From: Armatimonadota bacterium
Lineage (GTDB): Bacteria; Armatimonadota; UBA5829; DSUL01
NCBI GenBank assembly: GCA_025998755.1
Contig: AP024674.1
Coordinates: 1,354,162 to 1,418,161, forward strand
Direction of reading: 5' to 3'
Length of the DNA: 64,000 nucleotides
Below, piece after piece: positions 1 through 64,000 of the stretch; position 1 is the first letter of the stretch, and each line of letters starts with the position of its first letter. The notes under the pieces are model-generated. The model did no database searches. It was not told the origin of the DNA and saw only the letters and a list, made by a program, of their open reading frames with translations. Made by a program: the position numbers and the translations under genes.

Positions 1-123
1 CCGGACAAGCAGCTTGAAGCGCATCCGGACACAACCCCACCTGTCCAGCGGACCGGCCAGGTGGATCAGTGTCTCCCTGGGATGATTGAGTGGTCTGGTG
101 AGCCGGAACCTTCGACGTTTCAT
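1..123 (-). CDS. Possible 5' end of a gene running off the left edge
   Basis: An open frame begins with ATG at 123 and stays open for 41 codons to the window edge. A GGGAGAGG motif lies 6 bases upstream of that ATG. The product starts MKRRRFRLTRP and is basic. An internal ATG at 24, preceded by AGGTGGGG and giving MRFKLLVR, would look more like the start of a membrane protein such as a sensor kinase. Too little is visible to name a family. It lies downstream of the CorC gene on the same strand, beyond a hairpin. Confidence 0.3.
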   Translation of the reverse strand, partial: MKRRRFRLTRPLNHPRETLIHLAGPLDRWGCVRMRFKLLVR

Positions 124-150
124 GGGCATCCTCTCCCTGAAATCATGTTA

Positions 151-170
151 CCCCGGCGGGAGCGCCGGGG
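151..170 (-). terminator. Hairpin after the first CorC gene
   Basis: Perfect 8-bp GC-rich stem (CCCCGGCG / CGCCGGGG) with a 4-base loop. It lies 14 bases after the most likely true stop of the CorC gene (184-186). No T-run follows, so it is a weak intrinsic terminator candidate. Its position supports the stop inferred from the third frame. Confidence 0.45.
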
Positions 171-183
171 TTCCCACAGCCCG

Positions 184-1520
184 TCAGGCAGTATCGCCGG
201 ACTCCGTCCCGACGGCGCCAAGCTCCACCTCCAGACCGCCCCACGGCCAGTCCGTCCAGCGCCGTCACCCGCATCCGGACCCCCTCCAGCTCCACCTCAT
301 CCCCCACGGCCGGCGGCCGCCCCAGAAGCGCCAGCGCCAGGCCGCCCATGGTATCCACGTCTTCCCGCTGGAATGCGACGCCTGTCTCCTCCTCGAACTC
401 GTCCAGCCGCACCCGTCCTGAGAGCGCCCATCTGCGCTCGTCCAGCCGCTGGATCGGCCGGCTCTTCCTCGTCGAATTCGTCCTGCACCTCCCCGAAGAT
501 CTCCTCCAGAACGTCCTCCAGCGTGACCATTCCGGCGGTGCCGCCATACTCGTCCAGTACCACCGCCACCTGAGCGCCGCGCTTCTGGAATTCCATCAGT
601 AGCTCTTCCAGTGTCAACTGCTCCGGGACGAAGACGGCCGGGCGCATGGCGTCCGCTATGGAGCGCTCGTCTTGCGGCCGGCGCAGCTCCCGGAACAGTT
701 CTTTGACGTGCAGAATGCCGCGGATGTCATCCAGGCTCTCGCCGTACACCGGATAGCGCGTATGGCGCGTCTCCACTGCGATCCTGACCGCCTCATCCAC
801 GCTGCACTCCAGCGGGATGCCGACGACCGACGTCCGCGGCACCATCACCTTGCGCACCAGCAACTCCCGGAAGTGAAGCAGATTGACCAGGATCTCGCTC
901 TCCTGCTCACCCAGGGTCCCCTGCTCGTGGCTCTCCTCCACGATGAGCTCCAGCTCCCGCGGAGTATGCACGCTGGCCGTCTCGCTGATGAGCGGGATCC
1001 GGAACGCCCGCAGCATGAGGTTCCCCACCCCGTTCAGCAGGAGCACCACCGGCAGAGCGAGTTTGCTGAACACAAGCATGGGAGTGCTGACGGTGAGAGC
1101 CGTCTTCTCCGGCCGGAACAGCGCCAGAGACTTGGGAACCATTTCACCCAGCACCACGTGGAGATACGTTAGCAACAGGACCGCCACTCCCCCGCTCAGG
1201 GAATGGACTGCCGCCTCCTGCAGCCATCCCAGCCCTGCAAGATGCGGGCGCAGCCACTGGGCCAGGCCGTGCTCCCCGTACATCCCCAGCCCCAGGCTGG
1301 CGGCCGTGATCCCCACCTGTGCGGCGGCGATGTAGCGATCCTGGCGGCGGGCATCACTCTGGACGTAGCGCACCAGCGCGGCGGCCCGGGATCCGGCATC
1401 GGCGAGCCGGCTGATGCGCGCCCGCGGCGCGGCCACGATGGCGAACTCGGCGGCCACGAAAAGAGCGTTCAGGAGCACGAGCGCCGCCACCACGGACCAG
1501 AATGTCAGCGGATCCGTCAC
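184..1520 (-). pseudogene. CorC/HlyC-family membrane protein (DUF21 + CBS pair + CorC_HlyC), frame broken twice
   Basis: Family members are inner-membrane proteins implicated in divalent-cation (Mg/Co) homeostasis. The N-terminal DUF21 membrane part (VAALVLLNALFVAAEFA) is followed by paired CBS domains with MVPRTSVVGI and VLDEYGGTAGMVTLEDVLEE. The GTG start at 1520 overlaps the stop of the upstream paralogue (GTGA). The first frame loses homology after EEEPADP near 455. The CorC_HlyC domain resumes one base on as RLDERRWALSGRVRLDEFEE. Near 230 a second one-base skip restores LEVELGAVGTESGDTA and a stop at 184. The uncorrected frame would stop at 297. Both shifts behave as one extra base. They may be sequencing errors at a contig end rather than true inactivation. 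Confidence 0.8.
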
Positions 1521-2952
1521 GGCTCTTCCGCCTCCCGGGGATGCAGCAGGACGGAGACGAGAGAATGCCCGTCCATCGCCTCCACCTCGAACGTCCAGCC
1601 GCCGTAGTCCAGCGTCTGCCCCTCCTCCGGAATCCGGCCCAGTTTCTCCATGACAAGGCCGGCCACCGTATCGGATTCGGAATCGCCCACGTCCAGCCCG
1701 GTCAGTTCGGCCAGGTCCGCGAGAGGAAGCGTGCCCGGCACGCGGTAGCCGCCCTCGCCAAGGGGCACGACACGGTCCGCAGGACCTTTCTCGTACTCAT
1801 CGGGGATCTCGCCCACCACCTCTTCCAGGAGATCCTCCAGCGTCACAATGCCGGACGTCCCGCCGTACTCATCCACCACCAGCGCCATATGCTGGTGACG
1901 GTCCCGCAGGTCCGACAGAAGATCCACCACCAGTCTGCTCTCCGGGACCCGAGGCATATCGCGCAGCAGCTTTTCCAGATCCACCGGCCCTGGCCCGGCG
2001 CTAGCGGCAAGTAAATCTTTGACGTGCAGCAGCCCCAGCACATCATCCAAGCTCCCGCGATACACCGGGATACGGGTGTAAGGGGAATCCGTTGCGACTC
2101 GCACCAGATCCTCGACGGGCGTATCGGCTGGAATGGCGAACACCCGCGTACGGGGCACCATCACCTCTCGGACCCTGCGGTTGGCAAGGCGAAGGACATT
2201 ATGCAGACGCTCACGCTCCGCATCGTCCAGCATCCCGCCTTCGTGGCTTTCTTCGACAAGATAATCAATGTCTTCAGGCGCGTGGACGTGCATCCGCGGA
2301 CCGACAGGGATGCGCAGCAGACGAAGCAGGACCGACGCGCTGCCGTTGAGCAACCATGTGAGGGGAGCAAAAAGCCAGAGAGACCAGCGCATCGGCATAG
2401 TCGTCGCCAGGGCTACCGTGACGGGGTAGCGAATGGCGACGGACTTGGGCAGCAGTTCTCCCAGCACCACCTGTGCGCTCACCAGCCCGGCCAGAGTGAC
2501 AACTGCCGCCAAGCGAAAGGGCAGCTTCCGGGGACAGTCCTCCCGCCTCCTGCAGTCGTCCGGCGAGCGCGCGGCCCACCGTGGCCTGTCCGTACGCTCC
2601 TAGCACCAGGCTGGAGAGCGTGATCCCGATCTGGCACGCAGCCACATACGTGTCCAGGGCGCGGCTGGAGGACATCAGGGGAAGCAGAGCGCGCGCCAGA
2701 GCGTTCCCCTCCCCTGCAAGCTCCTCCAATGCGCGTCCGCCGGCTGGCCACCGCCGAAAACTCGGCCGCCACGTACAGGGCATTGGCGGCGATCAGCAGG
2801 AAAATGACAATGGCCGCGGTCACCACGGCAACCCCCCGTGAGCCAGCGGCACTAGCCCTCCCGGCAGGCGGGCGCATTGTCTGGAGGGTCCGCGCGCGGG
2901 CGCGCGCGGGTTGCGCAGGCTTATTGTCCGGGTCTGGCGTGTCTTCGCTCAT
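1517..2952 (-). pseudogene. Second CorC/HlyC-family membrane protein, N-terminal half broken by two frameshifts
   Basis: Paralogue of the next gene, with which it overlaps by 4 bases. The intact frame from 2512 carries the end of DUF21 (VVLGELLPKSVA), CBS domains ([31 protein letters not shown]) and a CorC_HlyC domain ending near SVLLHP. The missing N-terminus is present in two other frames: VIFLLIAANALYVAAEFSAV (stopping making sense near 2730) and LEELAGEGNALARALLP through ALSL (near 2510). Skipping one base at each point rebuilds a continuous DUF21 domain. The start is uncertain: ATG 2952 and ATG 2877 are both possible and neither has a clear ribosome site. The lesions match those in the neighbour, which suggests a common technical cause. 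Confidence 0.75.
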
Positions 2953-3046
2953 GCGCTGCGTGCGGCCGCCATCCGGCCGTCCCGCAAACATGGTCGGTCA
3001 TTTCCGGCCGCCTGTCAAGACGCGGCCGGAGCCGCCGGGGAAAAGA

Positions 3047-3424
3047 CTAGAGCTCCGTGGAGGCTGCCTGCTCGTCCAGCTTTTTCTTCAAACGCAGGAA
3101 GGCCTGCTGCGCCAGCGGATAGTCCGGCCGTATCTCCAGCGCCTGGTCATAAGCATGCAACGCTTGCTCCGGCACTCCGGCGAACTCATACGCCTGCCCC
3201 AGGTTGTAACGTAGATTAGCGGCGTTTGGGTTGAGTTCCACCGCCCTCTGGAAGGCCCCGATGGCGGTCTCGTAATGGCCCACCTTCGCATAGGCCACTC
3301 CCAGATGCGCGAATGCCCGCCAGTTGTCCGGTTCCTGGCGGGTCAGTTCCTCCAGCAGCGGGACCGCGCCCGCCGCGTCACCCGCGTCCAGCAGACTCTT
3401 CGCCTCTTCAAACAGATCCGGCAT
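3047..3424 (-). CDS. Small TPR-repeat protein
   Basis: A 125-residue soluble protein made of about three tetratricopeptide repeats, for example WRAFAHLGVAYAKVGHYETA and LRYNLGQAYEFAGVPEQALH. TPRs are protein-protein interaction scaffolds. There is no signal peptide and no catalytic domain. It starts 30 bases after the stop of the histidine kinase gene on the same strand, with GGGAGAGG upstream, so the two are probably cotranscribed. It could be an adaptor for the kinase, but that is inferred from position only. Confidence 0.8.
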   Translation of the reverse strand: MPDLFEEAKSLLDAGDAAGAVPLLEELTRQEPDNWRAFAHLGVAYAKVGHYETAIGAFQRAVELNPNAANLRYNLGQAYEFAGVPEQALHAYDQALEIRPDYPLAQQAFLRLKKKLDEQAASTEL

Positions 3425-3454
3425 CGCTTTCGTGACCTCTCCCGGCCGGGGCGC

Positions 3455-4564
3455 TCAGTTCCGGCTGCCCGAAGGCGCAGGCTGATGCTCTTCCGGGCCG
3501 CGCAGAGGAAGCAGAATGTGCATCTGCGTCCCCTTGCCCAGTTCGCTCTCCGCCCAGATGCGTCCTCCGTGCGCGTCGACCGCCAGGCGGCAGAACGTCA
3601 GCCCCAGTCCGGTGGACGGCCCGGCCTTTTTCTGGCCCTTGACCTGCGCATACTTGTCGAAGATGCGTTGCAGATCCGACTCCGGAATGCCGTAGCCCGT
3701 ATCGCGTACGACCAGATGCGCCATTCCGTCCTCGGCTGGCGCCGTCTCCACGGAGACTTCGCCGTCCTTGGGGGTGAACTTCACGGCATTGCCCAGAAGA
3801 TTCACCAGCACGCGCCGCATCAGATCCTGATCCACATTCAGACGCACGCCGTTGCAGGACTGCTTCAGCTTGATGCCGGACTCGTCCGCCAGAGGTTTGA
3901 CCACACGCAGGGCGCTTTCCGCAAGCTCGCACAGGTCCACGGGCTCAAGGCGCAGCTTCATCTCCCGCGCCTCCAGCTTCGCCACGTCCAGGATCTGGTT
4001 TACCATCTCCAGCAGACGCTGCCCGTCGGCGACGGCGAAATCTATCATCTCCTGCTGATCCTTATCTAGTTCGCCCAGGATCCCCATCTGCAACGTCTGC
4101 AGCGAGGTGATAATCCCTGTGAGCGGGGTGCGCAGATCGTGGACCAGCATATGTGTCAGGTCCTCGCGGACGCGGGTCTCAAGCTGAAGCTTTTCGAGAG
4201 CCTGGCGGATGCGCTCGCGGTCGCGGCTGACACGCTCCACCGCAATGCCCGCCACCAGGATGAACGCGAGCCGCATCAGCTCCGGCTCGGTGTAAGAGGT
4301 AATGCCGCGCTTGTCGTTGGTGAAGTGGTACATCGCCACCACCGCCACGATGGCAGTCACCAGCCCCGTGCGTCCAAAGACGATGGCGGCGGGAATGACG
4401 ACGAGAATATAGAGAGCGGAGATGGGCGAGCTGCGGCCGAGGACCAGTCCCTGCAGGTCCAGCCAGCCAATGCCGACCCACAGGATGAGCAGCATCCAGA
4501 ACATGCGGCGCCGCTCGTTGATCTTCGCTTTGTCGTCCTGCTGTTGAGAAGTTGCCGCGCTCAA
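3455..4564 (-). CDS. Membrane-bound sensor histidine kinase
   Basis: 369 residues. About four hydrophobic segments lie in residues 21-110, without an evident large extracytoplasmic sensor domain. A short coiled linker and a HisKA domain with VHDLRTPL follow (phospho-accepting His about 142). The HATPase domain has an N-box NLLGNAVKFTP (about 255-265), G1 DTGYGIP and G2 STGLGLTF. All catalytic boxes look intact, so it should autophosphorylate. No cognate response regulator is adjacent. The listed start is TTG at 4564 without a good ribosome site; the ATG at MFWMLLILW (residue 21) is an alternative. The sensed signal cannot be read from the sequence. Confidence 0.9.
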   Translation of the reverse strand: MSAATSQQQDDKAKINERRRMFWMLLILWVGIGWLDLQGLVLGRSSPISALYILVVIPAAIVFGRTGLVTAIVAVVAMYHFTNDKRGITSYTEPELMRLAFILVAGIAVERVSRDRERIRQALEKLQLETRVREDLTHMLVHDLRTPLTGIITSLQTLQMGILGELDKDQQEMIDFAVADGQRLLEMVNQILDVAKLEAREMKLRLEPVDLCELAESALRVVKPLADESGIKLKQSCNGVRLNVDQDLMRRVLVNLLGNAVKFTPKDGEVSVETAPAEDGMAHLVVRDTGYGIPESDLQRIFDKYAQVKGQKKAGPSTGLGLTFCRLAVDAHGGRIWAESELGKGTQMHILLPLRGPEEHQPAPSGSRN

Positions 4565-4584
4565 GTCACAAACACTCGACCACC

Positions 4585-4600
4585 GGCCCGTAAACGGGCC
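4585..4600. other. Intercistronic hairpin between nifU-like and kinase genes
   Basis: Perfect 6-bp stem GGCCCG / CGGGCC with a 4-base loop, in the 69-base gap between the NifU-like gene and the kinase. It lacks a T-run, so it is more likely an RNA stability or partial termination element than a full terminator. Confidence 0.3.
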
Positions 4601-4633
4601 GCCACGACTTCCGGCCGTGGAGCGTCCGCCTCC

Positions 4634-4903
4634 TCAACCCTCCTGCACAGAATCCGGGGGCAGCGCCTCCACCCCGACGATCTCGGGAACGTTCTGCCGC
4701 ACGACGCGCTCGATGCCCATCTTCAGGGTCATCTGCGCCATCGGGCAGCCGCTACAGTGGCCGGTCATCACCATCCGGGCGATCATATCGTCGCCGATCT
4801 CCACCAGGCGGACATCGCCGCCGTCGCGCTGCAGGGCGGGCCGGATGAGATCCAGCGCCTCTTCCACGCGCTCTACGAGGTTCTGCCTGACGTCGTCTTC
4901 CAA
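4634..4903 (-). CDS. NifU C-terminal-domain protein (Fe-S cluster scaffold/carrier)
   Basis: 89 residues consisting only of a NifU-like (Nfu) domain. The conserved CxxC is seen as HCSGCPMAQMTLKMGIE around residues 49-65, and RDGGDVRLVEI matches the family. Nfu proteins carry 4Fe-4S clusters and deliver them to apoproteins in the cytoplasm. The length is normal for stand-alone Nfu proteins. It is the first gene of the leftward run and faces the GHMP kinase gene across a 260-base divergent region. Confidence 0.9.
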   Translation of the reverse strand: MEDDVRQNLVERVEEALDLIRPALQRDGGDVRLVEIGDDMIARMVMTGHCSGCPMAQMTLKMGIERVVRQNVPEIVGVEALPPDSVQEG

Positions 4904-5163
4904 GAGATCTTATGAAAGCCTTTCCGAGGGGGTGCCGGCCGCCTCTCTCGCAGGAGCGCCGGCCGGGTTCCTGACCATCTTACCCGAACACTCCGCCCCC
5001 CGCCAGAAAAACAGGGCTCCCGTTGTTGGACGTCGCAACAGCCCATCGGTGTTCCATCTCCCCGAGCGCCAGTCAAGGGAACCGCAAGACGGGGAGGAGT
5101 CGTTGCGACGGGTGTAGAAGTCATAACCATTCCTCCCCCCACTGGAGATTTTCGGAGATTCGA
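4904..5163. other. Divergent intergenic region with nested inverted repeats
   Basis: No gene is visible between the leftward NifU-like gene and the rightward GHMP kinase. The region holds a 9-bp inverted repeat (CGTCGCAAC 5031-5039 / GTTGCGACG 5102-5110) enclosing a 7-bp one (CTCCCCG 5058-5064 / CGGGGAG 5090-5096). GTTCC at 5051-5055 could also pair with GGAAC at 5078-5082 as a pseudoknot. It could be a structured 5' leader on either strand or a regulator-binding region. I could not match it to a known riboswitch consensus by eye. Confidence 0.4.
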
Positions 5164-6552
5164 ATGCTTTTCGCCGGTCCCGGGACACCGGAGACTCAAG
5201 TTGAGAGGCTGGTCGAGACGGCCTCAGGCTCAAACTTCTTCGAACACAACAGGCCCGTGCACGTGGCTCGCGCCCCCGGCAGGCTGGACGTAATGGGCGG
5301 GATTGCGGACTACAGTGGTTCCCTGGTCCTGGAGGCCCCCATCGCGTCCGGCGCCGTCGCGGCAGTCCAGGTGACGGACGAGGGGACCGTGACAGCCAGG
5401 ACCGAAAGCGAGTCCCTGAAAGATCTTCGCAAGGAAGCCTGCTTTCCGGTTCGGGAGATCGTCGCCCGCTCGCCCGAAGACTATCCGCGGATCCGTGAGC
5501 GTTTCCGTGAGGATAGAGAAGCCTCCTGGGCTGCGTATGTGGCCGGATGCCTGAGCGTCCTGACGGGACGTTCACTGGCTGAAACCCCTCCGGGGATCCG
5601 GATTTTGCTCTCGTCGGATGTTCCAGCAGGCGCCGGAGTGGCCAGCTCGGCCGCCATAGAGGTGGCCACCATGACCGCTCTGACGTCAGCGCTCGGGGTC
5701 ACACTGGAAGGGGAGCAACTGGCGGCCCTGTGCCAGGAGGTAGAGAATCACATCGCGGGAGCGCCGTGCGGCATTATGGACCAGATGACCGCCGCTCTGG
5801 GCAAGGAGAACCATCTGCTGAAGCTGCGCTGCGACCCGGCGACGGTGCTGGGTCATGTGCCTGTCCCCGAAGGAGTACGTTTCTTCGGGATCAACTCCGG
5901 AGTCAAGCACTCCGTGGGAGGCGCCCGCTATACGCGGGCGAGGGTGGGAGCGTTCATGGCGGTGGCCATCTTGCGCGAGCACGGGGTAAACTTGCCCGGC
6001 GGATATCTGTGCGGCCTGTCGCGGAGGGACTTCCACGCCGCCCGGTGCTGGCTTCCCCACTCCATTACCGGCGAGGAGTTCCTGAACAGGCACGGGGCCT
6101 ATCCGGACCCGGTGACTTCGCCTGACCCGGAAGAGACCTATTATCCTCGCAGCGCGGCTGAACATGCGGTGAACGAGAACTGCCGGGTCTTCCGCTTCTC
6201 GCAACTTCTGGCCGCATCGGCAAGGGACAGAGGCCACCTGGAAGAGGCAGGCGCTCTGATGTACGCCAGCCACTGGAGCTACGGGCAGCTGGCTCTGCTG
6301 GGTTGCGCGGAGACCGATCTACTGGTTCGCCTGCTGCGCGAGGCGGGCCCGGAGCGCGGTGTGCTGGGAGCCAAGATCACCGGCGGCGGATGCGGGGGCA
6401 CCGTTGCCGTGATGAGCACCCGGAACCCGGAGGATTATCGCACCAGCGTGCTGTTGCCCTACGAAGCCGAGACAGGCATCCGCCCCGAGATCATCCAGGG
6501 CTCCAGCCCGGGAGCCGTGGAGTGGGGAATCCGCGTGTTGAACGGAATATGA
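5164..6552 (+). CDS. GHMP-family sugar kinase, L-arabinokinase/galactokinase-like
   Basis: 462 residues from ATG 5164, preceded by CGGAG at 5-base spacing. The N-terminal motif ARAPGRLDVMGGIADYSGS is the GHMP sugar-kinase signature in the form typical of plant L-arabinokinase C-terminal domains (DVMGGIADYSG) rather than the galactokinase form (GEHTDY). The ATP loop VPAGAGVASSAAIEVA follows. CGIMDQMTAALG supplies the catalytic region, and KITGGGCGGTVAV is motif 3 near the C-terminus. Such kinases phosphorylate the sugar anomeric carbon to give a sugar 1-phosphate. The stop overlaps the next start (ATGA), so a nucleotidyltransferase is translated directly after it. Arabinose or galactose is the likely substrate; the exact sugar is inferred. 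Confidence 0.85.
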   Translation: MLFAGPGTPETQVERLVETASGSNFFEHNRPVHVARAPGRLDVMGGIADYSGSLVLEAPIASGAVAAVQVTDEGTVTARTESESLKDLRKEACFPVREIVARSPEDYPRIRERFREDREASWAAYVAGCLSVLTGRSLAETPPGIRILLSSDVPAGAGVASSAAIEVATMTALTSALGVTLEGEQLAALCQEVENHIAGAPCGIMDQMTAALGKENHLLKLRCDPATVLGHVPVPEGVRFFGINSGVKHSVGGARYTRARVGAFMAVAILREHGVNLPGGYLCGLSRRDFHAARCWLPHSITGEEFLNRHGAYPDPVTSPDPEETYYPRSAAEHAVNENCRVFRFSQLLAASARDRGHLEEAGALMYASHWSYGQLALLGCAETDLLVRLLREAGPERGVLGAKITGGGCGGTVAVMSTRNPEDYRTSVLLPYEAETGIRPEIIQGSSPGAVEWGIRVLNGI

Positions 6553-7496
6553 CAGCAAACAACGTTTTGAGGAAAGCCATCATCCCCGCCGCGGGACGGG
6601 GAACGCGTCAGTTTCCTGCCTCCCGCGCCGTACGAAAAGAGCTGTTTCCGCTGGTGGACAGAGACGGTGTAACGCGCGCCGCAATGCACCTGATCGTGCG
6701 AGAGGCGCTCTCGGCTGGAGTCGAGGAGGTCTGCATCGTGGCCTCCCCCGGTGCGGAGGCGGCCTACCGGGACTACTTCCGCTCGCTGACGCCTGAGGAG
6801 GAGTCGGTCTACGGCCGGAAACCCGCCGCCCTGACCGAAGCGGCGGAGCTGGCCGACCTGGGCAAGCGCATCACTTACCGCATTCAGGAGCAGCAGTTAG
6901 GGCTGGGACACGCCGTCTGGTGCGCCAGAGATTTCGCCGCCGGCGAGCCCGTGCTGGTGCTGCTCGGTGATCACGTATACGTATCGGAAACTGAGGCGTC
7001 GTGCGCGGCACAGCTCGCGGATGCGTGGCGGGAGTGCGCAGCGAGCGTCTCCGCGGTCCATCCGGTGGGGCCGGAGCAGATCCATCTGTACGGGATCGTG
7101 CGTACCGACGGCTCTCCCGGCCCTCGCTGGCGGGTTCTGGAAATCGTGGAGAAGCCGGACCGGCAGACGGCGGAGCGCAGCCTGATATCACGCCCGAGTC
7201 CGGCGCTTCCATATCTCGCGTTTTTCGGGATGCACGTGCTTCAGCAGGACGTCTTCGACGCTCTGAACCATCTGATCGAGCACGATATTCGGGATCACGG
7301 GGAGTATCAGCTCACCACCGCGCAGTCGCTGGCGGCCGGAAGCGGAGACTACTTCGCCGTCGAGGTCGCCGGGCAGAGTTTGGACTTCGGAGTCCCCTCG
7401 GGCCTGGCGTTGACTCAGGCCGTACTGACATCGCTGGGGCCGTTCGCGGAGGTTGCAGTCCGCGCCCGGACCCAGCAGACAGCCTGTCCGGCCTGA
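6549..7496 (+). CDS. Sugar-1-phosphate nucleotidyltransferase, GalU-like (UTP-glucose-1-phosphate uridylyltransferase family)
   Basis: 315 residues. The ATG at 6549 overlaps the kinase stop. The N-terminus KAIIPAAGRGTRQFPASRAV is the nucleotide-binding signature of GalU-type enzymes, followed by KELFPLVDRDG. QEQQLGLGHAVWCARDF and PVLVLLGDHVY match the GalU core, and EIVEKPD and LDFGVPSGLALTQAVL match the sugar-binding and C-terminal parts. GalU makes UDP-glucose from UTP and glucose 1-phosphate. Coupled to a sugar 1-kinase, this copy may instead activate the kinase product (for example to UDP-arabinose or UDP-galactose). That specificity is inferred from gene order. It converges with the next gene, leaving 7 bases between stops. 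Confidence 0.87.
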   Translation: MTANNVLRKAIIPAAGRGTRQFPASRAVRKELFPLVDRDGVTRAAMHLIVREALSAGVEEVCIVASPGAEAAYRDYFRSLTPEEESVYGRKPAALTEAAELADLGKRITYRIQEQQLGLGHAVWCARDFAAGEPVLVLLGDHVYVSETEASCAAQLADAWRECAASVSAVHPVGPEQIHLYGIVRTDGSPGPRWRVLEIVEKPDRQTAERSLISRPSPALPYLAFFGMHVLQQDVFDALNHLIEHDIRDHGEYQLTTAQSLAAGSGDYFAVEVAGQSLDFGVPSGLALTQAVLTSLGPFAEVAVRARTQQTACPA

Positions 7497-7503
7497 TCCT
7501 GGC

Positions 7504-8646
7504 TCAGGCCGGAGGCTCCGGCAGCTCCACCGGGTCTGGCTGCGGGATGCCGAAGCGCTCGCGCTTCGCGCGCAGGTAGTAGCGGTAGTTCTCCAGGGTG
7601 ACGTCCGGGGGACAGCGGTGGTCCACGTGGGGAATGTAGCCGCCCTCCTCCACCAGAGGCGCAATGCGCTCCAGCTCCGCATCAATGGCCGCGGGTCCTT
7701 CGATAAGCTGGGTCTTATCCACCCCTCCCATAAGCAGGACGTTCTTGCCGTAGCGGTCGCGCATCGGCCGCGGGTCGCTTCCGCCCCGGATCTCCAAAGG
7801 GAACATTACGTTGACTCCGCCCTTCAGCCAGAGGCCCACCAGCTCGTTGATATTGCCGTCACAGTCCACGATGACGATGTCCACGCCGTGCTGCTTCAGC
7901 AGATCGGTAATCCGTTTGTAGCACGGCACCATATACTCATCGAATAGCGCCGGCGAGATCATGGGACCCGCCTTATATGCCATGTCTTCCCAGAAGTGCG
8001 CGAAGTCGAACTGCACGTCCCGCAAGGCAGGCTCGATCGTGGTGCAGACCAGTTCTGTCACAGTCTGCATCATCTCCCGCATGAGGCCCGGATCATCGTA
8101 GAAGCACATGGTGGACTTCTCGAACCCCATCCAGTCACGGATCCAGCCGAAAATGCTGCCAACGGAGATGCCCAAAGGGTAGTCGCGCCGGCGGTACTGC
8201 TCCACCAGCTCGGGCCAGTTGGGGGGGTAACGCCGATCGGGGGCAAGCGCAAGGCGCGGCAGGAATTCCTTCTCCCAGTCCTCCCGGCTCTCCAGCGGAA
8301 ACCGGATGTATTTCGGGATTCTACTGGAGCCGTCCTTCATCACCATGCAATGAACGCCGCCAGCATTGACCTTTATGATGTGGCGCTCGTCTTCCGAGAG
8401 CACTTTCTCTTCCCACCAGTACAGCAGACCCACGTTGATCGGAGCCATTTGCCTTGGAGCGAAGCGGAAGTACAGATCCGCCAAGGGATTGGAATCGACC
8501 CACTTCGGAAGCCCCTGCTCGTGCCACGCTGTGAAAGTCTCCGCCCAGTATCCGAACTCCTCGTCCGGAACGTGGTCCACGGGCTCGAAATGCATGGTGC
8601 GGACCCAGCGCTCGCGGTGTGTCAGATCCTTTTGCTCTGATGCCAA
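7504..8646 (-). CDS. URO-D-fold protein (uroporphyrinogen decarboxylase/MtaA-like family)
   Basis: 380 residues, using TTG at 8646 with GAGGAG 7 bases upstream; the longer open frame to 9171 has no coding character. The N-terminus THRERWVRTMHFEPVDHVPD and the C-terminus GGYIPHVDHRCPPDVTLENY are typical of the broad URO-D-fold family, which also includes corrinoid methyltransferases. Classical uroporphyrinogen decarboxylase motifs and other heme genes are absent nearby, so heme synthesis is unlikely. Homologues are common beside carbohydrate genes in Armatimonadota and Planctomycetes, usually without known function. It stands alone here, divergent from the HD-GYP gene. Confidence 0.85.
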   Translation of the reverse strand: MASEQKDLTHRERWVRTMHFEPVDHVPDEEFGYWAETFTAWHEQGLPKWVDSNPLADLYFRFAPRQMAPINVGLLYWWEEKVLSEDERHIIKVNAGGVHCMVMKDGSSRIPKYIRFPLESREDWEKEFLPRLALAPDRRYPPNWPELVEQYRRRDYPLGISVGSIFGWIRDWMGFEKSTMCFYDDPGLMREMMQTVTELVCTTIEPALRDVQFDFAHFWEDMAYKAGPMISPALFDEYMVPCYKRITDLLKQHGVDIVIVDCDGNINELVGLWLKGGVNVMFPLEIRGGSDPRPMRDRYGKNVLLMGGVDKTQLIEGPAAIDAELERIAPLVEEGGYIPHVDHRCPPDVTLENYRYYLRAKRERFGIPQPDPVELPEPPA

Positions 8647-8961
8647 AGTTTCTCTCCTCGCCTTTTTGCCCTTCGGCTCGTCGCTTTGCCCGGCTGGCAA
8701 GCATGCAGGGATTTCGACGTCCTCCCGGGCGCTCCCTCCAGAAGAGAGACGACGAGCCCGAAAATAGCGGAACAAGGGAGAGAAGCAGTCGAACAGAGAT
8801 TCTTCAGATCCTGCATTCCGATATGGAACAAACCCATGGGCTCGCGCTTTGCCAAGGCGCGGGACCGGAGCTCGGGCAAGCGGAGCTGCCGGATGGCTGG
8901 TGGCATTCGATCCGGAAGCATCCGCCGTTTGGACCACGAACGTTCGGAGAACACAAGCAAA
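8647..8961. other. Divergent intergenic region, no gene seen
   Basis: 315 bases between the TTG start of the URO-D-fold gene and the ATG of the HD-GYP gene. Open frames cross it on both strands but translate to low-complexity, unconserved-looking peptides. It must hold two divergent promoters; I could not pick convincing -35/-10 pairs. Confidence 0.5.
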
Positions 8962-9591
8962 ATGAGTCTGAAAACGACACCGGATGAGGACAGCAAGGTC
9001 ATCGAACTGTATGACCAGGCCACCAGCGCTCTGCTGACGGCGGCAGGACAACAGGATGAACGGCTTCTGGGCCACTCGGAACGGGTGACAGCCTATTGTC
9101 TGGCGATCGGCGAGCAGCTGGGTCTGTCCCAGAAAGAGATGTCCGACCTGCGCTACGCAGCCAGCCTGCACGACATCGGTAAGATCGGCGTTTCAAAGTC
9201 CATCGTCAACAAGCTGGGCAAACTCTCGGAAGAAGAACTTGAGGCGATGCGGCTGCACTCCGTCATCGGCATCCGCATCCTGGAGAAGATCGAGGGACTG
9301 AAGGGTGCGCTGCCGGCCATCCGGCATCATCACGAGCGATGGGACGGCCGGGGCTACCCGGACGGGCTGGCCGGGGAGGACATCCCGCTGGGGGCCCGGA
9401 TCATCGCCGTGGCGGAGACCTTCGACATCCTGACGTCAGACGTACCGTGGCGCGGCCGCATCCCGATGGTTGAGGCGGTGAAGGAGCTGCGGCGGTGTTC
9501 CGGGAGCCAGTTCGACCCGGAGATCGTCGCGGTGTTTGTGGACAAAGTGCTGGAAGCTCCCTCCCGCCACAAGGAGCTTCGCGCCGCCTGA
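8962..9591 (+). CDS. HD-GYP domain protein (putative cyclic-di-GMP phosphodiesterase)
   Basis: 209 residues, almost entirely an HD-GYP domain. The HD pair lies in SLHDIGKIGVSKS (H70, D71), the next metal ligands in IRHHHERWDGRGYPDGLAG (about 121-137) with the GYP triplet, and AETFDILTSD follows. No sensor or receiver domain is fused. The family hydrolyses cyclic-di-GMP or related dinucleotides. The ATG at 8962 has GGAG 12 bases upstream, which is rather far. An in-frame extension to 8686 looks non-coding. It converges with the DeoR gene 23 bases downstream. Confidence 0.88.
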   Translation: MSLKTTPDEDSKVIELYDQATSALLTAAGQQDERLLGHSERVTAYCLAIGEQLGLSQKEMSDLRYAASLHDIGKIGVSKSIVNKLGKLSEEELEAMRLHSVIGIRILEKIEGLKGALPAIRHHHERWDGRGYPDGLAGEDIPLGARIIAVAETFDILTSDVPWRGRIPMVEAVKELRRCSGSQFDPEIVAVFVDKVLEAPSRHKELRAA

Positions 9592-9614
9592 CATAAAAAC
9601 CAGGCCGGGATTGC

Positions 9615-10445
9615 TCAGCCTTCCTCGCTAACCTGCGGAGGGCCGTCCGCCACCACCACTTCGATGCCCGCATCCTGCAGCATGTGAATATGCTCGGGGC
9701 GGGCTTTCGAGTCCGTAACCAACACGTCAAGCAGCGTGAGCGGACCGACTTTCGCGCTGGCGTACAGGCCGAACTTGGATGAGTCGCACAGACCCACTAC
9801 CCGGCGGCCGTGACTCAGAATGCGCCGGTCCAGCTTGGCAGCCTGCAGGCTGGTGCTGGTGATGCCGTGCTCCGCATCAATGGCGGTCATTCCGTAGAAC
9901 ACCACATCCCAGTAAAGGCTCTCCAGCGGATCCTCCGAGAGGGAGCCATCCGTCTCAAGGGAATCGCGCAGAATCCTGCCTCCCAGCAGGTCCACGGGCA
10001 CGCTCGTGTTCGAGGCGATCAGAACAGCGATCTCCGGTGAGTTGGTGGTGACCTGGAAGCCCATCCCTTCCCGGATGTTCAGCGCTAGCTGGCAGGCGGT
10101 GCTTCCCGAGTTGATGAAAACGCTGCCGGTGTCTGGCAGAAAGCGCGCAGCTGCCTGCCCAATCCAGGATTTCTCCACCAAATGGGAGACGCGCATCTCC
10201 TGATACGGAGGAGCCGGCCGGCCCTGGTCCTTAAGAACGGCTCCGCCATGGGAGCGCTGAAGCTTTCCTTCGCGCTCCAGGGCGTCCAGGTCATTGCGGA
10301 TGGTGTTCTCCGCAACACGCAGCGCGGCCGCCAGTTCCGACACGCTCACCGCCCCGCGCCGGAGCGCAAGGTCATAGATGCGCCTGCGTCTCTCCGCTGC
10401 AATCAGCGCACCTCCCCGCGTTTTTCTTCCTGATGCTGTGCTCAT
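9615..10445 (-). CDS. DeoR-family transcriptional regulator
   Basis: 276 residues. The N-terminal winged helix-turn-helix is clear (RRRIYDLALRRGAVSVSELA and TIRNDLDALEREGKLQRSHG, about residues 20-67). The C-terminal DeoR sensor domain shows FINSGSTACQLA, VTTNSPEIAV and GITSTSLQAAKLDRRIL. Such regulators usually repress sugar-catabolic genes and respond to phosphorylated sugars. It lies just downstream of the GH94-like phosphorylase gene on the same strand with a 57-base gap, so it could control that gene. No operator was identified. GAGGAG stands 11 bases before the ATG. Confidence 0.92.
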   Translation of the reverse strand: MSTASGRKTRGGALIAAERRRRIYDLALRRGAVSVSELAAALRVAENTIRNDLDALEREGKLQRSHGGAVLKDQGRPAPPYQEMRVSHLVEKSWIGQAAARFLPDTGSVFINSGSTACQLALNIREGMGFQVTTNSPEIAVLIASNTSVPVDLLGGRILRDSLETDGSLSEDPLESLYWDVVFYGMTAIDAEHGITSTSLQAAKLDRRILSHGRRVVGLCDSSKFGLYASAKVGPLTLLDVLVTDSKARPEHIHMLQDAGIEVVVADGPPQVSEEG

Positions 10446-10502
10446 TGTCTTTCACGCTCCTCGGGCGCGCGACCGGACGGCGCGCCCCTCCCCAAAAAAC
10501 TG

Positions 10503-13013
10503 TCAGGGCACCGCGGCCTCTATCAGGATCTCCCGGGCCTTCTCAAACGTCACGGCGGGCACCAGGGGAAAGACTTCCTCAGTGACGGGATCCGTCCATT
10601 TCTCAGTCACCATTTCCCCACCAACCAGGATCGCCGGCTGCTCACCGGACCCACAACGACGGACACGCAGTTCCGCTTTGCAGCCAAGATATTGGAAGCG
10701 CGCAGTCATCCTTTGCCAGGAGGACGGCAAGCAGGGGACAATGGAACAGCCTTCCGGGCAGGGCCGTATGCCAAGCAGCCCGGAGTAAACATTGCGAAGC
10801 GCTGTGCTGATGCTGCCTGAAAGGAACGCCGCTCCTCCCCTGCCCTCCAACCCAGGCGCATCCATCCAGTGGTTCACAACCGCGTAGGGAGCCGTCTTGC
10901 TCCTCCTGACAGGATGGCAGTCCTGATCATAGGGCAGCATATATCTCAGGATCTCATACAGCAAATCCGCTTCGCCTGCGACGGCCGCCGCACGGCCCAA
11001 GAACCCGTGGCAGCCGTGATTATAGACCGTCCCGTTCTCGCCCAGACCAGGGGCAAGATCCCCCGCGCCAATACGCCCAAGCCCCGCGATCGGAGGGTAG
11101 CCGATGGGAGGGTGAAACAACGGAAAGCCATCCGGACCCTTCAATGACCGGATAACCGAGAGCACCCGTTCCGCCTCGCGCCCTTTGAGCAAGCCGCAAA
11201 TGATGCCAAAGCTGTTCACCGGAACGTTGACCCGCCTGGCTCCGTCCGGGTCCTGCGGAGAGAATACCCACTCGCCCCGGTCCGTGAAGACGCCGTTCAG
11301 GTACCCCTCTTCATTCAGGGCGTGAGTCCTGAGCGCTTCTTCGAGAATGCGTGCCGCCTTCCTTGCATCCTCCGCATCCTCCGCGTTGATGGCCCCGGAT
11401 TGCAATACTTTGGGAGCCAGACGCGGGAGCCGATCGAGCAGGTCGGCCCACTGCCGGAGCATGAGGACCACCTGGCAGGTGACCATAACGCTCTCACCCC
11501 GTCCCTCCAGCCCGGCCCGGTTCACGGAATCGTTCCAGTCGCCCTCGCGGATCAGACACAGCCCGTGCTCCCCCAGGTTCTCAGCGGCCGTGTAGTACGC
11601 CACGGTTCTACGGACGTGCTCCAGGAGCGGGGCGGGGCAAGCATCGTCCAGCCATGGAGGCTCCTCCTGCAAAATGGCGAAGTCGCGCGTGCAGCAGAGG
11701 TAATCGTAAAGAAGCTCCCAGACCCACACCCCGCCATCCACATACTGTCTGAGATCGTGCCGGGATGCGTCCCCGCCGACGGCATACTGCCTCGGAAACC
11801 AGCCATCATTTCGCTGCACACGGAAAAGTTCCAGAATGCGGTGGCGGCTCAACGAGGGATCCAGAGGGATGAGCGCGGCCGTGTCCTGAGCGCAGTCCCG
11901 GACGCCTCGCAACCCCGTGGGCCATCCGCGATCCAGCAGAATGACCCATTTCAGCTGCAGCGGAAGGAATTCATTGACGTAGCGGTTCAGACACTCGTCC
12001 GGCGTGGTGATGGAACGCTTCTCTGACAGAACCGTAAGCGCGCTGCAGTGTGCCGATCGGGCATCCCGGATGGCGCTGGGCTCCAGCAGACGAACGGCGG
12101 TATCCAGCGCTTGATGATCCGGCTGTCTGTTTCCTGTGCCCAGGATCACCATTCTGAAGGACGTCTTGCGGCCGCTGTCCAGCTTCACCCGCTTCGACAA
12201 AGCGATGCCCCCCTGACACCCGTTTATGGAGTTCGAAGGGTCGTAGTGTCCAAACGGGAAGCTCTTGGAGCAATCCACATCCGGAGGCACTGGCGAGGTA
12301 AGGGCGGCGGGCATTTCGAAGGTCCCGGTGCCGATGAAGCGGCTGTAGTTCAGCCAGACGGCTTCCGGCAGGTCAAGATCTGTCAGGACCAGGGCGTAAT
12401 GGCGCTGGGTGGGGATGCCGCCCGGGCTGCGAAGCTCCAGATCGAACGTCTGGGCGGCCTCATTGGAATAACCGATGCGCTGATAGAGCGCGGGAACGTC
12501 CCACGGGGCCAGACTGAACGCAGCGAAATGAGGCCGGAGGGCCGGAAGCAGAAGGAATTCCACAGCGCTGCCGGAGACGTTCTCCACCTCCACGCTCATC
12601 AGCAAGGCGGGCATTCCGGGATGGACACAGAGCTCCGTCCGGCACACGAGCCCCGAGTCCCGCACAGTGTAGAGAGCCGCGTCGGGTGAGTAGACCGCCT
12701 CGAACGACTCCGGCTCCCTGCCGGACGACGGCCCTGGAGCCCAGAAGTTGGGGAACGCGCTCCAGTCACGGGGGCGGATCCACACCACCAGACTGGAATA
12801 AGGCTGGTGGGACTCCCGTTTGAAGAGCACGGTACCGGCCGGGGGATCCAGCTGCAGATAGTCCGGTCCGCGCTGATCCAGCCGCAGGAGTATCTTCTCC
12901 GTGCACAGGATCCACGGCCAGGGCTCCTCAAGATGGAAACGCCGGACCGCAAAGCAGGCTTCCCCGGGCAGGAATGCCCCGGCCCCTTCCAGCTGTATAT
13001 CTTCCAGACGCAA
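10503..13013 (-). CDS. GH94-like glycoside phosphorylase / glycosyl hydrolase
   Basis: 836 residues from TTG 13013, chosen because GGGAG lies 8 bases upstream. The open frame continues to 13205 but would run into the divergent gene. The N-terminal half is beta-sandwich-like. The catalytic (alpha/alpha)6 part carries [27 protein letters not shown] and [13 protein letters not shown] (candidate general acid Asp), then [14 protein letters not shown], all resembling GH94 cellobiose/chitobiose phosphorylases. These enzymes split beta-glycosides with phosphate to give a sugar 1-phosphate. There is no signal peptide, which fits cytoplasmic phosphorolysis. The exact glycoside is unknown. The DeoR gene downstream suggests substrate-controlled expression. 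Confidence 0.8.
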
Positions 13014-13186
13014 GACGAATTCTCCCGACGGGATGCTTCCCCGGCCCTGATCCTGAAACCTTCCCGCCCCCGTGTTTCCCTCACTACAGGCAGACGCGGC
13101 AAGACTGTGGCGATCAGCGGAACACGCCGCTAAACTTGCAGACGGCGCGCCCCGGCGCACGGAGCCGGAGCGTGCGGAGGACGCCT

Positions 13187-14251
13187 GTGAGAAGAAAGAT
13201 AGCACCGGCCGCGCTGGCGGCCTTATTGACGTTTGCCGCTGTCTGCTGCAACGCCGCCCCCGATCTGCAGCAGACCATTACCAGGATCGCCTTCGGGTCT
13301 TGCGCCCGTCAGGACCGGCCGCAGCCAGTGTGGGACGCCATCAATGAGTTCCGGCCACAGCTCTTCCTGTTCATCGGAGACAACATCTACGCCGACACCG
13401 AAGACATGAGCGTGATGCGGGCCAAATACGAGACCCTGGGAGCCATCCCGGGCTTCCGGCGGTTGCGTGAGTCCTGCACGCTGATGGCGGTCTGGGACGA
13501 CCACGACTACGGCGCCAACGACGCCGGAGCCGAGTATCCGAAGAAGGTGGAGTCCCAGCAGGAATTTCGCCGGTTTTTCGGGCCGCCGTTTGATCCTTCA
13601 CGCGAGGGAAAACCCGGCGTCTATGACGCCGCCATCTTCGGCCCAGAGGGACGAAGGGTACAGGTGATCCTGCCGGATACGCGCTACTTCCGGAGCCCCC
13701 TGTTCCGCAAACCGAAGTCGGACACCAGCCCAGGGCCGTATGGTCCAAACCTCGACCCTTCAGCCACGCTGCTGGGCGAGGAACAGTGGCAGTGGCTGGA
13801 GGAGCAGTTGAGGAAGCCCGCCGAGATCCGGCTCATCGCATCCAGCATCCAGGTGGTGCCGGAGGATCACGGCTGGGAGAAATGGATGAACTTCCCACAC
13901 GAGCGGGACCGGCTGTTAGAGCTCATCCGCAAGACCGGCGCTGCCGGTGTCATCTTCCTGAGCGGCGACCGTCATCTGGCGGAGCTTTCCATGATGGACG
14001 GCGGCGTGGGCTACCCGTTATTCGATCTGACGTCCAGCTCGCTGAACGCATCCTCGCAGCGCTGGCGTCCCCTTGAGGTGAACCGCCACCGCGTGGGCAC
14101 CATGGCCTGGGGCGACAACTTCGGCACTGTATTGATTGACTGGGATCGTGATGACCCGCTCATTACGCTCCAGATCCGCGAGGTGGATGGCGAGGTGGCC
14201 ATCAGCCGCAGGATCCCGTTGAGCGTCCTGAAACCCGGGACCATCAAGTAA
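13187..14251 (+). CDS. PhoD-like alkaline phosphatase family protein, exported
   Basis: 354 residues from GTG 13187, with GGAGG exactly 6 bases upstream; the longer open frame from 12974 is not needed. The N-terminus [20 protein letters not shown] is a signal peptide, possibly lipoprotein-type. Metallophosphoesterase motifs run in order: [36 protein letters not shown], and [10 protein letters not shown] near the C-terminus. PhoD-type enzymes release phosphate from phosphodiesters or monoesters outside the cytoplasm using Ca/Fe. Length and motif order fit the shorter PhoD_2 group. It faces the GH94 gene divergently and converges with the TPR lipoprotein gene. Confidence 0.87.
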
Positions 14252-14286
14252 CCACCCGAGGGCTCCGAAGAGGCCACAACGCCGTT

Positions 14287-15078
14287 TCAGAGAGGGCCGG
14301 GAGGGTTGTAAAGCTTCTGGATTCGGGCGCGCAGGGCTCTGGCTTCGCGGGCCGCGGGGTCCAGCAGGAGCGCCTTGCGCGCCTCCACATACGCCGAGGG
14401 CAGGTTCCCCCGTGCCAGATGGACCTCGGACAGGTGCCGCCGCAGTTCAGATGAACCGGGCGAAAGTTGCACAGCGCGGATCAACCACCGCTCGGCCTGC
14501 TCGTAACGCTTCTGGCGGTAATAGACCCACCCCAGCGTGTCCACAATGTAGCCCGCATCCGGCTTGAGTCGAACGGCTCTTCTGGCCAGCACCAGAGCGC
14601 GGTCCAGGTCCCGTCCGCGCTCCGCCAGCAGCCAGGCAACCCCGTTGGCGGCATCCGGGTTGGAGCTGTCCAGCTCAAGCGCGAGTTCCATCAGCTCCGC
14701 CGACCGGTCTTCGTCGCCGTCTTCCATCACCACCGTGGCCACCTGCGTGACGATGCGCGACCACTCCTTTCGTGAAAGGGGGCGAGGCTCCACCAGACGA
14801 TCACGCGACTCTACCATCTCCAGCCCGGCGCGAGCGGCCTCGTCCAACCGGCCCGCGTCCACCCAGAAGACAAAAATAGACGAGGCCACCTGCCAGTCCA
14901 GCGGATGCCGGGAACGCACGTCCGAGAGAACGCGGCGCGCCTCCCTGAAGCGGTTCTTCTCCAGCAGCCGCTCCGCCCGATCCAGGTCACCCTGGATCCC
15001 CCGCAACGCGGAGCCGGGACCGCCGGAGCAGCCGGCGGTCAGAAGCGCGAGCAGAAGCGGCAGCAATCGTCTCATCAC
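14287..15078 (-). CDS. TPR-repeat lipoprotein
   Basis: 263 residues. The N-terminus MMRRLLPLLLALLTAGCSGG is a lipoprotein signal with a lipobox at TAGC. TPR helices follow (for example GVAWLLAERGRDLDRALVLA and LGWVYYRQKRYEQAERWLIR). The protein is probably anchored outside the cytoplasmic membrane as an interaction scaffold. It starts GTGATG, so the GTG overlaps the stop of the DUF6785 gene, indicating translational coupling; starting at the ATG 3 bases on is also possible. No partner is identifiable beyond that membrane protein. Confidence 0.85.
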   Translation of the reverse strand: MMRRLLPLLLALLTAGCSGGPGSALRGIQGDLDRAERLLEKNRFREARRVLSDVRSRHPLDWQVASSIFVFWVDAGRLDEAARAGLEMVESRDRLVEPRPLSRKEWSRIVTQVATVVMEDGDEDRSAELMELALELDSSNPDAANGVAWLLAERGRDLDRALVLARRAVRLKPDAGYIVDTLGWVYYRQKRYEQAERWLIRAVQLSPGSSELRRHLSEVHLARGNLPSAYVEARKALLLDPAAREARALRARIQKLYNPPGPL

Positions 15079-17039
15079 GGCCAGGGGAACTGAGGCGCCG
15101 GAGCGTTGAGCGCCGCGCTGACAGCCGTCCAGAAGATGGCGGCGATAAACTCACCCATGATCAGTCCCAGGAAGAGCGGGCGCGCCCGCGCGTAGAGCTG
15201 CATCCCGCCGTATCTCAGCAAGATGGTCTTGAACACCCACGCCACGAAACAGGGGAACCAGAAGTTATACATGGTCCAGGACGGCGCCAGGGCATATCCC
15301 AGCGGATGGAACGGCCACCAGAAAAACGTGACCCGCATCCACGCAAGAAACGCTGTGAACGCAAGGCCCACCCCCAGCCAGATGCGGTTGGAGAGAAGGG
15401 CCGGATCGCCGCCGGGGGTGGGATTGTCGATCTCCCGCATATGCGCGGTGTAATCATTCCAGGCCCACTGCGCGTTGTCCGTGTAGGCATAGGAATACAT
15501 GCTCAGCGCACCCTTGAGCATATACGGGTAGACCAACTGCAGCACCCCGGCCACGATCGCTGCCAGGATGATGGATCCCACAAACAGCGGCAGGAAGGAG
15601 CGACGACGCATCCCCGTCCCGTCGGAGATCTTGAGAGTGTCCAGAAAACCCGTCACCAGCAGTCCCCGCTGGTCGCGCAGAAAAGCCGTGTCGAAAAACG
15701 CCATCGCCGTCAGGTTCTGCGGCCCCAGCGTGTGCGGGGCGGCGAACACGCGGATGATATCCACCGGACGGAAGGAGGTCTCCGTCATCAGCAGACCACC
15801 CTCGGAGGTGCTGCGGGCAAGCACCAGAGCCACGATGAAGACGAACACAAACAGCTCGAACGCCGCGAGCCAGAGGCTCATTCCGGCAGCCCAGAGCCAG
15901 ACGGCGGCCAGCGCCAGGAACACGAAAAGCCCCCAAAACGCCACGCCGTAGGGGAGAAGTTCGTTGGAGTCGTCTATGGCCCGCTTGCCCGTGGCGTTGG
16001 CCCACACCCGACGGAGGTGCGGGCGTGCCGTGTACAGCATATAGGCGGCGATGACGATATAGGCCCCCACCGCCTGATATCCCATGAACTTGTAGCAGGG
16101 GTATAGCGGCATCAGGTCCACCTGCGCGCCGTAGACGCCGGCCATAAAGGTCTGGAAGCGCATGAACAGGAAGAACGCCCACAGCGAAAACAGAATGTCC
16201 GACGGAAGCAGATAGAACAGCCCGATGGCCGCAAAGCTGAGATACATCGTGGTGGGGTACACGGTGATCCACGGCTGCACGGGCACAAAGTAAGCGGTCA
16301 GGCTCTGCTCCAACCGCACGGCCGGCACGTTCGGAAAGAAGTTGTGCAGGCCGTTCAGCCCGAAAATGACGGCCGGGATGGCGAAGCCCACCCAAGTAAG
16401 ACGGTTGCGGAACAGGGACCCATGCTGCCCCTCCCGCAGCATATCCAGCGGCAGCTGCGCAAGCGGAAAGGCCAGCTTCTCGTTATCCACCCACTGGCGG
16501 CGGATGATAGACGCCAGACATAGGAATGCTCCGAAAATGAACAGGGAGAAGATGCCCCACATCGTTAGGGGAAGTGCCCAGAATCCCCAGGGGATACTCT
16601 CCCCGCTGCGGAGCTTCTCGTAGTAAGCCCGCGCAACCATCTGCATCGGTTGCCCTTCCGGGTTGAACGCCACCAGCCACTTCTTCAAGTATGGATAAAA
16701 GAGCCGCTCCCACTCGTTGCCCGGATTGGCGTAGTAGTTGGTGGCGATCATGACCGGCATGACCTTCTCCATCAGCCCGCGGCTGGAGATCATGGCGGCC
16801 ATGAGCATCATCGCGTAGATGGTGACAATCTCGGCGTTCGTCAGAGCCAGGCGGACGCTGATGCGCCGCACCACGGTGTTCGCCAGCACGATGAAGACCA
16901 GGAACCCCAGCACGACCGGCGGAAGCTGCAGGAAGCCGATCTGGATGCGCGCGCTGACGCATTCGGCGTAGGTGACCACCCAGCAGACGACTGCGACGAG
17001 GATGACGCCAATGACGGCAGACCTGAAGGTAACGCCCAA
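15075..17039 (-). CDS. DUF6785/DUF6784-type polytopic membrane protein
   Basis: 654 residues with about 14-16 hydrophobic segments, starting MGVTFRSAVIGVILVAVVCW. It resembles the large membrane proteins of DUF6785/6784 from Armatimonadota and Planctomycetes, which are distantly like oligopeptide transporters; no function is established. Family-like stretches include AFPLAQLPLDML, WPFHPLGYAL and LRYGGMQLYARARPLFLGLI near the C-terminus. A paralogue lies at 33134-35110. The TPR lipoprotein downstream is coupled by a 4-base overlap, which suggests a membrane complex. A transport role is an inference. Confidence 0.82.
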   Translation of the reverse strand: MGVTFRSAVIGVILVAVVCWVVTYAECVSARIQIGFLQLPPVVLGFLVFIVLANTVVRRISVRLALTNAEIVTIYAMMLMAAMISSRGLMEKVMPVMIATNYYANPGNEWERLFYPYLKKWLVAFNPEGQPMQMVARAYYEKLRSGESIPWGFWALPLTMWGIFSLFIFGAFLCLASIIRRQWVDNEKLAFPLAQLPLDMLREGQHGSLFRNRLTWVGFAIPAVIFGLNGLHNFFPNVPAVRLEQSLTAYFVPVQPWITVYPTTMYLSFAAIGLFYLLPSDILFSLWAFFLFMRFQTFMAGVYGAQVDLMPLYPCYKFMGYQAVGAYIVIAAYMLYTARPHLRRVWANATGKRAIDDSNELLPYGVAFWGLFVFLALAAVWLWAAGMSLWLAAFELFVFVFIVALVLARSTSEGGLLMTETSFRPVDIIRVFAAPHTLGPQNLTAMAFFDTAFLRDQRGLLVTGFLDTLKISDGTGMRRRSFLPLFVGSIILAAIVAGVLQLVYPYMLKGALSMYSYAYTDNAQWAWNDYTAHMREIDNPTPGGDPALLSNRIWLGVGLAFTAFLAWMRVTFFWWPFHPLGYALAPSWTMYNFWFPCFVAWVFKTILLRYGGMQLYARARPLFLGLIMGEFIAAIFWTAVSAALNAPAPQFPWP

Positions 17040-17118
17040 AGTGTTCTGAGGAGCCTCCTTGCTTGAAGTCTATGCGCAGGCGGAAAGCCCGGAGGATCGC
17101 AGCAGTGCCCGAAGCATT

Positions 17119-17760
17119 CTAGAGAATCGGAGCGCCGAGCGCAACCGTGAGTTCCTCGCGCGAAAGCACCCCTTCGCGAAGGAGCCGCGCCTGTGGCCCG
17201 GTCAGATCCACCACCGAGGAGGGTTTCCCTGCAGGCAGGGCGCCCTGGTCCACCACGAAGGAGACCGCTTCCAGCACTTCCGGCGCGACCACGTCCAGCG
17301 AGGTGGGCTGAGGTCCGCCGGAGAGGTTGGCGCTGGTTGCCACCAGGGGAAGAGCGGTGTCGCGCAGAAGGCGGAGAAGCCAGCCGTGCCCTGGGGCACG
17401 CACTCCGACGGTCCCCTCCGGCGCCACAGGGGCGGGAAGGCCAGGTACCGCAGGCAGGACGATGGTCAGAGCGCCGGGCCAGAACCGCTCCATCAGGCGG
17501 CGGGCAGCATCCGGCACCTCCCGCACCAGCAGCCGGGCCTCACGCACCCCCGCCACGGCGACGGGCATCGCCCGGCCCGCATCACGTCCCTTGATGGCGC
17601 AGACCCGCTCCACGGCCACCGCGTCCAGCGCATTGCAGAAGAGCCCGTAGACGGTATCCGTCGGCGCAACGACAACTCCGCCATCCCGGATGCATTTGAC
17701 AATCTCATCAAGCACGGGTGGTGTGAGAAGGCCGGATGCAGAGAGTTTGACAAGGTTCAC
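17119..17760 (-). CDS. sua5: Sua5/YciO/YrdC-family threonylcarbamoyl-AMP synthase
   Basis: 213 residues. It makes threonylcarbamoyl-AMP from threonine, bicarbonate and ATP for the t6A37 modification of ANN-decoding tRNAs. The core motifs are GGVVVAPTDTVYGLFCNA, ERVCAIKGRDAGRAMPVAVA and PLVATSANLSGG. It lacks the C-terminal Sua5 domain, so it is TsaC-like in length. The GTG start at 17760 overlaps the prmC stop (GTGA), which fixes the start; a longer frame to 18084 is a shadow inside prmC. It is the last gene of the rpmE-prfA operon. Confidence 0.92.
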   Translation of the reverse strand: MNLVKLSASGLLTPPVLDEIVKCIRDGGVVVAPTDTVYGLFCNALDAVAVERVCAIKGRDAGRAMPVAVAGVREARLLVREVPDAARRLMERFWPGALTIVLPAVPGLPAPVAPEGTVGVRAPGHGWLLRLLRDTALPLVATSANLSGGPQPTSLDVVAPEVLEAVSFVVDQGALPAGKPSSVVDLTGPQARLLREGVLSREELTVALGAPIL

Positions 17761-18647
17761 GGCCGACAAAGCTCCACCACCCGCGGGATGCCGGCGAGGT
17801 CGGTGTGTGTGGTCAGGAACTGCAGACCGGCTGCCGCAGCCATCTCCCCCACAGCTGCAGCCTGCCCTGCCCCAACTTCCAGAAGAACTACCCCACCTTC
17901 GGCCACCAGGCCGGGGATGCGCCTCAATAAGCCGCTGATGAAATCCAGCCCGTCCGAGCCGCCGTCCAGCGCCTCGCGGGGATCCCAGAGGCAGACCTCC
18001 GGCTGCAACCGGTCTATTTCCTGCGAGGCGACATAAGGAGGATTGGAGACAAGCATTTGAAAGGGCGCTTCCTGTGGAGACCACGCGGGGTCAAGCGCAT
18101 CCGCAACTTCACAGCGGATGCAGGAAGCCACACCGTGGGCCTCGGCGTTCCGTTGCGTCACGTTCAGAGCTCCCGCGGAGGAGTCCACGGCGGTCACTGA
18201 AATGTGCAGCCCGTGATCCAGGGCAAGCCTTGCCAGGGAGACCGACACGCAGCCGGAACCGGAGCCCACGTCCAGCACGCGTACCGGGCCTTTCATCGCC
18301 CGGAGCCGCTCGAAAGCCAGCGAGACGAGCAGCTCCGTCTCAGGCCGAGGCACCAGCACATCCGGGGTTACTGCGAAGCAAAGCCCGTAAAACTCTTTGC
18401 GGCCAAGGATGCGCGCCACAGGCTCGCGTGCCGCGCGGCGTTCCAGAAAGCGGAGGAAGACCTCTTCGGCAGCCGCAGGAACGGTATCTCTGGCACGGGC
18501 GAATAACGCCGCACGCGAGCAGCCCATCGACGCCGCCAGAAGCACCTGCGCATCCAGCCCCGGAGTCTCGACACCCGCCTCTGCCAGCCGGCGACGCGCC
18601 TCATCCAGCAAAGAACGCACGCTCCGCGCCACGGCCGCCTGGCTCAC
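17757..18647 (-). CDS. prmC: Peptide chain release factor N5-glutamine methyltransferase
   Basis: 296 residues. It methylates the Gln of the GGQ motif in release factors using S-adenosylmethionine. The N-terminal helical domain is followed by a Rossmann methyltransferase with [31 protein letters not shown] and the catalytic [12 protein letters not shown] (NPPY about 202-205). It overlaps prfA by 4 bases upstream and the sua5 gene by 4 bases downstream, so its substrate gene and a tRNA-modification gene are translationally coupled to it. Confidence 0.96.
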
Positions 18648-19726
18648 AGGTTCCCCGCCTCACCCTCAGCCAGCCGGCGCGCCTGGTCGTGGCGGACCAG
18701 CGCATCCAGCATCTCCTGAATGTCACCGTCCAGGAACTCCTGGAGGTTGTAAACGGTCATCCCGATCCGATGGTCGGTGACCCTCCCCTGCGGGAAGTTG
18801 TACGTGCGGATCTTCTCGCTGCGATCGCCGGAACCCACCATCATGCGCCGGGAGCTGGCCACCGCCTCCTCCTGCTCACGCCTTTGACGCTCCAGCAGAT
18901 GCGCCCGCAGCATCCGCATGGCCTTCTCGCGGTTCTGGATCTGGGAACGCTCGTCCTGACAGCTGACCACGATGCCCGTGGGGATGTGCGTGATGCGGAC
19001 GGCGGAATCCGTCTTGTTGACGTGCTGCCCTCCGGCGCTGGAGGCGCGGAAGGTATCCACCTCCAGATCCTTCGGGTCAATCTCCACCTCCACTTCCTCC
19101 GCCTCCGGCAGCACCGCCACCGTGGCTGCCGAGGTGTGGATGCGTCCGCCCGACTCCGTCACAGGAACGCGCTGCACCCGGTGAACCCCGCTCTCGAACT
19201 TGAGCAGGCTGTACGCCCCCGGGCCCTGAATGGAGAGGACGGCTTCCTTGAACCCGCCTGCGGAAGACTCCGTCCAGGACATCATTTCGGCCTTCCATCC
19301 CCGGCGCTCGGCGAAACGGGTGTACATCCGGACCAGGTCTCCGGCAAAGAGGCCGGCCTCGTCTCCCCCCGTTCCCGCACGCACCTCCAGGATGACGTCC
19401 TTCTCGTCGTTCGGGTCCGAAGGCAGAAGCAGGATCTTCAGGCGCTCCTGCAATTCGCTCTCCCGGCGGCGAAGCTCGTCCAGCTCGGCTTCGGCCATCT
19501 CGCGAAGCTCCTGGTCCGTGGAGCTGTCCCGCAGGAGCGACTCTGTCTCTGCGATCTCTGCGCGAAGCTTCTTCAGCTGGCGGTAGGCGTCCACACGGGG
19601 CTGCAGGCGGGCGTGTTCGCGGGCGAGAGGCTGCAGACGCGCGTGGTCCACAGCGATCTCGGGGTCGCTCATCTGACGGGTGATGTCCTCGAAGCGGCGC
19701 TCGACCGCTTCCAGCGCATCTATCAT
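18644..19726 (-). CDS. prfA: Peptide chain release factor 1
   Basis: 360 residues, standard for RF1. It recognises UAA and UAG at the ribosome and triggers peptide release. The codon-recognition tripeptide is PVT at about 188-190 (the RF1 form), the catalytic loop is [16 protein letters not shown] with GGQ at 232-234, and [20 protein letters not shown] is the family signature. It is followed by prmC, which modifies that GGQ glutamine, and preceded 6 bases away by the DUF1385 gene. Confidence 0.97.
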
Positions 19727-19732
19727 GGAACC

Positions 19733-20719
19733 TCAGCCTGCGGCAGCCGCCGGGGAGGGCTCTGCCGTCTCTTTCTGCTTTTCGCCGCTCTCGGCTTCGA
19801 TGACCGCCCTCAGGGCTGTCAGGCCCACCTCCACCTGATCATCGGAGGGCGGGCGGGTGGTGATGCGCTGGAGCCACAGCCCCGGCGCCAGCAGGGCTCT
19901 TAGCAACCCGCCGGGTCTGCGGGCAGCGAACCTGATGATCTCGTAGGCGACTCCCGCCACCACCGGAAGCAATGCCAGCCGCATCAGAACGCGCTCAATG
20001 GGACTGGTCCACGGCAGGAATGAGAACGCGAAAATGCTCAGCACAAGCACGATCAGGATGAAATTCGTCCCGCAGCGCACGTGAATGACGCCGAAGTCCC
20101 GGGTCTGGTCCAGCTCAAGCGGACGCCCTGCCTCAAAGGTGTTTATCGCCCGGTGCTCCGCGCCATGATACTGAAACACTTCCCGAATGTTCGGCATCAA
20201 TCCGATGAGTGAGACATACACCAGGAAAAAGGAGATCCTGAGCACGCCTTCCACCGCATTCAACGCAAAGCGAGACTGGATCAGGCCCGGATGCAGCCAA
20301 CCGGAGATCAGGTTCGGAAGGATGATGAACAGGAAGATGCCAATGCCCAGCCCGCTGACGAGCGCTCCGCCGACGGCAATGTCATTGATGGCGCTTCCGG
20401 CGATGCGCCGAGCCCGCTCAGCCTCCCTCTTCTGCCGCTTTGATACGGCGGCGTCCGAGTGTTCGATATCTTCAGCGGCGATGCTGGCTGACCACAGGAG
20501 AGCGCGCACCCCCAGCCCGAGCGCGTCCACCAGCGCCATCGCCCCGCGCACGAGCGGCCATTTCAGCAATGCGGGACGCTTGTGGAAGGGGACGGGCTCC
20601 ACGCGGACACAGACTTCGCCATTCTCGCGGCGGCATGCGACCGAAAAGAACCGGGGGCTGCGCATCATCACCCCCCGGATTACCGCCTGACCTCCGTACA
20701 TCAACGGTTCGCCGGACAA
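19733..20719 (-). CDS. DUF1385 family membrane protein
   Basis: 328 residues. The opening GEPLMYGGQAVIRGVMMRSP is the diagnostic DUF1385 motif, and YHGAEHRAINTFEAGRPLE plus FGVIHVRCGTNFILI complete the pattern. There are about four membrane segments. The biochemical function is unknown; the gene is regularly found next to rpmE and prfA in Gram-positive and related bacteria, as here. The start is TTG at 20719 with GGAGGAG 7 bases upstream. It lies between rpmE and prfA and is clearly part of that operon. Confidence 0.9.
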   Translation of the reverse strand: MSGEPLMYGGQAVIRGVMMRSPRFFSVACRRENGEVCVRVEPVPFHKRPALLKWPLVRGAMALVDALGLGVRALLWSASIAAEDIEHSDAAVSKRQKREAERARRIAGSAINDIAVGGALVSGLGIGIFLFIILPNLISGWLHPGLIQSRFALNAVEGVLRISFFLVYVSLIGLMPNIREVFQYHGAEHRAINTFEAGRPLELDQTRDFGVIHVRCGTNFILIVLVLSIFAFSFLPWTSPIERVLMRLALLPVVAGVAYEIIRFAARRPGGLLRALLAPGLWLQRITTRPPSDDQVEVGLTALRAVIEAESGEKQKETAEPSPAAAAG

Positions 20720-20807
20720 GACCTCACTCCTCCGCCTCCCGGCGGCCTGCGCCCGCTTGCACAGGCCGGGCGCAAAATGCGGATGTCAGAGGCAGGCGCG
20801 CGACCGC

Positions 20808-21041
20808 TCAGGAACCGGACTGCGCCGCGGCCTCCTCTTCCTTTTTCATTCCATAGCGCTGCAGGAACTTCTCCACACGCCCCTCCGTGTCCACGATCTT
20901 CTGCTTGCCCGTAAAGAACGGGTGGCAAGCCCCACAGATCTCCACACGGATCTCCGGCTTGATGGAGCGCGTCTTGTAGACCATTCCGCACGCGCAGATG
21001 ATCTCCGCGTCAACGTAGTTGGGATGGATTCCGGCTTTCAT
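20808..21041 (-). CDS. rpmE: 50S ribosomal protein L31
   Basis: 77 residues, starting [19 protein letters not shown]. The family motif [20 protein letters not shown] is present. Cys pairs in ICACG and CGACH make it the zinc-binding (C+) type. A short acidic tail [12 protein letters not shown] follows. The ATG at 21041 is preceded by GGGGAAGG; a longer frame from 21110 lies in the leader. It heads the operon with DUF1385, prfA, prmC and sua5. The 5' leader contains a terminator-like hairpin. Confidence 0.96.
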
Positions 21042-21099
21042 AACAACACCTTCCCCTGCCGGAGGTTGGCGCCGCAGGCGCCGCTCCACACAAAACAAA

Positions 21100-21119
21100 A
21101 TCGGGCACACCCGCCCGAT
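21100..21119 (-). terminator. Terminator-like hairpin in the rpmE leader (possible attenuator)
   Basis: On the minus strand a 7-bp stem ATCGGGC / GCCCGAT with a 6-base loop is followed directly by TTTTGTTTTG, a good intrinsic terminator form. It lies 113 bases after the uxaE stop but downstream of a consensus promoter at 21152-21181 and 58 bases before the rpmE start, so transcripts from that promoter must pass it. It can therefore end uxaE transcription, attenuate rpmE, or both. Confidence 0.65.
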
Positions 21120-21151
21120 TCATCCTCCAGCACTGCAACATGCACTGCCGG

Positions 21152-21181
21152 ATTATACCACGCAACGCCTAAACGCGACAA
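21152..21181 (-). promoter_or_regulatory. Sigma-70-type promoter for rpmE operon
   Basis: Minus strand: TTGTCG (-35, 21176-21181), an 18-base spacer and a perfect TATAAT (-10, 21152-21157). Transcription would start near 21144, about 100 bases before the rpmE ATG and about 25 bases before the hairpin. Confidence 0.6.
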
Positions 21182-21231
21182 TCCCCGCCTGCTCCGCGCG
21201 GTGCGAACGGCGGTGGATGAGCCGGGCTGAT

Positions 21232-22848
21232 TCAGTCGTACAGCCCCAGGTCCCCTGCCAGCTGAGTTATGTAGCTCACCACGCGGCGCGTGTACTCATC
21301 CTGCACGGCAGGCGGAAGCGGGTAAAACCGGCTGCGGTGCAGAAAAGCTCCGGAGGCATCTTTCGCGCCCACCATGGCAAACGAGAAGTCCCGGAAGAAG
21401 GAATCCCGGGCTGAGGGCCGGAAGGCGTCTGACTCGCGCCGCCGGCGCTCTTCGAGCTCGGCAAGATATTGGCGGGCCACATCGCTGCCCTGCCTCTCCT
21501 CCTGCCGCGCCGTCTCCAGTGTCCAGTCCCACCACTCCCGAAACATCTCCGGCGCAACGTCCTCCATCACTTCCGCCAGAATGAGCTGCAGGATGCCTGA
21601 TACCTTTAGCTTGAGCTTCCCGCCGCACGCCCGCGAGATGGTCCGATACGTGGCTGGGGACTTGTCGCTGCCGGAGTGGAAATCCAGGAGCGCGCCGTAA
21701 TCCGCAGCCTGCTCTGCAAGCCGGCGCACACGCTCTTCAAGACCCTCAAGCCCATCAGGCTGGCGATAGTCGCGGCGCTTCTCGAAGCCCACATTGGGGG
21801 CCACAAAGGCCACCTTGACACCCCGCCGGGTCAGGCTTTCCAGGACGAACTCCTGCTCCTCCGGCGTGGTCAGCGACGGGCCTTCGTCCATCGAGAACTC
21901 GAAGTCGAACTCCTCGCTGCCCTTCACCGATGCGATATGCTCGTAGACCGCGGTGGCCGCCTCTACCGCATCGCCGAAGCGCCCGGCCGGATCCGCAGCC
22001 TCCGGACGAAAGAGCGCTGAGGCATCCACCGTGAAGAAAGTGTAGCGCCTTCCGCACTCCACCAGACGCTTCGCCTTCCGGAGAGAGTCCTCGTCCGAGC
22101 CGCGGACTGGAATATGGTCCAGATCCGCCCCGTAATGTCCGCGGAATCCGCGCTCCACGGCGGCAGCCACACCTGCCACCCAGAGTCCCTCGATGGACGA
22201 CCCCGTATGGCCGACGCTCACGCTGCCGTGTCCCGGAAGGAAGGCAGCCTCCCCTGTCGGAGGAGCCAGGATGAAATCCTTCGGCGCCAGCTCCCGGAAC
22301 GCAGAGTTCTGAATGACCTCCGCGCATCCTCCCAGCCTCTCCAGTGCCTGAAAGACTCCCGGCCAGACGGTGACCGTCTGACGGCAACCTATGCCCAGGC
22401 GAGGGGTAGCCCCGGCCGGCCGGGGGCCCATCTCCGGCGACACATACCGGACGAACGCCTGAAGAGACTCCGCATCCACAGGCGTAACCGCCGCGCGCGC
22501 CAGTCCGGCGCTAAAGTCGCCGATCACGGGCAAGGGCGGCAACGAACGGCCAATGCTGGCAGACAGCAGCACCCGTTGACCATCAGGCAGCCCCAACATC
22601 AGATACGCCCGGGTGTCCCGGATGACCAGGGAATCGGGGAAGAACGTCAGGCTGCGCGTGGGCATTGCGCGTACACGCTGCTTGAAGCGCTCCGGATCCA
22701 TACCGCTTCCCAGGGCCGCGGCCTGCAGCGACTCCAAATCCTGCCGCGCCTCCGAAAGCGCATGCACCGCAGCGTCCGCGTCCCACGTCAGCGTGTCCAG
22801 CACAGCAGGGCAACGCGCCGGATCCAGCTCTATGCCGTTGATAATCAT
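21232..22848 (-). CDS. uxaE: Tagaturonate epimerase family protein (UxaE-like)
   Basis: 538 residues. UxaE enzymes (first described in Thermotoga) interconvert tagaturonate and fructuronate in hexuronate breakdown. Family-like stretches in order: GHYGADLDHIPVRG, YTFFTVDASALF, FDFEFSMDEGPSLTTPEE, VAFVAPNVGFEKRRDYRQPD, ALLDFHSGSDKSPATY and GKLKLKVSGIL. The Asp, His and Glu residues in these are plausible metal ligands. Length is slightly above the Thermotoga enzyme. It starts 10 bases after the stop of an URO-D-fold gene, so the two are likely cotranscribed. Substrate assignment follows the family and is not proven here. Confidence 0.82.
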   Translation of the reverse strand: MIINGIELDPARCPAVLDTLTWDADAAVHALSEARQDLESLQAAALGSGMDPERFKQRVRAMPTRSLTFFPDSLVIRDTRAYLMLGLPDGQRVLLSASIGRSLPPLPVIGDFSAGLARAAVTPVDAESLQAFVRYVSPEMGPRPAGATPRLGIGCRQTVTVWPGVFQALERLGGCAEVIQNSAFRELAPKDFILAPPTGEAAFLPGHGSVSVGHTGSSIEGLWVAGVAAAVERGFRGHYGADLDHIPVRGSDEDSLRKAKRLVECGRRYTFFTVDASALFRPEAADPAGRFGDAVEAATAVYEHIASVKGSEEFDFEFSMDEGPSLTTPEEQEFVLESLTRRGVKVAFVAPNVGFEKRRDYRQPDGLEGLEERVRRLAEQAADYGALLDFHSGSDKSPATYRTISRACGGKLKLKVSGILQLILAEVMEDVAPEMFREWWDWTLETARQEERQGSDVARQYLAELEERRRRESDAFRPSARDSFFRDFSFAMVGAKDASGAFLHRSRFYPLPPAVQDEYTRRVVSYITQLAGDLGLYD

Positions 22849-22858
22849 CCGCCCATCC

Positions 22859-23902
22859 TCAGCCCTTTCCGCCCGTCACTTTGAGTCCTTCATCCAGGAC
22901 GATCAGGTAGTTCTCCACGGGCATGTAATCCGTCAGCGAGTTCCCCGTGCCAAGCGCCCACCATCCGTCGCTGAAGCACTCCTCCACCAGCCGGCGCGTG
23001 TAGGCGCGCAGCTCATCTTCTGAGGAGCGGCAGATGACATCCACATCCAGCCCTCCCAGCGGGGTGATGCGCTTCCCGTACAGACGCTTGAACTCTGTGA
23101 CGGGCATGATGACGTCCTCGAAGGAGTGCTTGGCGTCTATGTGACAGGTCTCGATGAGGTCTTCATAGACCTCAGCCAGATTCCCGCACGAGTGCAGGAT
23201 GAAGGGTTTGGAGTGAGCGTGAGCGGCTTCCGCCATCCCGGCGTAAATAGGGAACACCATCTCGCGCAGCTGAGGAGGGCTGAGGAAAGTGGAGGTCTTG
23301 TAGCCCAGGTCATCCCCCTGACGCAGCGCCCCAACGGCCGGATGCGTGGCCAACTGCCGCACCGCGCTCAGATGCAGCCTGCCCACCCGCTGGAAAACCT
23401 CGCGGACCAGGTCTGGGTCGTCGGCCAGCGCATAGGACAGTCCCACTGTGCCCATGAGATGGGAGACCCATTCATACGGCCCCATGCAGACCCCCCCGAC
23501 GATTTTCGCTCCCTCGGGGAGCAGCGCGGCGACCGTGTCGAAGTGGCGGAATTCGATGGGATTGGACTCATCCGGCCAAGGATACCGCTCGTAGCCCTCG
23601 CGGTCCGTGAACATCGCCCAGGCCTCACTGCCCTCCGTGACCGCACCCGCACCCTCGTTCAGGGGGCAGTTCAACGGGATCTCCATGGGGACGCAGTCGA
23701 AGCCCATCCCCATCCAGAAATCCACGTAGGTCTCCCAGTAACCGGGGCTGTCGTAGGTCATACGGTCTAGCGGCACGCCGGTACGCGCCGCCATGAATCC
23801 CGGGCTGGCCAGATGCTCGTAGAAGGGCAGTCGGGCGGGCCTGCCGTTCCGCCAGAGTGCCTTCAAAAACTCCTGAAAATCGGGTTGTCTCTCTATCCGC
23901 AT
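22859..23902 (-). CDS. URO-D-fold protein (uroporphyrinogen decarboxylase-like family)
   Basis: 347 residues from ATG 23902, with AGGAG 7 bases upstream; GTG and TTG codons 3-6 bases earlier are too close to that site. Residues include PFYEHLASPGFMAARTGVPL near the N-terminus and LHSCGNLAEVYEDLIE, HSFEDVIMPVTEFKRLYG and ITPLGGLDVDVICRSSEDEL in the second half, typical of non-heme URO-D relatives. It probably acts on a small metabolite or corrinoid-bound methyl group; the actual reaction is unknown. Only distantly similar to the family member at 7504-8646. Its neighbour uxaE suggests a link to sugar-acid metabolism. Confidence 0.85.
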   Translation of the reverse strand: MRIERQPDFQEFLKALWRNGRPARLPFYEHLASPGFMAARTGVPLDRMTYDSPGYWETYVDFWMGMGFDCVPMEIPLNCPLNEGAGAVTEGSEAWAMFTDREGYERYPWPDESNPIEFRHFDTVAALLPEGAKIVGGVCMGPYEWVSHLMGTVGLSYALADDPDLVREVFQRVGRLHLSAVRQLATHPAVGALRQGDDLGYKTSTFLSPPQLREMVFPIYAGMAEAAHAHSKPFILHSCGNLAEVYEDLIETCHIDAKHSFEDVIMPVTEFKRLYGKRITPLGGLDVDVICRSSEDELRAYTRRLVEECFSDGWWALGTGNSLTDYMPVENYLIVLDEGLKVTGGKG

Positions 23903-23985
23903 CAACACGCTCCTGACGAATGGCCGATAAGGCTCCGCAAGCCCTTTCGCCGCAGGAGAACATCCCCTCCTGCCTGCGGCCGGAA

Positions 23986-24015
23986 TTGACTTATCCTATC
24001 CCGGAAGTCCATCAT
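23986..24015 (+). promoter_or_regulatory. Candidate promoter for the GH172 gene
   Basis: TTGACT (23986-23991), an 18-base spacer and CATCAT (24010-24015), giving a start near 24022, about 60 bases before the ATG. An imperfect inverted repeat (GCAGGAG / CTCCTGC, about 23952-23973) lies just upstream and could bind a regulator. Confidence 0.35.
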
Positions 24016-24082
24016 ACCCCGGGCTGGCCGGCGCGACACTCCCAAGGAAACAGGCGCCGGGACCGGAAGGAGACCTTTGATT

Positions 24083-25183
24083 ATGGCGTATTCCATGGCC
24101 GCCGCGCTGTGCGTTATGGCTGCGCTGGCGCTCTCGACGGCATCGGGAGGTGCAGAACTGGACCGAGAAATTCTTCTTGCGGATATGTATCGCGCGCGCG
24201 ATTACGAGTTTTACAGAATCGTCAGCAACCCCACGGCCGGGCCGGATGGCACGGACATAATGAAGCCCGGAGAGTGGCGAGAGATCGCGAACATCGAGGG
24301 CCCGGGCATCATCAGCCACATCTGGTTCACACTCTCGCGCAAGCGGGACTATGTGCTGAAGGATTGCGTGCTGCGGATCTACTGGGACGACGAGGAAGAG
24401 CCGAGCGTGGAGGTCCCCATCGGCGAGTTCTTCGGGCTGGGGCACGGGAAATACTACACGGTCCGATCGCTGCCGTTCGAGACGGGTAACGAGCGAGGCT
24501 ACAACTGTTTCTTCCCCATGCCGTTCCGGAAGCGCTGCCGCATCACATTCCACAACAGCCCGGATCACGAACTGCGCCGGCTGTTCTATCACATCAACTA
24601 CAAGAAGGTGGAGTCGCTCCCCGAAGACACTCTGTATTTCCACGCCCAATACCGTCAGGCGAAACCCACATCCGGTGGGGATTACACCATCCTGGAAGCG
24701 GAAGGCAGGGGGCATTTCGTGGGACTGTTCTACTACAATCGCACCAACTCCGAAGGCTGGTGGGGCGATGGCGGCGAGCGGTTCATCGTTGACGGACGCG
24801 AGATCCCCGGTACGGGACAGGAGGACTATTTCGGACAGGGATGGAGCTTCGGAAAGGGCGAGAACGGCCTTCGGTTCGGCTCGCCGCTGTATGAGTCGGC
24901 GGACAAGCCGGTAGGGGCGGAGAACTCATTCTACCGTTTCCACATCGAGGATCCCATCCCATTCAAGAAGAGTTTTGTCATGACGATGCGCCACGGCATC
25001 CACAATGAGCGGGACGAGGACTACTCCACGGTGGCATTCTGGTATCAGACGGAGCCGCACAAGCCGTTCCCGCCGCTGCCGCCGGCGAAGGACCGGTATC
25101 CTTCGAAGCCTGATCCTGCCGGGACACAGCCGCCACAGGCGGCCACCGGCGGAGGCATTCCGCAGGAGAGCATCGAATACTGA
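24083..25183 (+). CDS. GH172-family (DUF2961) exported glycoside hydrolase
   Basis: 366 residues from ATG 24083, with AAGGAGA 9 bases upstream. The N-terminus MAYSMAAALCVMAALALSTA is a signal peptide. GH172 enzymes act on fructofuranosyl or arabinofuranosyl linkages (difructose-dianhydride and D-arabinan hydrolysis). Characteristic stretches are GPGIISHIWFTL, GEFFGLGHGKYYTV, NCFFPMPFRKRCRITFHN and DGREIPGTGQEDYFGQGWSF, where the conserved acidic residues lie. It ends with a Pro-rich tail. The downstream epimerase gene starts 45 bases later on the same strand. Confidence 0.87.
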   Translation: MAYSMAAALCVMAALALSTASGGAELDREILLADMYRARDYEFYRIVSNPTAGPDGTDIMKPGEWREIANIEGPGIISHIWFTLSRKRDYVLKDCVLRIYWDDEEEPSVEVPIGEFFGLGHGKYYTVRSLPFETGNERGYNCFFPMPFRKRCRITFHNSPDHELRRLFYHINYKKVESLPEDTLYFHAQYRQAKPTSGGDYTILEAEGRGHFVGLFYYNRTNSEGWWGDGGERFIVDGREIPGTGQEDYFGQGWSFGKGENGLRFGSPLYESADKPVGAENSFYRFHIEDPIPFKKSFVMTMRHGIHNERDEDYSTVAFWYQTEPHKPFPPLPPAKDRYPSKPDPAGTQPPQAATGGGIPQESIEY

Positions 25184-25228
25184 GGGGTCCGCTCCGGAAG
25201 CGGCGAAAAACGGGAAGGTAGCGCGCCT

Positions 25229-26260
25229 ATGCCGGCAGTCAAATCCATTGAAGCCAGGATCGTGGAGATCCCTCAGAAGGTTGTGTTCGAGACCGCCCAG
25301 AGCCGGACGGAGGTCTCCCGTGCCATCCACGTGGTCATCACCGCGGATGACGGGACAGTGGGGCTGGGAGAAGCCACCCCCGCGGAGTATGTGACCGGCG
25401 AGAACACAGAGAGCGTATTGCAGAGCATACAGCGCGCGGCGGAGCAGTTGACGGGGCGGGAGATTTCCCGCTGGCGGGCCTTCTGTCAGGACGCCCGCGG
25501 GTTGCTGCCTGGCAAGCTGACAGCCTGCGCGGGTCTGGAGATCGCCATAGTGGATCTCTTTTGCAGGATGCGCTCCCTGAAGATGGCGGAGTTTTTCGGA
25601 GGGGTTCAGGACTGGGTGGTTTCTGACCTTACCATCCCCATCGTGCCGCCCAAGCAAGCGTTCGAGCTGGCGAGGGAGGCTGCGCCCACCTACCGTTCTC
25701 TCAAGATAAAAGTGGGAGGGCCGGATCGCACGGAGGATCTGGAGCGGGTGCGCCAGATTCACCTGGGCGCGCCGCAGGCGCGTCTGAGGATCGATGCGAA
25801 CCAGGGCTTCGAGCCGGACGACGCGGTGGTGTTTGTGAAGAAGCTGGAAGACCTTGGGATCCATCTGGAGCTGGTGGAGCAGCCGGTGGCCAAGGAGGAC
25901 ATTCAGGGTCTGCGCTACTGCCGGGAGAAGATCGCACCGCCGGTGTTCGCGGACGAATCCGCCCGCGATCCGGCTTCGGTGATGGAGCTGCTGAAGGCGG
26001 ACGCGGTGGATGGCGTCAACATCAAACTGATGAAGGCGGGCTTCACGGGCGCGCTGGACATCATCGCAATGTGCCGCGCCGCCGGAGTTCAGCTTATGCT
26101 GGGATGCATGCTGGAGTCGCCGGTGGGCATTGGAGCAGCCGTTCACCTCGCCTGCGGGACCGGTGCGTTTGCCTTCCTTGACCTGGACGCGGACGTTCTG
26201 GGAAAACCGACAGGCCTGCCGCAAAACTACACGCGCGAGGGAGAGACACTCCGGGTCTAA
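25229..26260 (+). CDS. Enolase-superfamily epimerase (dipeptide epimerase/muconate cycloisomerase subgroup)
   Basis: 343 residues. The capping domain is followed by the (beta/alpha)7-beta barrel with all acid-base and metal residues in place: KIKVG (K159, K161), RIDANQGF (D189), LVEQPV (E217), FADESA (D242) and NIKLMKAGG-like NIKLMKAGF (K266). The late FLDLDAD motif resembles dipeptide epimerases of the Ala-Glu type, where it binds the substrate ammonium. It would epimerise an L,L-dipeptide, perhaps from peptidoglycan; a sugar acid cannot be excluded given its neighbours. It converges with opcA. Confidence 0.85.
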   Translation: MPAVKSIEARIVEIPQKVVFETAQSRTEVSRAIHVVITADDGTVGLGEATPAEYVTGENTESVLQSIQRAAEQLTGREISRWRAFCQDARGLLPGKLTACAGLEIAIVDLFCRMRSLKMAEFFGGVQDWVVSDLTIPIVPPKQAFELAREAAPTYRSLKIKVGGPDRTEDLERVRQIHLGAPQARLRIDANQGFEPDDAVVFVKKLEDLGIHLELVEQPVAKEDIQGLRYCREKIAPPVFADESARDPASVMELLKADAVDGVNIKLMKAGFTGALDIIAMCRAAGVQLMLGCMLESPVGIGAAVHLACGTGAFAFLDLDADVLGKPTGLPQNYTREGETLRV

Positions 26261-26282
26261 AGGGCGGCCAGCACTCGGCCTG

Positions 26283-27386
26283 TCAGGAGAGGAAAGCAGC
26301 CAGCTCAGCTGCCACAGAACACGCTTCGGCGTATACCGGGTCGCGGCGCGACACTTCCAGCGCGCCGCACAACAGCTCCGCTTCGGAGAGATCCGGGATT
26401 TGGACGGTGTCCCGCGAGGTCTCCGCGCCGCCTTCCCGGACCGTCAGCGTGGCTTCCACGTGCGACTCCTCGAACTGTACCACGAACACCCATCCGCCAG
26501 CGGTCTCAAACGACACTCGCCGGACTCGCCCGCAGCCGTGCCCTTTCTCAGGAAGGATGACCAGCTCCCTATCTCCGGCTGCCGAGAACGCCAGTCCGGA
26601 GGCTCTAGGCGTCAGATCCCTCCAGTGCAGGCGGGCAGCGATCCAGCCGGCCATCAGCAGAGTGTCCGCAGGCGGCGTGGCTGTAGCGGCGTCATCATAG
26701 GCGATCTCCACCCGGCGTATTTCGGGGAGCTTCTCTCTCCAGCGAGGCGGATCGAACTGTTGGGCGACGGCCTGCCGGCAGCGCGCAAGCTGGAGCCACG
26801 CCAGATCCACCACGACAGGCGAGCCAGCCTCGTGCCATTCCACGATCCTCCTGAGGCAACGGGCCGTTTCCCGCTGGAGCCGGGTATCCACCAGCAGCCG
26901 GTCCGAAACCGAGACGAACCGGCGCAGTTCTTCCGAACAAACATCCACCCCGTCCGGCAGCCAGAGAGCCAAGGGAACGTCGGGCAAAGTGAGCGGCAGA
27001 ACGGCGCCGGCAACCTTTTCGAGAGGAGCTCCCCTGGCATCCACGAAAACCTGCTCACAACATATCTGCTGCCCGGTGCGCCCCATCATCTGACAGGCCA
27101 CAGACACGCGCACGTCCAGCGACGAAGCCGGGTCCGATCCACAGTTCCAGATGAGGATGGAACGGGACGGATGATCGGAGGCCACACCTCCCAGGCACTG
27201 GGCCGTGCGGTTGGCGGTCTGCTCGGAGGAACAGACCCCAATAACGTTAAGCAGCACAACCCGGCTGAGCCGCACCCCTTCCGGCGATTGCTCCGCCGCG
27301 CTGCGCCAGAGGTCGCGCAGAGCAGACTCGACATCCTTCAGGTGGACACCAGCCTCCGAATCGAACAGCGAGCGTCCTTCTTTCAC
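26283..27386 (-). CDS. opcA: OpcA-like glucose-6-phosphate dehydrogenase assembly protein
   Basis: 367 residues from GTG 27386, which overlaps the zwf stop (GTGA) and has GGAGG 5 bases upstream; the ATG at 27446 lies inside zwf and is less likely. OpcA-type stretches include [29 protein letters not shown] and [17 protein letters not shown]. OpcA is needed for the oligomerisation and redox control of G6PDH in cyanobacteria and occurs in actinobacteria and related phyla. It is the last gene of the tkt-tal-zwf-opcA operon, exactly where it is found in those groups. Confidence 0.9.
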
Positions 27387-28918
27387 AACCGCCTCCAGCG
27401 CCGGCCGTCCCGGGCGGGCAGTTCCGCCGCCTCCAGAGGCCCCCATGTGCCTGCCTGGTAGGTGGCAAGCCCTTCACGCCCGCGGGCGGCCCACTCTTCG
27501 AGCACCGGCGTGATAATCTGCCAAGCCAGATCCACTTCGTCATCCCGTGCGAACAGAGACGCCTCGCCACTGGCAGCGTCGAGCAGCAGCCGCTCATATG
27601 CCTCCGGAGAAGGGGCGCCGAAGGAGCTGCCGTAGTCGAAGTCCATCCGCACCGGCTGCAGGCGGAGGGATGGTCCCGGCACCTTGCTGATGATTCGCAG
27701 AGTGATGCCTTCGTCCGGCTGAATGCGGATCACCAGGGTATCCGGCTGCAGAGCGTCCCCCTGCCGGGCCCCGAATAAAACCCCGGGAGCCTGGCGGAAC
27801 TGCAGCGCGATCTCGGTGACCTTCCGGGGCAGCCGCTTTCCCACCCGCATGTAGAAGGGAACGCCCGACCACCGCCAGTTGTCCACCAGAAACCGAAGGG
27901 CGGCAAAAGTCTCGGTCGAAGAATCCGGTGCGACACTGGGTTCCTCCAAATAGCCGGGAGCTTCCTCGTCCAGCAGGAGTCCGCGTGTATACTGACCACG
28001 GACTGCGCTGGTGGCCACATCACTCGGACGCATGGGCCGGATCGCCCTCAGCACTTTGACTTTTTCATCCCGGATGGAAGGCGCTTCCATCGCCACCGGA
28101 GGCTCCATCGCCACCAGCGTCAGGAGCTGAAGGCCGTGGTTCTGCACGACGTCCCGCACGATCCCCGCACGGTCGAAGTATGCGCCGCGCCCCTCCATCC
28201 CCAGGGTCTCGGCGATGGTGATTTGGACATTGTCCACATACCGGCTGTTCCATACAGGCTCAAAGATGCTGTTGGCGAAACGGAACACCAGGATATTCTG
28301 GACCGTCTCCTTGCCCAGGAAGTGGTCTATGCGGTAGACCTGGTCTTCCGCAAACACGCTCCGGATGCGGGCGTTCAGCTCCCGCGCGGAGGCAAGATCT
28401 GTGCCGATGGGCTTTTCTATGATGATGCGCGCCCATCCATTATCCTGCCGCTGCAGGCCGCTCTGCCCCAGCCGCTCGATGATGGGCTCATACTCGGCGG
28501 GGGGTGTGGCCAGATAGAACAGGCGGTTGCCGGGGATGCCTCGCTGCCGGCTGAGCTCCTGTAGACGGCGTGCCAGACGAACATAGCCGTCCGCATCCTC
28601 AAAAGTGCTCTGGATATACTCCAGAAGGCGCGCGAAGGTGTTCCAGGACTCCTCGTCCCGCGCCAGCGCTGGCGCGTGCGCCTGAAGTCCCCGGCGCATC
28701 TCCTCCCGGAACTGCTCATCGCTCCAGGGGCGCCGGGCAAAGCCGACGATGGCGGAACTGGTGGGAATAAGCCCCTGCAGGAACAGGCTGAACAGAGCGG
28801 GCACCAGCTTCCGCCGCGTTAGATCACCTGTGGCGCCAAAGATCACAAAGACGCAGGGATCCGCGGCCCGCTCCTCCGGCAGCCCCTCCCGGAAAGGGTT
28901 GACGCTCAGATCCAGCAT
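27383..28918 (-). CDS. zwf: Glucose-6-phosphate 1-dehydrogenase
   Basis: 511 residues, standard. It oxidises glucose 6-phosphate to 6-phosphogluconolactone with NADP+. The coenzyme motif is [19 protein letters not shown] (about 25-43), IIEKPIG (about 166-172) and the active-site signature [14 protein letters not shown] (196-209) with catalytic His and Lys. It follows tal by 46 bases and overlaps opcA by 4 bases. The downstream enzymes 6-phosphogluconolactonase and Gnd are not in the window. Confidence 0.97.
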
Positions 28919-28964
28919 GGCACTTCGGTGCGGCCCGCCAGCGGCGATGCGGCAGCACCGCCTC

Positions 28965-30230
28965 TCAGAAGATCAACCTTCCGATGCGGTCGTCCAGTTC
29001 GCCCTGATCGGCAGCGAAACTCTGCAGGGCCGCCTGGCTCATCAGATCATCAATCGCCGCAACATCCACCCAACGCGCCAGCTCGGGGATCTTGCCGCCC
29101 TTGCGGATCTCAAGCTGCTCCTCCACCGGCCAATCCCGGAAAAAGTCCGGCACTCCAGATTCCTGCGCCAGATTGATGAGATCGCGTCCGCACGTCAAGG
29201 AACCCGCTGCCGCATCGGCCTTCCGGCAGAACTGATCGAACTCAGGTGTCACCTCCCACAGAGCCAGCAGCTTGGCGGCCAGGCGGGCATCCGCAGGAAG
29301 AGACACGGAGAAATCCGACGATGATCTGCGCCGGATGGCAGAGAGATCCGGGCGGGAATCCAGATACTCTCGGGCCACCTTCGGCGGGATGGTATGCACG
29401 TCAACCCCCGCCAGGGATGTAACCTGATGTGCTGCCCGGAGACTGGCCGCGATCTGACGCGATGGGATGCGGGAATCCGCCTGCCGCAATCGCTCCAGGG
29501 TCTCCTGAGAGGCGAGGGCCACCTTTTCACCGATGCCTGAACCGTCCCCCAGACCGTTCTCCTGCATCAGACTGCCCAGCCGCCCAAGGAAGACGTTCAC
29601 ATAGGCAGGACGCGAGAATACCGCCGCGAAGTGATTCTGGCGCGCGCTGAAGCCGAGAGTATAGTTCACGGGCACTCCGGCTTCGCTCAACGCACGCACG
29701 GCCAGAAAGCCCGCCGGGGTCATCGGCACCTTGATGATGAAACGGTCCGGGCAGATCGCGAAGTAGCGCTTGCCGAACGCGACGGTGGCCTCCCAATCAT
29801 CGGCGATATCGGGATGAAGCTCCACACTGACTTTTGCGCCGAAGCGCTGGACCAGTTCCAGTCCGATCCTGGCGTTCAGAACGAAGGCCACCTCCATGAT
29901 CAGGTCGGCCGGTGACATGTCTGGCCAGGCTTCACGCATCCGCCGCCCCACGGTCTGGATGGTCTCATCCAGCCTGCCCGTCTGAACCACCTGGTTGATG
30001 AGCGTGTTGTTGGTGGTCAGCCCGCAGACTTCGGGGGACCACACACTTTCCGCCGCCGCTCTGTCCCCCGTGTCCAGCCATATCTCGCTTCCGGCGGCCA
30101 CCAGGGCAGCATATTCCGGCCGGCCAGCGGCCTCGAAGCGTCCGGGACCCTCGTATCCGTCCAGGGCGATCTCCGCCGCCGCCTGGACCAGTCGCTCATC
30201 CGAATGCAGCTCAGTGACTGTCTTTGGCAT
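28965..30230 (-). CDS. tal: Transaldolase family protein
   Basis: 421 residues from the second of two adjacent ATGs (30230); AGGAGAGG stands just upstream. Motifs: [18 protein letters not shown] at the substrate region, [12 protein letters not shown], and the Schiff-base lysine in [20 protein letters not shown], followed by [11 protein letters not shown] and [13 protein letters not shown]. At over 400 residues it is longer than E. coli TalB. It transfers dihydroxyacetone units in the non-oxidative pentose phosphate pathway. It sits between tkt and zwf. A strong hairpin occupies the tkt-tal gap. Confidence 0.88.
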
Positions 30231-30249
30231 CATCCCTCTCCTGAACACC

Positions 30250-30275
30250 GGCCCGGCGCCTGAAGGCGCCGGGCC
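30250..30275. other. Perfect 11-bp intercistronic hairpin between tkt and tal
   Basis: GGCCCGGCGCC, a 4-base loop, then GGCGCCGGGCC. It lies in the 68-base gap of the operon and no T-run follows, so it probably affects mRNA stability or processing and adjusts tkt versus tal levels rather than ending transcription. Confidence 0.6.
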
Positions 30276-30298
30276 TGACTCGACACCCTGACCGCCCC

Positions 30299-32314
30299 CT
30301 ACGCCAGGTACTCCCGGATGCGAGCCGCGATCTTGTCCGCTGTGAACCCGAAGTTCTCCTGAAGATCCTTCAGCGGGGCGGAAGCTCCGAACCGGTCCAC
30401 CCCGATGATCAGGCCATCGCGCAGAACGTAGCGCTCCCAGCCGAAGGAGCTCCCTGCCTCGACGGCGATGCGCCGGGTAACCGAGGAGGGCAAAACGCTC
30501 TCCCGGTAGGCTTCATCCTGCTCCTCGAAAAGCTCCCAGCACGGCATGCTGACCAGCCTCAGGCGCCGTCCCTCTGCAGCAAGCAGCCGGACGGCCTCCT
30601 GCGCGGGCTTTACCTCCGTGCCGGTGGCGATGACGATCGCCTCCGGCTGACCGCCCTCAGGGTCCGACACCACATAGGCGCCCTTCAGCAGACCCAGCGC
30701 ATCCTTCGCGGAAGGGCGATCGACAGCCGGCGCCTTCTGGCGGGACAGCGCAAGAGCGGTGGGACGGTCCTTGCTCTGGATGGCCACCGCCCAGGCGACG
30801 GCCGTCTCAGCGGCATCCGCCGGCCGGATGACACGCAGGTTCGGCATGGCCCGCAGGGAGGCCAGATGCTCGATGGGCTGATGCGTCGGCCCGTCCTCGC
30901 CCACGAAGATGCTGTCGTGGGTCCAGATCCAGACCGTCTGCAGGTGCGAGAGCGCAGCCACGCGCACGGAAGGACGCATGTAGTCCGAAAACACCATGAA
31001 CGTTGCGCCGTAGGGAATGAAATAGCCGAAATACGCCATTCCGTTGACGATGGCGCCCATTCCGTGCTCACGCACGCCAAAATGAATGTTGCGTCCCTCA
31101 AAGCTGCCCCGGGCGATGGAGGTGGTATCCTTGAGGAGCGTCTTGGTGGAAGGCTCCAGGTCGGCTGATCCGCCCACAAGAGAGGGCACGAGGCCCGCCG
31201 CCACCTGCATCACCTTGCCGCCGTATCCTCGGGTGGCATCCGCATCGAAGGATTCGGCTGCCTCCAGCAGTTTTTCGGCTAGGTCGGCCGGAGCACGACG
31301 CTCCTTCATGGCATCCAGCAGCTCCGCCTCGGCAGGATACTCCCGGCGGTAGCGCTCCATCATCTCGTGCCATGCGGCATACTCATTCCGTTCCACCTGA
31401 CGCGGACGCTCGCGGAAGTGATCGTAGACGCCACCCGGAACGTGGAAATCGGGCTCCAGCGGCCACCCCAGTGCCTGCTTCATCAGGGCGATCTCCTCCG
31501 CCCCCAGAGGCTCGCCGTGGGCTCCCGCAGTGTTGCGCTTATTGGGAGCGTCTTTCGCGATGATGGTGCGGGCGATGATCAGACTCGGGCGCTGGGTCTC
31601 GGCGATCGCGGCGGCGATGGCCGCCTCCGCCGCTTTGCGGTCGTGGCCGTCAATCTTCTGGACGTGCCAGCCATACCCTTCGAAGCGCTTCTGCACATCG
31701 TCGGAATAGGTTATGCCTGTATCCCCGCCGATGCTGATATGGTTGTCGTCATAGATGTAGACGATGTTGCCCAGCCCCAGATGACCGGCGAAAGAGGCGG
31801 CCTCGTGCGAGATGCCCTCCATCAGGTCGCCGTCGCTGCAGATGGCGAAGACACGGTTGTTGAACAGCTCGTAGCCGGGCCGGTTGAACCGGGCAGCCAG
31901 CATCTTCGAGGCCAGCGCCATTCCCACTCCGTTGGCGAATCCCTGACCCAGCGGTCCGGTGGTGGCCTCCACCCCCGGAGTCAGCCCGTATTCCGGGTGA
32001 CCCGGCGTGCGGCTGCCCCACTGCCGGAAGTTCTTGATGTCCTCCAGCGAGACGTCATAGCCGGTAAGGTGCAGCAGCGAATAGAGCAGCATGCATCCAT
32101 GGCCGGCCGACAGGATGAACCGGTCGCGCCCGGGCCATTGCGGATCCGACGGGACATAGCGCATGAAGCGCGTCCACAGGACGTAGGCATAGTCCATCGC
32201 TCCCGTCGGCAAGCCGGGATGCCCCGACTTGGCCTTCTCCACAGCATCCACGGACAGCGTCTTGATGGTGTCTACGGCAAGCTGTTCGATATCGCAGACA
32301 GTCGTCTCGCTCAC
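30299..32314 (-). CDS. tkt: Transketolase
   Basis: 671 residues. It is thiamine-diphosphate dependent and transfers two-carbon ketol units in the pentose phosphate pathway. Family motifs are [20 protein letters not shown] near the N-terminus, [20 protein letters not shown] (ThDP/Mg site), [18 protein letters not shown] and [20 protein letters not shown]. Length is normal. The start is GTG at 32314, with GGAGGAG 11 bases upstream. It is the first gene of tkt-tal-zwf-opcA, so carbon entering as glucose 6-phosphate or pentose phosphates is handled by one transcript. Confidence 0.96.
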
Positions 32315-32383
32315 TTGTTATTCATCTCCTCCCGGACAAAGTATTGAGTTGTTCAGCGCTGCAGCCCCGCCCCCGGGGCGCTT

Positions 32384-33016
32384 TCAAGCGTCCGGCCTGC
32401 GCAGGAAAACTCTCGCCGGCGCGGCTTCCGCCCCCGGAATCAGCAGAGGACAACAGATCAGCTCGTAGTCTCCTGGCTCCACGCCGGACAAATCCAGCCC
32501 CTCCACCACAACGACACCCGCCCCCAGCAGCAAGTGATGCGCGGGATGCCCCGGCGCCTTGTAGCGGTCCACGGAAAGATAGTCCACTCCCACCAACCGA
32601 ACACCCGTCCTGACCAGAAGGTCTGCGCCGTCCCCTGTCACGTGGGCGAAATCCGGGTTGAACTCGGGGTTGGAGAGATCCCGTGAGCTGGGCGTGCCGA
32701 ACAGTGCCCTGCGCACGCCGTCAAAATCCAGTCGGGAGAGCAGTTCAGCGTCGAGCTGCTTCTGCTGGACCTGGAACACTCGACACGGCCCCAGCAGCGT
32801 GTCGGGAAGCAGCGATTCCATTCCCCCTCCCCCTTCGACGTAGTGCCTGGGCGCATCCACATGGGTCCCGACGTGAGAGCCCATGGAGAAGCGCGAGTTG
32901 TTGGAAGAATCGCCTTTCTCCACGCTGCGGTATTCTTCCCATTCAAAGGGTGGATTTCCGGGATAGATCAGCATCCCGGGCTTGAGCGGCATCGTGATGT
33001 CTATGATCTGCGGCAT
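32384..33016 (-). CDS. Cyclase-family (kynurenine formamidase-like) metal hydrolase
   Basis: 210 residues from ATG 33016; a GTG at 33061 would add 15 residues. The metal-binding signature SHVGTHVDAPRHYVEGGGG (HxGTHxDxPxH form) is intact, and VGVDYLSVDRY and LLLGAGVVVVEGLDL match the family C-terminal half. Members include bacterial N-formylkynurenine formamidase and other amide or lactone hydrolases. No tryptophan-breakdown genes are near, so the substrate is unknown. It is 69 bases upstream of tkt on the same strand and divergent from the DUF6785 gene. Confidence 0.87.
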   Translation of the reverse strand: MPQIIDITMPLKPGMLIYPGNPPFEWEEYRSVEKGDSSNNSRFSMGSHVGTHVDAPRHYVEGGGGMESLLPDTLLGPCRVFQVQQKQLDAELLSRLDFDGVRRALFGTPSSRDLSNPEFNPDFAHVTGDGADLLVRTGVRLVGVDYLSVDRYKAPGHPAHHLLLGAGVVVVEGLDLSGVEPGDYELICCPLLIPGAEAAPARVFLRRPDA

Positions 33017-33133
33017 CGATGGCGGAAAAGCCTCCCTCTGCGGCTCCCATGGAATATACACCGAAGGCGCGAAATACGCTTCCGGCTCCCAGAGAAGGAA
33101 AAGCCCGGGATCAGGGATAACCCACGCTCAGAG

Positions 33134-35110
33134 ATGACAGCTTCTCCGGATTCCCGCGCGGGTGCCGGCCCGCGCGGACAACAGACTCTGCCTTCGGCCG
33201 TGCGGCTGAGAGCTTTCGTGCTTGCGCTTCTCGTCATCCCCCTGAACGACTACTGGGTGCTGATGATGGAGAAGGTCCTGTATGGTCCCTATCCTACCAC
33301 CATCTCCATCTTCGCGAACGCCGTGTTCACGCTGACCGTTCTGGTTGGGTTGAACGCGCTCGTCCGGCGGATGCGTCCACGGGCGGCCCTGACGGTGGCG
33401 GAGCTGCTGCTGATCTACGCGATGACCACGGTAGCCAGCGCGCTTGCGGGGCACGACATGATGCCCACTCTGGTGGGGATGATGACGTACCCGTTCCGTT
33501 TCGCCACGCCTGAGAACCAGTGGGCGGAGAAGTTTCATCCACTGCTTCCGCAATGGCTGCTGGTGACCGACCTGGAGGCGGTGAGGGCGCTTTGGGAAGG
33601 GAACGCAAACCTGTATGCCGATGGCTTCTGGAAGGTATGGTGGAAGCCGGCCGCCTGGTGGGTGGGCTTCGTGACGCTGCTGATGTTCGTCATCCAGTGC
33701 GTCAATACTCTGGTGCGCAAAAGCTGGTCTGAGCACGAACGGCTGCCATTTCCGCTGGTGCAGCTGCCTGTTGCAATGGCGGATCCTTCCTCCGGCCTGT
33801 GGAGAAGCCGCCTGTTCTGGCTGGGCTTCATCCTACCCGCCGCCATCGTGGTGTTCAATGGCCTGGCGGTCTACTTCCCGTCCATGCCGACGATCAATGT
33901 CGGGTTCGAGGGGCGCGACCTGGCGGGGAATCTGGCGTCCAAGCCGTGGAGCGCGCTCGGCTGGACGCCCTACACGCTGTATCCGTTCGTCATCGGCATT
34001 GGGTATCTGCTGCGCGCCGACCTGCTGTTCTCCTGCGTGTTCTTCTACTGGTTCTGGAAGCTGCAGATGGTGCTGACCGCCGTCTTCGCGCTGGACGGCA
34101 TCCGCGACTTCCCGTATGTGCGCCAACAGGCGTTCGGAGGATACATCGCCATCACAGCGATGGTGCTCTACATCGGACGGGGATATCTCCGTCAGGTCTT
34201 GCGGTGCGCTATGGGACGCCCGTCGGAGCTTGACGACCGAAACGAGCCGGTCTCCTACCGCACGGCCATCGCCGGAGCGCTGGCGGGCACCGGCATACTC
34301 TCGGCCTTTATGACAGCCATCGGGCTGCGGTGGTGGCTGGCTGTGGTGGCGTTTGTTTTGTACTTCGCGGTGGCGCTCAGCATCGCGCGCATCCGGGCCG
34401 AGCTTGGCCCGCCGGTGCACGACGGGCATTTTTCCGGCCCGGACGGCATCCTGCCGGGTGCCCTGGGATCCCGGGCATTCACAGACCGGGATTTTGTGGG
34501 TCTTTCCTACTTCTGGTGGTTCAACCGGGCCTACAGGGCGCACCCCGCGCCGATCGGCATCGAGAGCATGAAGCTGGCGGAAAGCTCGCGCGCATCCCAG
34601 AAGATTTTCTTCTGGGGCATCATCCTGGCTGTGGCGGTGGGGGCTGCAGCCACCTTCTGGGCTTATCTGTACATCGGGTATCAGCGCGGGTTCGAAGTGG
34701 GAATGTCCGCCGGTGGCGTGTATGCCAGCGGGCAGATGAGCGCCCTGGAGCGCTGGTTCTCCCGGCCGGAGGACACGGCCGGTCCGGGTTGGGGCGGGAA
34801 TCTGGGGATCCTTTTCGGATTCCTGTTCTGTGTGCTCCTCTGGAAGGCGCACCTGCATATTGTGGGCTGGCCGTTGCATCCCATCGGATTCGCCATTACA
34901 TCGAGCTGGGCCATCAACATACTCTGGTTCCCACTCCTCATCGCGTGGCTCATCAAGGTCAGCATGTTGCGTTTCGGCGGGCTGCAGCTGTACCGCAAGG
35001 CGTTGCCATTCTTCCTGGGATTGATCCTGGGGGAGATGATTCCCGGCTGCCTGTGGAGCATCATCGGCATAGCGTTCAACATCCCCTACTACAGCTTCTG
35101 GGGACAGTGA
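33134..35110 (+). CDS. DUF6785/DUF6784-type polytopic membrane protein (second copy)
   Basis: 658 residues from ATG 33134; an upstream in-frame extension to 32843 crosses the divergent gene and is unlikely. It is built like the protein at 15075-17039: N-terminal membrane segments, VNTLVRKSWSEHERLPFPLV, LPVAMADP, a long series of hydrophobic helices, VGWPLHPIGFAITSSWAINI and MLRFGGLQLYRKALPFFLGL at the C-terminus. Function is unknown, perhaps transport of a small solute. No coupled lipoprotein follows, unlike the first copy. The ribosome site is weak. Confidence 0.82.
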   Translation: MTASPDSRAGAGPRGQQTLPSAVRLRAFVLALLVIPLNDYWVLMMEKVLYGPYPTTISIFANAVFTLTVLVGLNALVRRMRPRAALTVAELLLIYAMTTVASALAGHDMMPTLVGMMTYPFRFATPENQWAEKFHPLLPQWLLVTDLEAVRALWEGNANLYADGFWKVWWKPAAWWVGFVTLLMFVIQCVNTLVRKSWSEHERLPFPLVQLPVAMADPSSGLWRSRLFWLGFILPAAIVVFNGLAVYFPSMPTINVGFEGRDLAGNLASKPWSALGWTPYTLYPFVIGIGYLLRADLLFSCVFFYWFWKLQMVLTAVFALDGIRDFPYVRQQAFGGYIAITAMVLYIGRGYLRQVLRCAMGRPSELDDRNEPVSYRTAIAGALAGTGILSAFMTAIGLRWWLAVVAFVLYFAVALSIARIRAELGPPVHDGHFSGPDGILPGALGSRAFTDRDFVGLSYFWWFNRAYRAHPAPIGIESMKLAESSRASQKIFFWGIILAVAVGAAATFWAYLYIGYQRGFEVGMSAGGVYASGQMSALERWFSRPEDTAGPGWGGNLGILFGFLFCVLLWKAHLHIVGWPLHPIGFAITSSWAINILWFPLLIAWLIKVSMLRFGGLQLYRKALPFFLGLILGEMIPGCLWSIIGIAFNIPYYSFWGQ

Positions 35111-35152
35111 GACCCGTAAAACCAGAACATGCCCGGAGAGCGCTGGGAGGGT

Positions 35153-36415
35153 TCAGCCGGAGAGCGCCCGGAGCCGGCTCAGAAGATTCTCCACACCGTG
35201 TACCCGCTCCGCGCGGGTTTGCAGCTCCGTCAGCAGGGCCCGGCCCAGCCCGCCTGTATAGTCCACCTCATCCGGCGAGCCATCCGCCAGCAGGAATACA
35301 GGCCTCCCGGCCTTCTGCGCATCCAGCGCCACCCGGACATTGTCCAGATTGCCCGGTCCGACGCAGAACTGGGTCACGACGACGGCGTCCGCATCCAGAG
35401 CCATCCGCCGGTTGACCTCGGAGCGCTCCGGAGAAACGGGGGAGAACGGAGCCTCGGCGGCGTGTGGGATGTTCATCGCGCGGCAGAGCTCCTCGTCGGA
35501 ATCCCCCACGTTGACAACTCCGCACGTCACCCGGAACCCTTCGTGCACCAGGGCGCTCAGGACCGGTCCACCGCTCCCACCGCCGCAGATCACGTGCACC
35601 AGCGGGCGATCCCCGGTCTCGTGGCGCTCCGCTTCATAAGGCGGCGGAGCGGGGAGCAGAAATGGCCGCCCCGTGAGCGGATTCCTGCGCACCCACATCC
35701 GGGCATTCCACACGTGGGCGACCAGCGATTCCGAGAGGACGGCCGACGGGGCGCCGACCGCCTCCACCCTTCCTTCCGCCAGCACCACCAGCCGCTGACA
35801 CCAGGCAGCCGCGAGGTTGAGATCATGCAGCACCGCCGCGACAGCAATGGCCCTATCACGACACAGGCGAGCCACAAGAGACATCACTTCCGTCTGATGC
35901 GCCAAGTCCAGATGAGCGGTGGGCTCGTCCAGCAGCAGAACGCGGGGCTCCTGGGCCAGAGCGCGGGCGATGGCCACGCGCTGGCGCTCGCCGCCCGAGA
36001 TCCGGCGCACGGACCGGCGCGCCAGATGCCCGGCTCCAACCATCTCCAGAGCGGCCATCGCCGCATCCTCGTCTTCCCGGGTCTCCATGTGAAGCCGCCC
36101 CACATGCGGGTGCCTGCCGAGCAGCACGACATCCAGTGCTGAGAGATCGAATGGAACTTGGGTATCCTGTGGGACGACCGCCACCTGCCGCGCAAATCCG
36201 CGCGCGTTGAGTCGCCAGATGTCTGAGCCCTCCAGCAATACGGTCCCGGAGAGGGGACGCAGCGAGCGGGAAGCGACGCGCACCAGAGTGGTCTTGCCGC
36301 TTCCGTTGGGTCCGACGATGCCGGTCATCTCGCCGGGGAGGATCTCCAACGATACCCTGCGCAGCACTGGACGGTCACGCCGGTAGCCGGCAGTCACATC
36401 GCACAGCCTCAGCAT
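35153..36415 (-). CDS. ABC transporter ATPase (BtuD/FecE type) with a fused C-terminal domain
   Basis: 420 residues from ATG 36415. Residues 1-255 form a complete ABC ATPase: Walker A GPNGSGKTT (35-43), signature SGGERQR (140-146), Walker B VLLLDEPTAHLDLAHQ (159-174) and switch His in VLHDLNLA. Residues 270-420 are an extra domain starting LVHVICGGGSGGPVLSALVH and containing APFSPVSPE and VGPGNLDNVRVALDAQ, seen in some cobalamin/iron-siderophore importer ATPases; its role is unknown but it looks nucleotide- or cofactor-binding. It is the third gene of a BtuFCD-like set, starting 5 bases after the permease. Confidence 0.88.
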   Translation of the reverse strand: MLRLCDVTAGYRRDRPVLRRVSLEILPGEMTGIVGPNGSGKTTLVRVASRSLRPLSGTVLLEGSDIWRLNARGFARQVAVVPQDTQVPFDLSALDVVLLGRHPHVGRLHMETREDEDAAMAALEMVGAGHLARRSVRRISGGERQRVAIARALAQEPRVLLLDEPTAHLDLAHQTEVMSLVARLCRDRAIAVAAVLHDLNLAAAWCQRLVVLAEGRVEAVGAPSAVLSESLVAHVWNARMWVRRNPLTGRPFLLPAPPPYEAERHETGDRPLVHVICGGGSGGPVLSALVHEGFRVTCGVVNVGDSDEELCRAMNIPHAAEAPFSPVSPERSEVNRRMALDADAVVVTQFCVGPGNLDNVRVALDAQKAGRPVFLLADGSPDEVDYTGGLGRALLTELQTRAERVHGVENLLSRLRALSG

Positions 36416-36420
36416 TGCAG

Positions 36421-37440
36421 TCAGGCCCGTCCCCTTGACAGGATCCACAGGAAGACCGGCGCGCCGACTATGGAGGTTATGACGCCCACCGGAACCTCAC
36501 GCGGTGGCGCAAGGCTGCGGGCGAGCGCATCGGCCAGCACCAGGAGGCAGGCTCCACAGAGCGCTGATGACACCAGCAGCGGCCGGTGATCGGGGCCGAA
36601 GACACGGCGCATCCCGTGCGGCACAATGAGTCCGGCGAAACCGATGACCCCAGCCGCGGAGACGCACGCAGCCGTCCCGAGCGTGGTGAGCAGGATGACC
36701 ATCGCCTTCAGGCGCTCGGGCTCCACCCCGAGCGAGCGCGCCTGATCCTCACCCAGCGCAAAGGCGTTGAGGTCCCGGGCATTCCAGAACAACCCCGCCA
36801 GGCATAGCAGACCGATCACGGAGGCCATCTTCAGATAATCCCACGGGTAAGGCGCGGCGAAGCTGCCTGCCAGCCACATAAAGATCCGCGCAATATCCTC
36901 CCGGGCAAGACTCAGCACAAACGTGGTGACCGCCCAGAAAAACGCCCCGACGATGATGCCCGCAAGAAGAAAGGTATTGACATCCAGCTTCCCGGAGCGG
37001 CGCGCCAGCGCGAGCACCAGCAACACGGCAGCCAGCCCCGTCAGAAATGCGGCAGCCGGCACCGGCCAGCCCCCCGCCACCGAATCCAGCCCCAGGATGA
37101 CCGCCAGGCTGGCGCCGAGCACGCATCCGGAAGAGACCCCTGCCGTATACGGTTCGGCAAGCGGATTACCTAGAAGCCCCTGCATGGCCGCCCCACCCGC
37201 CGCAAGCACCGCTCCCACCACCGCAGCCAGGAGGATGCGCGGCAACCGCAGATCCCATATGATGCTGGTCTCCGGGCCGGCCCTTCCGGTCAGATGTGAG
37301 GCCACCTGTCCCAGTGCCTCCATCGGCCCCACTCCGACCGCCCCTGTCCACAGGCCGGCAAAGAAACACACCACCAGAAGGCACGCCGGAACGGCTGCCG
37401 CCAGCGTCAGTCTTGTCCGGAGTGCCGCGCGCGTTTTCAC
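36421..37440 (-). CDS. FecCD/BtuC-family ABC importer permease
   Basis: 339 residues from GTG 37440, which overlaps the stop of the binding-protein gene (GTGA). About ten hydrophobic segments are present. Family signatures are LRLPRILLAAVVGAVLAAGG, MQGLLGNPLAEPYTAGVSSG, AGIIVGAFFWAV and GVIGFAGLIVPHGMRRVFGPDH, the last including the helix that contacts the ATPase. It forms the membrane channel for vitamin B12, heme or ferric siderophore. The longer open frame to 37716 is a shadow within the upstream gene. The substrate is not decidable from sequence. Confidence 0.93.
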   Translation of the reverse strand: MKTRAALRTRLTLAAAVPACLLVVCFFAGLWTGAVGVGPMEALGQVASHLTGRAGPETSIIWDLRLPRILLAAVVGAVLAAGGAAMQGLLGNPLAEPYTAGVSSGCVLGASLAVILGLDSVAGGWPVPAAAFLTGLAAVLLVLALARRSGKLDVNTFLLAGIIVGAFFWAVTTFVLSLAREDIARIFMWLAGSFAAPYPWDYLKMASVIGLLCLAGLFWNARDLNAFALGEDQARSLGVEPERLKAMVILLTTLGTAACVSAAGVIGFAGLIVPHGMRRVFGPDHRPLLVSSALCGACLLVLADALARSLAPPREVPVGVITSIVGAPVFLWILSRGRA

Positions 37441-38324
37441 TGCGTCACCTGCGCTGATCCGATGATGGCGGAGAGCTGCTGCAACCCTTCGACGATACGG
37501 GGAGAGGGCCGCAGGAACACGTCGGGATCCACCTGAATGACGCTGCGTCGCCGAACAGCCGGACAGCCCCGCCAGGCGGAGGACCGGAGGAAGTATTCCA
37601 GGGCAGGCCGGTCCGTCACAAGGATGACCTCCGGCGCGGCCGCAACCGCGCTCTCCTCGGAGAAAAGCACGAAACCGTTCTTCCCTGCCTTCCGTGAGAC
37701 ATTCACGCCGCCGCACAAAGTGATCATCTCATCCACAAACGTATTCTGAGCCGCCGCCCACAGGGGAGAGGCTTGAACAGCAAACAGCACCTTCACGGCG
37801 GATCGTCCCCGGTGCGTGCGTCTCATACTCTCCACTGCGGAGCGGATATCGCCAGCAACCTTGCGGCCCTGCTCGGATGTGCCGCACGCGGCCGCTATGG
37901 TCTCGACAGCCTGCGCGACCTCGTCCAGATTTTTCGGAGAGATGGTCACCACGGGAATTCCCAGACTGCGGACGGACCGTACCGCCTCGCGGTTCAAGAA
38001 CGCATCAGCGACCACAAGATCCGGTTTCAGCGCCACCACCTTCTCAACGCTGATGGAGACATCGCCCACCTTCTCCCGACCGCCGGTCTCCGGAGGATAG
38101 TCGCACTGAGAGGTGACGCCAACGACACGATCGCCAGCGCCAACGGCGAACAAAATCTCGGTGGTTCCGGGGCTGAGAGAAACGATACGGCGGGGGGACC
38201 TGTGTGCCTCTGCGGCCGGTTCCGAAGGTGACCGGCCTGGCGCGCCGCACGAAGCCAACAAAGCGCCGCACGCGACCGGTAGAAAGAGCACTGACCAGAG
38301 ACGGGAATAACAGGGCTTGCGCAT
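37437..38324 (-). CDS. Periplasmic-binding lipoprotein, BtuF/FhuD type
   Basis: 295 residues from ATG 38324. The N-terminus MRKPCYSRLWSVLFLPVACG with LLASCGAPG is a lipoprotein signal. The binding fold is shown by RRIVSLSPGTTEILFAVGAG, VVGVTSQCDYPPE, VGDVSISVEKVVALKPDLVV and VPVVTISPKNLDEV-like IPVVTISPKNLDEV, all typical of cobalamin or iron-complex binding proteins. It captures the substrate outside the membrane for the permease and ATPase that follow in overlapping order. The CDYPPE stretch is common in B12-binding members. No cobalamin riboswitch precedes it; it begins 4 bases after rluB. Confidence 0.9.
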   Translation of the reverse strand: MRKPCYSRLWSVLFLPVACGALLASCGAPGRSPSEPAAEAHRSPRRIVSLSPGTTEILFAVGAGDRVVGVTSQCDYPPETGGREKVGDVSISVEKVVALKPDLVVADAFLNREAVRSVRSLGIPVVTISPKNLDEVAQAVETIAAACGTSEQGRKVAGDIRSAVESMRRTHRGRSAVKVLFAVQASPLWAAAQNTFVDEMITLCGGVNVSRKAGKNGFVLFSEESAVAAAPEVILVTDRPALEYFLRSSAWRGCPAVRRRSVIQVDPDVFLRPSPRIVEGLQQLSAIIGSAQVTQ

Positions 38325-38328
38325 CTTC

Positions 38329-39138
38329 TCAGGATTTCCTCTTCTTTTGCCGCTGCGGGCTTCCAGGCTCTCTACGAGCCCTTCCCGCAAAGCGAGCCGG
38401 TCCGGCAGGCGAGCGTCCTCGCTTCGGACGGCCAAGCATGGCCAGCTCCTCAGGAGTCAACTCGCGCCACTCGCCGGGCCTCAGGCCCCGCAGGGTCACC
38501 GGCCCGATGGCCATCCTCTTCAGCCTAAGCGTCTCGTGTCCCAGAGCCTCGAACATCCTGCGGATGATACGCTTTCGCCCCTCCGTCAGCACGACCTCCA
38601 GCCGGGTTCGGTCCTCCTTCAAATCCCGGTCATCCACCACCACACCCGCCGGCAGAGTCCGGCCGTCCTCCAGATCCATTCCCCGCCGCATCATCTCCAC
38701 TTCCGCATTCGTGACGATGCCGGAGACCGTCACGCGGTAGACTTTGGGGACACCGAAACGCGGATGCGTCAGGCGATTGGCCAGGTCCCCATCGTTCGTC
38801 AGGATCACCAGTCCCTCGCTGGGGACATCCAGTCGGCCCACAGGATACAGGTGCTGCAGATCCGGCGGCAATAGATCCATCACCGTCCGCTTCGCGTGAG
38901 GGTCGCGCCTCGTGCTGGCCACTCCGCGTGGCTTGTAAAGGGCAATGTAGCGTAACGGCGGAGGCTGAACGAGCCTTCCGTCCAGCGTGATGCGGTCCCG
39001 TTCCGGGTCGGCGCGGGAACCGAGCTCCGTCACCACGACACCGTTCACGGCCACGCGGCCGTCCACGATGAACCGCTCACACTCCCGCCGACTTCCGCAG
39101 CCGCAGGCGGCCAGCACCTTCTGAAGCCGCTCCTGCAT
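38329..39138 (-). CDS. rluB: Pseudouridine synthase, RsuA/RluB family
   Basis: 269 residues. The N-terminal S4 domain (MQERLQKVLAACGCGSRREC) is followed by the catalytic domain with LYKPRGVASTRRDPHAKRTV and the active-site Asp in VGRLDVPSEGLVILTNDG. A basic C-terminal tail GRPKRGRSPAGPARFAGRAR probably binds RNA. RluB modifies U2605 of 23S rRNA in E. coli. The gene sits after scpA-scpB-dac, an arrangement common in Firmicutes-like genomes, and its stop is 4 bases before the binding-protein start. Confidence 0.93.
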   Translation of the reverse strand: MQERLQKVLAACGCGSRRECERFIVDGRVAVNGVVVTELGSRADPERDRITLDGRLVQPPPLRYIALYKPRGVASTRRDPHAKRTVMDLLPPDLQHLYPVGRLDVPSEGLVILTNDGDLANRLTHPRFGVPKVYRVTVSGIVTNAEVEMMRRGMDLEDGRTLPAGVVVDDRDLKEDRTRLEVVLTEGRKRIIRRMFEALGHETLRLKRMAIGPVTLRGLRPGEWRELTPEELAMLGRPKRGRSPAGPARFAGRARREPGSPQRQKKRKS

Positions 39139-39141
39139 TCT

Positions 39142-40362
39142 CTATCCCCCGTTGCGGGAGCGCCTGAGGCAGACGTAGCCCGCCGGAAATGAGCCGAGAA
39201 CAGCAAGAAAAAGGGGATTGCGCAACCGTCGTGGCTGCACATCGTCCGCGGCCACCAGGGCAACCCGCTGCACCGGCCTGCCATCCACCTCCACTACGAG
39301 ATCCCCCACCCTGTCGCCCCGGTTGAGAGGAGGCTCCAACCTCCGCAACTCCACCAGCTTCCTCACCACGCCTCCCGTCCGTGGGACGCAGACAACCAGG
39401 TCCGAGTTTACTGCCAGCGGCAGCTCTTCAGGATCTCCGCCTGCCACGCGAACCCGCGAATGGATATCCCCCGCCTTCGCAAGCGTCCGGGGGGCGAAAC
39501 GGGCGAATGCATAGTCCATCAGCGCACGGGTATCGGCCCCTGCGTCCACGCTGTTCAGGACCACCGTAATAACCCGCCAACCGTTTATGGTGGCTGAACC
39601 GATGAAACATCGCCCCGCTTGCCGGGTATAACCGGTCTTTATGCCGTCCGCGCCCGGATAGTCCCGCAGAAACCGGGCGGTATTCCGCAACAGGCGGTCC
39701 TGGCTCATCGGCCGCTCAATGACGATGGAGCGGGTGGAGCAGAATTCGTTGAACCCCGGCGTGGCGATAGCTTCTCGCGCCAACCGCGCGAGATCCGCCG
39801 CTGTGGAGAAGTGCCCCTCCGCGTGCAGTCCGTTCGGATTGCGGAACTGCGTGTCCCGCAGCCCCAGTTGCCGCGCCCGGAGGTTCATCAGCTCCACGAA
39901 ATGCTCCTCAGTGCCCCCGATATGGCGCGCCACAACAACCGCCGCGTCGTTCGCCGAACGGACCATCACCGCATAGAGCAGCTGGCGGAGAGTGAGCTTT
40001 TCGCCGGGGATCAGATGAAAGGACATCTCCGGGATCTGCTCCACGCCCTCCGGAACCGTAACCACGTCGTCCAGATTCCCCAGCTCCAGCGCCAGCAGAG
40101 CCGTCATCACCTTGGTGGTACTGGCCATGGGTCGCCGGACCGCGGCATTTTTGGACCAGAGCACCTGTCCGCTGCGGGCGTCCACGATGATGGCGGAAGA
40201 AGCGCTGACGGCCGGTCCGCCCGCCGCAGAGACGGCCCCACCGATCAGGAACACCGCCAGCAGGGCTGCAAGCGTCCGGTATGAGATCGCAGCAGCAGGT
40301 GACAGATGAGAGGCTCTCACAAAAGAAGAGGATAACCCAAAGACATACCGCAGGCCACGCAT
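39142..40362 (-). CDS. D-alanyl-D-alanine carboxypeptidase (DacF/PBP5-like)
   Basis: 406 residues. It has a signal/membrane segment (about 29-47), then the penicillin-binding triads: STTK with nucleophile Ser81, SAN at about 136-138 and KTG at 242-244. A C-terminal PBP5-type beta domain and a hydrophobic anchor (NPLFLAVLGSFPAGYVCL) follow. It trims the terminal D-Ala of peptidoglycan stem peptides in the periplasm. It starts 27 bases after scpB and ends 3 bases before rluB, so it is in the scpAB operon. Confidence 0.94.
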   Translation of the reverse strand: MRGLRYVFGLSSSFVRASHLSPAAAISYRTLAALLAVFLIGGAVSAAGGPAVSASSAIIVDARSGQVLWSKNAAVRRPMASTTKVMTALLALELGNLDDVVTVPEGVEQIPEMSFHLIPGEKLTLRQLLYAVMVRSANDAAVVVARHIGGTEEHFVELMNLRARQLGLRDTQFRNPNGLHAEGHFSTAADLARLAREAIATPGFNEFCSTRSIVIERPMSQDRLLRNTARFLRDYPGADGIKTGYTRQAGRCFIGSATINGWRVITVVLNSVDAGADTRALMDYAFARFAPRTLAKAGDIHSRVRVAGGDPEELPLAVNSDLVVCVPRTGGVVRKLVELRRLEPPLNRGDRVGDLVVEVDGRPVQRVALVAADDVQPRRLRNPLFLAVLGSFPAGYVCLRRSRNGG

Positions 40363-40389
40363 TACGAGCAGCCTTTGCGTGACTACACT

Positions 40390-41076
40390 CTAGAGGGATT
40401 GCAGCGGCTCGCCGGGATCCGCCTGCGCGTCGTGTTCTGGATCCGGTTCATCGGGAGGGAAGACCTGCTCAACCATCCGCCGCGCATCCTCCACGGACGC
40501 ATCCTGCGTCCCCTGCAGCAAAGCCTGCGCCCGCTCGCTGACCATCTGCTCCAGGACGGCCTGGTCCGGAAGGTCATCCAGACTCTTCAATCCGAAGTAG
40601 ACAAGAAACTCCTCCGTGGTGCCGTAGAGCACCGGACGCCCCGGAGCATCCTTCCTACCCAGCTCCCGGATGAGACCCTTCTCCAGAAGGCTCTTGGCGA
40701 CGCCTGACGAATCCACTCCGCGGATGGCATCCACCTCCGGAAGAGTGCAGGGCTGGTTGTAGGCGATGATGGCCAGGCACTCCAGAGCCGCGCGGGACAA
40801 TTTCTGCGCCCTCTTCCCCACGAAGCGGGCAACGGCCAACGCATACTCCGGACGGGTGGCCATCTGAAAGCCGCCCGCCACCTCCCGCACCATCAGACCG
40901 GATTGAGAAGGATCACGCGAAACCAGCTCACGAGAGGCCCGATCCACCAGCGCTTCATCCACCTCCAGGGCCAAGGCCATCTCCCGCGCCGTCAGGGGCG
41001 TGGGACTGACGAACAGGAGGCACTCAACGCCGCGCCGGATGTCGTCGAGAGACAGCGGTCCCCCCTCAGAGTTCAT
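40390..41076 (-). CDS. scpB: Segregation and condensation protein B
   Basis: 228 residues from ATG 41076, overlapping the scpA stop by 4 bases. Two winged-helix units, with the signatures DDIRRGVECLLFVSPTPLTA, RAALECLAIIAYNQPCTLPE and IRGVDSSGVAKSLLEKGLI, plus TTEEFLVYFGLKSLDDLPD at the end of the second. ScpB dimerises and binds ScpA in the SMC complex that organises chromosomes. The acidic C-terminal tail is unremarkable. Confidence 0.95.
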   Translation of the reverse strand: MNSEGGPLSLDDIRRGVECLLFVSPTPLTAREMALALEVDEALVDRASRELVSRDPSQSGLMVREVAGGFQMATRPEYALAVARFVGKRAQKLSRAALECLAIIAYNQPCTLPEVDAIRGVDSSGVAKSLLEKGLIRELGRKDAPGRPVLYGTTEEFLVYFGLKSLDDLPDQAVLEQMVSERAQALLQGTQDASVEDARRMVEQVFPPDEPDPEHDAQADPGEPLQSL

Positions 41077-41852
41077 GGCGAGACAGCCTCCAATGTCACA
41101 GCCTCGCCGGCCGGCTCGAAGATGATTATCTCTCCCAGGCACTGCTCCTGTTGCGCGTCCACCTTCCGCTGTCTGAGCAACTCCAGCAGCGCCAGGAAGG
41201 CCACGACAACTTCAGTGCGCGTACGTTCAGAAGAGAACAGGTGGTGGAAGGAGAGGCGTCCTCCGCTCTCCTTCAGGCGGCGGAGGATCTCTCCCATCTT
41301 CAGACGCAGGGTGATCCTGCGCCTGGGGATGACCGCGGCAGGCTCCTTATCCACATCGGCCCTCTCCAGAACCCGCTTCAGCGCGGCCAGCAGGTCGGCA
41401 GTGGTCACAGTGCCGGAGGGAACCGGCGGGAACTCTTCGGGATCCACCTCCACAGTCCGGGAATACAGAAGACGGCACGTCTCTTCCTGATCGCGCAATA
41501 GAGCCGCCACCTCACGGTACTTCTCATATTCCAGCAGCCGCTCCACCAGCTCAGCGCGTGGATCGGGTCCTTCTTCCTCGGGAGGAGACGGGGGTTTGGG
41601 CAGCAACATGCGCGACTTGAGTTCGATGAGCGTCGCCGCCATCACCAGGAACTCGCCGGCGATATCCAGGTCGAGCTCTTCCATCCGCTGCAGGTACAGG
41701 AGATACTGGTCCGTCACCTGTGCGATGGGGATATCGTAGATATCCAGCTCCTGTTCGCGGATCAGGTGGAGCAACAGGTCCAGCGGCCCCTCGAACTGCT
41801 GCAGGCGCACCTGAAAGCCCGTGGAGGATTCTTGCCTGAGGTCTATTGCCAT
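41073..41852 (-). CDS. scpA: Segregation and condensation protein A
   Basis: 259 residues from ATG 41852; the longer open frame to 42362 has no family similarity. It is the kleisin of the SMC-ScpAB complex. The N-terminal motif FQVRLQQFEGPLDLLLHLIR and ELDIYDIPIAQVTDQYLLYL bind the SMC neck. EFLVMAATLIELKSRMLLPK and the C-terminal winged helix (VVVAFLALLELLRQRKVDAQ) complete the family pattern. The start has only AGGA 13 bases upstream. The promoter candidate at 41930-41958 would serve the whole scpA-scpB-dac-rluB run. Confidence 0.95.
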   Translation of the reverse strand: MAIDLRQESSTGFQVRLQQFEGPLDLLLHLIREQELDIYDIPIAQVTDQYLLYLQRMEELDLDIAGEFLVMAATLIELKSRMLLPKPPSPPEEEGPDPRAELVERLLEYEKYREVAALLRDQEETCRLLYSRTVEVDPEEFPPVPSGTVTTADLLAALKRVLERADVDKEPAAVIPRRRITLRLKMGEILRRLKESGGRLSFHHLFSSERTRTEVVVAFLALLELLRQRKVDAQQEQCLGEIIIFEPAGEAVTLEAVSP

Positions 41853-42298
41853 GTGTGGGACAACATCCTGTTGCTTTCGGCAGACGGCGCAGCGCGCCGC
41901 GCCGGTATCCTTCCATGGATTCCGACAGCATTGTATCACACCGCGCGAGTTTGCGGAAGGGGTATTGGAGTATCTCACGCTGCATGCGGTATCCTTGTGC
42001 CTTCCGAATGGCGAGCCGCCTTCCCCACGGTGGCCGACTGGCGCGGCGCCAGCCGCGCGTACCGAGGCCACGCCTTCCCTCGAAACGGCTTCGACCCGCG
42101 CGTCGGAGCCGGGCGGCGACCCTTGAGCGCGAACATCGCTACGGAAATGCCTGATCGAACTGTCACCTCTCTCGGCTTGCGAATGCAGGAAGAACCGCCA
42201 ACTGGCGGCGAAGCAACAGAAAACGCCGGAGCGGTGGACTCTGCGCGCCAGGGTGATCATTCGCCCGCTCAGTGACCGGCGTTCGGGAGGTATTCGTA
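41853..42298. other. Divergent intergenic region, no gene seen
   Basis: 446 bases between scpA (left) and the GH71/99-like gene (right). Open frames cross it on both strands but give unconserved-looking peptides. Apart from the scpA promoter candidate I see no repeat, RNA gene or clear regulator site. Confidence 0.5.
41930..41958 (-). promoter_or_regulatory. Candidate scpA promoter
   Basis: Minus strand: TTCCGC (41953-41958), a 17-base spacer and TACAAT (41930-41935) preceded by TGTGA, an extended -10-like context. The start would be near 41923, about 70 bases before the scpA ATG. The -35 is poor. Confidence 0.4.
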
Positions 42299-44296
42299 GT
42301 GGCTTTCTTGCTGCCGGCCGCGTGTCTGGCCGCGTTCTGCCTGCTTGTCTGCCCCGCTCCACTCGAGGCGGCGAAGATCCGGGACATCTACCCCGACACC
42401 TGGGTCGGAGTGGACGCGCTCGGCCGCCGGATGCCCACCATCACCGATGTTGGCCCCGTGAAGACCGGTCAAAGGCGGGTGGTGGGCATCTTCTACATCA
42501 CCTGGCACGCGGACAGTCACCACACCATCTTCAAGAGCCCTTACTCCGCCGACGTCAGCAGGATCCTGGCCGCCGACCCTTCCGCCCGGCTGGACGGCAA
42601 TCATCCGCTGTGGACGGAAGGATCCTACCACTGGGGCGAGCCCGAGTTTGGGTATTTCCTCAGCCGCGACGAGTGGGTCATCCGGCGGGACATGTCCATG
42701 CTGGCGGACGCGGGCGTGGACGTCCTGGTGATGGATGTCACCAATGCCGTGCTCTACTGGGACGAATGGGACACCCTCTTCTCGGTGATGCAGAAGATGA
42801 AAGAGGAGGGAAACCATGTCCCCCAGTTCTGCTTCTGGGCGTTCAACGGGCCGGTCATCACGGTGGTGCAGCAGCTCTACGACCGCATCTACAGGCCGGG
42901 ACGATACAAGGACCTCTGGTTCTACTGGGACGGCAAGCCGCTCCTGCTGTACAACGGCATGCCGTTTGCAGACTCCACCGGCCGCCAGTATCAGAACCCG
43001 AACCCACACTATGACCCGGCCGCAGCGAGCGATCCGACTCACCCTCACTACGGAGATCCGGACTACACGAGCGAGTTCTACCAGGACTACACCCGGGAGG
43101 TGAAGGAGTTCTTCACGCTGCGCACGATGTGGTGGGGATACTACGAGTGGCACGGCAAGCGGTTCGTGGGCACGGAGGGCAACTGGAGTTTCGGATACGA
43201 TCTGTCGCACGAACTCGTGAAGAGAATGGATCCGAAGGATCTTGTCTCACCGTGGAAGGGAAAGCCGGAGCAAGCCGCCGTCACTCCCGCCCAGCATCCG
43301 GCAAGCGGGGTGGGCAAATGCTGGACGCGCGAATGGGGCGAGCCAGAGTTGAATGAGTATGATCTGCCCATCCGCACGTTTGTGCCCTGGCTGGGCAGGA
43401 AGGTGGACCACCCGGAGGGATACGGCATCTACTTCCAGCAGCGATGGGACGAGGCTCTGGCCGCGGACCCGCAGTTCATCTACATCAATGACTGGAATGA
43501 ATGGACGGCCGGCAAATATCCCCCCGCCCCGGGAACGACATTCCCCTTCCTCGGCCGCGCCAGCAACTTCTACTTCGTGGACCAGTACAACGCCGAGTTC
43601 AACCGCTGCGTCCAGCCTATGAAGGACGGATACACCGACAACTACTACATGCAGATGGTCCAAAACATCCGGCGCTACAAGGGAGTACGCCCGATCCCGG
43701 AGCTGAAGGGTTACCATCAGATGCGGTTGGACGGGCGCTTCCGGGACTGGGACGCGGTGGATATGGAATACAGGGACACCGTCGGGGACACGATCCATCG
43801 CGATTATCCGGGGTACGGCGGGCTTCATTACCGGGACGACTCCGGGCGAAACGACATTGTCACCTGTAAGGTGGCAGTGGGACTTCGCAATCTGTTTTTC
43901 TACGCAGAGACGCGGGAAGACCTGACGCCGCACACCGGCTCGAACTGGATACTGCTCTTGATTGACGTCGACCGGAACCCGGACACCGGGTGGTTCGGAT
44001 ACGATTTCCTGGTGAACAAACGCATCCTCGACGCACGGACATCCACTGTGATGCGCTGGAACGGGCAGCAGTGGGAAGATGCGGCGCAGATCCCTCTGCG
44101 TTACTCCGGCAGACAGATGGAGCTATCCATCCCCCGCGAGCTGCTGGGGCTGACAAAGGAATCCTTCACCTTCGACTTCAAGTGGGCGGACAACCCACAG
44201 GACCTTAAGGATCCCATCTCGCTATGCACGCACGGTGACACTGCGCCGAACCGACGATTCAACTACCGTTGCATCTGGAGACTGCTGGGCGACTGA
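42299..44296 (+). CDS. Secreted GH71/GH99-like glycoside hydrolase with C-terminal CBM9-like domain
   Basis: 665 residues from GTG 42299, with GGGAGG 8 bases upstream; the GTG at 42272 precedes that site. The first about 25 residues are a signal peptide. The catalytic region begins RVVGIFYITWHADSHHTIFK and continues with YHWGEPEFGYFLSRDEWVIR, ADAGVDVLVMDVTNAVLYWD and FIYINDWNEWTAGKYPP, resembling GH71/99 barrels (endo-alpha-glucanase/mannanase clan). Near residue 480 RLDGRFRDWDAVDMEYRDT starts a CBM9-like carbohydrate-binding domain, with LLLIDVDRNPDTGWFGYDF. Substrate unknown. It lies divergent from scpA. Confidence 0.82.
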   Translation: MAFLLPAACLAAFCLLVCPAPLEAAKIRDIYPDTWVGVDALGRRMPTITDVGPVKTGQRRVVGIFYITWHADSHHTIFKSPYSADVSRILAADPSARLDGNHPLWTEGSYHWGEPEFGYFLSRDEWVIRRDMSMLADAGVDVLVMDVTNAVLYWDEWDTLFSVMQKMKEEGNHVPQFCFWAFNGPVITVVQQLYDRIYRPGRYKDLWFYWDGKPLLLYNGMPFADSTGRQYQNPNPHYDPAAASDPTHPHYGDPDYTSEFYQDYTREVKEFFTLRTMWWGYYEWHGKRFVGTEGNWSFGYDLSHELVKRMDPKDLVSPWKGKPEQAAVTPAQHPASGVGKCWTREWGEPELNEYDLPIRTFVPWLGRKVDHPEGYGIYFQQRWDEALAADPQFIYINDWNEWTAGKYPPAPGTTFPFLGRASNFYFVDQYNAEFNRCVQPMKDGYTDNYYMQMVQNIRRYKGVRPIPELKGYHQMRLDGRFRDWDAVDMEYRDTVGDTIHRDYPGYGGLHYRDDSGRNDIVTCKVAVGLRNLFFYAETREDLTPHTGSNWILLLIDVDRNPDTGWFGYDFLVNKRILDARTSTVMRWNGQQWEDAAQIPLRYSGRQMELSIPRELLGLTKESFTFDFKWADNPQDLKDPISLCTHGDTAPNRRFNYRCIWRLLGD

Positions 44297-44320
44297 CCGC
44301 GCCGCAATCCGGGAGTGGTG

Positions 44321-45103
44321 CTACTGCAGCGTGGAGGTGGCCCCTCCATCCACCACCACCAGGGAGCCGGTGGTCCAGGCGGCCTCCTCCGACGCAAGAT
44401 AAAGCACCGCTCCCACGATATCCTGCGGGCAACCGAGCCGTCCGACGGGCGTCCCGGCCACCAGCCGGGCGCGGAGTGTCTCGTCCTTCAGCGCCTCGCG
44501 GTTGATGTCAGTCTCCACGGTGCCGGGCAGCACCGAGTTGCACGTTATTCCGTATGGCGCAAGGCTCAGAGCCATGCTCTTGATGAGCAGATTCTGACCC
44601 GCTTTGGAGGAGCAGTAGTGCGCCTGTTTGGTACCCCCCACCAGACTGGAGATGCTGCCCACCGCCACCACACGGCCGCCCCCGCCGCGCTGGACCATAT
44701 GCCGCGCCACAGCCTGCCCCACCAGAAATGAACCTTTCAGGTTCACGTCCATAACGCGGTCCCAGAGATCCTCCGGCATCTCCAGAAAATCCATGAAGGG
44801 GCAGATGCCGGCGTTCAGCACCACCGTGTCTATGCGTCCGAACCCGCGGATGACCCCCTCCACCATCGCGTTCACCTGAGCACTGTCCGCCACGTCCGCC
44901 TGTGCTTCCATCGCTTCGGCGCCGGATTCGCGGATGCGCCGCATGGTCTCCCGCAGCCCCTCCGAGGGCTGTGTAAAGTTCACCGCCACCCGCGCGCCTG
45001 CAGACGCGAACCCGCAGGCGATGCCGGCACCGATACCGCGTGACCCGCCGGTCACCAGGGCCACTGGCGGATCGCCTTTCACCGAAGAGAACAGTGTCAG
45101 CAA
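44321..45103 (-). CDS. SDR-family NAD(P)-dependent oxidoreductase
   Basis: 260 residues. The Rossmann cofactor site is VALVTGGSRGIGAGIACGF; further motifs are TVVLNAGICP (NAG), VGSISSLVGG (catalytic Ser), HYCSSKAGQ (Tyr-x3-Lys), and GSLVVVDGGATSTLQ at the C-terminus. It is similar to FabG and sugar dehydrogenases. The TTG start at 45103 overlaps by 7 bases the end of the truncated metallo-hydrolase frame, with GGGAGG 11 bases upstream. That overlap suggests the hydrolase and this SDR once formed an intact operon. Substrate unknown. Confidence 0.9.
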   Translation of the reverse strand: MLTLFSSVKGDPPVALVTGGSRGIGAGIACGFASAGARVAVNFTQPSEGLRETMRRIRESGAEAMEAQADVADSAQVNAMVEGVIRGFGRIDTVVLNAGICPFMDFLEMPEDLWDRVMDVNLKGSFLVGQAVARHMVQRGGGGRVVAVGSISSLVGGTKQAHYCSSKAGQNLLIKSMALSLAPYGITCNSVLPGTVETDINREALKDETLRARLVAGTPVGRLGCPQDIVGAVLYLASEEAAWTTGSLVVVDGGATSTLQ

Positions 45104-45463
45104 TGGTATCCGATCCTCCCTCCCGGAAGATCCTCCAGCACCCGCAGGTCATACTTGGGCACCAGGATGTCAGCCGTCCGCCGGATGCGCTCATATGCCG
45201 CCAGCGCTTCTTGCATGTTCTCATTGATGCGCAGGATCCGGTTCTTCGTGATGTTCTCAAACCGGAAGAAGCAGTCCGAGAACACCACCATCCCCTCACG
45301 TGTCTGGACCTGCACTGCCACGCTCCTGCGATGATGCACCGCCGTCCTTGTCCGCCAGGACAACACGGGCGCCGGAAAAGTTCATGGCGCGGGCGATGGC
45401 AAGCCCTGTGCCTCGCGCCGCCCCGGTCACCAGAGCCGACCTGCCGTCCAGCCTCAGCCCCAT
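45097..45463 (-). pseudogene. Chimeric remnant: SDR N-terminus joined to the C-terminus of an MBL-fold (AHL-lactonase-like) hydrolase
   Basis: From ATG 45463 the frame reads SALVTGAARGTGLAIARAMN then ARVVLADKDGG, an SDR cofactor-binding N-terminus of about 40 residues. It runs to a stop at 45296 with no SDR body. Near 45330 another frame takes over: SVAVQVQTREGMVVFSDCFF, FENITKNRILRINENMQEAL and YERIRRTADILVPKYDLRVL, ending PGGRIGYHC at 45097. This matches the C-terminus of metallo-beta-lactamase-fold hydrolases of the N-acyl-homoserine-lactonase type. Neither part can be functional alone. A deletion between two neighbouring genes (or an assembly joint) explains it. The intact SDR downstream is a different protein. 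Confidence 0.75.
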
Positions 45464-45523
45464 CTCATCGGAACCCTTCGGCCCGCTTCAGGGCGCTCCC
45501 TGCTGAAAGGCCCCCTTTTCGGC

Positions 45524-45529
45524 TAGAAT
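45524..45529 (+). promoter_or_regulatory. Candidate -10 box for lysS
   Basis: TAGAAT at 45524-45529, 47 bases before the TTG start. The -35 position (about 45501-45506, TGCTGA) matches poorly. Confidence 0.3.
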
Positions 45530-45576
45530 CAGCCAGGTTCTCACTCAGCGTTTCGAGCTCAGGAGGTCTGTAACCG

Positions 45577-47496
45577 TTGTCTTCGCCTTCTCCTTCCTCT
45601 TCGCTTGCTCAGGTCCGCCAGGCGCGCCTCGACAAGATCCAGCGGTTGCGCGCGATGGGCCTGAACCCCTACCCCTCCCGCTCTTGCCGCACGCACTTCT
45701 GCCGTGAAATTGTGGAGCGGTTCGAGGAGATCCAAGGACAGAAAGCCACCGTGGCCGGGCGTTTGATGTCATGGCGCAAGCATGGAGCGCTCTCCTTCGG
45801 ACACGTGCAGGACCAGACGGGACGGGTGCAGCTTTACGTGCGCCGCGACACCCTGCTGCCCACCGACGCCGCGGACAACCGTCTGGGCTACGAGCATCTG
45901 AACCTGCTGGATGTGGGTGACATCGTGGAGGCGGAGGGAGAAGTGGTGCGAACGGAGCGGGGAGAGATCTCCGTCAAGACGGAGCGCATCCGGCTGCTTA
46001 CAAAATCCATCCGCCCTCTCCCGGAGAAATGGCACGGCATCCAGGACCGGGAGATCATCCTGCGCAAGCGCTATCTGGATGTCACGCACAACCCGGAGCA
46101 GCTCAAACGCTATGAATTGATCTCCCGGATGGTCTTCGAGGTGCGCCGCTTCCTGGATGCCAGAGGTTTTCTGGAGTTTCAAACGCCGGTCATCCAACCG
46201 CAATACGGCGGCGGCACCGCCCGACCGTTCACCACCCACGTGAACGCACTGGACTGCGACATGTACCTGGCCATCTCGCATGAGCTGTATCTGAAAAGGC
46301 TGATCGCAGCCGGGTTCGACCGCGTATACACCGTGGGCCGCTACTTCCGCAACGAAGGGATAGACCGGACGCATCATCCCGAGTTCTCCATGGTGGAGAC
46401 CATGACCGCTTACGCGGATTACACCTTCAACATGGACCTCATCGAGGAGCTGTTCCGGCATCTGGCCACTGAGGTGTTCGAGAGGACCACTTTCAATGTG
46501 GCGGGCCACTGCATAGATTTCGGGCAGCCGTGGCGACGCGTCTCGATGGCTGATGCTGTGCTCGAGGCGACAGGAGTGGACTTCCGCGATATCTCGTCGC
46601 CCGAGCAGGCCAACGCCCGGCTCCGCGAGATGGGTTTGCAGGAAGAGCAGCCGACAGTCGGGCACGCTCTGGCTTACGCATTCGAGGAGAAGGCTGCCCC
46701 GGGACTCATTGGACCGGCGCTGGTCTACGGCCATCCTGTGGAGATCTCTCCCCTGGCCAAGCCGATGGCCGAGGATCCCCGTTTTGCCGAGCGATTCGAG
46801 ATTTTCATCGCCGGAATGGAGTGCGGGGACAACTGGAGCGAGCAGAACGACCCCGTAACGCTTCTGGAGCGGTGGAAGCAAGCCCGCGAGCTGGCAGGGG
46901 CCGATCCTGAAGAGCACCATCCCCTGGACTACGACTTCATCGAGGTCCTGGAACACGGCATCCCCCCCACCACAGGCATCGGACCGGGAATCGAGCGGAT
47001 GGCGATGATCTTCCTGGAACTGGAGAACATTGACGACGTCATCTTCTTCCCGCTGATGAAGCCCGTGGTCTCGCCGGTGAATCGGGCCATCTACGGGATC
47101 GAAGAGCGCCCGGGACTGCCCTCGCGGCTGCCAGCGGTGACGCTGGATCCGGAGAGCTTCTCGCAGCTTGTGAGGGACGACGTCTTCCGCCCGCTGGCGA
47201 AGACGATCCTGGTACGCCCGCATCTTCAGGTGTGGGCCCAAGGTGCTCCGCGCAAGGCCTGGCACGCCACCGTGTCCTATGAGATCGGCGGTCTGCTGGA
47301 CCACAACCGGCTGGTGGTGACGGGCCCCACCCTCACTGCTCCGAGCGAGGAAGAGTTCGAGAAGCTGTGCGAGGCAGCCGCCAAGAACGGCGCAAACGGA
47401 TTCGCTGAGACGCTGAAGGAGAAGTTCCGGGACTGCCGGGTGGAGTTTGCACCGGTCTCACGCGAGCACGCTCCGCGCGTGGCGCAGGAAGGCTGA
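45577..47496 (+). CDS. lysS: Lysine--tRNA ligase, class II, with long C-terminal extension
   Basis: 639 residues from TTG 45577, with AGGAGG 10 bases upstream. The anticodon-binding OB fold (ATVAGRLMSWRKHGALSFGH) is followed by the class II core: KRYLDVTHNPEQLKRYELIS, motif 2 YFRNEGIDRTHHPEFSMVE (about 256-274) and motif 3 GIGPGIERMAMI (467-478). The core ends at VIFFPLMKP near residue 496. Common LysRS proteins stop about there (near 500), but this one continues for about 140 residues, including HLQVWAQGAPRKAWHATVSY and EEEFEKLCEAAAKNGANGFA. GMECGDNWSEQNDP replaces the usual GMEIANAYSELNDP, so it is a divergent LysRS. The extension's role is unknown. Confidence 0.92.
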   Translation: MSSPSPSSSLAQVRQARLDKIQRLRAMGLNPYPSRSCRTHFCREIVERFEEIQGQKATVAGRLMSWRKHGALSFGHVQDQTGRVQLYVRRDTLLPTDAADNRLGYEHLNLLDVGDIVEAEGEVVRTERGEISVKTERIRLLTKSIRPLPEKWHGIQDREIILRKRYLDVTHNPEQLKRYELISRMVFEVRRFLDARGFLEFQTPVIQPQYGGGTARPFTTHVNALDCDMYLAISHELYLKRLIAAGFDRVYTVGRYFRNEGIDRTHHPEFSMVETMTAYADYTFNMDLIEELFRHLATEVFERTTFNVAGHCIDFGQPWRRVSMADAVLEATGVDFRDISSPEQANARLREMGLQEEQPTVGHALAYAFEEKAAPGLIGPALVYGHPVEISPLAKPMAEDPRFAERFEIFIAGMECGDNWSEQNDPVTLLERWKQARELAGADPEEHHPLDYDFIEVLEHGIPPTTGIGPGIERMAMIFLELENIDDVIFFPLMKPVVSPVNRAIYGIEERPGLPSRLPAVTLDPESFSQLVRDDVFRPLAKTILVRPHLQVWAQGAPRKAWHATVSYEIGGLLDHNRLVVTGPTLTAPSEEEFEKLCEAAAKNGANGFAETLKEKFRDCRVEFAPVSREHAPRVAQEG

Positions 47497-47512
47497 CGGA
47501 AAAGAGCGCGCC

Positions 47513-48002
47513 GTGCTGGTGAACCTGTTCCATTTCAGCTTCACCGTCTCGGACACCGAAGCGAGCGTGGGCTTCTTTCGCGACATTCTGGGGATGAAGC
47601 TGGTCCACGGCATGGTTCACGGCCAGCCCTACACCAGCCGTCGGTGGGCTTTGAGAACGCCCCGCTGAAGGTGGCACTCTTCACCCTCGAAGGTTTCCCG
47701 CCCAAACCGTCCGGCCACCTGCCGGAGCTGATCTAGTATGTCACTCCGCCCGGAGAGCCGCTGGACTCCGGGACCAACCTTCCCGGCGCGGCCCATATGG
47801 CCTTTGAGGTGCACGGCATTCCGCCGAGTACAATCGTATGAAGTCTCTGGGGGTGCGATTCAAGAGCGAGCCGGTGCGCATCACTGCGGGACGAAACAAA
47901 GGGGGCTGGACGGTGTATTCCCCGGATCCGGAGCGCATTACGCTGGAGATCGTCCAACCGGTGCGGGACTCCACTCAAACGGAAGCCCCGGACAACAAAT
48001 AA
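47513..48002 (+). pseudogene. Decayed VOC/glyoxalase-family gene
   Basis: The frame from GTG 47513 begins VLVNLFHFSFTVSDTEASVG and FFRDILGMKLVHGMVHGQPY, a typical VOC N-terminus, then meets a stop at 47668. The family sequence resumes in a second frame near 47641 (GFENAPLKVALFTLEGF), has an in-frame TAG at 47734 where Gln is expected (LPELI*YVTPPGE), continues as PGAAHMAFEVHGI, and shifts again near 47824 into NRMKSLGVRFKSEPVRITAG, DPERITLEIVQPV and a stop at 48002. With two frameshifts and one nonsense codon it cannot make a functional dioxygenase/glyoxalase. A hairpin follows at once. Confidence 0.85.
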
Positions 48003-48035
48003 GCGGGAAACCGGCATACGCCCGATTCCCGCTTA
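48000..48035. terminator. Hairpin between the VOC remnant and the convergent IMPase gene
   Basis: 10-bp perfect stem TAAGCGGGAA (48000-48009) / TTCCCGCTTA (48026-48035) with a 16-base loop. The T content on either side is modest. Placed between convergent units, it may act in both directions. Confidence 0.5.
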
Positions 48036-48133
48036 CATTCTCCTTTCCCTGTCCGGCACTAAGGAGGATATCCCGCGGGAGCGGACGTGTCACCTGTCAA
48101 ATATACCGGTTTCGCGCCGCTCGCAGCCGGAGA

Positions 48134-48934
48134 TCAGGTTTTCCTCAGCACATCCTCCATCAGACACCGATGCACGGCCGGGTTTCCAGCCACAATGTCC
48201 AGAGACGGGCTGAGAATGTCGAATGGGCATCCCTGAATATCCGTCACGACCCCACCTGCCTCCCGGACCAGAAGCGTCCCTGCCGCGATGTCCCACGGGC
48301 TGATGCCAGCCTGGATGTATCCGTCGAACCGCCCGGTGGCCACATACGAGAGCACGAGCGCCGCACTGCCGATGCGCCGGAAATAGGACGTTTGGGCGGC
48401 CACGCGCGCAACGATGCGGACATACTCCTCTATGTCCCGCCTGCGGGGAGACCAGCTCACCGAGATGAGCGCGTCGTGCAGATCCGGCGTCTCCGAAACC
48501 CTGACCGGCGTTTCATTCTGGTACGCTCCCCTGCCGCTTTCCGCATGATACAAAATGTCGTGGACCGGATCGTAAACAGCCCCCAGGAGGGTCTTGCCTC
48601 CCACCACAAAGGCCAGGGACACGCAGTACACCGGCACCCCCAGCGCGAAGTTGCGGGTGCCGTCCACGGGATCCAGTACCCAGATGGGAGCATCCTTTTG
48701 GCCGGGCACGAACCCGCGCTCCTCGGTCAGCAGGCTGTGCCCGGGAAACTCCTCGGCCAGCCGTCTGGCCACCAGCTCCTCCACGGCGTGATCTGCCTCC
48801 GTGACAATGTCTCCGCGGCCCGATTTTTCGGTCCAGCCGCTGACGCGGCCGAAGTAGCGTAGGGTCAGCGCTCCCGCTTCGCGGCATACGTCGTGCAGAA
48901 AAGGGGCCTCCCGGCCGGTCAATGGCGGTTCCAA
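48134..48934 (-). CDS. Inositol monophosphatase family protein
   Basis: 266 residues from TTG 48934, selected because GAGGAGG lies 5-6 bases upstream and this gives the family's usual length; upstream ATGs (49018, 49006) have no ribosome site. Metal and catalytic motifs are GDIVTEADHAVEELV, LTEERGF, VLDPVDGTRNFALGVPVYCV (DPxDGT) and SPWDIAAGTLLVREAGGVVT (WDxAAG). The family hydrolyses inositol phosphate, fructose 1,6-bisphosphate, 3'-phosphoadenosine phosphate or histidinol phosphate using Mg2+. Specificity cannot be assigned. It starts 115 bases after the stop of the receiver/GGDEF-like gene. Confidence 0.9.
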   Translation of the reverse strand: MEPPLTGREAPFLHDVCREAGALTLRYFGRVSGWTEKSGRGDIVTEADHAVEELVARRLAEEFPGHSLLTEERGFVPGQKDAPIWVLDPVDGTRNFALGVPVYCVSLAFVVGGKTLLGAVYDPVHDILYHAESGRGAYQNETPVRVSETPDLHDALISVSWSPRRRDIEEYVRIVARVAAQTSYFRRIGSAALVLSYVATGRFDGYIQAGISPWDIAAGTLLVREAGGVVTDIQGCPFDILSPSLDIVAGNPAVHRCLMEDVLRKT

Positions 48935-49049
48935 AAGATCCTCCTCAAGGGCATCTTCAAGCGCGGGGGATCCGCGCGTCCGCGACAATATAGCCACAAC
49001 CGGCATCAGCGGGCACATCACGGGACGGAACAGGTGACTCCCGGAGACT

Positions 49050-49958
49050 TTAGGCTGCGCGGGGAAGAATGCGCAGAGCCCGTCCCTCAAGCGCCGCAAG
49101 GAGCCTGTCCAGCGCCAGGTTGAACAGGGATCGCCAGTCCTGCGTTTCCTCCGGGAAGCTCGCCCCTGCACTGGCCAGCGAGACCCTGGTCCGGCACCCT
49201 GATCCGAGGTCCCGCAGCACCGGCCTCAGCGCGTCGTGCAGGCGTGTCTCCAGACGCTGCAGCGCGGCGGAGCCTGCAAACGGAAGGGCGGCCAGCACGC
49301 CGTCGGCACCCATGTCCAACAGGACATCTGTTTCCCTTAGCGACCGGCGAGCGTGCCGCAGTGCCAGACGGTTCCAGTCGCCCAGCAACGCTGCTCCGAT
49401 AACGGGGACCTCGCCCGCGCCGAACGCCAGCGCTGGCCGCATGATGAGAATGGAGAACGGATAATCCCCGCGGCGCGCCCGGCTGACCTCCCGGGACAGA
49501 AGACCCGAGACCTTCGCCGAAATCTCGGCTGACAGGTCCGGGTGACGCGGCTCGACGGCGGCAGCCGCATTGAAGAACGCGGCAAACTCATCCTCGGTCA
49601 GGGGGCGCTCTAGTACCGGCACCGAACTGTCCAGCGCCAGGTGAGGAGCCCGCTCCCGGCGGCCCGTCATGCCCGCCAGCGGAACGCTGCCCCACCGCTC
49701 CGAAACCGCCAGCCAGTTGAGCAGCCGACACCCTGCCTGTGCGGGAAAGTCCAGAGATACCAGGAAGGCGTCTGCGCGGGACACGCAGAGGTCAGATACG
49801 AACTCCGGCGGCGAGGTGAGGAGAAACAGCTCGTCAGGAGACGCGAAGAGATCCGCCTCCCAGCCACAGGCCTCTGCAGCAGCAGCGGCCGTCTGGCGGG
49901 CGGCAGGACAATCGTCCACAATGACCGCGATGCGCGCGGGACGGTTCTGCCGGGACAT
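49050..49958 (-). CDS. Degenerate receiver plus GGDEF-like protein
   Basis: 302 residues from ATG 49958. Residues 1-120 resemble a response-regulator receiver: IAVIVDDCPAARQTAAAAAE (acidic pair) and DAFLVSLDFPAQAG with Asp at the phospho-acceptor site, then a Lys-poor end. Residues about 150-300 look like a GGDEF domain (EVSRARRGDYPFSILIM, SLRETDVLLDMGADGVLAAL, RVSLASAGASFPEETQDW), but the signature is GADGV instead of GGDEF, so diguanylate synthesis is unlikely. It may be a regulatory or binding protein. An HD-GYP protein is encoded at 8962. The assignment is by pattern only. Confidence 0.65.
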   Translation of the reverse strand: MSRQNRPARIAVIVDDCPAARQTAAAAAEACGWEADLFASPDELFLLTSPPEFVSDLCVSRADAFLVSLDFPAQAGCRLLNWLAVSERWGSVPLAGMTGRRERAPHLALDSSVPVLERPLTEDEFAAFFNAAAAVEPRHPDLSAEISAKVSGLLSREVSRARRGDYPFSILIMRPALAFGAGEVPVIGAALLGDWNRLALRHARRSLRETDVLLDMGADGVLAALPFAGSAALQRLETRLHDALRPVLRDLGSGCRTRVSLASAGASFPEETQDWRSLFNLALDRLLAALEGRALRILPRAA

Positions 49959-50025
49959 GGTGGACCGGACTCCCACCCGAATGTTCGGACAAAGCGCGCC
50001 CAGACTTTACCGCCTTCGCCGCCGC

Positions 50026-51258
50026 ATGATCTGCCACCGCAAGCGACAGATTATATTCCTTTCCGGACAGCCGGCCGTGCCCGAGCGCGAGGCAAGGCTG
50101 CTGGGCGGAGTATTTTTTACCCAGTATGCCGCAGTGGGGCTCGTCATGATGCTGCCGCTGGTGCTCTCGGACCGCGGCCTGGCCGCGCACCAGATCGGGC
50201 TCCTCTCCGCCATCTTCGCCATCTCCGGAGCGCTGACTCAGGTGTGGCTGGGAAGTCTATCGGACCGGTTCAGGAGACGCCGGCCTTTCATCACAGCGCC
50301 GGCAGTGGCGCTGGCGGTGGTGTATGCCTCGCTGGCAGGCGCCTCCAGCTTCGCCGCTGTGGCATTGATCTACGCGGTAGCAGGCGCGGCATTTCACTGC
50401 GCGGTGATGGCTGTGACGGCGATGATCGGGGACTGGTCGGCAGCGGCTGGCCGCACGCCATCCTCCTTCGCACGCATCCGTCTGTGGGGCTCAGCGGGAT
50501 TCGTGGCATCGCTCGCGCTTCTGTCTCCTTGGCTGAAAAGCGACGGCCTGGTCATCGGAGGAACATCGCTCTTATTCTTGGCGATGGGAGTCCTGGGAGC
50601 GGCTGCCAGGGAACCGGAGGAAAGGGCGGTGTTTGAGTCCCGCCTGAACGGCGGAGCGAAGCGGCTGTTCCAGGACCGGACACTTTCGGCCTTCCTGCTG
50701 ACCTATTTCCTCTTCAAGGTGGCCGAGAGCGGGACCATGGCGTTTTTTGCGCTGCGCATCCAGGAGCTGGGGGGCGAAAGGCAGATCGCGGCGTGGGCGC
50801 TGGTGGTGAACGCGGTCTGCGAGATGCCGCTGATGCTGGCGGCAGGCCCGCTTTGCGAGCGCGCCGGACCAGGAACAGTGCTGTTGACCGCGCTACTGAT
50901 CCAGCCGTTCCGTCTTCTGGCCTATGGCCTGATGCCGTCCGTGCACTGGGTATGGCCGGTACAGCTTTTCCACGGGTTCACCTACGCGTTTATGCTGGTG
51001 GGCGCTGTGGCTTTCGTGAACGACCGCGCGCCCGATGATCTGCGAGCAACAGCGCAGGGTATGCTGGGGATGGCCACTGCCGCAGGCATGGCGGCCGGTC
51101 CGCTGGCCGGATCGCTGCTGGCAAAGGAGCTGCCGCTTGGTGATCTCTTTCTGTTCTTCGCGGCTGTATCCGCCGTGGCGATACCTCTGTTTGCGGCAGC
51201 AGGCCGTCCTGGGTGGAAGGTTTCCCAGACACAGCGGCCGAAAATGGACCTAGGGTAG
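50026..51258 (+). CDS. MFS transporter (MFS_1-like)
   Basis: About 410 residues with 12 predicted membrane segments. The segments begin GGVFFTQYAAVGLVMMLPLV, and the family loop GSLSDRFRRRRPFITAPAVA between helices 2 and 3 matches the MFS motif. Between the two six-helix halves is a cytoplasmic loop (AAAREPEERAVFESRLNGGA). It resembles LacY/nucleoside-type permeases of the MFS_1_like group; the substrate is unknown. The start is uncertain: ATG 50026 is chosen, while GTG 50077 and ATG 49981 are alternatives, none with a strong ribosome site. It is divergent from the receiver/GGDEF-like gene. Confidence 0.85.
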   Translation: MICHRKRQIIFLSGQPAVPEREARLLGGVFFTQYAAVGLVMMLPLVLSDRGLAAHQIGLLSAIFAISGALTQVWLGSLSDRFRRRRPFITAPAVALAVVYASLAGASSFAAVALIYAVAGAAFHCAVMAVTAMIGDWSAAAGRTPSSFARIRLWGSAGFVASLALLSPWLKSDGLVIGGTSLLFLAMGVLGAAAREPEERAVFESRLNGGAKRLFQDRTLSAFLLTYFLFKVAESGTMAFFALRIQELGGERQIAAWALVVNAVCEMPLMLAAGPLCERAGPGTVLLTALLIQPFRLLAYGLMPSVHWVWPVQLFHGFTYAFMLVGAVAFVNDRAPDDLRATAQGMLGMATAAGMAAGPLAGSLLAKELPLGDLFLFFAAVSAVAIPLFAAAGRPGWKVSQTQRPKMDLG

Positions 51259-51280
51259 AGTCCGGAGAGGAGTCACCTCC

Positions 51281-51993
51281 GTGGAGCGCTGCCTCGCGCC
51301 AGCATTGCTGACTGCCCTCCTGATGGCCACCCGTCCAGGATCGGCGCAGGAGACGGCTACCACGATTACCCTCCAGAAATCTGCGAGCATCCGCTCCCTG
51401 AACACGGACTATCCGTTTTGTATAACTTTGGCCGTGGAACTGTAACGCTACAGGTCACACCTGGCGCCGCCCCGGAAGCTCTCTGGAAGGACTTCTACAC
51501 CTGCTACAACAGGACTCCGGCTGCCGAGGCTGTCCAACTTACTCTGGACACCGCGGCCGCGGCACGGGCGGCGGGCATAGGTCTGTAGGGCATTGTTGAG
51601 ACAGGGAAAGCCAGACCGGCAGCACTGCTGGCAGCCGCTCTGGATGGGGACTTCCCGGTGGTGGCGGCGGATTTGAACTCCACACGATGGGAGCAGGACG
51701 AGAGTTTCATCGCGCACCTGTATGCTCCCGGGCTGCGGCGGGCAGGCGACCTGCGTTCGGCGGCGCTACTGTGCCGGGGACTCTTGAGGCTGCACAACGC
51801 CGGCGAGAGCGAGACGTCTGCGGAAGTGCTGAAGACGCGCAGCGAACTGGAAGCAGACACCTTGATACGAAAGAGCCGGATGATGGCCGCGGAGATCGCC
51901 CGCGAGCTGGCGCGCCCCCGTGAAAAAGCATTCAGTGGTCCATGGGAGTCCACTCCATCGGACCGCGCGGGCGGACAGCTCCGGGGATCCTGA
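51281..51993 (+). pseudogene. Decayed gene for an exported protein of unknown function
   Basis: GTG 51281 has GAGAGGAG 8 bases upstream and encodes a signal-peptide-like N-terminus (MERCLAPALLTALLMATRPG, cleavage near SAQ), but this frame stops at 51445. From about 51400 another frame looks coding (VLYNFGRGTVTLQVTPGAAP, ALWKDFYTCYNRTPAAEAVQ), meets TAG at 51586, and continues open as GIVETGKARPAALLAAALDG through YAPGLRRAGDLRSAALLCRG to a stop at 51993. One shift plus one nonsense codon would explain a former protein of about 235 residues. Codon use matches neighbouring genes. Its 3' end overlaps the convergent secreted-protein gene by 62 bases. I do not recognise the family. Confidence 0.55.
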
Positions 51994-53728
51994 CAACATG
52001 CAGGCCAGGACGGGAGCATGCAGCCTCGTAGAACCCGTCGCCGAGAGGGGAAACAGTCCATACGTCACCAGTCTTCAGGCCCGGATCCGGCGAGTCCGGG
52101 GTCCAGAGGACGATGCGGAAAGGACTGGATGCCGTGCCGGCCAGCGCTGCAGGACAGCGCAGCGCGACCTCCAGCTCCCTGCCCTGCCGCTCGATGCGCT
52201 CCGGAAAACAGATGCCGGAGTCCAGAACTCGCGCTCCGCGCCGCGGAAAGACCAGCACAAGCCCCTGCCTGTCTGTGAAACCGCTGACCGGACAACGGTC
52301 CGAAAGGTGGAAGGCTGCGAAGCGATCAGGGATACGGAGCAATCCTCCATCCTCCAAGCAATATAGCCCTTCCTGCCGGGCCGTGACTTCTGACCGAATG
52401 AAGATGACGTCGCGCCGGGCTGGTTGCGCGGAGTCGCCTCCTCCAGTCAGCAGGAGATGCATGGAATTCCGCCACCGAGCCAGCTCGCCGGCCAAGCTAT
52501 CCATTCCGTTTGCGGCGTCGTCGAAAATCGCCGCAGCCACTCCCCGCTGCAAAGCCCGCGCCCAGAACAGACCAAAGGCCGCCGGTGAAGCTGTATCCAG
52601 GCTGCCGGTAGGATGCACATCCACCAGCACCGCCCGGCGTCCTTCTCGCTCCGCCCACTGCAGAGCCGCCGTCAGCGTGTCCGCGTCGAAGGCGGGGCCG
52701 GAAGGACCGGTCAGGACATCGCGCAACGCCCCCTGCTCATCCAGAGGCCGGTAGCCGCATCTGGCCTGCCACCAGTTGGATATCTCCATTAGAGAGGCAT
52801 GTGAGCCGGAAGCCTCAAGCAGCGGCCTTTCTATCTCCACCAGATCGCCTCCGGCGTCGCGGGAGGCTCCCGCCGAGATATCGAAGCGCACCCGCACACG
52901 GGATCCCGCCCACTTCGAGAGGTCCAAGGCAGCTTCTACAGCGGGCTTGCCGGGCATCAGATCCTGTTGCCAGAGGACTTCGGGTTTGAGAGTCCCGGAC
53001 ACCCTCACCGCTAGAGAAGCCCCGTCGCCTTCGGCGCCTGCGTTGCGCGCCGAGAACGTGAGAAGGACACCGGGCGGCAGCGTCACATCCCATTCCACAA
53101 AAGCTGTGGACCCGGAAAGGGGCGGCGAGACCCGGAGAACATCGCCGCGCCGTTCGATGAGAAGACCCTCTGGTCTTGCTGCCGAAGAGCTGGCGGGTAC
53201 GATTCTGATGCCCACTGCCGGAGCGCCACCTGAGGCGAGCACCCCCGGCAAGGGACCTTCAGCCTTGTCTATCACCGGGACGATCGGTTCCTGCCGGCTG
53301 CCTGAGCAGGACTCCTGCCGGCCCGGCGGAGCCAGCCAGCCGAGGCGGTGCGTCCCGGAAACAGGGCGATCCCCGAAATCCGGGTTGCAATCACCCGCCC
53401 AGGGCACTCCGTTCTGCTCGCAAAGGAGCGCGGCTTCGGGCGAGGAGATCACTGCAAAGTCCACAGCCTCGCCCCACGTAGCCAGCCGCGCCCGGTTCTC
53501 CGACTCCAGCGAACCCGGCCGGAAGCGGACCGCTACAAGCGGCCTTGCCACATCCGGAGCGCCGAACACATTTTGATTGCCCCGCCCGTCCAGCATCCTC
53601 CTGGCCGCCGCCGATAGAGCTGCCGCCCTCGCGAAATCCTCCAGCGTCGCCGCCGGCAGCGATATGCTCGCGAGCGGGAGAAGTAAAGCCAGACAAGTCA
53701 GCAGGCAAGCTCTCTTGCAAATACTCAT
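51932..53728 (-). CDS. Large secreted protein of unknown function, coupled to ccmF
   Basis: 598 residues from ATG 53728, whose ATGA overlaps the ccmF stop. The N-terminus MSICKRACLLTCLALLLPLA with SISLPA is a signal peptide. The middle has beta-rich stretches such as VEWDVTLPPGVLLTFSARNA and SKWAGSRVRVRFDISAG, which look like a carbohydrate-binding or jelly-roll module. A later part (ALQWAEREGRRAVLVDVHPT, FWARALQRGVAAAIFDDAAN) resembles a barrel-like hydrolase segment. I recognise no catalytic motif. The coupling suggests a role outside the membrane connected with ccmF, but cotranscription alone does not prove it. Confidence 0.8.
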   Translation of the reverse strand: MSICKRACLLTCLALLLPLASISLPAATLEDFARAAALSAAARRMLDGRGNQNVFGAPDVARPLVAVRFRPGSLESENRARLATWGEAVDFAVISSPEAALLCEQNGVPWAGDCNPDFGDRPVSGTHRLGWLAPPGRQESCSGSRQEPIVPVIDKAEGPLPGVLASGGAPAVGIRIVPASSSAARPEGLLIERRGDVLRVSPPLSGSTAFVEWDVTLPPGVLLTFSARNAGAEGDGASLAVRVSGTLKPEVLWQQDLMPGKPAVEAALDLSKWAGSRVRVRFDISAGASRDAGGDLVEIERPLLEASGSHASLMEISNWWQARCGYRPLDEQGALRDVLTGPSGPAFDADTLTAALQWAEREGRRAVLVDVHPTGSLDTASPAAFGLFWARALQRGVAAAIFDDAANGMDSLAGELARWRNSMHLLLTGGGDSAQPARRDVIFIRSEVTARQEGLYCLEDGGLLRIPDRFAAFHLSDRCPVSGFTDRQGLVLVFPRRGARVLDSGICFPERIERQGRELEVALRCPAALAGTASSPFRIVLWTPDSPDPGLKTGDVWTVSPLGDGFYEAACSRPGLHVVRIPGAVRPRGPMEWTPMDH

Positions 53729-56037
53729 TTCTGAGTTGACGCCTCCCGGAAACGCCGCGCCACGGCCAGGAGCGATCCGAGCCCGGCCAGCGCAGAGCCA
53801 AGCCACAGCAGGCTGATAAGGGGTTTGGTGGAGACGCTCAGGCTGACGGAACCACCCGACCCGCTTTCGTTTTCAGCCGGGGGCAGGTCCTGTGTCTCCG
53901 GCGCCGCGCCTGCCGGTGGGGAATCGCCCTGTGCGGGAGCCACATTGATCAGCGCAGACGCCCTCAGTTCGCCTTGGCTGCCCTGCTCCATCGGGCCGTA
54001 GCGCTCGAACTGCACGTCCAGCGTTCCGACCCTTTGCACCTGCCCCTTCGACAGTGTGATCCTGCGCGGCTGCCCTTCCCTGGGAATGACGGTGATCTCC
54101 ACGCTGCCGGATTCCACGCTCATCCCCTCCAGCCGGACTGTGACGGACCCGTCCGGGGCGGAGGCGGGCTCGGGGCGCATCTCCCGGTCTCCCACCACAA
54201 TGGCCGGCGCCAGTTGCATGCTGCCTTCCAGCGGCCTGACGGCCGGCGATGGCCGACGGGCCATTCCTTCCGCAGGCACCATTTCATGGGGAGCGAAGTA
54301 GACGTCCGCCACCGCGCTGCGGTGGATGTAGGGCTTGAAGGCGTAGCCCTGACCTCCGGGCATCGGTTTGCCGGTCAGGAGGATGTGTCTCGATTGCTCG
54401 CGGCTGCGGGCCAGATGCAGATGGGCGGTCATTACGCCATCCGGAGTGGCCGCTACGGAGTCTAGCTTTATTGTCCATCCTAAGACAGATTTAGACTCTC
54501 CTGCCTGGAGGACGACCGCCTCCTCCGGGTGTCCCAGATTGCTTCCCGCAATGCCCACAAACATCAGGCCGATACCCGCGTGAGCCAGATATGCCCCTGC
54601 TGCCAGCGCCCCCGACGAGACCGCAGAAACGGCGAACCGCCATCCGTTCAGGATCAGCACGGCTGCACCCAGCACACCGAGCGACCACAGGGAGCCCTTC
54701 GCCGCGCCGAATACGAACAGAAGAAGCAGCACAACGACGGCGCTTGCGGTGACCGCCAGACCCTGGGCGTTTCTCCGAAGCGACGCAGATGCCGCTTTCG
54801 AAGCGCGCGGGGACCAGCTCATCAGCGGACACAGGGCGATAAGCAACAGCATCCCGAGGGCCAGTGGAGCCCCGGTTACATTGTAGAAACGCACCTGGAC
54901 TCCCGAGGGCCGGTCCGGAGAGAGCAACCCTGTGAGGAGCGGGGCGCTGGTTCCGAGCAGAACAAAGAATGCAATGATGGAGAGCACCCAGGAGGTCAGG
55001 TAGTGATTCAGCTCTTTGCCGTGGCCGTCCTCGATGATGGAAGGAGCAGGGATGCCGGAGAAGCGCCACACCAGCAGTGCAAGGAAGATCAGCGCCACCA
55101 CGCCAATCGCTCCGGCAAGCAGGCCCGCTACTCCAAGATCGCTGAAGCTGTGCACGGAAAAATCGCCCAGGACTCCGCTACGTGTCAGGAAGGTGGAATA
55201 CAGGATCAAGAGGTAGGTCAACAGGGCGTAGATGACATTGGGGCGCTGGCCCGTCCCGCGGATCCGCTGCAGGATGAGGCCGTGCAGCAGAACGGTTCCT
55301 GTGAGCCACGGCACCAGCGAAGAGTTCTCCACCGGATCCCAGCCCCAGTAGCCACCCCACCCCAGGGTCTCGTAGGCCCAGAGACCGCCCAGGACCAGCC
55401 CGGCACCCAGCGACAACCATCCCAGCGAAGCCCACGGCAGAGACAGGGTGGCCCAACGGTCCAGCCGGTTCGTCAGGAGTCCCGCAGCCGCCAGCGCGGC
55501 CGGCGCGCTGAACACCACGAAGCCAAAGAACAGCACCGGCGGATGGATGGCCATCCACGGATCCTGCAAGATGGGATTCAAGCCGGCACCGTCCGGCGGG
55601 GAGCCGTTGAGCGGCGCAAACGGAGAGTTGATAAGAAGCATGGCGGTCAGGAGACCCTGGGAGAGACACCAGAACGACATGGCGGCGGGCTCAAGATCCT
55701 TCGTGGTCCGCTTTAGAAACACACCGGTCCACGCTCCGATAAGCGCCCAGAAGAGGAACGAACCTTCGGGTCCGGCCCAGAATGCGGAGAAGATGTACCC
55801 CGGAGCCAGATCCCGCGAAGTATAGCCGTAGACATAGGCCACGTCGAAGCGGTGCGCGAACAGCAGCGCCCAGAGCACCACTGACGCCGCCGTGAACCCC
55901 AGAGCGGATATCAGATAAAGCCAGCCAGCGAGCGGTGGCGCCGAACTTTCACGTCTGAGGGTCGCTCGGAGATTCAGGAGGAATGACGCAGCCAGCGCCG
56001 CCGCGGCCAGCCAGAGGAACAGATCGCCTGCTGTCAT
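53725..56037 (-). CDS. ccmF: Cytochrome c-type biogenesis protein CcmF/CycK
   Basis: 770 residues from ATG 56037. It is the heme-lyase subunit that attaches heme to apocytochrome c. About 13-15 membrane segments are present. The Trp-rich heme-handling motif WGGYWGWDPVENSSLVPWL lies near residue 225, and conserved stretches include SAFWAGPEGSFLFWALI, DPWMAIHPPVLFFGFV and TFLTRSGVLGDFSVHSFSD. The periplasmic C-terminal part is longer than usual because of a Pro/Ser/Gly-rich linker before the last helix. No other ccm gene is in the window. The next gene starts inside its stop codon. Confidence 0.94.
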   Translation of the reverse strand: MTAGDLFLWLAAAALAASFLLNLRATLRRESSAPPLAGWLYLISALGFTAASVVLWALLFAHRFDVAYVYGYTSRDLAPGYIFSAFWAGPEGSFLFWALIGAWTGVFLKRTTKDLEPAAMSFWCLSQGLLTAMLLINSPFAPLNGSPPDGAGLNPILQDPWMAIHPPVLFFGFVVFSAPAALAAAGLLTNRLDRWATLSLPWASLGWLSLGAGLVLGGLWAYETLGWGGYWGWDPVENSSLVPWLTGTVLLHGLILQRIRGTGQRPNVIYALLTYLLILYSTFLTRSGVLGDFSVHSFSDLGVAGLLAGAIGVVALIFLALLVWRFSGIPAPSIIEDGHGKELNHYLTSWVLSIIAFFVLLGTSAPLLTGLLSPDRPSGVQVRFYNVTGAPLALGMLLLIALCPLMSWSPRASKAASASLRRNAQGLAVTASAVVVLLLLFVFGAAKGSLWSLGVLGAAVLILNGWRFAVSAVSSGALAAGAYLAHAGIGLMFVGIAGSNLGHPEEAVVLQAGESKSVLGWTIKLDSVAATPDGVMTAHLHLARSREQSRHILLTGKPMPGGQGYAFKPYIHRSAVADVYFAPHEMVPAEGMARRPSPAVRPLEGSMQLAPAIVVGDREMRPEPASAPDGSVTVRLEGMSVESGSVEITVIPREGQPRRITLSKGQVQRVGTLDVQFERYGPMEQGSQGELRASALINVAPAQGDSPPAGAAPETQDLPPAENESGSGGSVSLSVSTKPLISLLWLGSALAGLGSLLAVARRFREASTQK

Positions 56038-56157
56038 ACTTTCATCGCTTCCGGACGGGCGCGTGAATCGACGCAAGAAACCGGAAATGCAGCCCGCCTG
56101 CCGGGAGTTTGGCACGCACCCGGCCAGAAGTCAAGCAAGCGTCAAACGAAATGCGGA

Positions 56158-56754
56158 TTATCGGCTGGCGCGAGGCTCCAGGGTAAGACAGACGGAATTG
56201 ATGCAGTAGCGCTTGCCGGTGGGACGGGGACCGTCATCAAACACGTGGCCCAGATGGGATCCGCACCGCGCGCAGAGAACCTCAGTTCGCAGCATTCCGT
56301 GGCTCGTGTCGGTGCGATACTCGATGCGCCCATCGCCGGCGGGCCGGAAGAAGCTAGGCCAGCCGGAGCCCGAATCAAACTTGGCATCGGAGTTGAAAAG
56401 TTCCAGACCGCAGCCCGCGCACCGGTAGACGCCGGGTGTTTTCTCATGCAGGTAGGCGCCGGTGAACGGCGGCTCGGTTCCCTTCAGTCGCATGATGCGG
56501 TATTGCTCGGGCGTCAGAAGGGACTTCCACTCCTCTTCCGAACGGATAACCTTTTCCATCCCTGCATCTTTGGACATAGTTTGCTCCTGCAAAGCGGACG
56601 TCCCACAACAGCCTGCAGAGACCGCGCGGGATCCGGACTTCTGAGAGACCAACCGGTCCGGAGTTGCTGACGGGCCTGAATCCGGACGGCCGGACCACAA
56701 GAAAAACGCTGCAGCTCCGATCAAGAACAGGCTGGAGACGGGAGGCATTTTCAT
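56158..56754 (-). CDS. msrB: Peptide-methionine (R)-S-oxide reductase, with N-terminal membrane/signal segment
   Basis: 198 residues. Residues 1-59 include a hydrophobic segment ([16 protein letters not shown]) and would export or anchor the enzyme. The MsrB domain follows: [20 protein letters not shown], zinc-site cysteines in [11 protein letters not shown] and [13 protein letters not shown], and the catalytic Cys in [15 protein letters not shown]. It reduces methionine-R-sulfoxide in proteins. A second start, ATG 56577 ([13 protein letters not shown]), has AGGAG at ideal 6-base spacing and would give a 139-residue cytoplasmic form. Upstream of ccmF on the same strand, which fits repair of exported proteins. 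Confidence 0.92.
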
Positions 56755-56882
56755 CTTCCACTACCAGAGAATGTCATCGGTAAGAACGGCAACCAGGACC
56801 ACTCTGTTCCCGGAAGGGAGGGATAGCACAGGCGTCGAAAGGCTACGCAAGGGAGGTCGGGCCCGAAAGGAGCCGCAATACC

Positions 56883-58175
56883 ATGCCCGATACCTTGAAG
56901 GTCCGCCGCAGGAGCTTCCTGAAGGGAGCAGCAGCCTCGCTCGCTCTGCCGGTCATCGCCCGGGAGGGCGTCATCGCCCGGAACGGGAAACCTGGTGCGA
57001 ACGACCGCATCGTCATCGCGAACATCGGAGTCGGCGGAATGGGACGCAACCACATCCGCCCGGACTCCGCTGCGCTCTGCGACGTGGACGAAGACCGCCT
57101 GGCCGAGGCCGCAAAGCGCGTGACCGAAGGCACCCCCGCCCTCTACCGGGACTACCGCCGCATCCTGGAGCGCAAGGACATCGATGCGGTGACCATCGCC
57201 ACGCCAGACCATTGGCACGCGCTGATGACCGTGCACGCCTGCCAGGCAGGTAAGCACGTTTTCTGCGAGAAACCGACCGCCAAAACCATTCTTGAAGGGC
57301 GTGCAATGGTGAATGCCGCCCGCCATTACCGTCGGGTGGTTCAGATCAATGCACAGGGACGGTCTCATCCCAATGCCCGGCTGGCGTGCAACTACGTGCG
57401 GAACGGAGGGCTGGGCCGCATCCGCAGGGTGGATGTGTGGCATCCTCCGAACTTTCAGCCGGATACCTGGGGCGAGCCGCAACGGGTTCCAGCCACCCTG
57501 GACTGGGACATGTGGCTGGGGCCGGCACCGTGGGCTCCTTACCATCCGAAGAGGTGTCACTTCCATTTCCGCTGGTTCATGGACTACGGCGGAGGGTTCT
57601 TGCGGGACCGGGGAAACCACGCCCTCAGCATCGTGAGCTGGCTGACGGACAATGACGGCTACCGCGGCAGGGTGACAGTGGAAGCCAGCGGCACAGAGTT
57701 CCGCCAAGGGTTCTTCGATGTCCCCGCGACGCTTCACGTGAAGTGGGAGTTTGAGGATCCGGAGTGGACCCTCACCTGGACCCAGCCGGGCACTCCCAAC
57801 CCACGGTTCCCGGGAGACTGGGGAGCCACCTACACAGGCGAGCGGGACGATCTGGTGGTGCTGGCGGGAGACGGAGGCTGCGACGTGGAGCAGAAGGCTA
57901 AAGAATATCAGCCTCCATCCGGCGGATTCCACGCGTTTGAGAGTCCCGGGCACTTCCAGAACTGGCTGGACTGTATCCGCACAGGGGAGAGACCCGTGAT
58001 GGACGTGGAGATCGGGCATCACGTGGTGACGCTGTGCAACCTGGGGAACATTGCGTGGCGGCTGGGGCGCAAGGTGGTGTTCGACTTCTCCACAGAGCGG
58101 TTTGTGGACGACCCGGCGGCGGACCGGTTCCTGCACGAGCCCTATCGCAGTCCGTGGACCCTGTCTGGCTTCTAG
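56883..58175 (+). CDS. Tat-exported Gfo/Idh/MocA family oxidoreductase
   Basis: 430 residues. The N-terminus has a twin-arginine signal (VRRRSFLKGAAASLALPVIA). The Rossmann domain starts IVIANIGVGGMGRNHIRPDS; the family EKP motif is in GKHVFCEKPTAKTILEGRAM, and DAVTIATPDHWHALMTVHAC precedes it. The C-terminal alpha/beta domain carries WLGPAPWAPYHPKRCHFHF and GGFLRDRGNHALSIVSWL. Such proteins, abundant in Planctomycetes- and Armatimonadota-like bacteria, oxidise or epimerise sugars with NAD(P), but the substrate here is unknown. AAAGGAG stands about 11 bases before the ATG. A HEAT-like gene follows after 21 bases. Confidence 0.9.
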   Translation: MPDTLKVRRRSFLKGAAASLALPVIAREGVIARNGKPGANDRIVIANIGVGGMGRNHIRPDSAALCDVDEDRLAEAAKRVTEGTPALYRDYRRILERKDIDAVTIATPDHWHALMTVHACQAGKHVFCEKPTAKTILEGRAMVNAARHYRRVVQINAQGRSHPNARLACNYVRNGGLGRIRRVDVWHPPNFQPDTWGEPQRVPATLDWDMWLGPAPWAPYHPKRCHFHFRWFMDYGGGFLRDRGNHALSIVSWLTDNDGYRGRVTVEASGTEFRQGFFDVPATLHVKWEFEDPEWTLTWTQPGTPNPRFPGDWGATYTGERDDLVVLAGDGGCDVEQKAKEYQPPSGGFHAFESPGHFQNWLDCIRTGERPVMDVEIGHHVVTLCNLGNIAWRLGRKVVFDFSTERFVDDPAADRFLHEPYRSPWTLSGF

Positions 58176-58196
58176 CCGAGTCCGCGAGAGAAGGGA

Positions 58197-58724
58197 ATGG
58201 ACGTCCAGATGACAGCAAGGCAGTTGATTGAGGCCATTCGCGGCACCGATGCAGACGCGCGCTGGAGCGCGGCGGAAAACGCGGCAGGCGCCGGAGCGGA
58301 GGCCATCCCGGAGTTGGCGCAGGTGATGGACGGAAACGACCCGGAAAAAGCGAAAGCCGCGCGGGTGGCTATGGACCGGATCGCTCTGGCAAGCACGGCT
58401 CCCGGCGACGAGGAGCGGCGCAGGCAGGTGTCCGAGGCGCTTGCAGCCGTAGCGCGGGGCGATGGGGCGCTCGCCGCCCGCAGACATGCGGTCCGGCTGC
58501 TGGGGTTGGCGGGCGGTGAGGAAGCCTGTGACACGCTGGCGGCTCTGATCGGCCAGAAAGACTTGAGGGAAGATGCCAGGATGGCCCTCCAGCGCATCCC
58601 CGGCAAGGCTGCGGACCGCACGTTGGAACGGGCAGCAAGAAACGCGCCAGCCGGATATGAGAGCGCCCTTCGGCGCTCGCTCCAGGACAGGAAAGTCACC
58701 CGCAGGGACGCGGGAATCCGGTAG
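58197..58724 (+). CDS. HEAT-repeat-like protein
   Basis: 175 residues, nearly all helical, Ala-rich and without signal or catalytic motifs. Short repeats of about 30-40 residues (DARWSAAENAAGAGAEAIPE, ARRHAVRLLGLAGGEEACDT, LREDARMALQRIPGKAADRT) follow the HEAT pattern of paired helices, so a protein-binding scaffold is likely. It lies 21 bases after the oxidoreductase gene and is probably cotranscribed with it; HEAT-like proteins beside such oxidoreductases recur in related genomes, with unknown meaning. A strong terminator hairpin follows. Confidence 0.78.
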   Translation: MDVQMTARQLIEAIRGTDADARWSAAENAAGAGAEAIPELAQVMDGNDPEKAKAARVAMDRIALASTAPGDEERRRQVSEALAAVARGDGALAARRHAVRLLGLAGGEEACDTLAALIGQKDLREDARMALQRIPGKAADRTLERAARNAPAGYESALRRSLQDRKVTRRDAGIR

Positions 58725-58747
58725 AGTCCGCAACACAATACACGAAA

Positions 58748-58780
58748 GCTGGGCGGGGGTGACCCGCCCCCCCGCCCAGC
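58748..58780. terminator. Strong hairpin between convergent genes
   Basis: 12-bp perfect stem GCTGGGCGGGGG (58748-58759) / CCCCCGCCCAGC (58769-58780) with a 9-base loop, followed on the plus strand by CTGTTCTTTC. It ends the oxidoreductase/HEAT unit and may also serve the leftward PEP-CTERM gene. Confidence 0.7.
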
Positions 58781-58812
58781 CTGTTCTTTCCCGTCACCGG
58801 GAGTAACTGCGT

Positions 58813-59448
58813 TCAGCGTTTGCGCAGCCGCCGCCCTCCGATGACTCCGGCAAGCCCCAGACCCGCCAGCGTCATGGACATCGGCTCAGGGATCGGCTGG
58901 CACCAGGTATCTATTACCACCTGGTCCCAGTAGATCGACCAGGTAGCGCTAGGAGGCGCACCCAGGAGAATCCTCTCGATGTATGGATTCGGCTTCATCA
59001 CGATATCCCACCACGAATACCAGGTGAGATGGGTGGGATCCTGGCCAGGCACGATGCCACTGTCAACCACCTGCCATCCCGCCCGCGGCTCAGACTCGAT
59101 ATGGAGCTGCAGATCTGGAGTCACCCCTGCTGGAGTGCTATAGGTGGCCTGGATGCGGATTAACTTGTACGGATCCAGAATCCGGCGGTTCGGGATAGCG
59201 AAACTCACGTCCGGCGAGATCAACTGTCCGGGAGACACCCACTGCCCCTGCGTGAGCAGCGAGGGAGTGCCGTACGGATTGTTGACGTTTGCCGGTGCAT
59301 TGCCTGGCTGATCGAAAGTCCATTCCTGGAAGGTAGTGCCCTCCAGACCCCGCCACCAGGGCGGTCTGAGATCATCTGCGAACGCCGGAACCATCGCAAG
59401 AACGGCGAACAACACCGCGGCGAGGAAGAAGAAGCGTCGAGCGCTCAT
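58813..59448 (-). CDS. PEP-CTERM-sorted exported protein
   Basis: 211 residues from ATG 59448, with GGAGG 8 bases upstream. The signal peptide MSARRFFFLAAVLFAVLAMV ends near AFA. The body is beta-rich (FQEWTFDQPGNAPANVNNPY, PDLQLHIESEPRAGWQVVDS) with many Trp residues. The C-terminus IPEPMSMTLAGLGLAGVIGG then RRLRKR is a classic PEP-CTERM tripartite signal (PEP, hydrophobic stretch, Arg cluster). Such proteins are processed by exosortase EpsH/XrtA and placed at the surface or in exopolysaccharide. No exosortase is in this window. Function of the body is unknown. Confidence 0.88.
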   Translation of the reverse strand: MSARRFFFLAAVLFAVLAMVPAFADDLRPPWWRGLEGTTFQEWTFDQPGNAPANVNNPYGTPSLLTQGQWVSPGQLISPDVSFAIPNRRILDPYKLIRIQATYSTPAGVTPDLQLHIESEPRAGWQVVDSGIVPGQDPTHLTWYSWWDIVMKPNPYIERILLGAPPSATWSIYWDQVVIDTWCQPIPEPMSMTLAGLGLAGVIGGRRLRKR

Positions 59449-59605
59449 TCCCATCTCCTCCATTCTTTTCGACCTAGAAGTGTGTGAACGGATAGGCCAC
59501 ACCCACGCGGCTGCCAGCGTGGCCGCGCACGTGAAGCCCTGACGGGGGAAGCTAAAGGGGAAGCGACGTCGGATCGGCTTCCCACCCCGGCCCTCTCTCG
59601 CCATC

Positions 59606-59633
59606 AGAATAGCAGATTTCAGCGCGAAGTCAA
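59606..59633 (-). promoter_or_regulatory. Sigma-70-type promoter for the PEP-CTERM gene
   Basis: Minus strand: TTGACT (59628-59633), a 16-base spacer and TATTCT (59606-59611), with an A/T-rich stretch just upstream (about 59641-59675) that could act as an UP element. The start near 59599 gives a leader of about 150 bases. The same A/T stretch holds a small inverted repeat (ATGAAAA 59652-59658 / TTTTCAT 59668-59674). Confidence 0.5.
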
Positions 59634-59739
59634 GGGGTTGAGCTAAAAAAGATGAAAATGCTTTTCCTTTTCATACCTGCTGCCGCCAGACCCGGCGTTC
59701 GCCGGGCCAGCGACACCGCCTCCCTTGACACGCAGACGT

Positions 59740-59745
59740 ATAATA
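59740..59745 (+). promoter_or_regulatory. Candidate -10 box for the PhnP-like gene
   Basis: A perfect TATAAT at 59740-59745, 42 bases before the TTG start at 59788. TTGACA at 59726-59731 is only 8 bases upstream, too close to be its -35, and the properly spaced position (59717-59722) has no match. Confidence 0.4.
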
Positions 59746-59787
59746 GGCGCTGAACCTGACGCGACCCAAGGAAGGGAGACCGTTGCC

Positions 59788-60609
59788 TTGAAGTTCCAGA
59801 TCCTCGGCACCGCCGCCGCTGAAGGCTGGCCCGCACTGTTTTGCGCCTGCGACACCTGCCGCCGCGCCCGCGCCAGCGGGGGAAAGGATCTGCGCAGCCG
59901 CGCTTCTCTTATGGTCAATGACATCATCAAAGTTGACCTGAACGCCGACACGTATCATCACCTGGTGACACACGGACTGGATTTCTCGCGCATCGAGCAC
60001 ATCCTTTTCACCCACAGCCACAATGACCACTTTTCGCCGGGAGAGCTGGAATATCTCAGGGATCCCTTCGCCCACAAACGCACGAGGCCGGTCGTAGATG
60101 TCTGGTGCAGCCGGGACGTGGCGGAACTGATCCGGGAAGCCTACCCGGACACGGAACGCCTGGGGATCTCCGTGCACGAGGTGGTTCCATTTCGCACGGT
60201 GGAGCTTGGTGATGTTTCCGTGACGCCCATCGTGGCCTATCATCGCGCCGAGGAGCTGTGTCTAAACTGGATATTCGGGGATCTTGATAGAGCCGTCTTG
60301 TATGCCTCGGACACGGGGCCATACCGCGAGCCCACGTGGGAGTTCCTGGCCGGTGTGAAGTTCGACCTCGTCATCTCGGAGTGCACCGGCGGGTTCCTGC
60401 CGGATATGGAGACCCATCTGACGGTGAATACCGTCCGCCGGATGCGGGAACAACTGGACAGGATGGGCAGCCTCAATCCGGGCTGCCGCTTCGTGTTGAC
60501 GCATTTTTCGCACAACATGGGCATGCTGCACGACGAATTCCAGGAAAAGGTGCGGGAGGACGGCTTCCTGGTGGCCTACGACGGGATCGTGCTGGAGACG
60601 CAGGATTGA
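59788..60609 (+). CDS. MBL-fold metallo-hydrolase, PhnP-like
   Basis: 273 residues from TTG 59788, with GGGAG 9 bases upstream; the frame back to 59725 is not needed. The metal-binding signature FTHSHNDHFSPGELEYL (H76, H78, D80, H81) and the cysteines in FCACDTCRRARASGGKDLR resemble PhnP-type phosphodiesterases, which carry a structural zinc near the N-terminus. Later ligands are in VTPIVAYHR, LYASDTGPY and VLTHFSHNMGM. It probably cleaves a small cyclic or phosphodiester metabolite in the cytoplasm. Its stop overlaps the next start, so the two are translated together. Confidence 0.87.
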   Translation: MKFQILGTAAAEGWPALFCACDTCRRARASGGKDLRSRASLMVNDIIKVDLNADTYHHLVTHGLDFSRIEHILFTHSHNDHFSPGELEYLRDPFAHKRTRPVVDVWCSRDVAELIREAYPDTERLGISVHEVVPFRTVELGDVSVTPIVAYHRAEELCLNWIFGDLDRAVLYASDTGPYREPTWEFLAGVKFDLVISECTGGFLPDMETHLTVNTVRRMREQLDRMGSLNPGCRFVLTHFSHNMGMLHDEFQEKVREDGFLVAYDGIVLETQD

Positions 60610-60824
60610 CGGCTCAGGAAGCCATTCTGGAGATCGTCCGGATCTTCGACGAGGGCAACCGGGAGATCGAGCAGGTGCTTGAGCTCCACGGGATGCATTC
60701 GCTCAAGGCGGGAGAGATGGTGGAGAAGATCGAACGCTCAATAATGTTCCGGGTGGGACAGGTGGTACGCGAGTGGGAGAGATCCGACGCCCGGCGTCCG
60801 GCAGAGTCTCCCGACCTGCGCTAA
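60606..60824 (+). CDS. Small helical protein (72 residues) coupled to the PhnP-like hydrolase
   Basis: The TTG at 60606 overlaps the hydrolase stop (TTGA) and has GGAG 8 bases upstream. The product begins TAQEAILEIVRIFDEGNREI and contains EKIERSIMFRVGQVVREWER, so it is amphipathic and helical, with a charged C-terminus. No known family is recognised. The precise coupling argues that it is a real gene and perhaps a partner of the hydrolase. The convergent glycosyltransferase gene ends 12 bases away. Confidence 0.65.
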   Translation: MTAQEAILEIVRIFDEGNREIEQVLELHGMHSLKAGEMVEKIERSIMFRVGQVVREWERSDARRPAESPDLR

Positions 60825-60835
60825 GAGCCACGTGG

Positions 60836-61534
60836 CTACTCCCTGAACCGGTAGCGCAGGAGAGTCCACAGCGCCTGGAAGCCGTCCTTCCAGGTGATCT
60901 TCTTCCCCTCCTCGGCAGTTCGAGGCTGGTAGCGGATGGGAACCTCCACGATCCTGATGCCCCGGCGCAGTGTCCTGGCCGTAACCTCCGGACAGAACTC
61001 GAAGCGGCGGCTCTTCAGTCCAAAGGATTGCAGCAATTCGCGGCGGAACAGCTTGTAGCACGTGGCCTCATCCGTGATGGAGGCTCCGTAGAGCAAGTTG
61101 GTTGCCGCTGCAAGCACGCGGTTGGCGATATAGTTCGCCAGCCGCATCCGGGGCCGGCCGGGGCGGAAGCGCGTGCCGTAGACTACCTGCACGGACGGAT
61201 CCCGGAAAGGCTCCAGAAGTGCGGGAAGGTCTTCGGGGAAGTATTCCAGATCGGCATCCTGAATGGCCACGATTTCTCCATGCGCCTCCTCCAGAGCACG
61301 GCGGATGGCTGATCCCTTGCCCTGATTGACCGTCTGGCGCAGCACCCGGACGGGAGGACCGAACGACTCCGCGATCTCTGCGGTGCGGTCGGTGGAGGCA
61401 TCATCCACCACCAGAACCTCCTTGGAGACAGGCACGGCCAGCACGCGCTGGAGCGCCTCGCGGATGGTGGCCTCTTCATTGAAGGCCGGCACGATGATGG
61501 ACACGCGGGGCCGTTCGCTCAGGGGATCTCCCAC
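60836..61534 (-). CDS. Family 2 glycosyltransferase (dolichyl-phosphate-mannose synthase-like)
   Basis: 232 residues. The GT-A start RVSIIVPAFNEEATIREALQ and the nucleotide-binding VVDDASTDRTAEIAES are followed by KGSAIRRALEEAHGEIVAIQ and DADLEYFPED (the DxD region). YKLFRREL and PEVTARTLRRGIRIVEVPIR complete the DPM1-like pattern without C-terminal membrane helices. Such enzymes transfer a sugar to a polyprenyl phosphate, the donor for GT39/GT83-type membrane transferases, one of which lies directly upstream with a 16-base overlap. The start is GTG at 61534; an internal GTG at RVSIIV is possible. Confidence 0.9.
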   Translation of the reverse strand: MGDPLSERPRVSIIVPAFNEEATIREALQRVLAVPVSKEVLVVDDASTDRTAEIAESFGPPVRVLRQTVNQGKGSAIRRALEEAHGEIVAIQDADLEYFPEDLPALLEPFRDPSVQVVYGTRFRPGRPRMRLANYIANRVLAAATNLLYGASITDEATCYKLFRRELLQSFGLKSRRFEFCPEVTARTLRRGIRIVEVPIRYQPRTAEEGKKITWKDGFQALWTLLRYRFRE

Positions 61535-63318
61535 AGCTCCACCCCGGCAGCCATCCTGCTGCTGAAATCCGCGCCACCCAGCGGCCGCACCAGCCCCTGC
61601 TCGATGGCGCGGTCCCAGAGCCGTACGGCCGGAGAATCCTTAGCGGCGAAACGGCGGTTGATGAGGGCCACGGTCCATCCGTGATCCCTCATCCAGCGCA
61701 ACATCTCCTCGGGACTGCGGAAGGAGCTGTACGGGATGACGGTACTGAGCCCGATATCGGCCCACAGGTACTGCTGCTTCAGATAGAAGCCCCGCGTCTC
61801 GCCGTACAGAAGCACGCGGGCGTCCGAGGGCAGATAGTCCACTACCCAGTGGCTGTTGACATAACGCTGGATGTAGCTGTCGGGAGTGGTCTCTCGCGTG
61901 AGAAGCGGAAAGACGGGCACAGCCAGAACGTATGCCAGATAAACCGACATCCCACCCGCGACCAGCAACACCAGCTTTCCGGCCCGCGCCAGAAGATCCT
62001 CTTTCGAGACCGCGGCGCACACAACTAAGCTGGCCAGAGCGAGAACGGGAAGAAGATATCGGGTCTGCTGACTGAGGCCGAACCAGATCAGCGTATGCGC
62101 CAGCACGATGGCGGCCAGGGCGATTGCCCGGCCCCTCAGGCGCAGCGCCGCGGCCGGCAACAGTGCGGCCAGCGCCGGCCCTGCCGACCCGAACAGGAAA
62201 TTGCCGTCAATGAAGCGATGCCCCTGCGCCAGCAGATTCCAGGGGAGCAGCAAAAAGTCGGCCGGAGAACGGCCCGCGCCGAATCCGGTAAAAGCCTGGC
62301 GATACATCTCCGCGCCTGCCTCATCCCACCCTTTCCCGCCGAAGACGCTGAAGAGGAAGGGGTAGACGGGATTCCCTGTCAGGACTAGGGATTTGAGATA
62401 CCACGGGCAGCAGACGGCGACGGAAGGGATAAGGAATAAAGCCAATTCCTTAACATTTCTATACTCAGACCAAAGCCACAACCCCAGCCAGATTGCACCC
62501 AGACCAATCCAGACCAGGCTGAAGGTCTTGGTCCCGGCCGCCATTCCGGCCAGAGAGCCCGCCAGAAGCAGAAGTCGGCGGCGATCTCCTTCCCCCTGCA
62601 TCGCCTCGACCAGAGCAAGGCAGGACAGGACCGTATAGGCGGCTGTGGCCAGGTCTATGTAGGCGACGCCAGCCTCCCAGAGAGCCACCGGCATCAGGGC
62701 GAAGGCCAGAGCACCCCAGACTCCGACTTGCTTTCCGAACAGCCGCCCGGCCAGCAAACCCGCCCCGGCGGACGCTAGCAGATAATGAAACCAGTGAACC
62801 ACCTTGGCAGCAGGGGGCACACCGGCAGCCACTGCAGGAGCGAACAGCATCTCTGTGGCGAATGGAAAGTTGGAGTGGTGGATGAACGGAATCCAGTAGA
62901 ATCCCCCGTGCTGCAGGTACAGCCTGGGAACGGCAAGATGGTAGCTCAACCCGTCCCAGTCAGTGACAGGCGCGGCGGCCGGAAGCAGGGTCAACGCGAA
63001 GAGAGCCACCAGCAGGATGGCAGCCACCCAACCGGACAAGCTCCAGCGTGGCGGACGCGGCGGCTGCAGTCCCGCCAGCCAGGGATACGCCAGCCCGCAC
63101 GCGCCAAGCGCGAAGACGATCAGCCGGAGCGCCCCCTCGCTCCAGAGATGCAACGCACCCAGGGCAAACAGCACGAGCGATACAAATCCCAGCCCGCAGG
63201 CCGAGGCGTAGCAGAAGCAACGTAGCCCCCCACCCTGCCGAGGCGCAAGCAGAAGTCCGGGCACAGCCGCTCCGGCGCAGGCGAGCAGGGTGATGAGCAG
63301 CGCGGGCAGGGTGATCAC
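61519..63318 (-). CDS. Polytopic membrane glycosyltransferase (GT39/GT83-like, ArnT/PMT type)
   Basis: 599 residues from GTG 63318, which overlaps the stop of the phosphoesterase gene (GTGA) and has GGGAG 8 bases upstream. About 11-13 membrane segments. The first outer loop has APVTDWDGLSYHLAVPRLYL, where the acidic residue pair is typical of GT-C polyprenyl-phosphate-sugar transferases, and the C-terminal soluble part (RVLLYGETRGFYLKQQYLWA) fits that class. It likely moves a sugar from a lipid carrier onto protein, lipid or wall polymer outside the membrane. The DPM1-like gene overlaps its end, a natural donor partner. Confidence 0.85.
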   Translation of the reverse strand: MITLPALLITLLACAGAAVPGLLLAPRQGGGLRCFCYASACGLGFVSLVLFALGALHLWSEGALRLIVFALGACGLAYPWLAGLQPPRPPRWSLSGWVAAILLVALFALTLLPAAAPVTDWDGLSYHLAVPRLYLQHGGFYWIPFIHHSNFPFATEMLFAPAVAAGVPPAAKVVHWFHYLLASAGAGLLAGRLFGKQVGVWGALAFALMPVALWEAGVAYIDLATAAYTVLSCLALVEAMQGEGDRRRLLLLAGSLAGMAAGTKTFSLVWIGLGAIWLGLWLWSEYRNVKELALFLIPSVAVCCPWYLKSLVLTGNPVYPFLFSVFGGKGWDEAGAEMYRQAFTGFGAGRSPADFLLLPWNLLAQGHRFIDGNFLFGSAGPALAALLPAAALRLRGRAIALAAIVLAHTLIWFGLSQQTRYLLPVLALASLVVCAAVSKEDLLARAGKLVLLVAGGMSVYLAYVLAVPVFPLLTRETTPDSYIQRYVNSHWVVDYLPSDARVLLYGETRGFYLKQQYLWADIGLSTVIPYSSFRSPEEMLRWMRDHGWTVALINRRFAAKDSPAVRLWDRAIEQGLVRPLGGADFSSRMAAGVELWEIP

Positions 63319-64000
63319 GGAGAAATCTCCCGCAGAGGCTCCAGCCGGTAGTCCAGCCGCCAGCGCGGTCCTACTTTCTCCAAACGGCTGATCCCGAAGA
63401 AACGCCCGTGATGCCCTGCCTGCACCACAGGCACCCCTTTGACGATGATGGGCGTCTCCAAGGCATCGTGGGAGTGTCCCCCGATGATGAGGTCCAGCTC
63501 GGGGCATTCGCCGGCCAGTCGCATATCCTGGCCAAGCCCTATGTGCGTCAGGGCGATCAACAGGTCACACGCATTCCGCATCTGGCGCGCAACCAAGGAA
63601 CACACTTCGACAGGATTATCGAAAAGATAGGCTGAGAACGAGGCGACGCGGGAACGCGGAGTTACCATCGGCACCGTCACACCCACGACACCCACGCGCA
63701 CGCCACCGCGATCGAAAAACACCGAGGGTTGACACGGAAGCCTGGCCTCGCGGGCCGGGCGCACATTGGCGCACAGGATTGCATAAGAAGCCTGTGACAA
63801 CTTGGACAGAAAACCCGTCTCTGTGAAGTGAAACTCGCGGTTTCCCACCACCATAGCGTCATAGCCTGCGCGGGACATCCTTTCCAGGACCGGCTCCCCT
63901 CCCGGGCGGAAATACGCGTTGCCGGCCCAGACGGCATCTCCCCCGTCCAGCAGTAGAGTGTTTTCCCCCTCGCTACGAAGGGATGCCAGCTTCCCGGCCA
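63315..64000 (-). CDS. 5'-nucleotidase/metallophosphoesterase-like protein, 5' end beyond the window
   Basis: At least 228 residues are visible; the frame stays open through 64000, so the N-terminus is missing. LLLDGGDAVWAGNAYF is the conserved GDxxxG region, then ERMSRAGYDAMVVGNREFHF, VGVVGVTVPMVTPRS, LLIALTHIGLGQD and LIIGGHSHDALETPIIVKGV follow in the order of UshA-type N-terminal domains. The invariant His of GNHEF is Arg here (GNREF). No C-terminal nucleotide-binding domain follows, so it is a single-domain form. Its stop overlaps the glycosyltransferase start. Substrate unknown. Confidence 0.85.
   Translation of the reverse strand, partial: AGKLASLRSEGENTLLLDGGDAVWAGNAYFRPGGEPVLERMSRAGYDAMVVGNREFHFTETGFLSKLSQASYAILCANVRPAREARLPCQPSVFFDRGGVRVGVVGVTVPMVTPRSRVASFSAYLFDNPVEVCSLVARQMRNACDLLIALTHIGLGQDMRLAGECPELDLIIGGHSHDALETPIIVKGVPVVQAGHHGRFFGISRLEKVGPRWRLDYRLEPLREISP

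Follow-up and report, generated by a model that had tools for sequence, protein, structure and literature searches.

A galactokinase-like sugar kinase of Armatimonadota and its GalU-like partner: a possible Leloir-type pathway for L-arabinose

The gene pair and its kinase

In the window analysed here, a 64,000-nucleotide stretch of an Armatimonadota genome (G000; single contig, 3.29 Mb), a kinase resembling galactokinase is directly followed by a GalU-like enzyme. The gene K (5164..6552, forward strand; ATG at 5164, TGA at 6550-6552) encodes an AbGHMP-like GHMP sugar-1-kinase of 462 aa with an ARA1-like motif, and U (6549..7496, forward strand; ATG at 6549, stop ending at 7496) encodes a GalU-like sugar-1-phosphate nucleotidyltransferase of 315 aa. 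The overlap of the two genes claimed by the earlier note was confirmed by reading the sequence, as ATGA at 6549..6552 (forward strand), which is the usual start/stop arrangement for translational coupling. Both flanking genes, a histidine kinase gene upstream of K and a URO-D-family protein gene downstream of U, lie on the opposite strand, and K-U is therefore a stand-alone two-gene unit. No phosphatase, epimerase or transporter gene lies beside the pair in the window, nor any arabinose-specific gene beside K. The pair recurs in other genomes, with the same ATGA overlap in G037 (L002) and with spacings of 75 bp in G052 (L012), 35 bp in a Chthonomonadaceae genome (L038), and 279 bp (L058) and 1.9 kb (L072) in two KSB1 genomes. 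Elsewhere in the window, a GH94-family (cellobiose-phosphorylase-like) protein is encoded at 9615-13205, its gene immediately followed by that of a DeoR-family regulator, and translations read by eye at 26283-32314 (minus strand) suggest a run of OpcA-, glucose-6-phosphate dehydrogenase-, transaldolase- and transketolase-like genes.

By its fold and catalytic residues, K is a member of the galactokinase-type GHMP sugar-1-kinase superfamily. PF00288, PF10509 and PF08544 all exceed their cut-offs, and the AlphaFold model (pLDDT 93.3) has the galactokinase fold, with a Z of about 44 to human galactokinase. On the galactokinase model TIGR00131, K scores 169.5 bits against a cut-off of 226.65, and it misses the other galactokinase models as well; the ordinary galactokinase of G000 scores 386 on TIGR00131. 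The closest solved protein is AbGHMP (PDB 9ulx/9uly; E 1.5e-94 over K residues 24-455), with galactokinases far behind at only 3e-25, and K and AbGHMP have the loop DVMGGIADYSGSLVLE in common. By this close relation to 9ulx, K can be assigned to the AbGHMP-like kinase family. No paper on AbGHMP was found, and 9ulx was not among the fold-search matches for K.

The sugar-binding loop of K (residues 42-52; 5287..5319, forward strand) reads DVMGGIADYSG in place of the galactokinase form, which is NLIGEHTDYNQ in human GALK1. The loop may resemble that of plant ARA1, a likeness that serves as a lead. Throughout the K family, GG(I/V)ADY or a close variant stands instead of GEHTDY (GGIADY in the window K). 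Signature columns were read in human GALK1 numbering from a K-family alignment of 82 rows, a few of them partial and the window included: E43 and H44 are absent in every readable row (G and I in the window K), and, G052 aside, each readable row retains R37, D46, D186 and Y236. The catalytic-base aspartate D206 of K (5779..5781, forward strand; D186 of human GALK1) is invariant in an alignment of 49 sequences, as are A37, P38, R40, D42, M44, G45, G46, D49, Y50 and G52; since K aligns with its relatives and these residues do not vary, the motif is not a product of chance. In established galactokinase structures, E43 and H44 are placed at the C6 end of the sugar, a part that a pentose does not have. 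The exceptional K of G052 (L125:9241-10635, minus strand) carries G, G and S in place of R37, D186 and Y236, yet U is still adjacent to it.

Relatives of K occur in 11 other genomes of the window phylum (41-52% identity) and, outside it, at some 70 more loci, spanning about ten phyla. The earlier note had held K to be distinct from galactokinase and had proposed a phylogeny as a check. In a quick tree against 15 galactokinase-type kinases, in which some galactokinase rows form long branches, K does not cluster inside them and is separated with 100% SH-aLRT; its distinctness is thus upheld by the missed curated cut-offs, the loss of GEHTDY and the tree, and an ordinary galactokinase is ruled out by the same model scores, signature and tree. 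Within the K family, one clade (82% SH-aLRT) holds the window K and every K-U pair and consists mainly of Armatimonadota, with two KSB1 and two Planctomycetota sequences. A second clade (94% SH-aLRT) comprises Chloroflexota, Acidobacteriota, Planctomycetota, Gemmatimonadota, most KSB1 and others, and AbGHMP falls there, among Acidobacteriota and KSB1 sequences. AbGHMP therefore belongs to the same bacterial kinase family as K, but to the clade of galT2-phosphatase operons rather than to that of the window.

The partner enzyme U

The earlier note had called U both GalU-like and UDP-sugar pyrophosphorylase-like; membership of the plant UDP-sugar pyrophosphorylase family was not borne out. U exceeds a cut-off only for PF00483 (the NTP_transferase/GalU family), and the UDPGP domain PF01704, which was used as the test for the plant-type enzyme, was not found in it. 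Plant UDP-sugar pyrophosphorylases belong to the PF01704 family, so U can at most be their analogue from a different, bacterial family. The best PDB match is Bacillus YngB (4e-35), and U has the family and the motifs (G-x-G-T-R, GD, VEKP) of the GalU/YngB UTP-glucose-1-phosphate uridylyltransferases. It stays far under the cut-off of the GalU model TIGR01099 (149.7 bits against 326.8); a protein exceeding this cut-off occurs in 1/29 genomes searched, which may point to a narrow model in this setting. Unlike canonical GalU, which has another sequence at that position, U carries an FFGMH(V/I)-type stretch.

Relatives of U at E < 1e-60 were found in 16/61 genomes of the window phylum, and the resolution of the U tree is too weak to place the window U. 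U is present in 10/12 K genomes of this phylum versus 6/49 others (Fisher 5e-6, uncorrected for kinship). The two K genomes that have no U, G031 and G036, carry instead the galT-like partner GalT2 (53-67% identity), and every K genome of the phylum (12/12) thus has a uridylyl-transfer partner. Moreover, U adjoins a phosphatase gene in G030, G039, G044 and G057, with an ATGA overlap in G044 and G057, and the gene order at the KSB1 locus L072 is K, phosphatase, SDR, U. From the K-U association, this adjacency and the order in L072, the gene set can be described as K, the phosphatase and either GalT2 or U, with U replacing GalT2 in Armatimonadota and KSB1. In the K-less genomes G057, G044 and G030 (loci L022, L027 and L029), the phosphatase-U pair is kept and followed by a gene starting KPKILLSWSSGKDSAW, which looks ATP-pyrophosphatase-like by eye. 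In an Armatimonadetes genome, an NTP_transferase resembling mannose-1-phosphate guanylyltransferase/MurU (L036:7397-8248) follows K in place of U.

Operon context and co-occurring pentose genes

In other bacteria, most K relatives, and likewise most K genes of the second clade, lie in an operon of galT-like, inositol-monophosphatase-like and K genes. The two-gene salvage proposed by the earlier note was accordingly too narrow, as the usual setting is a larger, catabolic-looking operon in which a GalT-like enzyme takes the position of U. Neighbour families were assigned by model (GalT by TIGR00209, over cut-off; galE by TIGR01179; xylA by TIGR02631; xylB by TIGR01312). Across the K loci, galT-like genes occur in 57, phosphatase-like genes in 46, galE in 14, xylA in 12, xylB in 7 and mutarotase in 7. 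Hydrolases are also found, namely GH127 in 2, GH3 beta-xylosidase in 3 and GH10 xylanase in 3 loci, and a GH51 gene adjoins K in G036; the GH127 and GH51 enzymes near K are arabinofuranosidases. A regulator with an AraR_C domain is present at L104 in a Cytophagaceae genome, and monosaccharide ABC and SSS transporters and DeoR regulators likewise lie near K loci. The operon phosphatase is a divergent protein of the inositol-monophosphatase family, with the E...DPIDGT...D pattern kept (by eye); no match to it was found in G000. All K-linked GalTs read (48/48) retain the HPH motif along with the main partners of that motif. The pocket residues of GalT2 were rejected as proof of pentose specificity, since ordinary GalTs, too, can have A314 and a residue other than Q at 323, which leaves P316 as the only uniform one.

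If K served to turn arabinose into xylose, it should need xylose isomerase, and this prediction was checked in Chloroflexota (201 genomes; K at E < 1e-50 in 15, xylose isomerase in 43). Xylose isomerase is present in all 15 K genomes (15/15) versus 28/186 K-less genomes (Fisher 1e-11, uncorrected for genome relatedness). Counting xylose isomerase of either type, it occurs in 46/54 K genomes versus 8/26 K-less relatives of the window. G000 carries one away from K-U (G000:C1:1522897-1524051; E 2.6e-129, 52% identity), and none was recognisable in the Armatimonadota K genomes G036, G037, G039 and G043. AraA is present in 2/54 K genomes, one of them being G052, the only such genome in the window phylum, where R37, D186 and Y236 of K are replaced. 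AraA is equally rare in K-less Chloroflexota (14/186; no difference with or without K, Fisher 1.0), which makes its absence weak evidence, and it was dropped as proof of a K route.

A predicted pentose route and its rivals

Among the pentoses, L-arabinose corresponds to galactose and D-xylose to glucose, which lets the logic of the Leloir pathway carry over. K is very probably an anomeric sugar kinase, and the gene neighbourhoods suggest that L-arabinose is rather likely its main substrate: it would phosphorylate free L-arabinopyranose with ATP at C1, giving arabinose 1-phosphate. U, which on balance appears to act on the product of K, would couple arabinose 1-phosphate to UTP to yield UDP-L-arabinose; in the GalT2 form, UDP-arabinose would instead arise by UDP-sugar exchange. 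A GalE-type 4-epimerase would convert UDP-arabinose to UDP-xylose, an epimerisation known from bacteria and plants, as cited in PMC5974040. The same uridylyl step (U reversed, or GalT2) may then return xylose 1-phosphate. Since phosphoglucomutase would find no C6 hydroxyl on xylopyranose 1-phosphate, a phosphatase is needed, and the inositol-monophosphatase-family enzyme would release D-xylose, to be converted by XylA to xylulose, with XylB next. All these substrates and reactions are predictions from the observed sequence families, operons and co-occurrence. We consider the chances about even that K makes L-arabinose 1-phosphate, that U (or GalT2) makes UDP-L-arabinose, and that the operon elsewhere is a pentose-type Leloir pathway. 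The full route to xylose is somewhat doubtful even for the galT2-type operons, and it is rather unlikely in the window organism, in which XylA is present but the operon-type phosphatase is missing; possible alternatives for G000 are another phosphatase or a biosynthetic end at a UDP-pentose.

The galactokinase fold of K, with R37, D46, D186 and Y236 kept, would also suit a second, divergent galactokinase, with U as a UDP-glucose pyrophosphorylase that takes galactose 1-phosphate too, both working in galactose salvage. Operons of galT2, galE and the kinase with SSS transporters and DeoR regulators, as found near K elsewhere, can also be read without strain as galactose operons, which counts against the pentose reading. 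In addition, the search of G000 for full-length GalU-like proteins yielded just U and its paralogue U2, so one of them may be the ordinary UDP-glucose enzyme. Nevertheless, galactose salvage is an unlikely explanation. A further galactokinase-type gene (E < 1e-39) is carried by 50/54 K genomes, so K is not their sole galactokinase candidate, and in G067, G083, G084 and G100 that other galactokinase adjoins a second galT, which suggests that the K operon there is a second copy of the Leloir set with a different purpose. The K family as a whole lacks E43 and H44, P stands at E. coli position Y316 in 48/48 K-linked GalTs read, although ordinary GalTs vary there, and neither the nearby xylose and arabinose genes nor the 15/15 link with xylose isomerase has a reason in galactose metabolism. 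The ordinary galactokinase of G000 (L113:7004-8176) and two near relatives have GGHTDY rather than GEHTDY, with E43 lost and H44 kept. At a second place in G000, too, a nucleotidyltransferase gene and a kinase gene overlap, by 4 bp (L114:4544-6696; G000:C1:2989543-2991695): an NTP_transferase of 247 aa is followed by a galactokinase-type kinase of 470 aa, which reaches 263.6 bits on TIGR00131 and is over the cut-off.

Just as unlikely as galactose salvage is a purely biosynthetic, plant-like salvage, in which UDP-L-arabinose made from L-arabinose would go into glycans and none of it back to central metabolism. K-U standing alone in the window, with no adjacent phosphatase, epimerase or transporter, would fit it, as would an SDR gene of G000, divergent from U2, whose sequence reads as possibly a UDP-xylose synthase. 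In other phyla, however, xylA/xylB, transporters, hydrolases and regulators accompany the operon, as they would in a catabolic route, and G000 has its xylose isomerase gene elsewhere. It is improbable that K acts on some other sugar resembling galactose, for instance D-fucose or galacturonate, whose UDP form U would make: the altered pocket by itself does not single out a pentose, but pentose genes dominate the recognised K neighbourhoods, and no uronate genes were recognised by eye among the listed neighbours. At the U2 locus (L115:5057-10720; G000:C1:3049056-3054719), U2 is directly followed by a protein of 1110 aa with a fucokinase-like kinase part and a UDPGP-type pyrophosphorylase part, possibly a fused sugar kinase/UDP-sugar pyrophosphorylase, and the divergent SDR gene also lies there.

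Plant ARA1 has a long extra N-terminal part, and K differs from it as a single 462-aa domain. In plants, L-arabinose is salvaged by the L-arabinokinase ARA1 and UDP-sugar pyrophosphorylase (PMC12281597, PMC3659416), and the chemistry proposed for K-U is alike, from free sugar through sugar 1-phosphate to UDP-sugar. The suggestion of the earlier note that the pair could make a UDP-sugar directly from a free sugar is supported in part: K stands apart from galactokinases, its context elsewhere points to pentoses including L-arabinose, and U is a fitting partner, but U is not of the plant family and the two-gene scheme is too narrow. The system resembles the Leloir pathway (GalK, GalT, GalE) in its homologous kinase, GalT-like and GalE-like steps, and differs in its kinase K, which falls outside GalK, in an additional phosphatase, in the link to xylA/xylB and, for Armatimonadota and KSB1, in having U where GalT would be. 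A zebrafish protein (PMC3938481) likewise combines a GHMP sugar-1-kinase, glucuronokinase, with a putative pyrophosphorylase of the bacterial nucleotidyltransferase type; unlike K-U it is fused and its kinase is of another family, and its pyrophosphorylase activity was not confirmed in that study. The arabinose route in a microbial-mat paper (PMC5507952) is the oxidative one. Among open-access full texts, no paper on a bacterial arabinokinase of the K family or on a pentose Leloir pathway was found; the work behind 9ulx may name an activity.

Tentatively, and with a little more reserve than for the galT2-type operons, these gene sets may represent a third bacterial route of L-arabinose degradation besides the isomerase and oxidative routes, of Leloir type, in which C4 would be inverted at the UDP level and D-xylose released, spread over about ten phyla in a UTP-dependent form with U and an exchange form with GalT2. 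This prediction is open to testing in cultured strains of Ktedonobacter, Dictyobacter, Tengunoibacter and Paludisphaera. If true, K could usefully be combined with U or GalT2 to produce UDP-L-arabinose and UDP-xylose, and a function would be found for a kinase family that curated models can only put in the vicinity of galactokinase. The origin of plant arabinokinase would then become a question to ask, and many soil and hemicellulose-degrading bacteria with no recognisable L-arabinose isomerase would have an overlooked route for arabinose.
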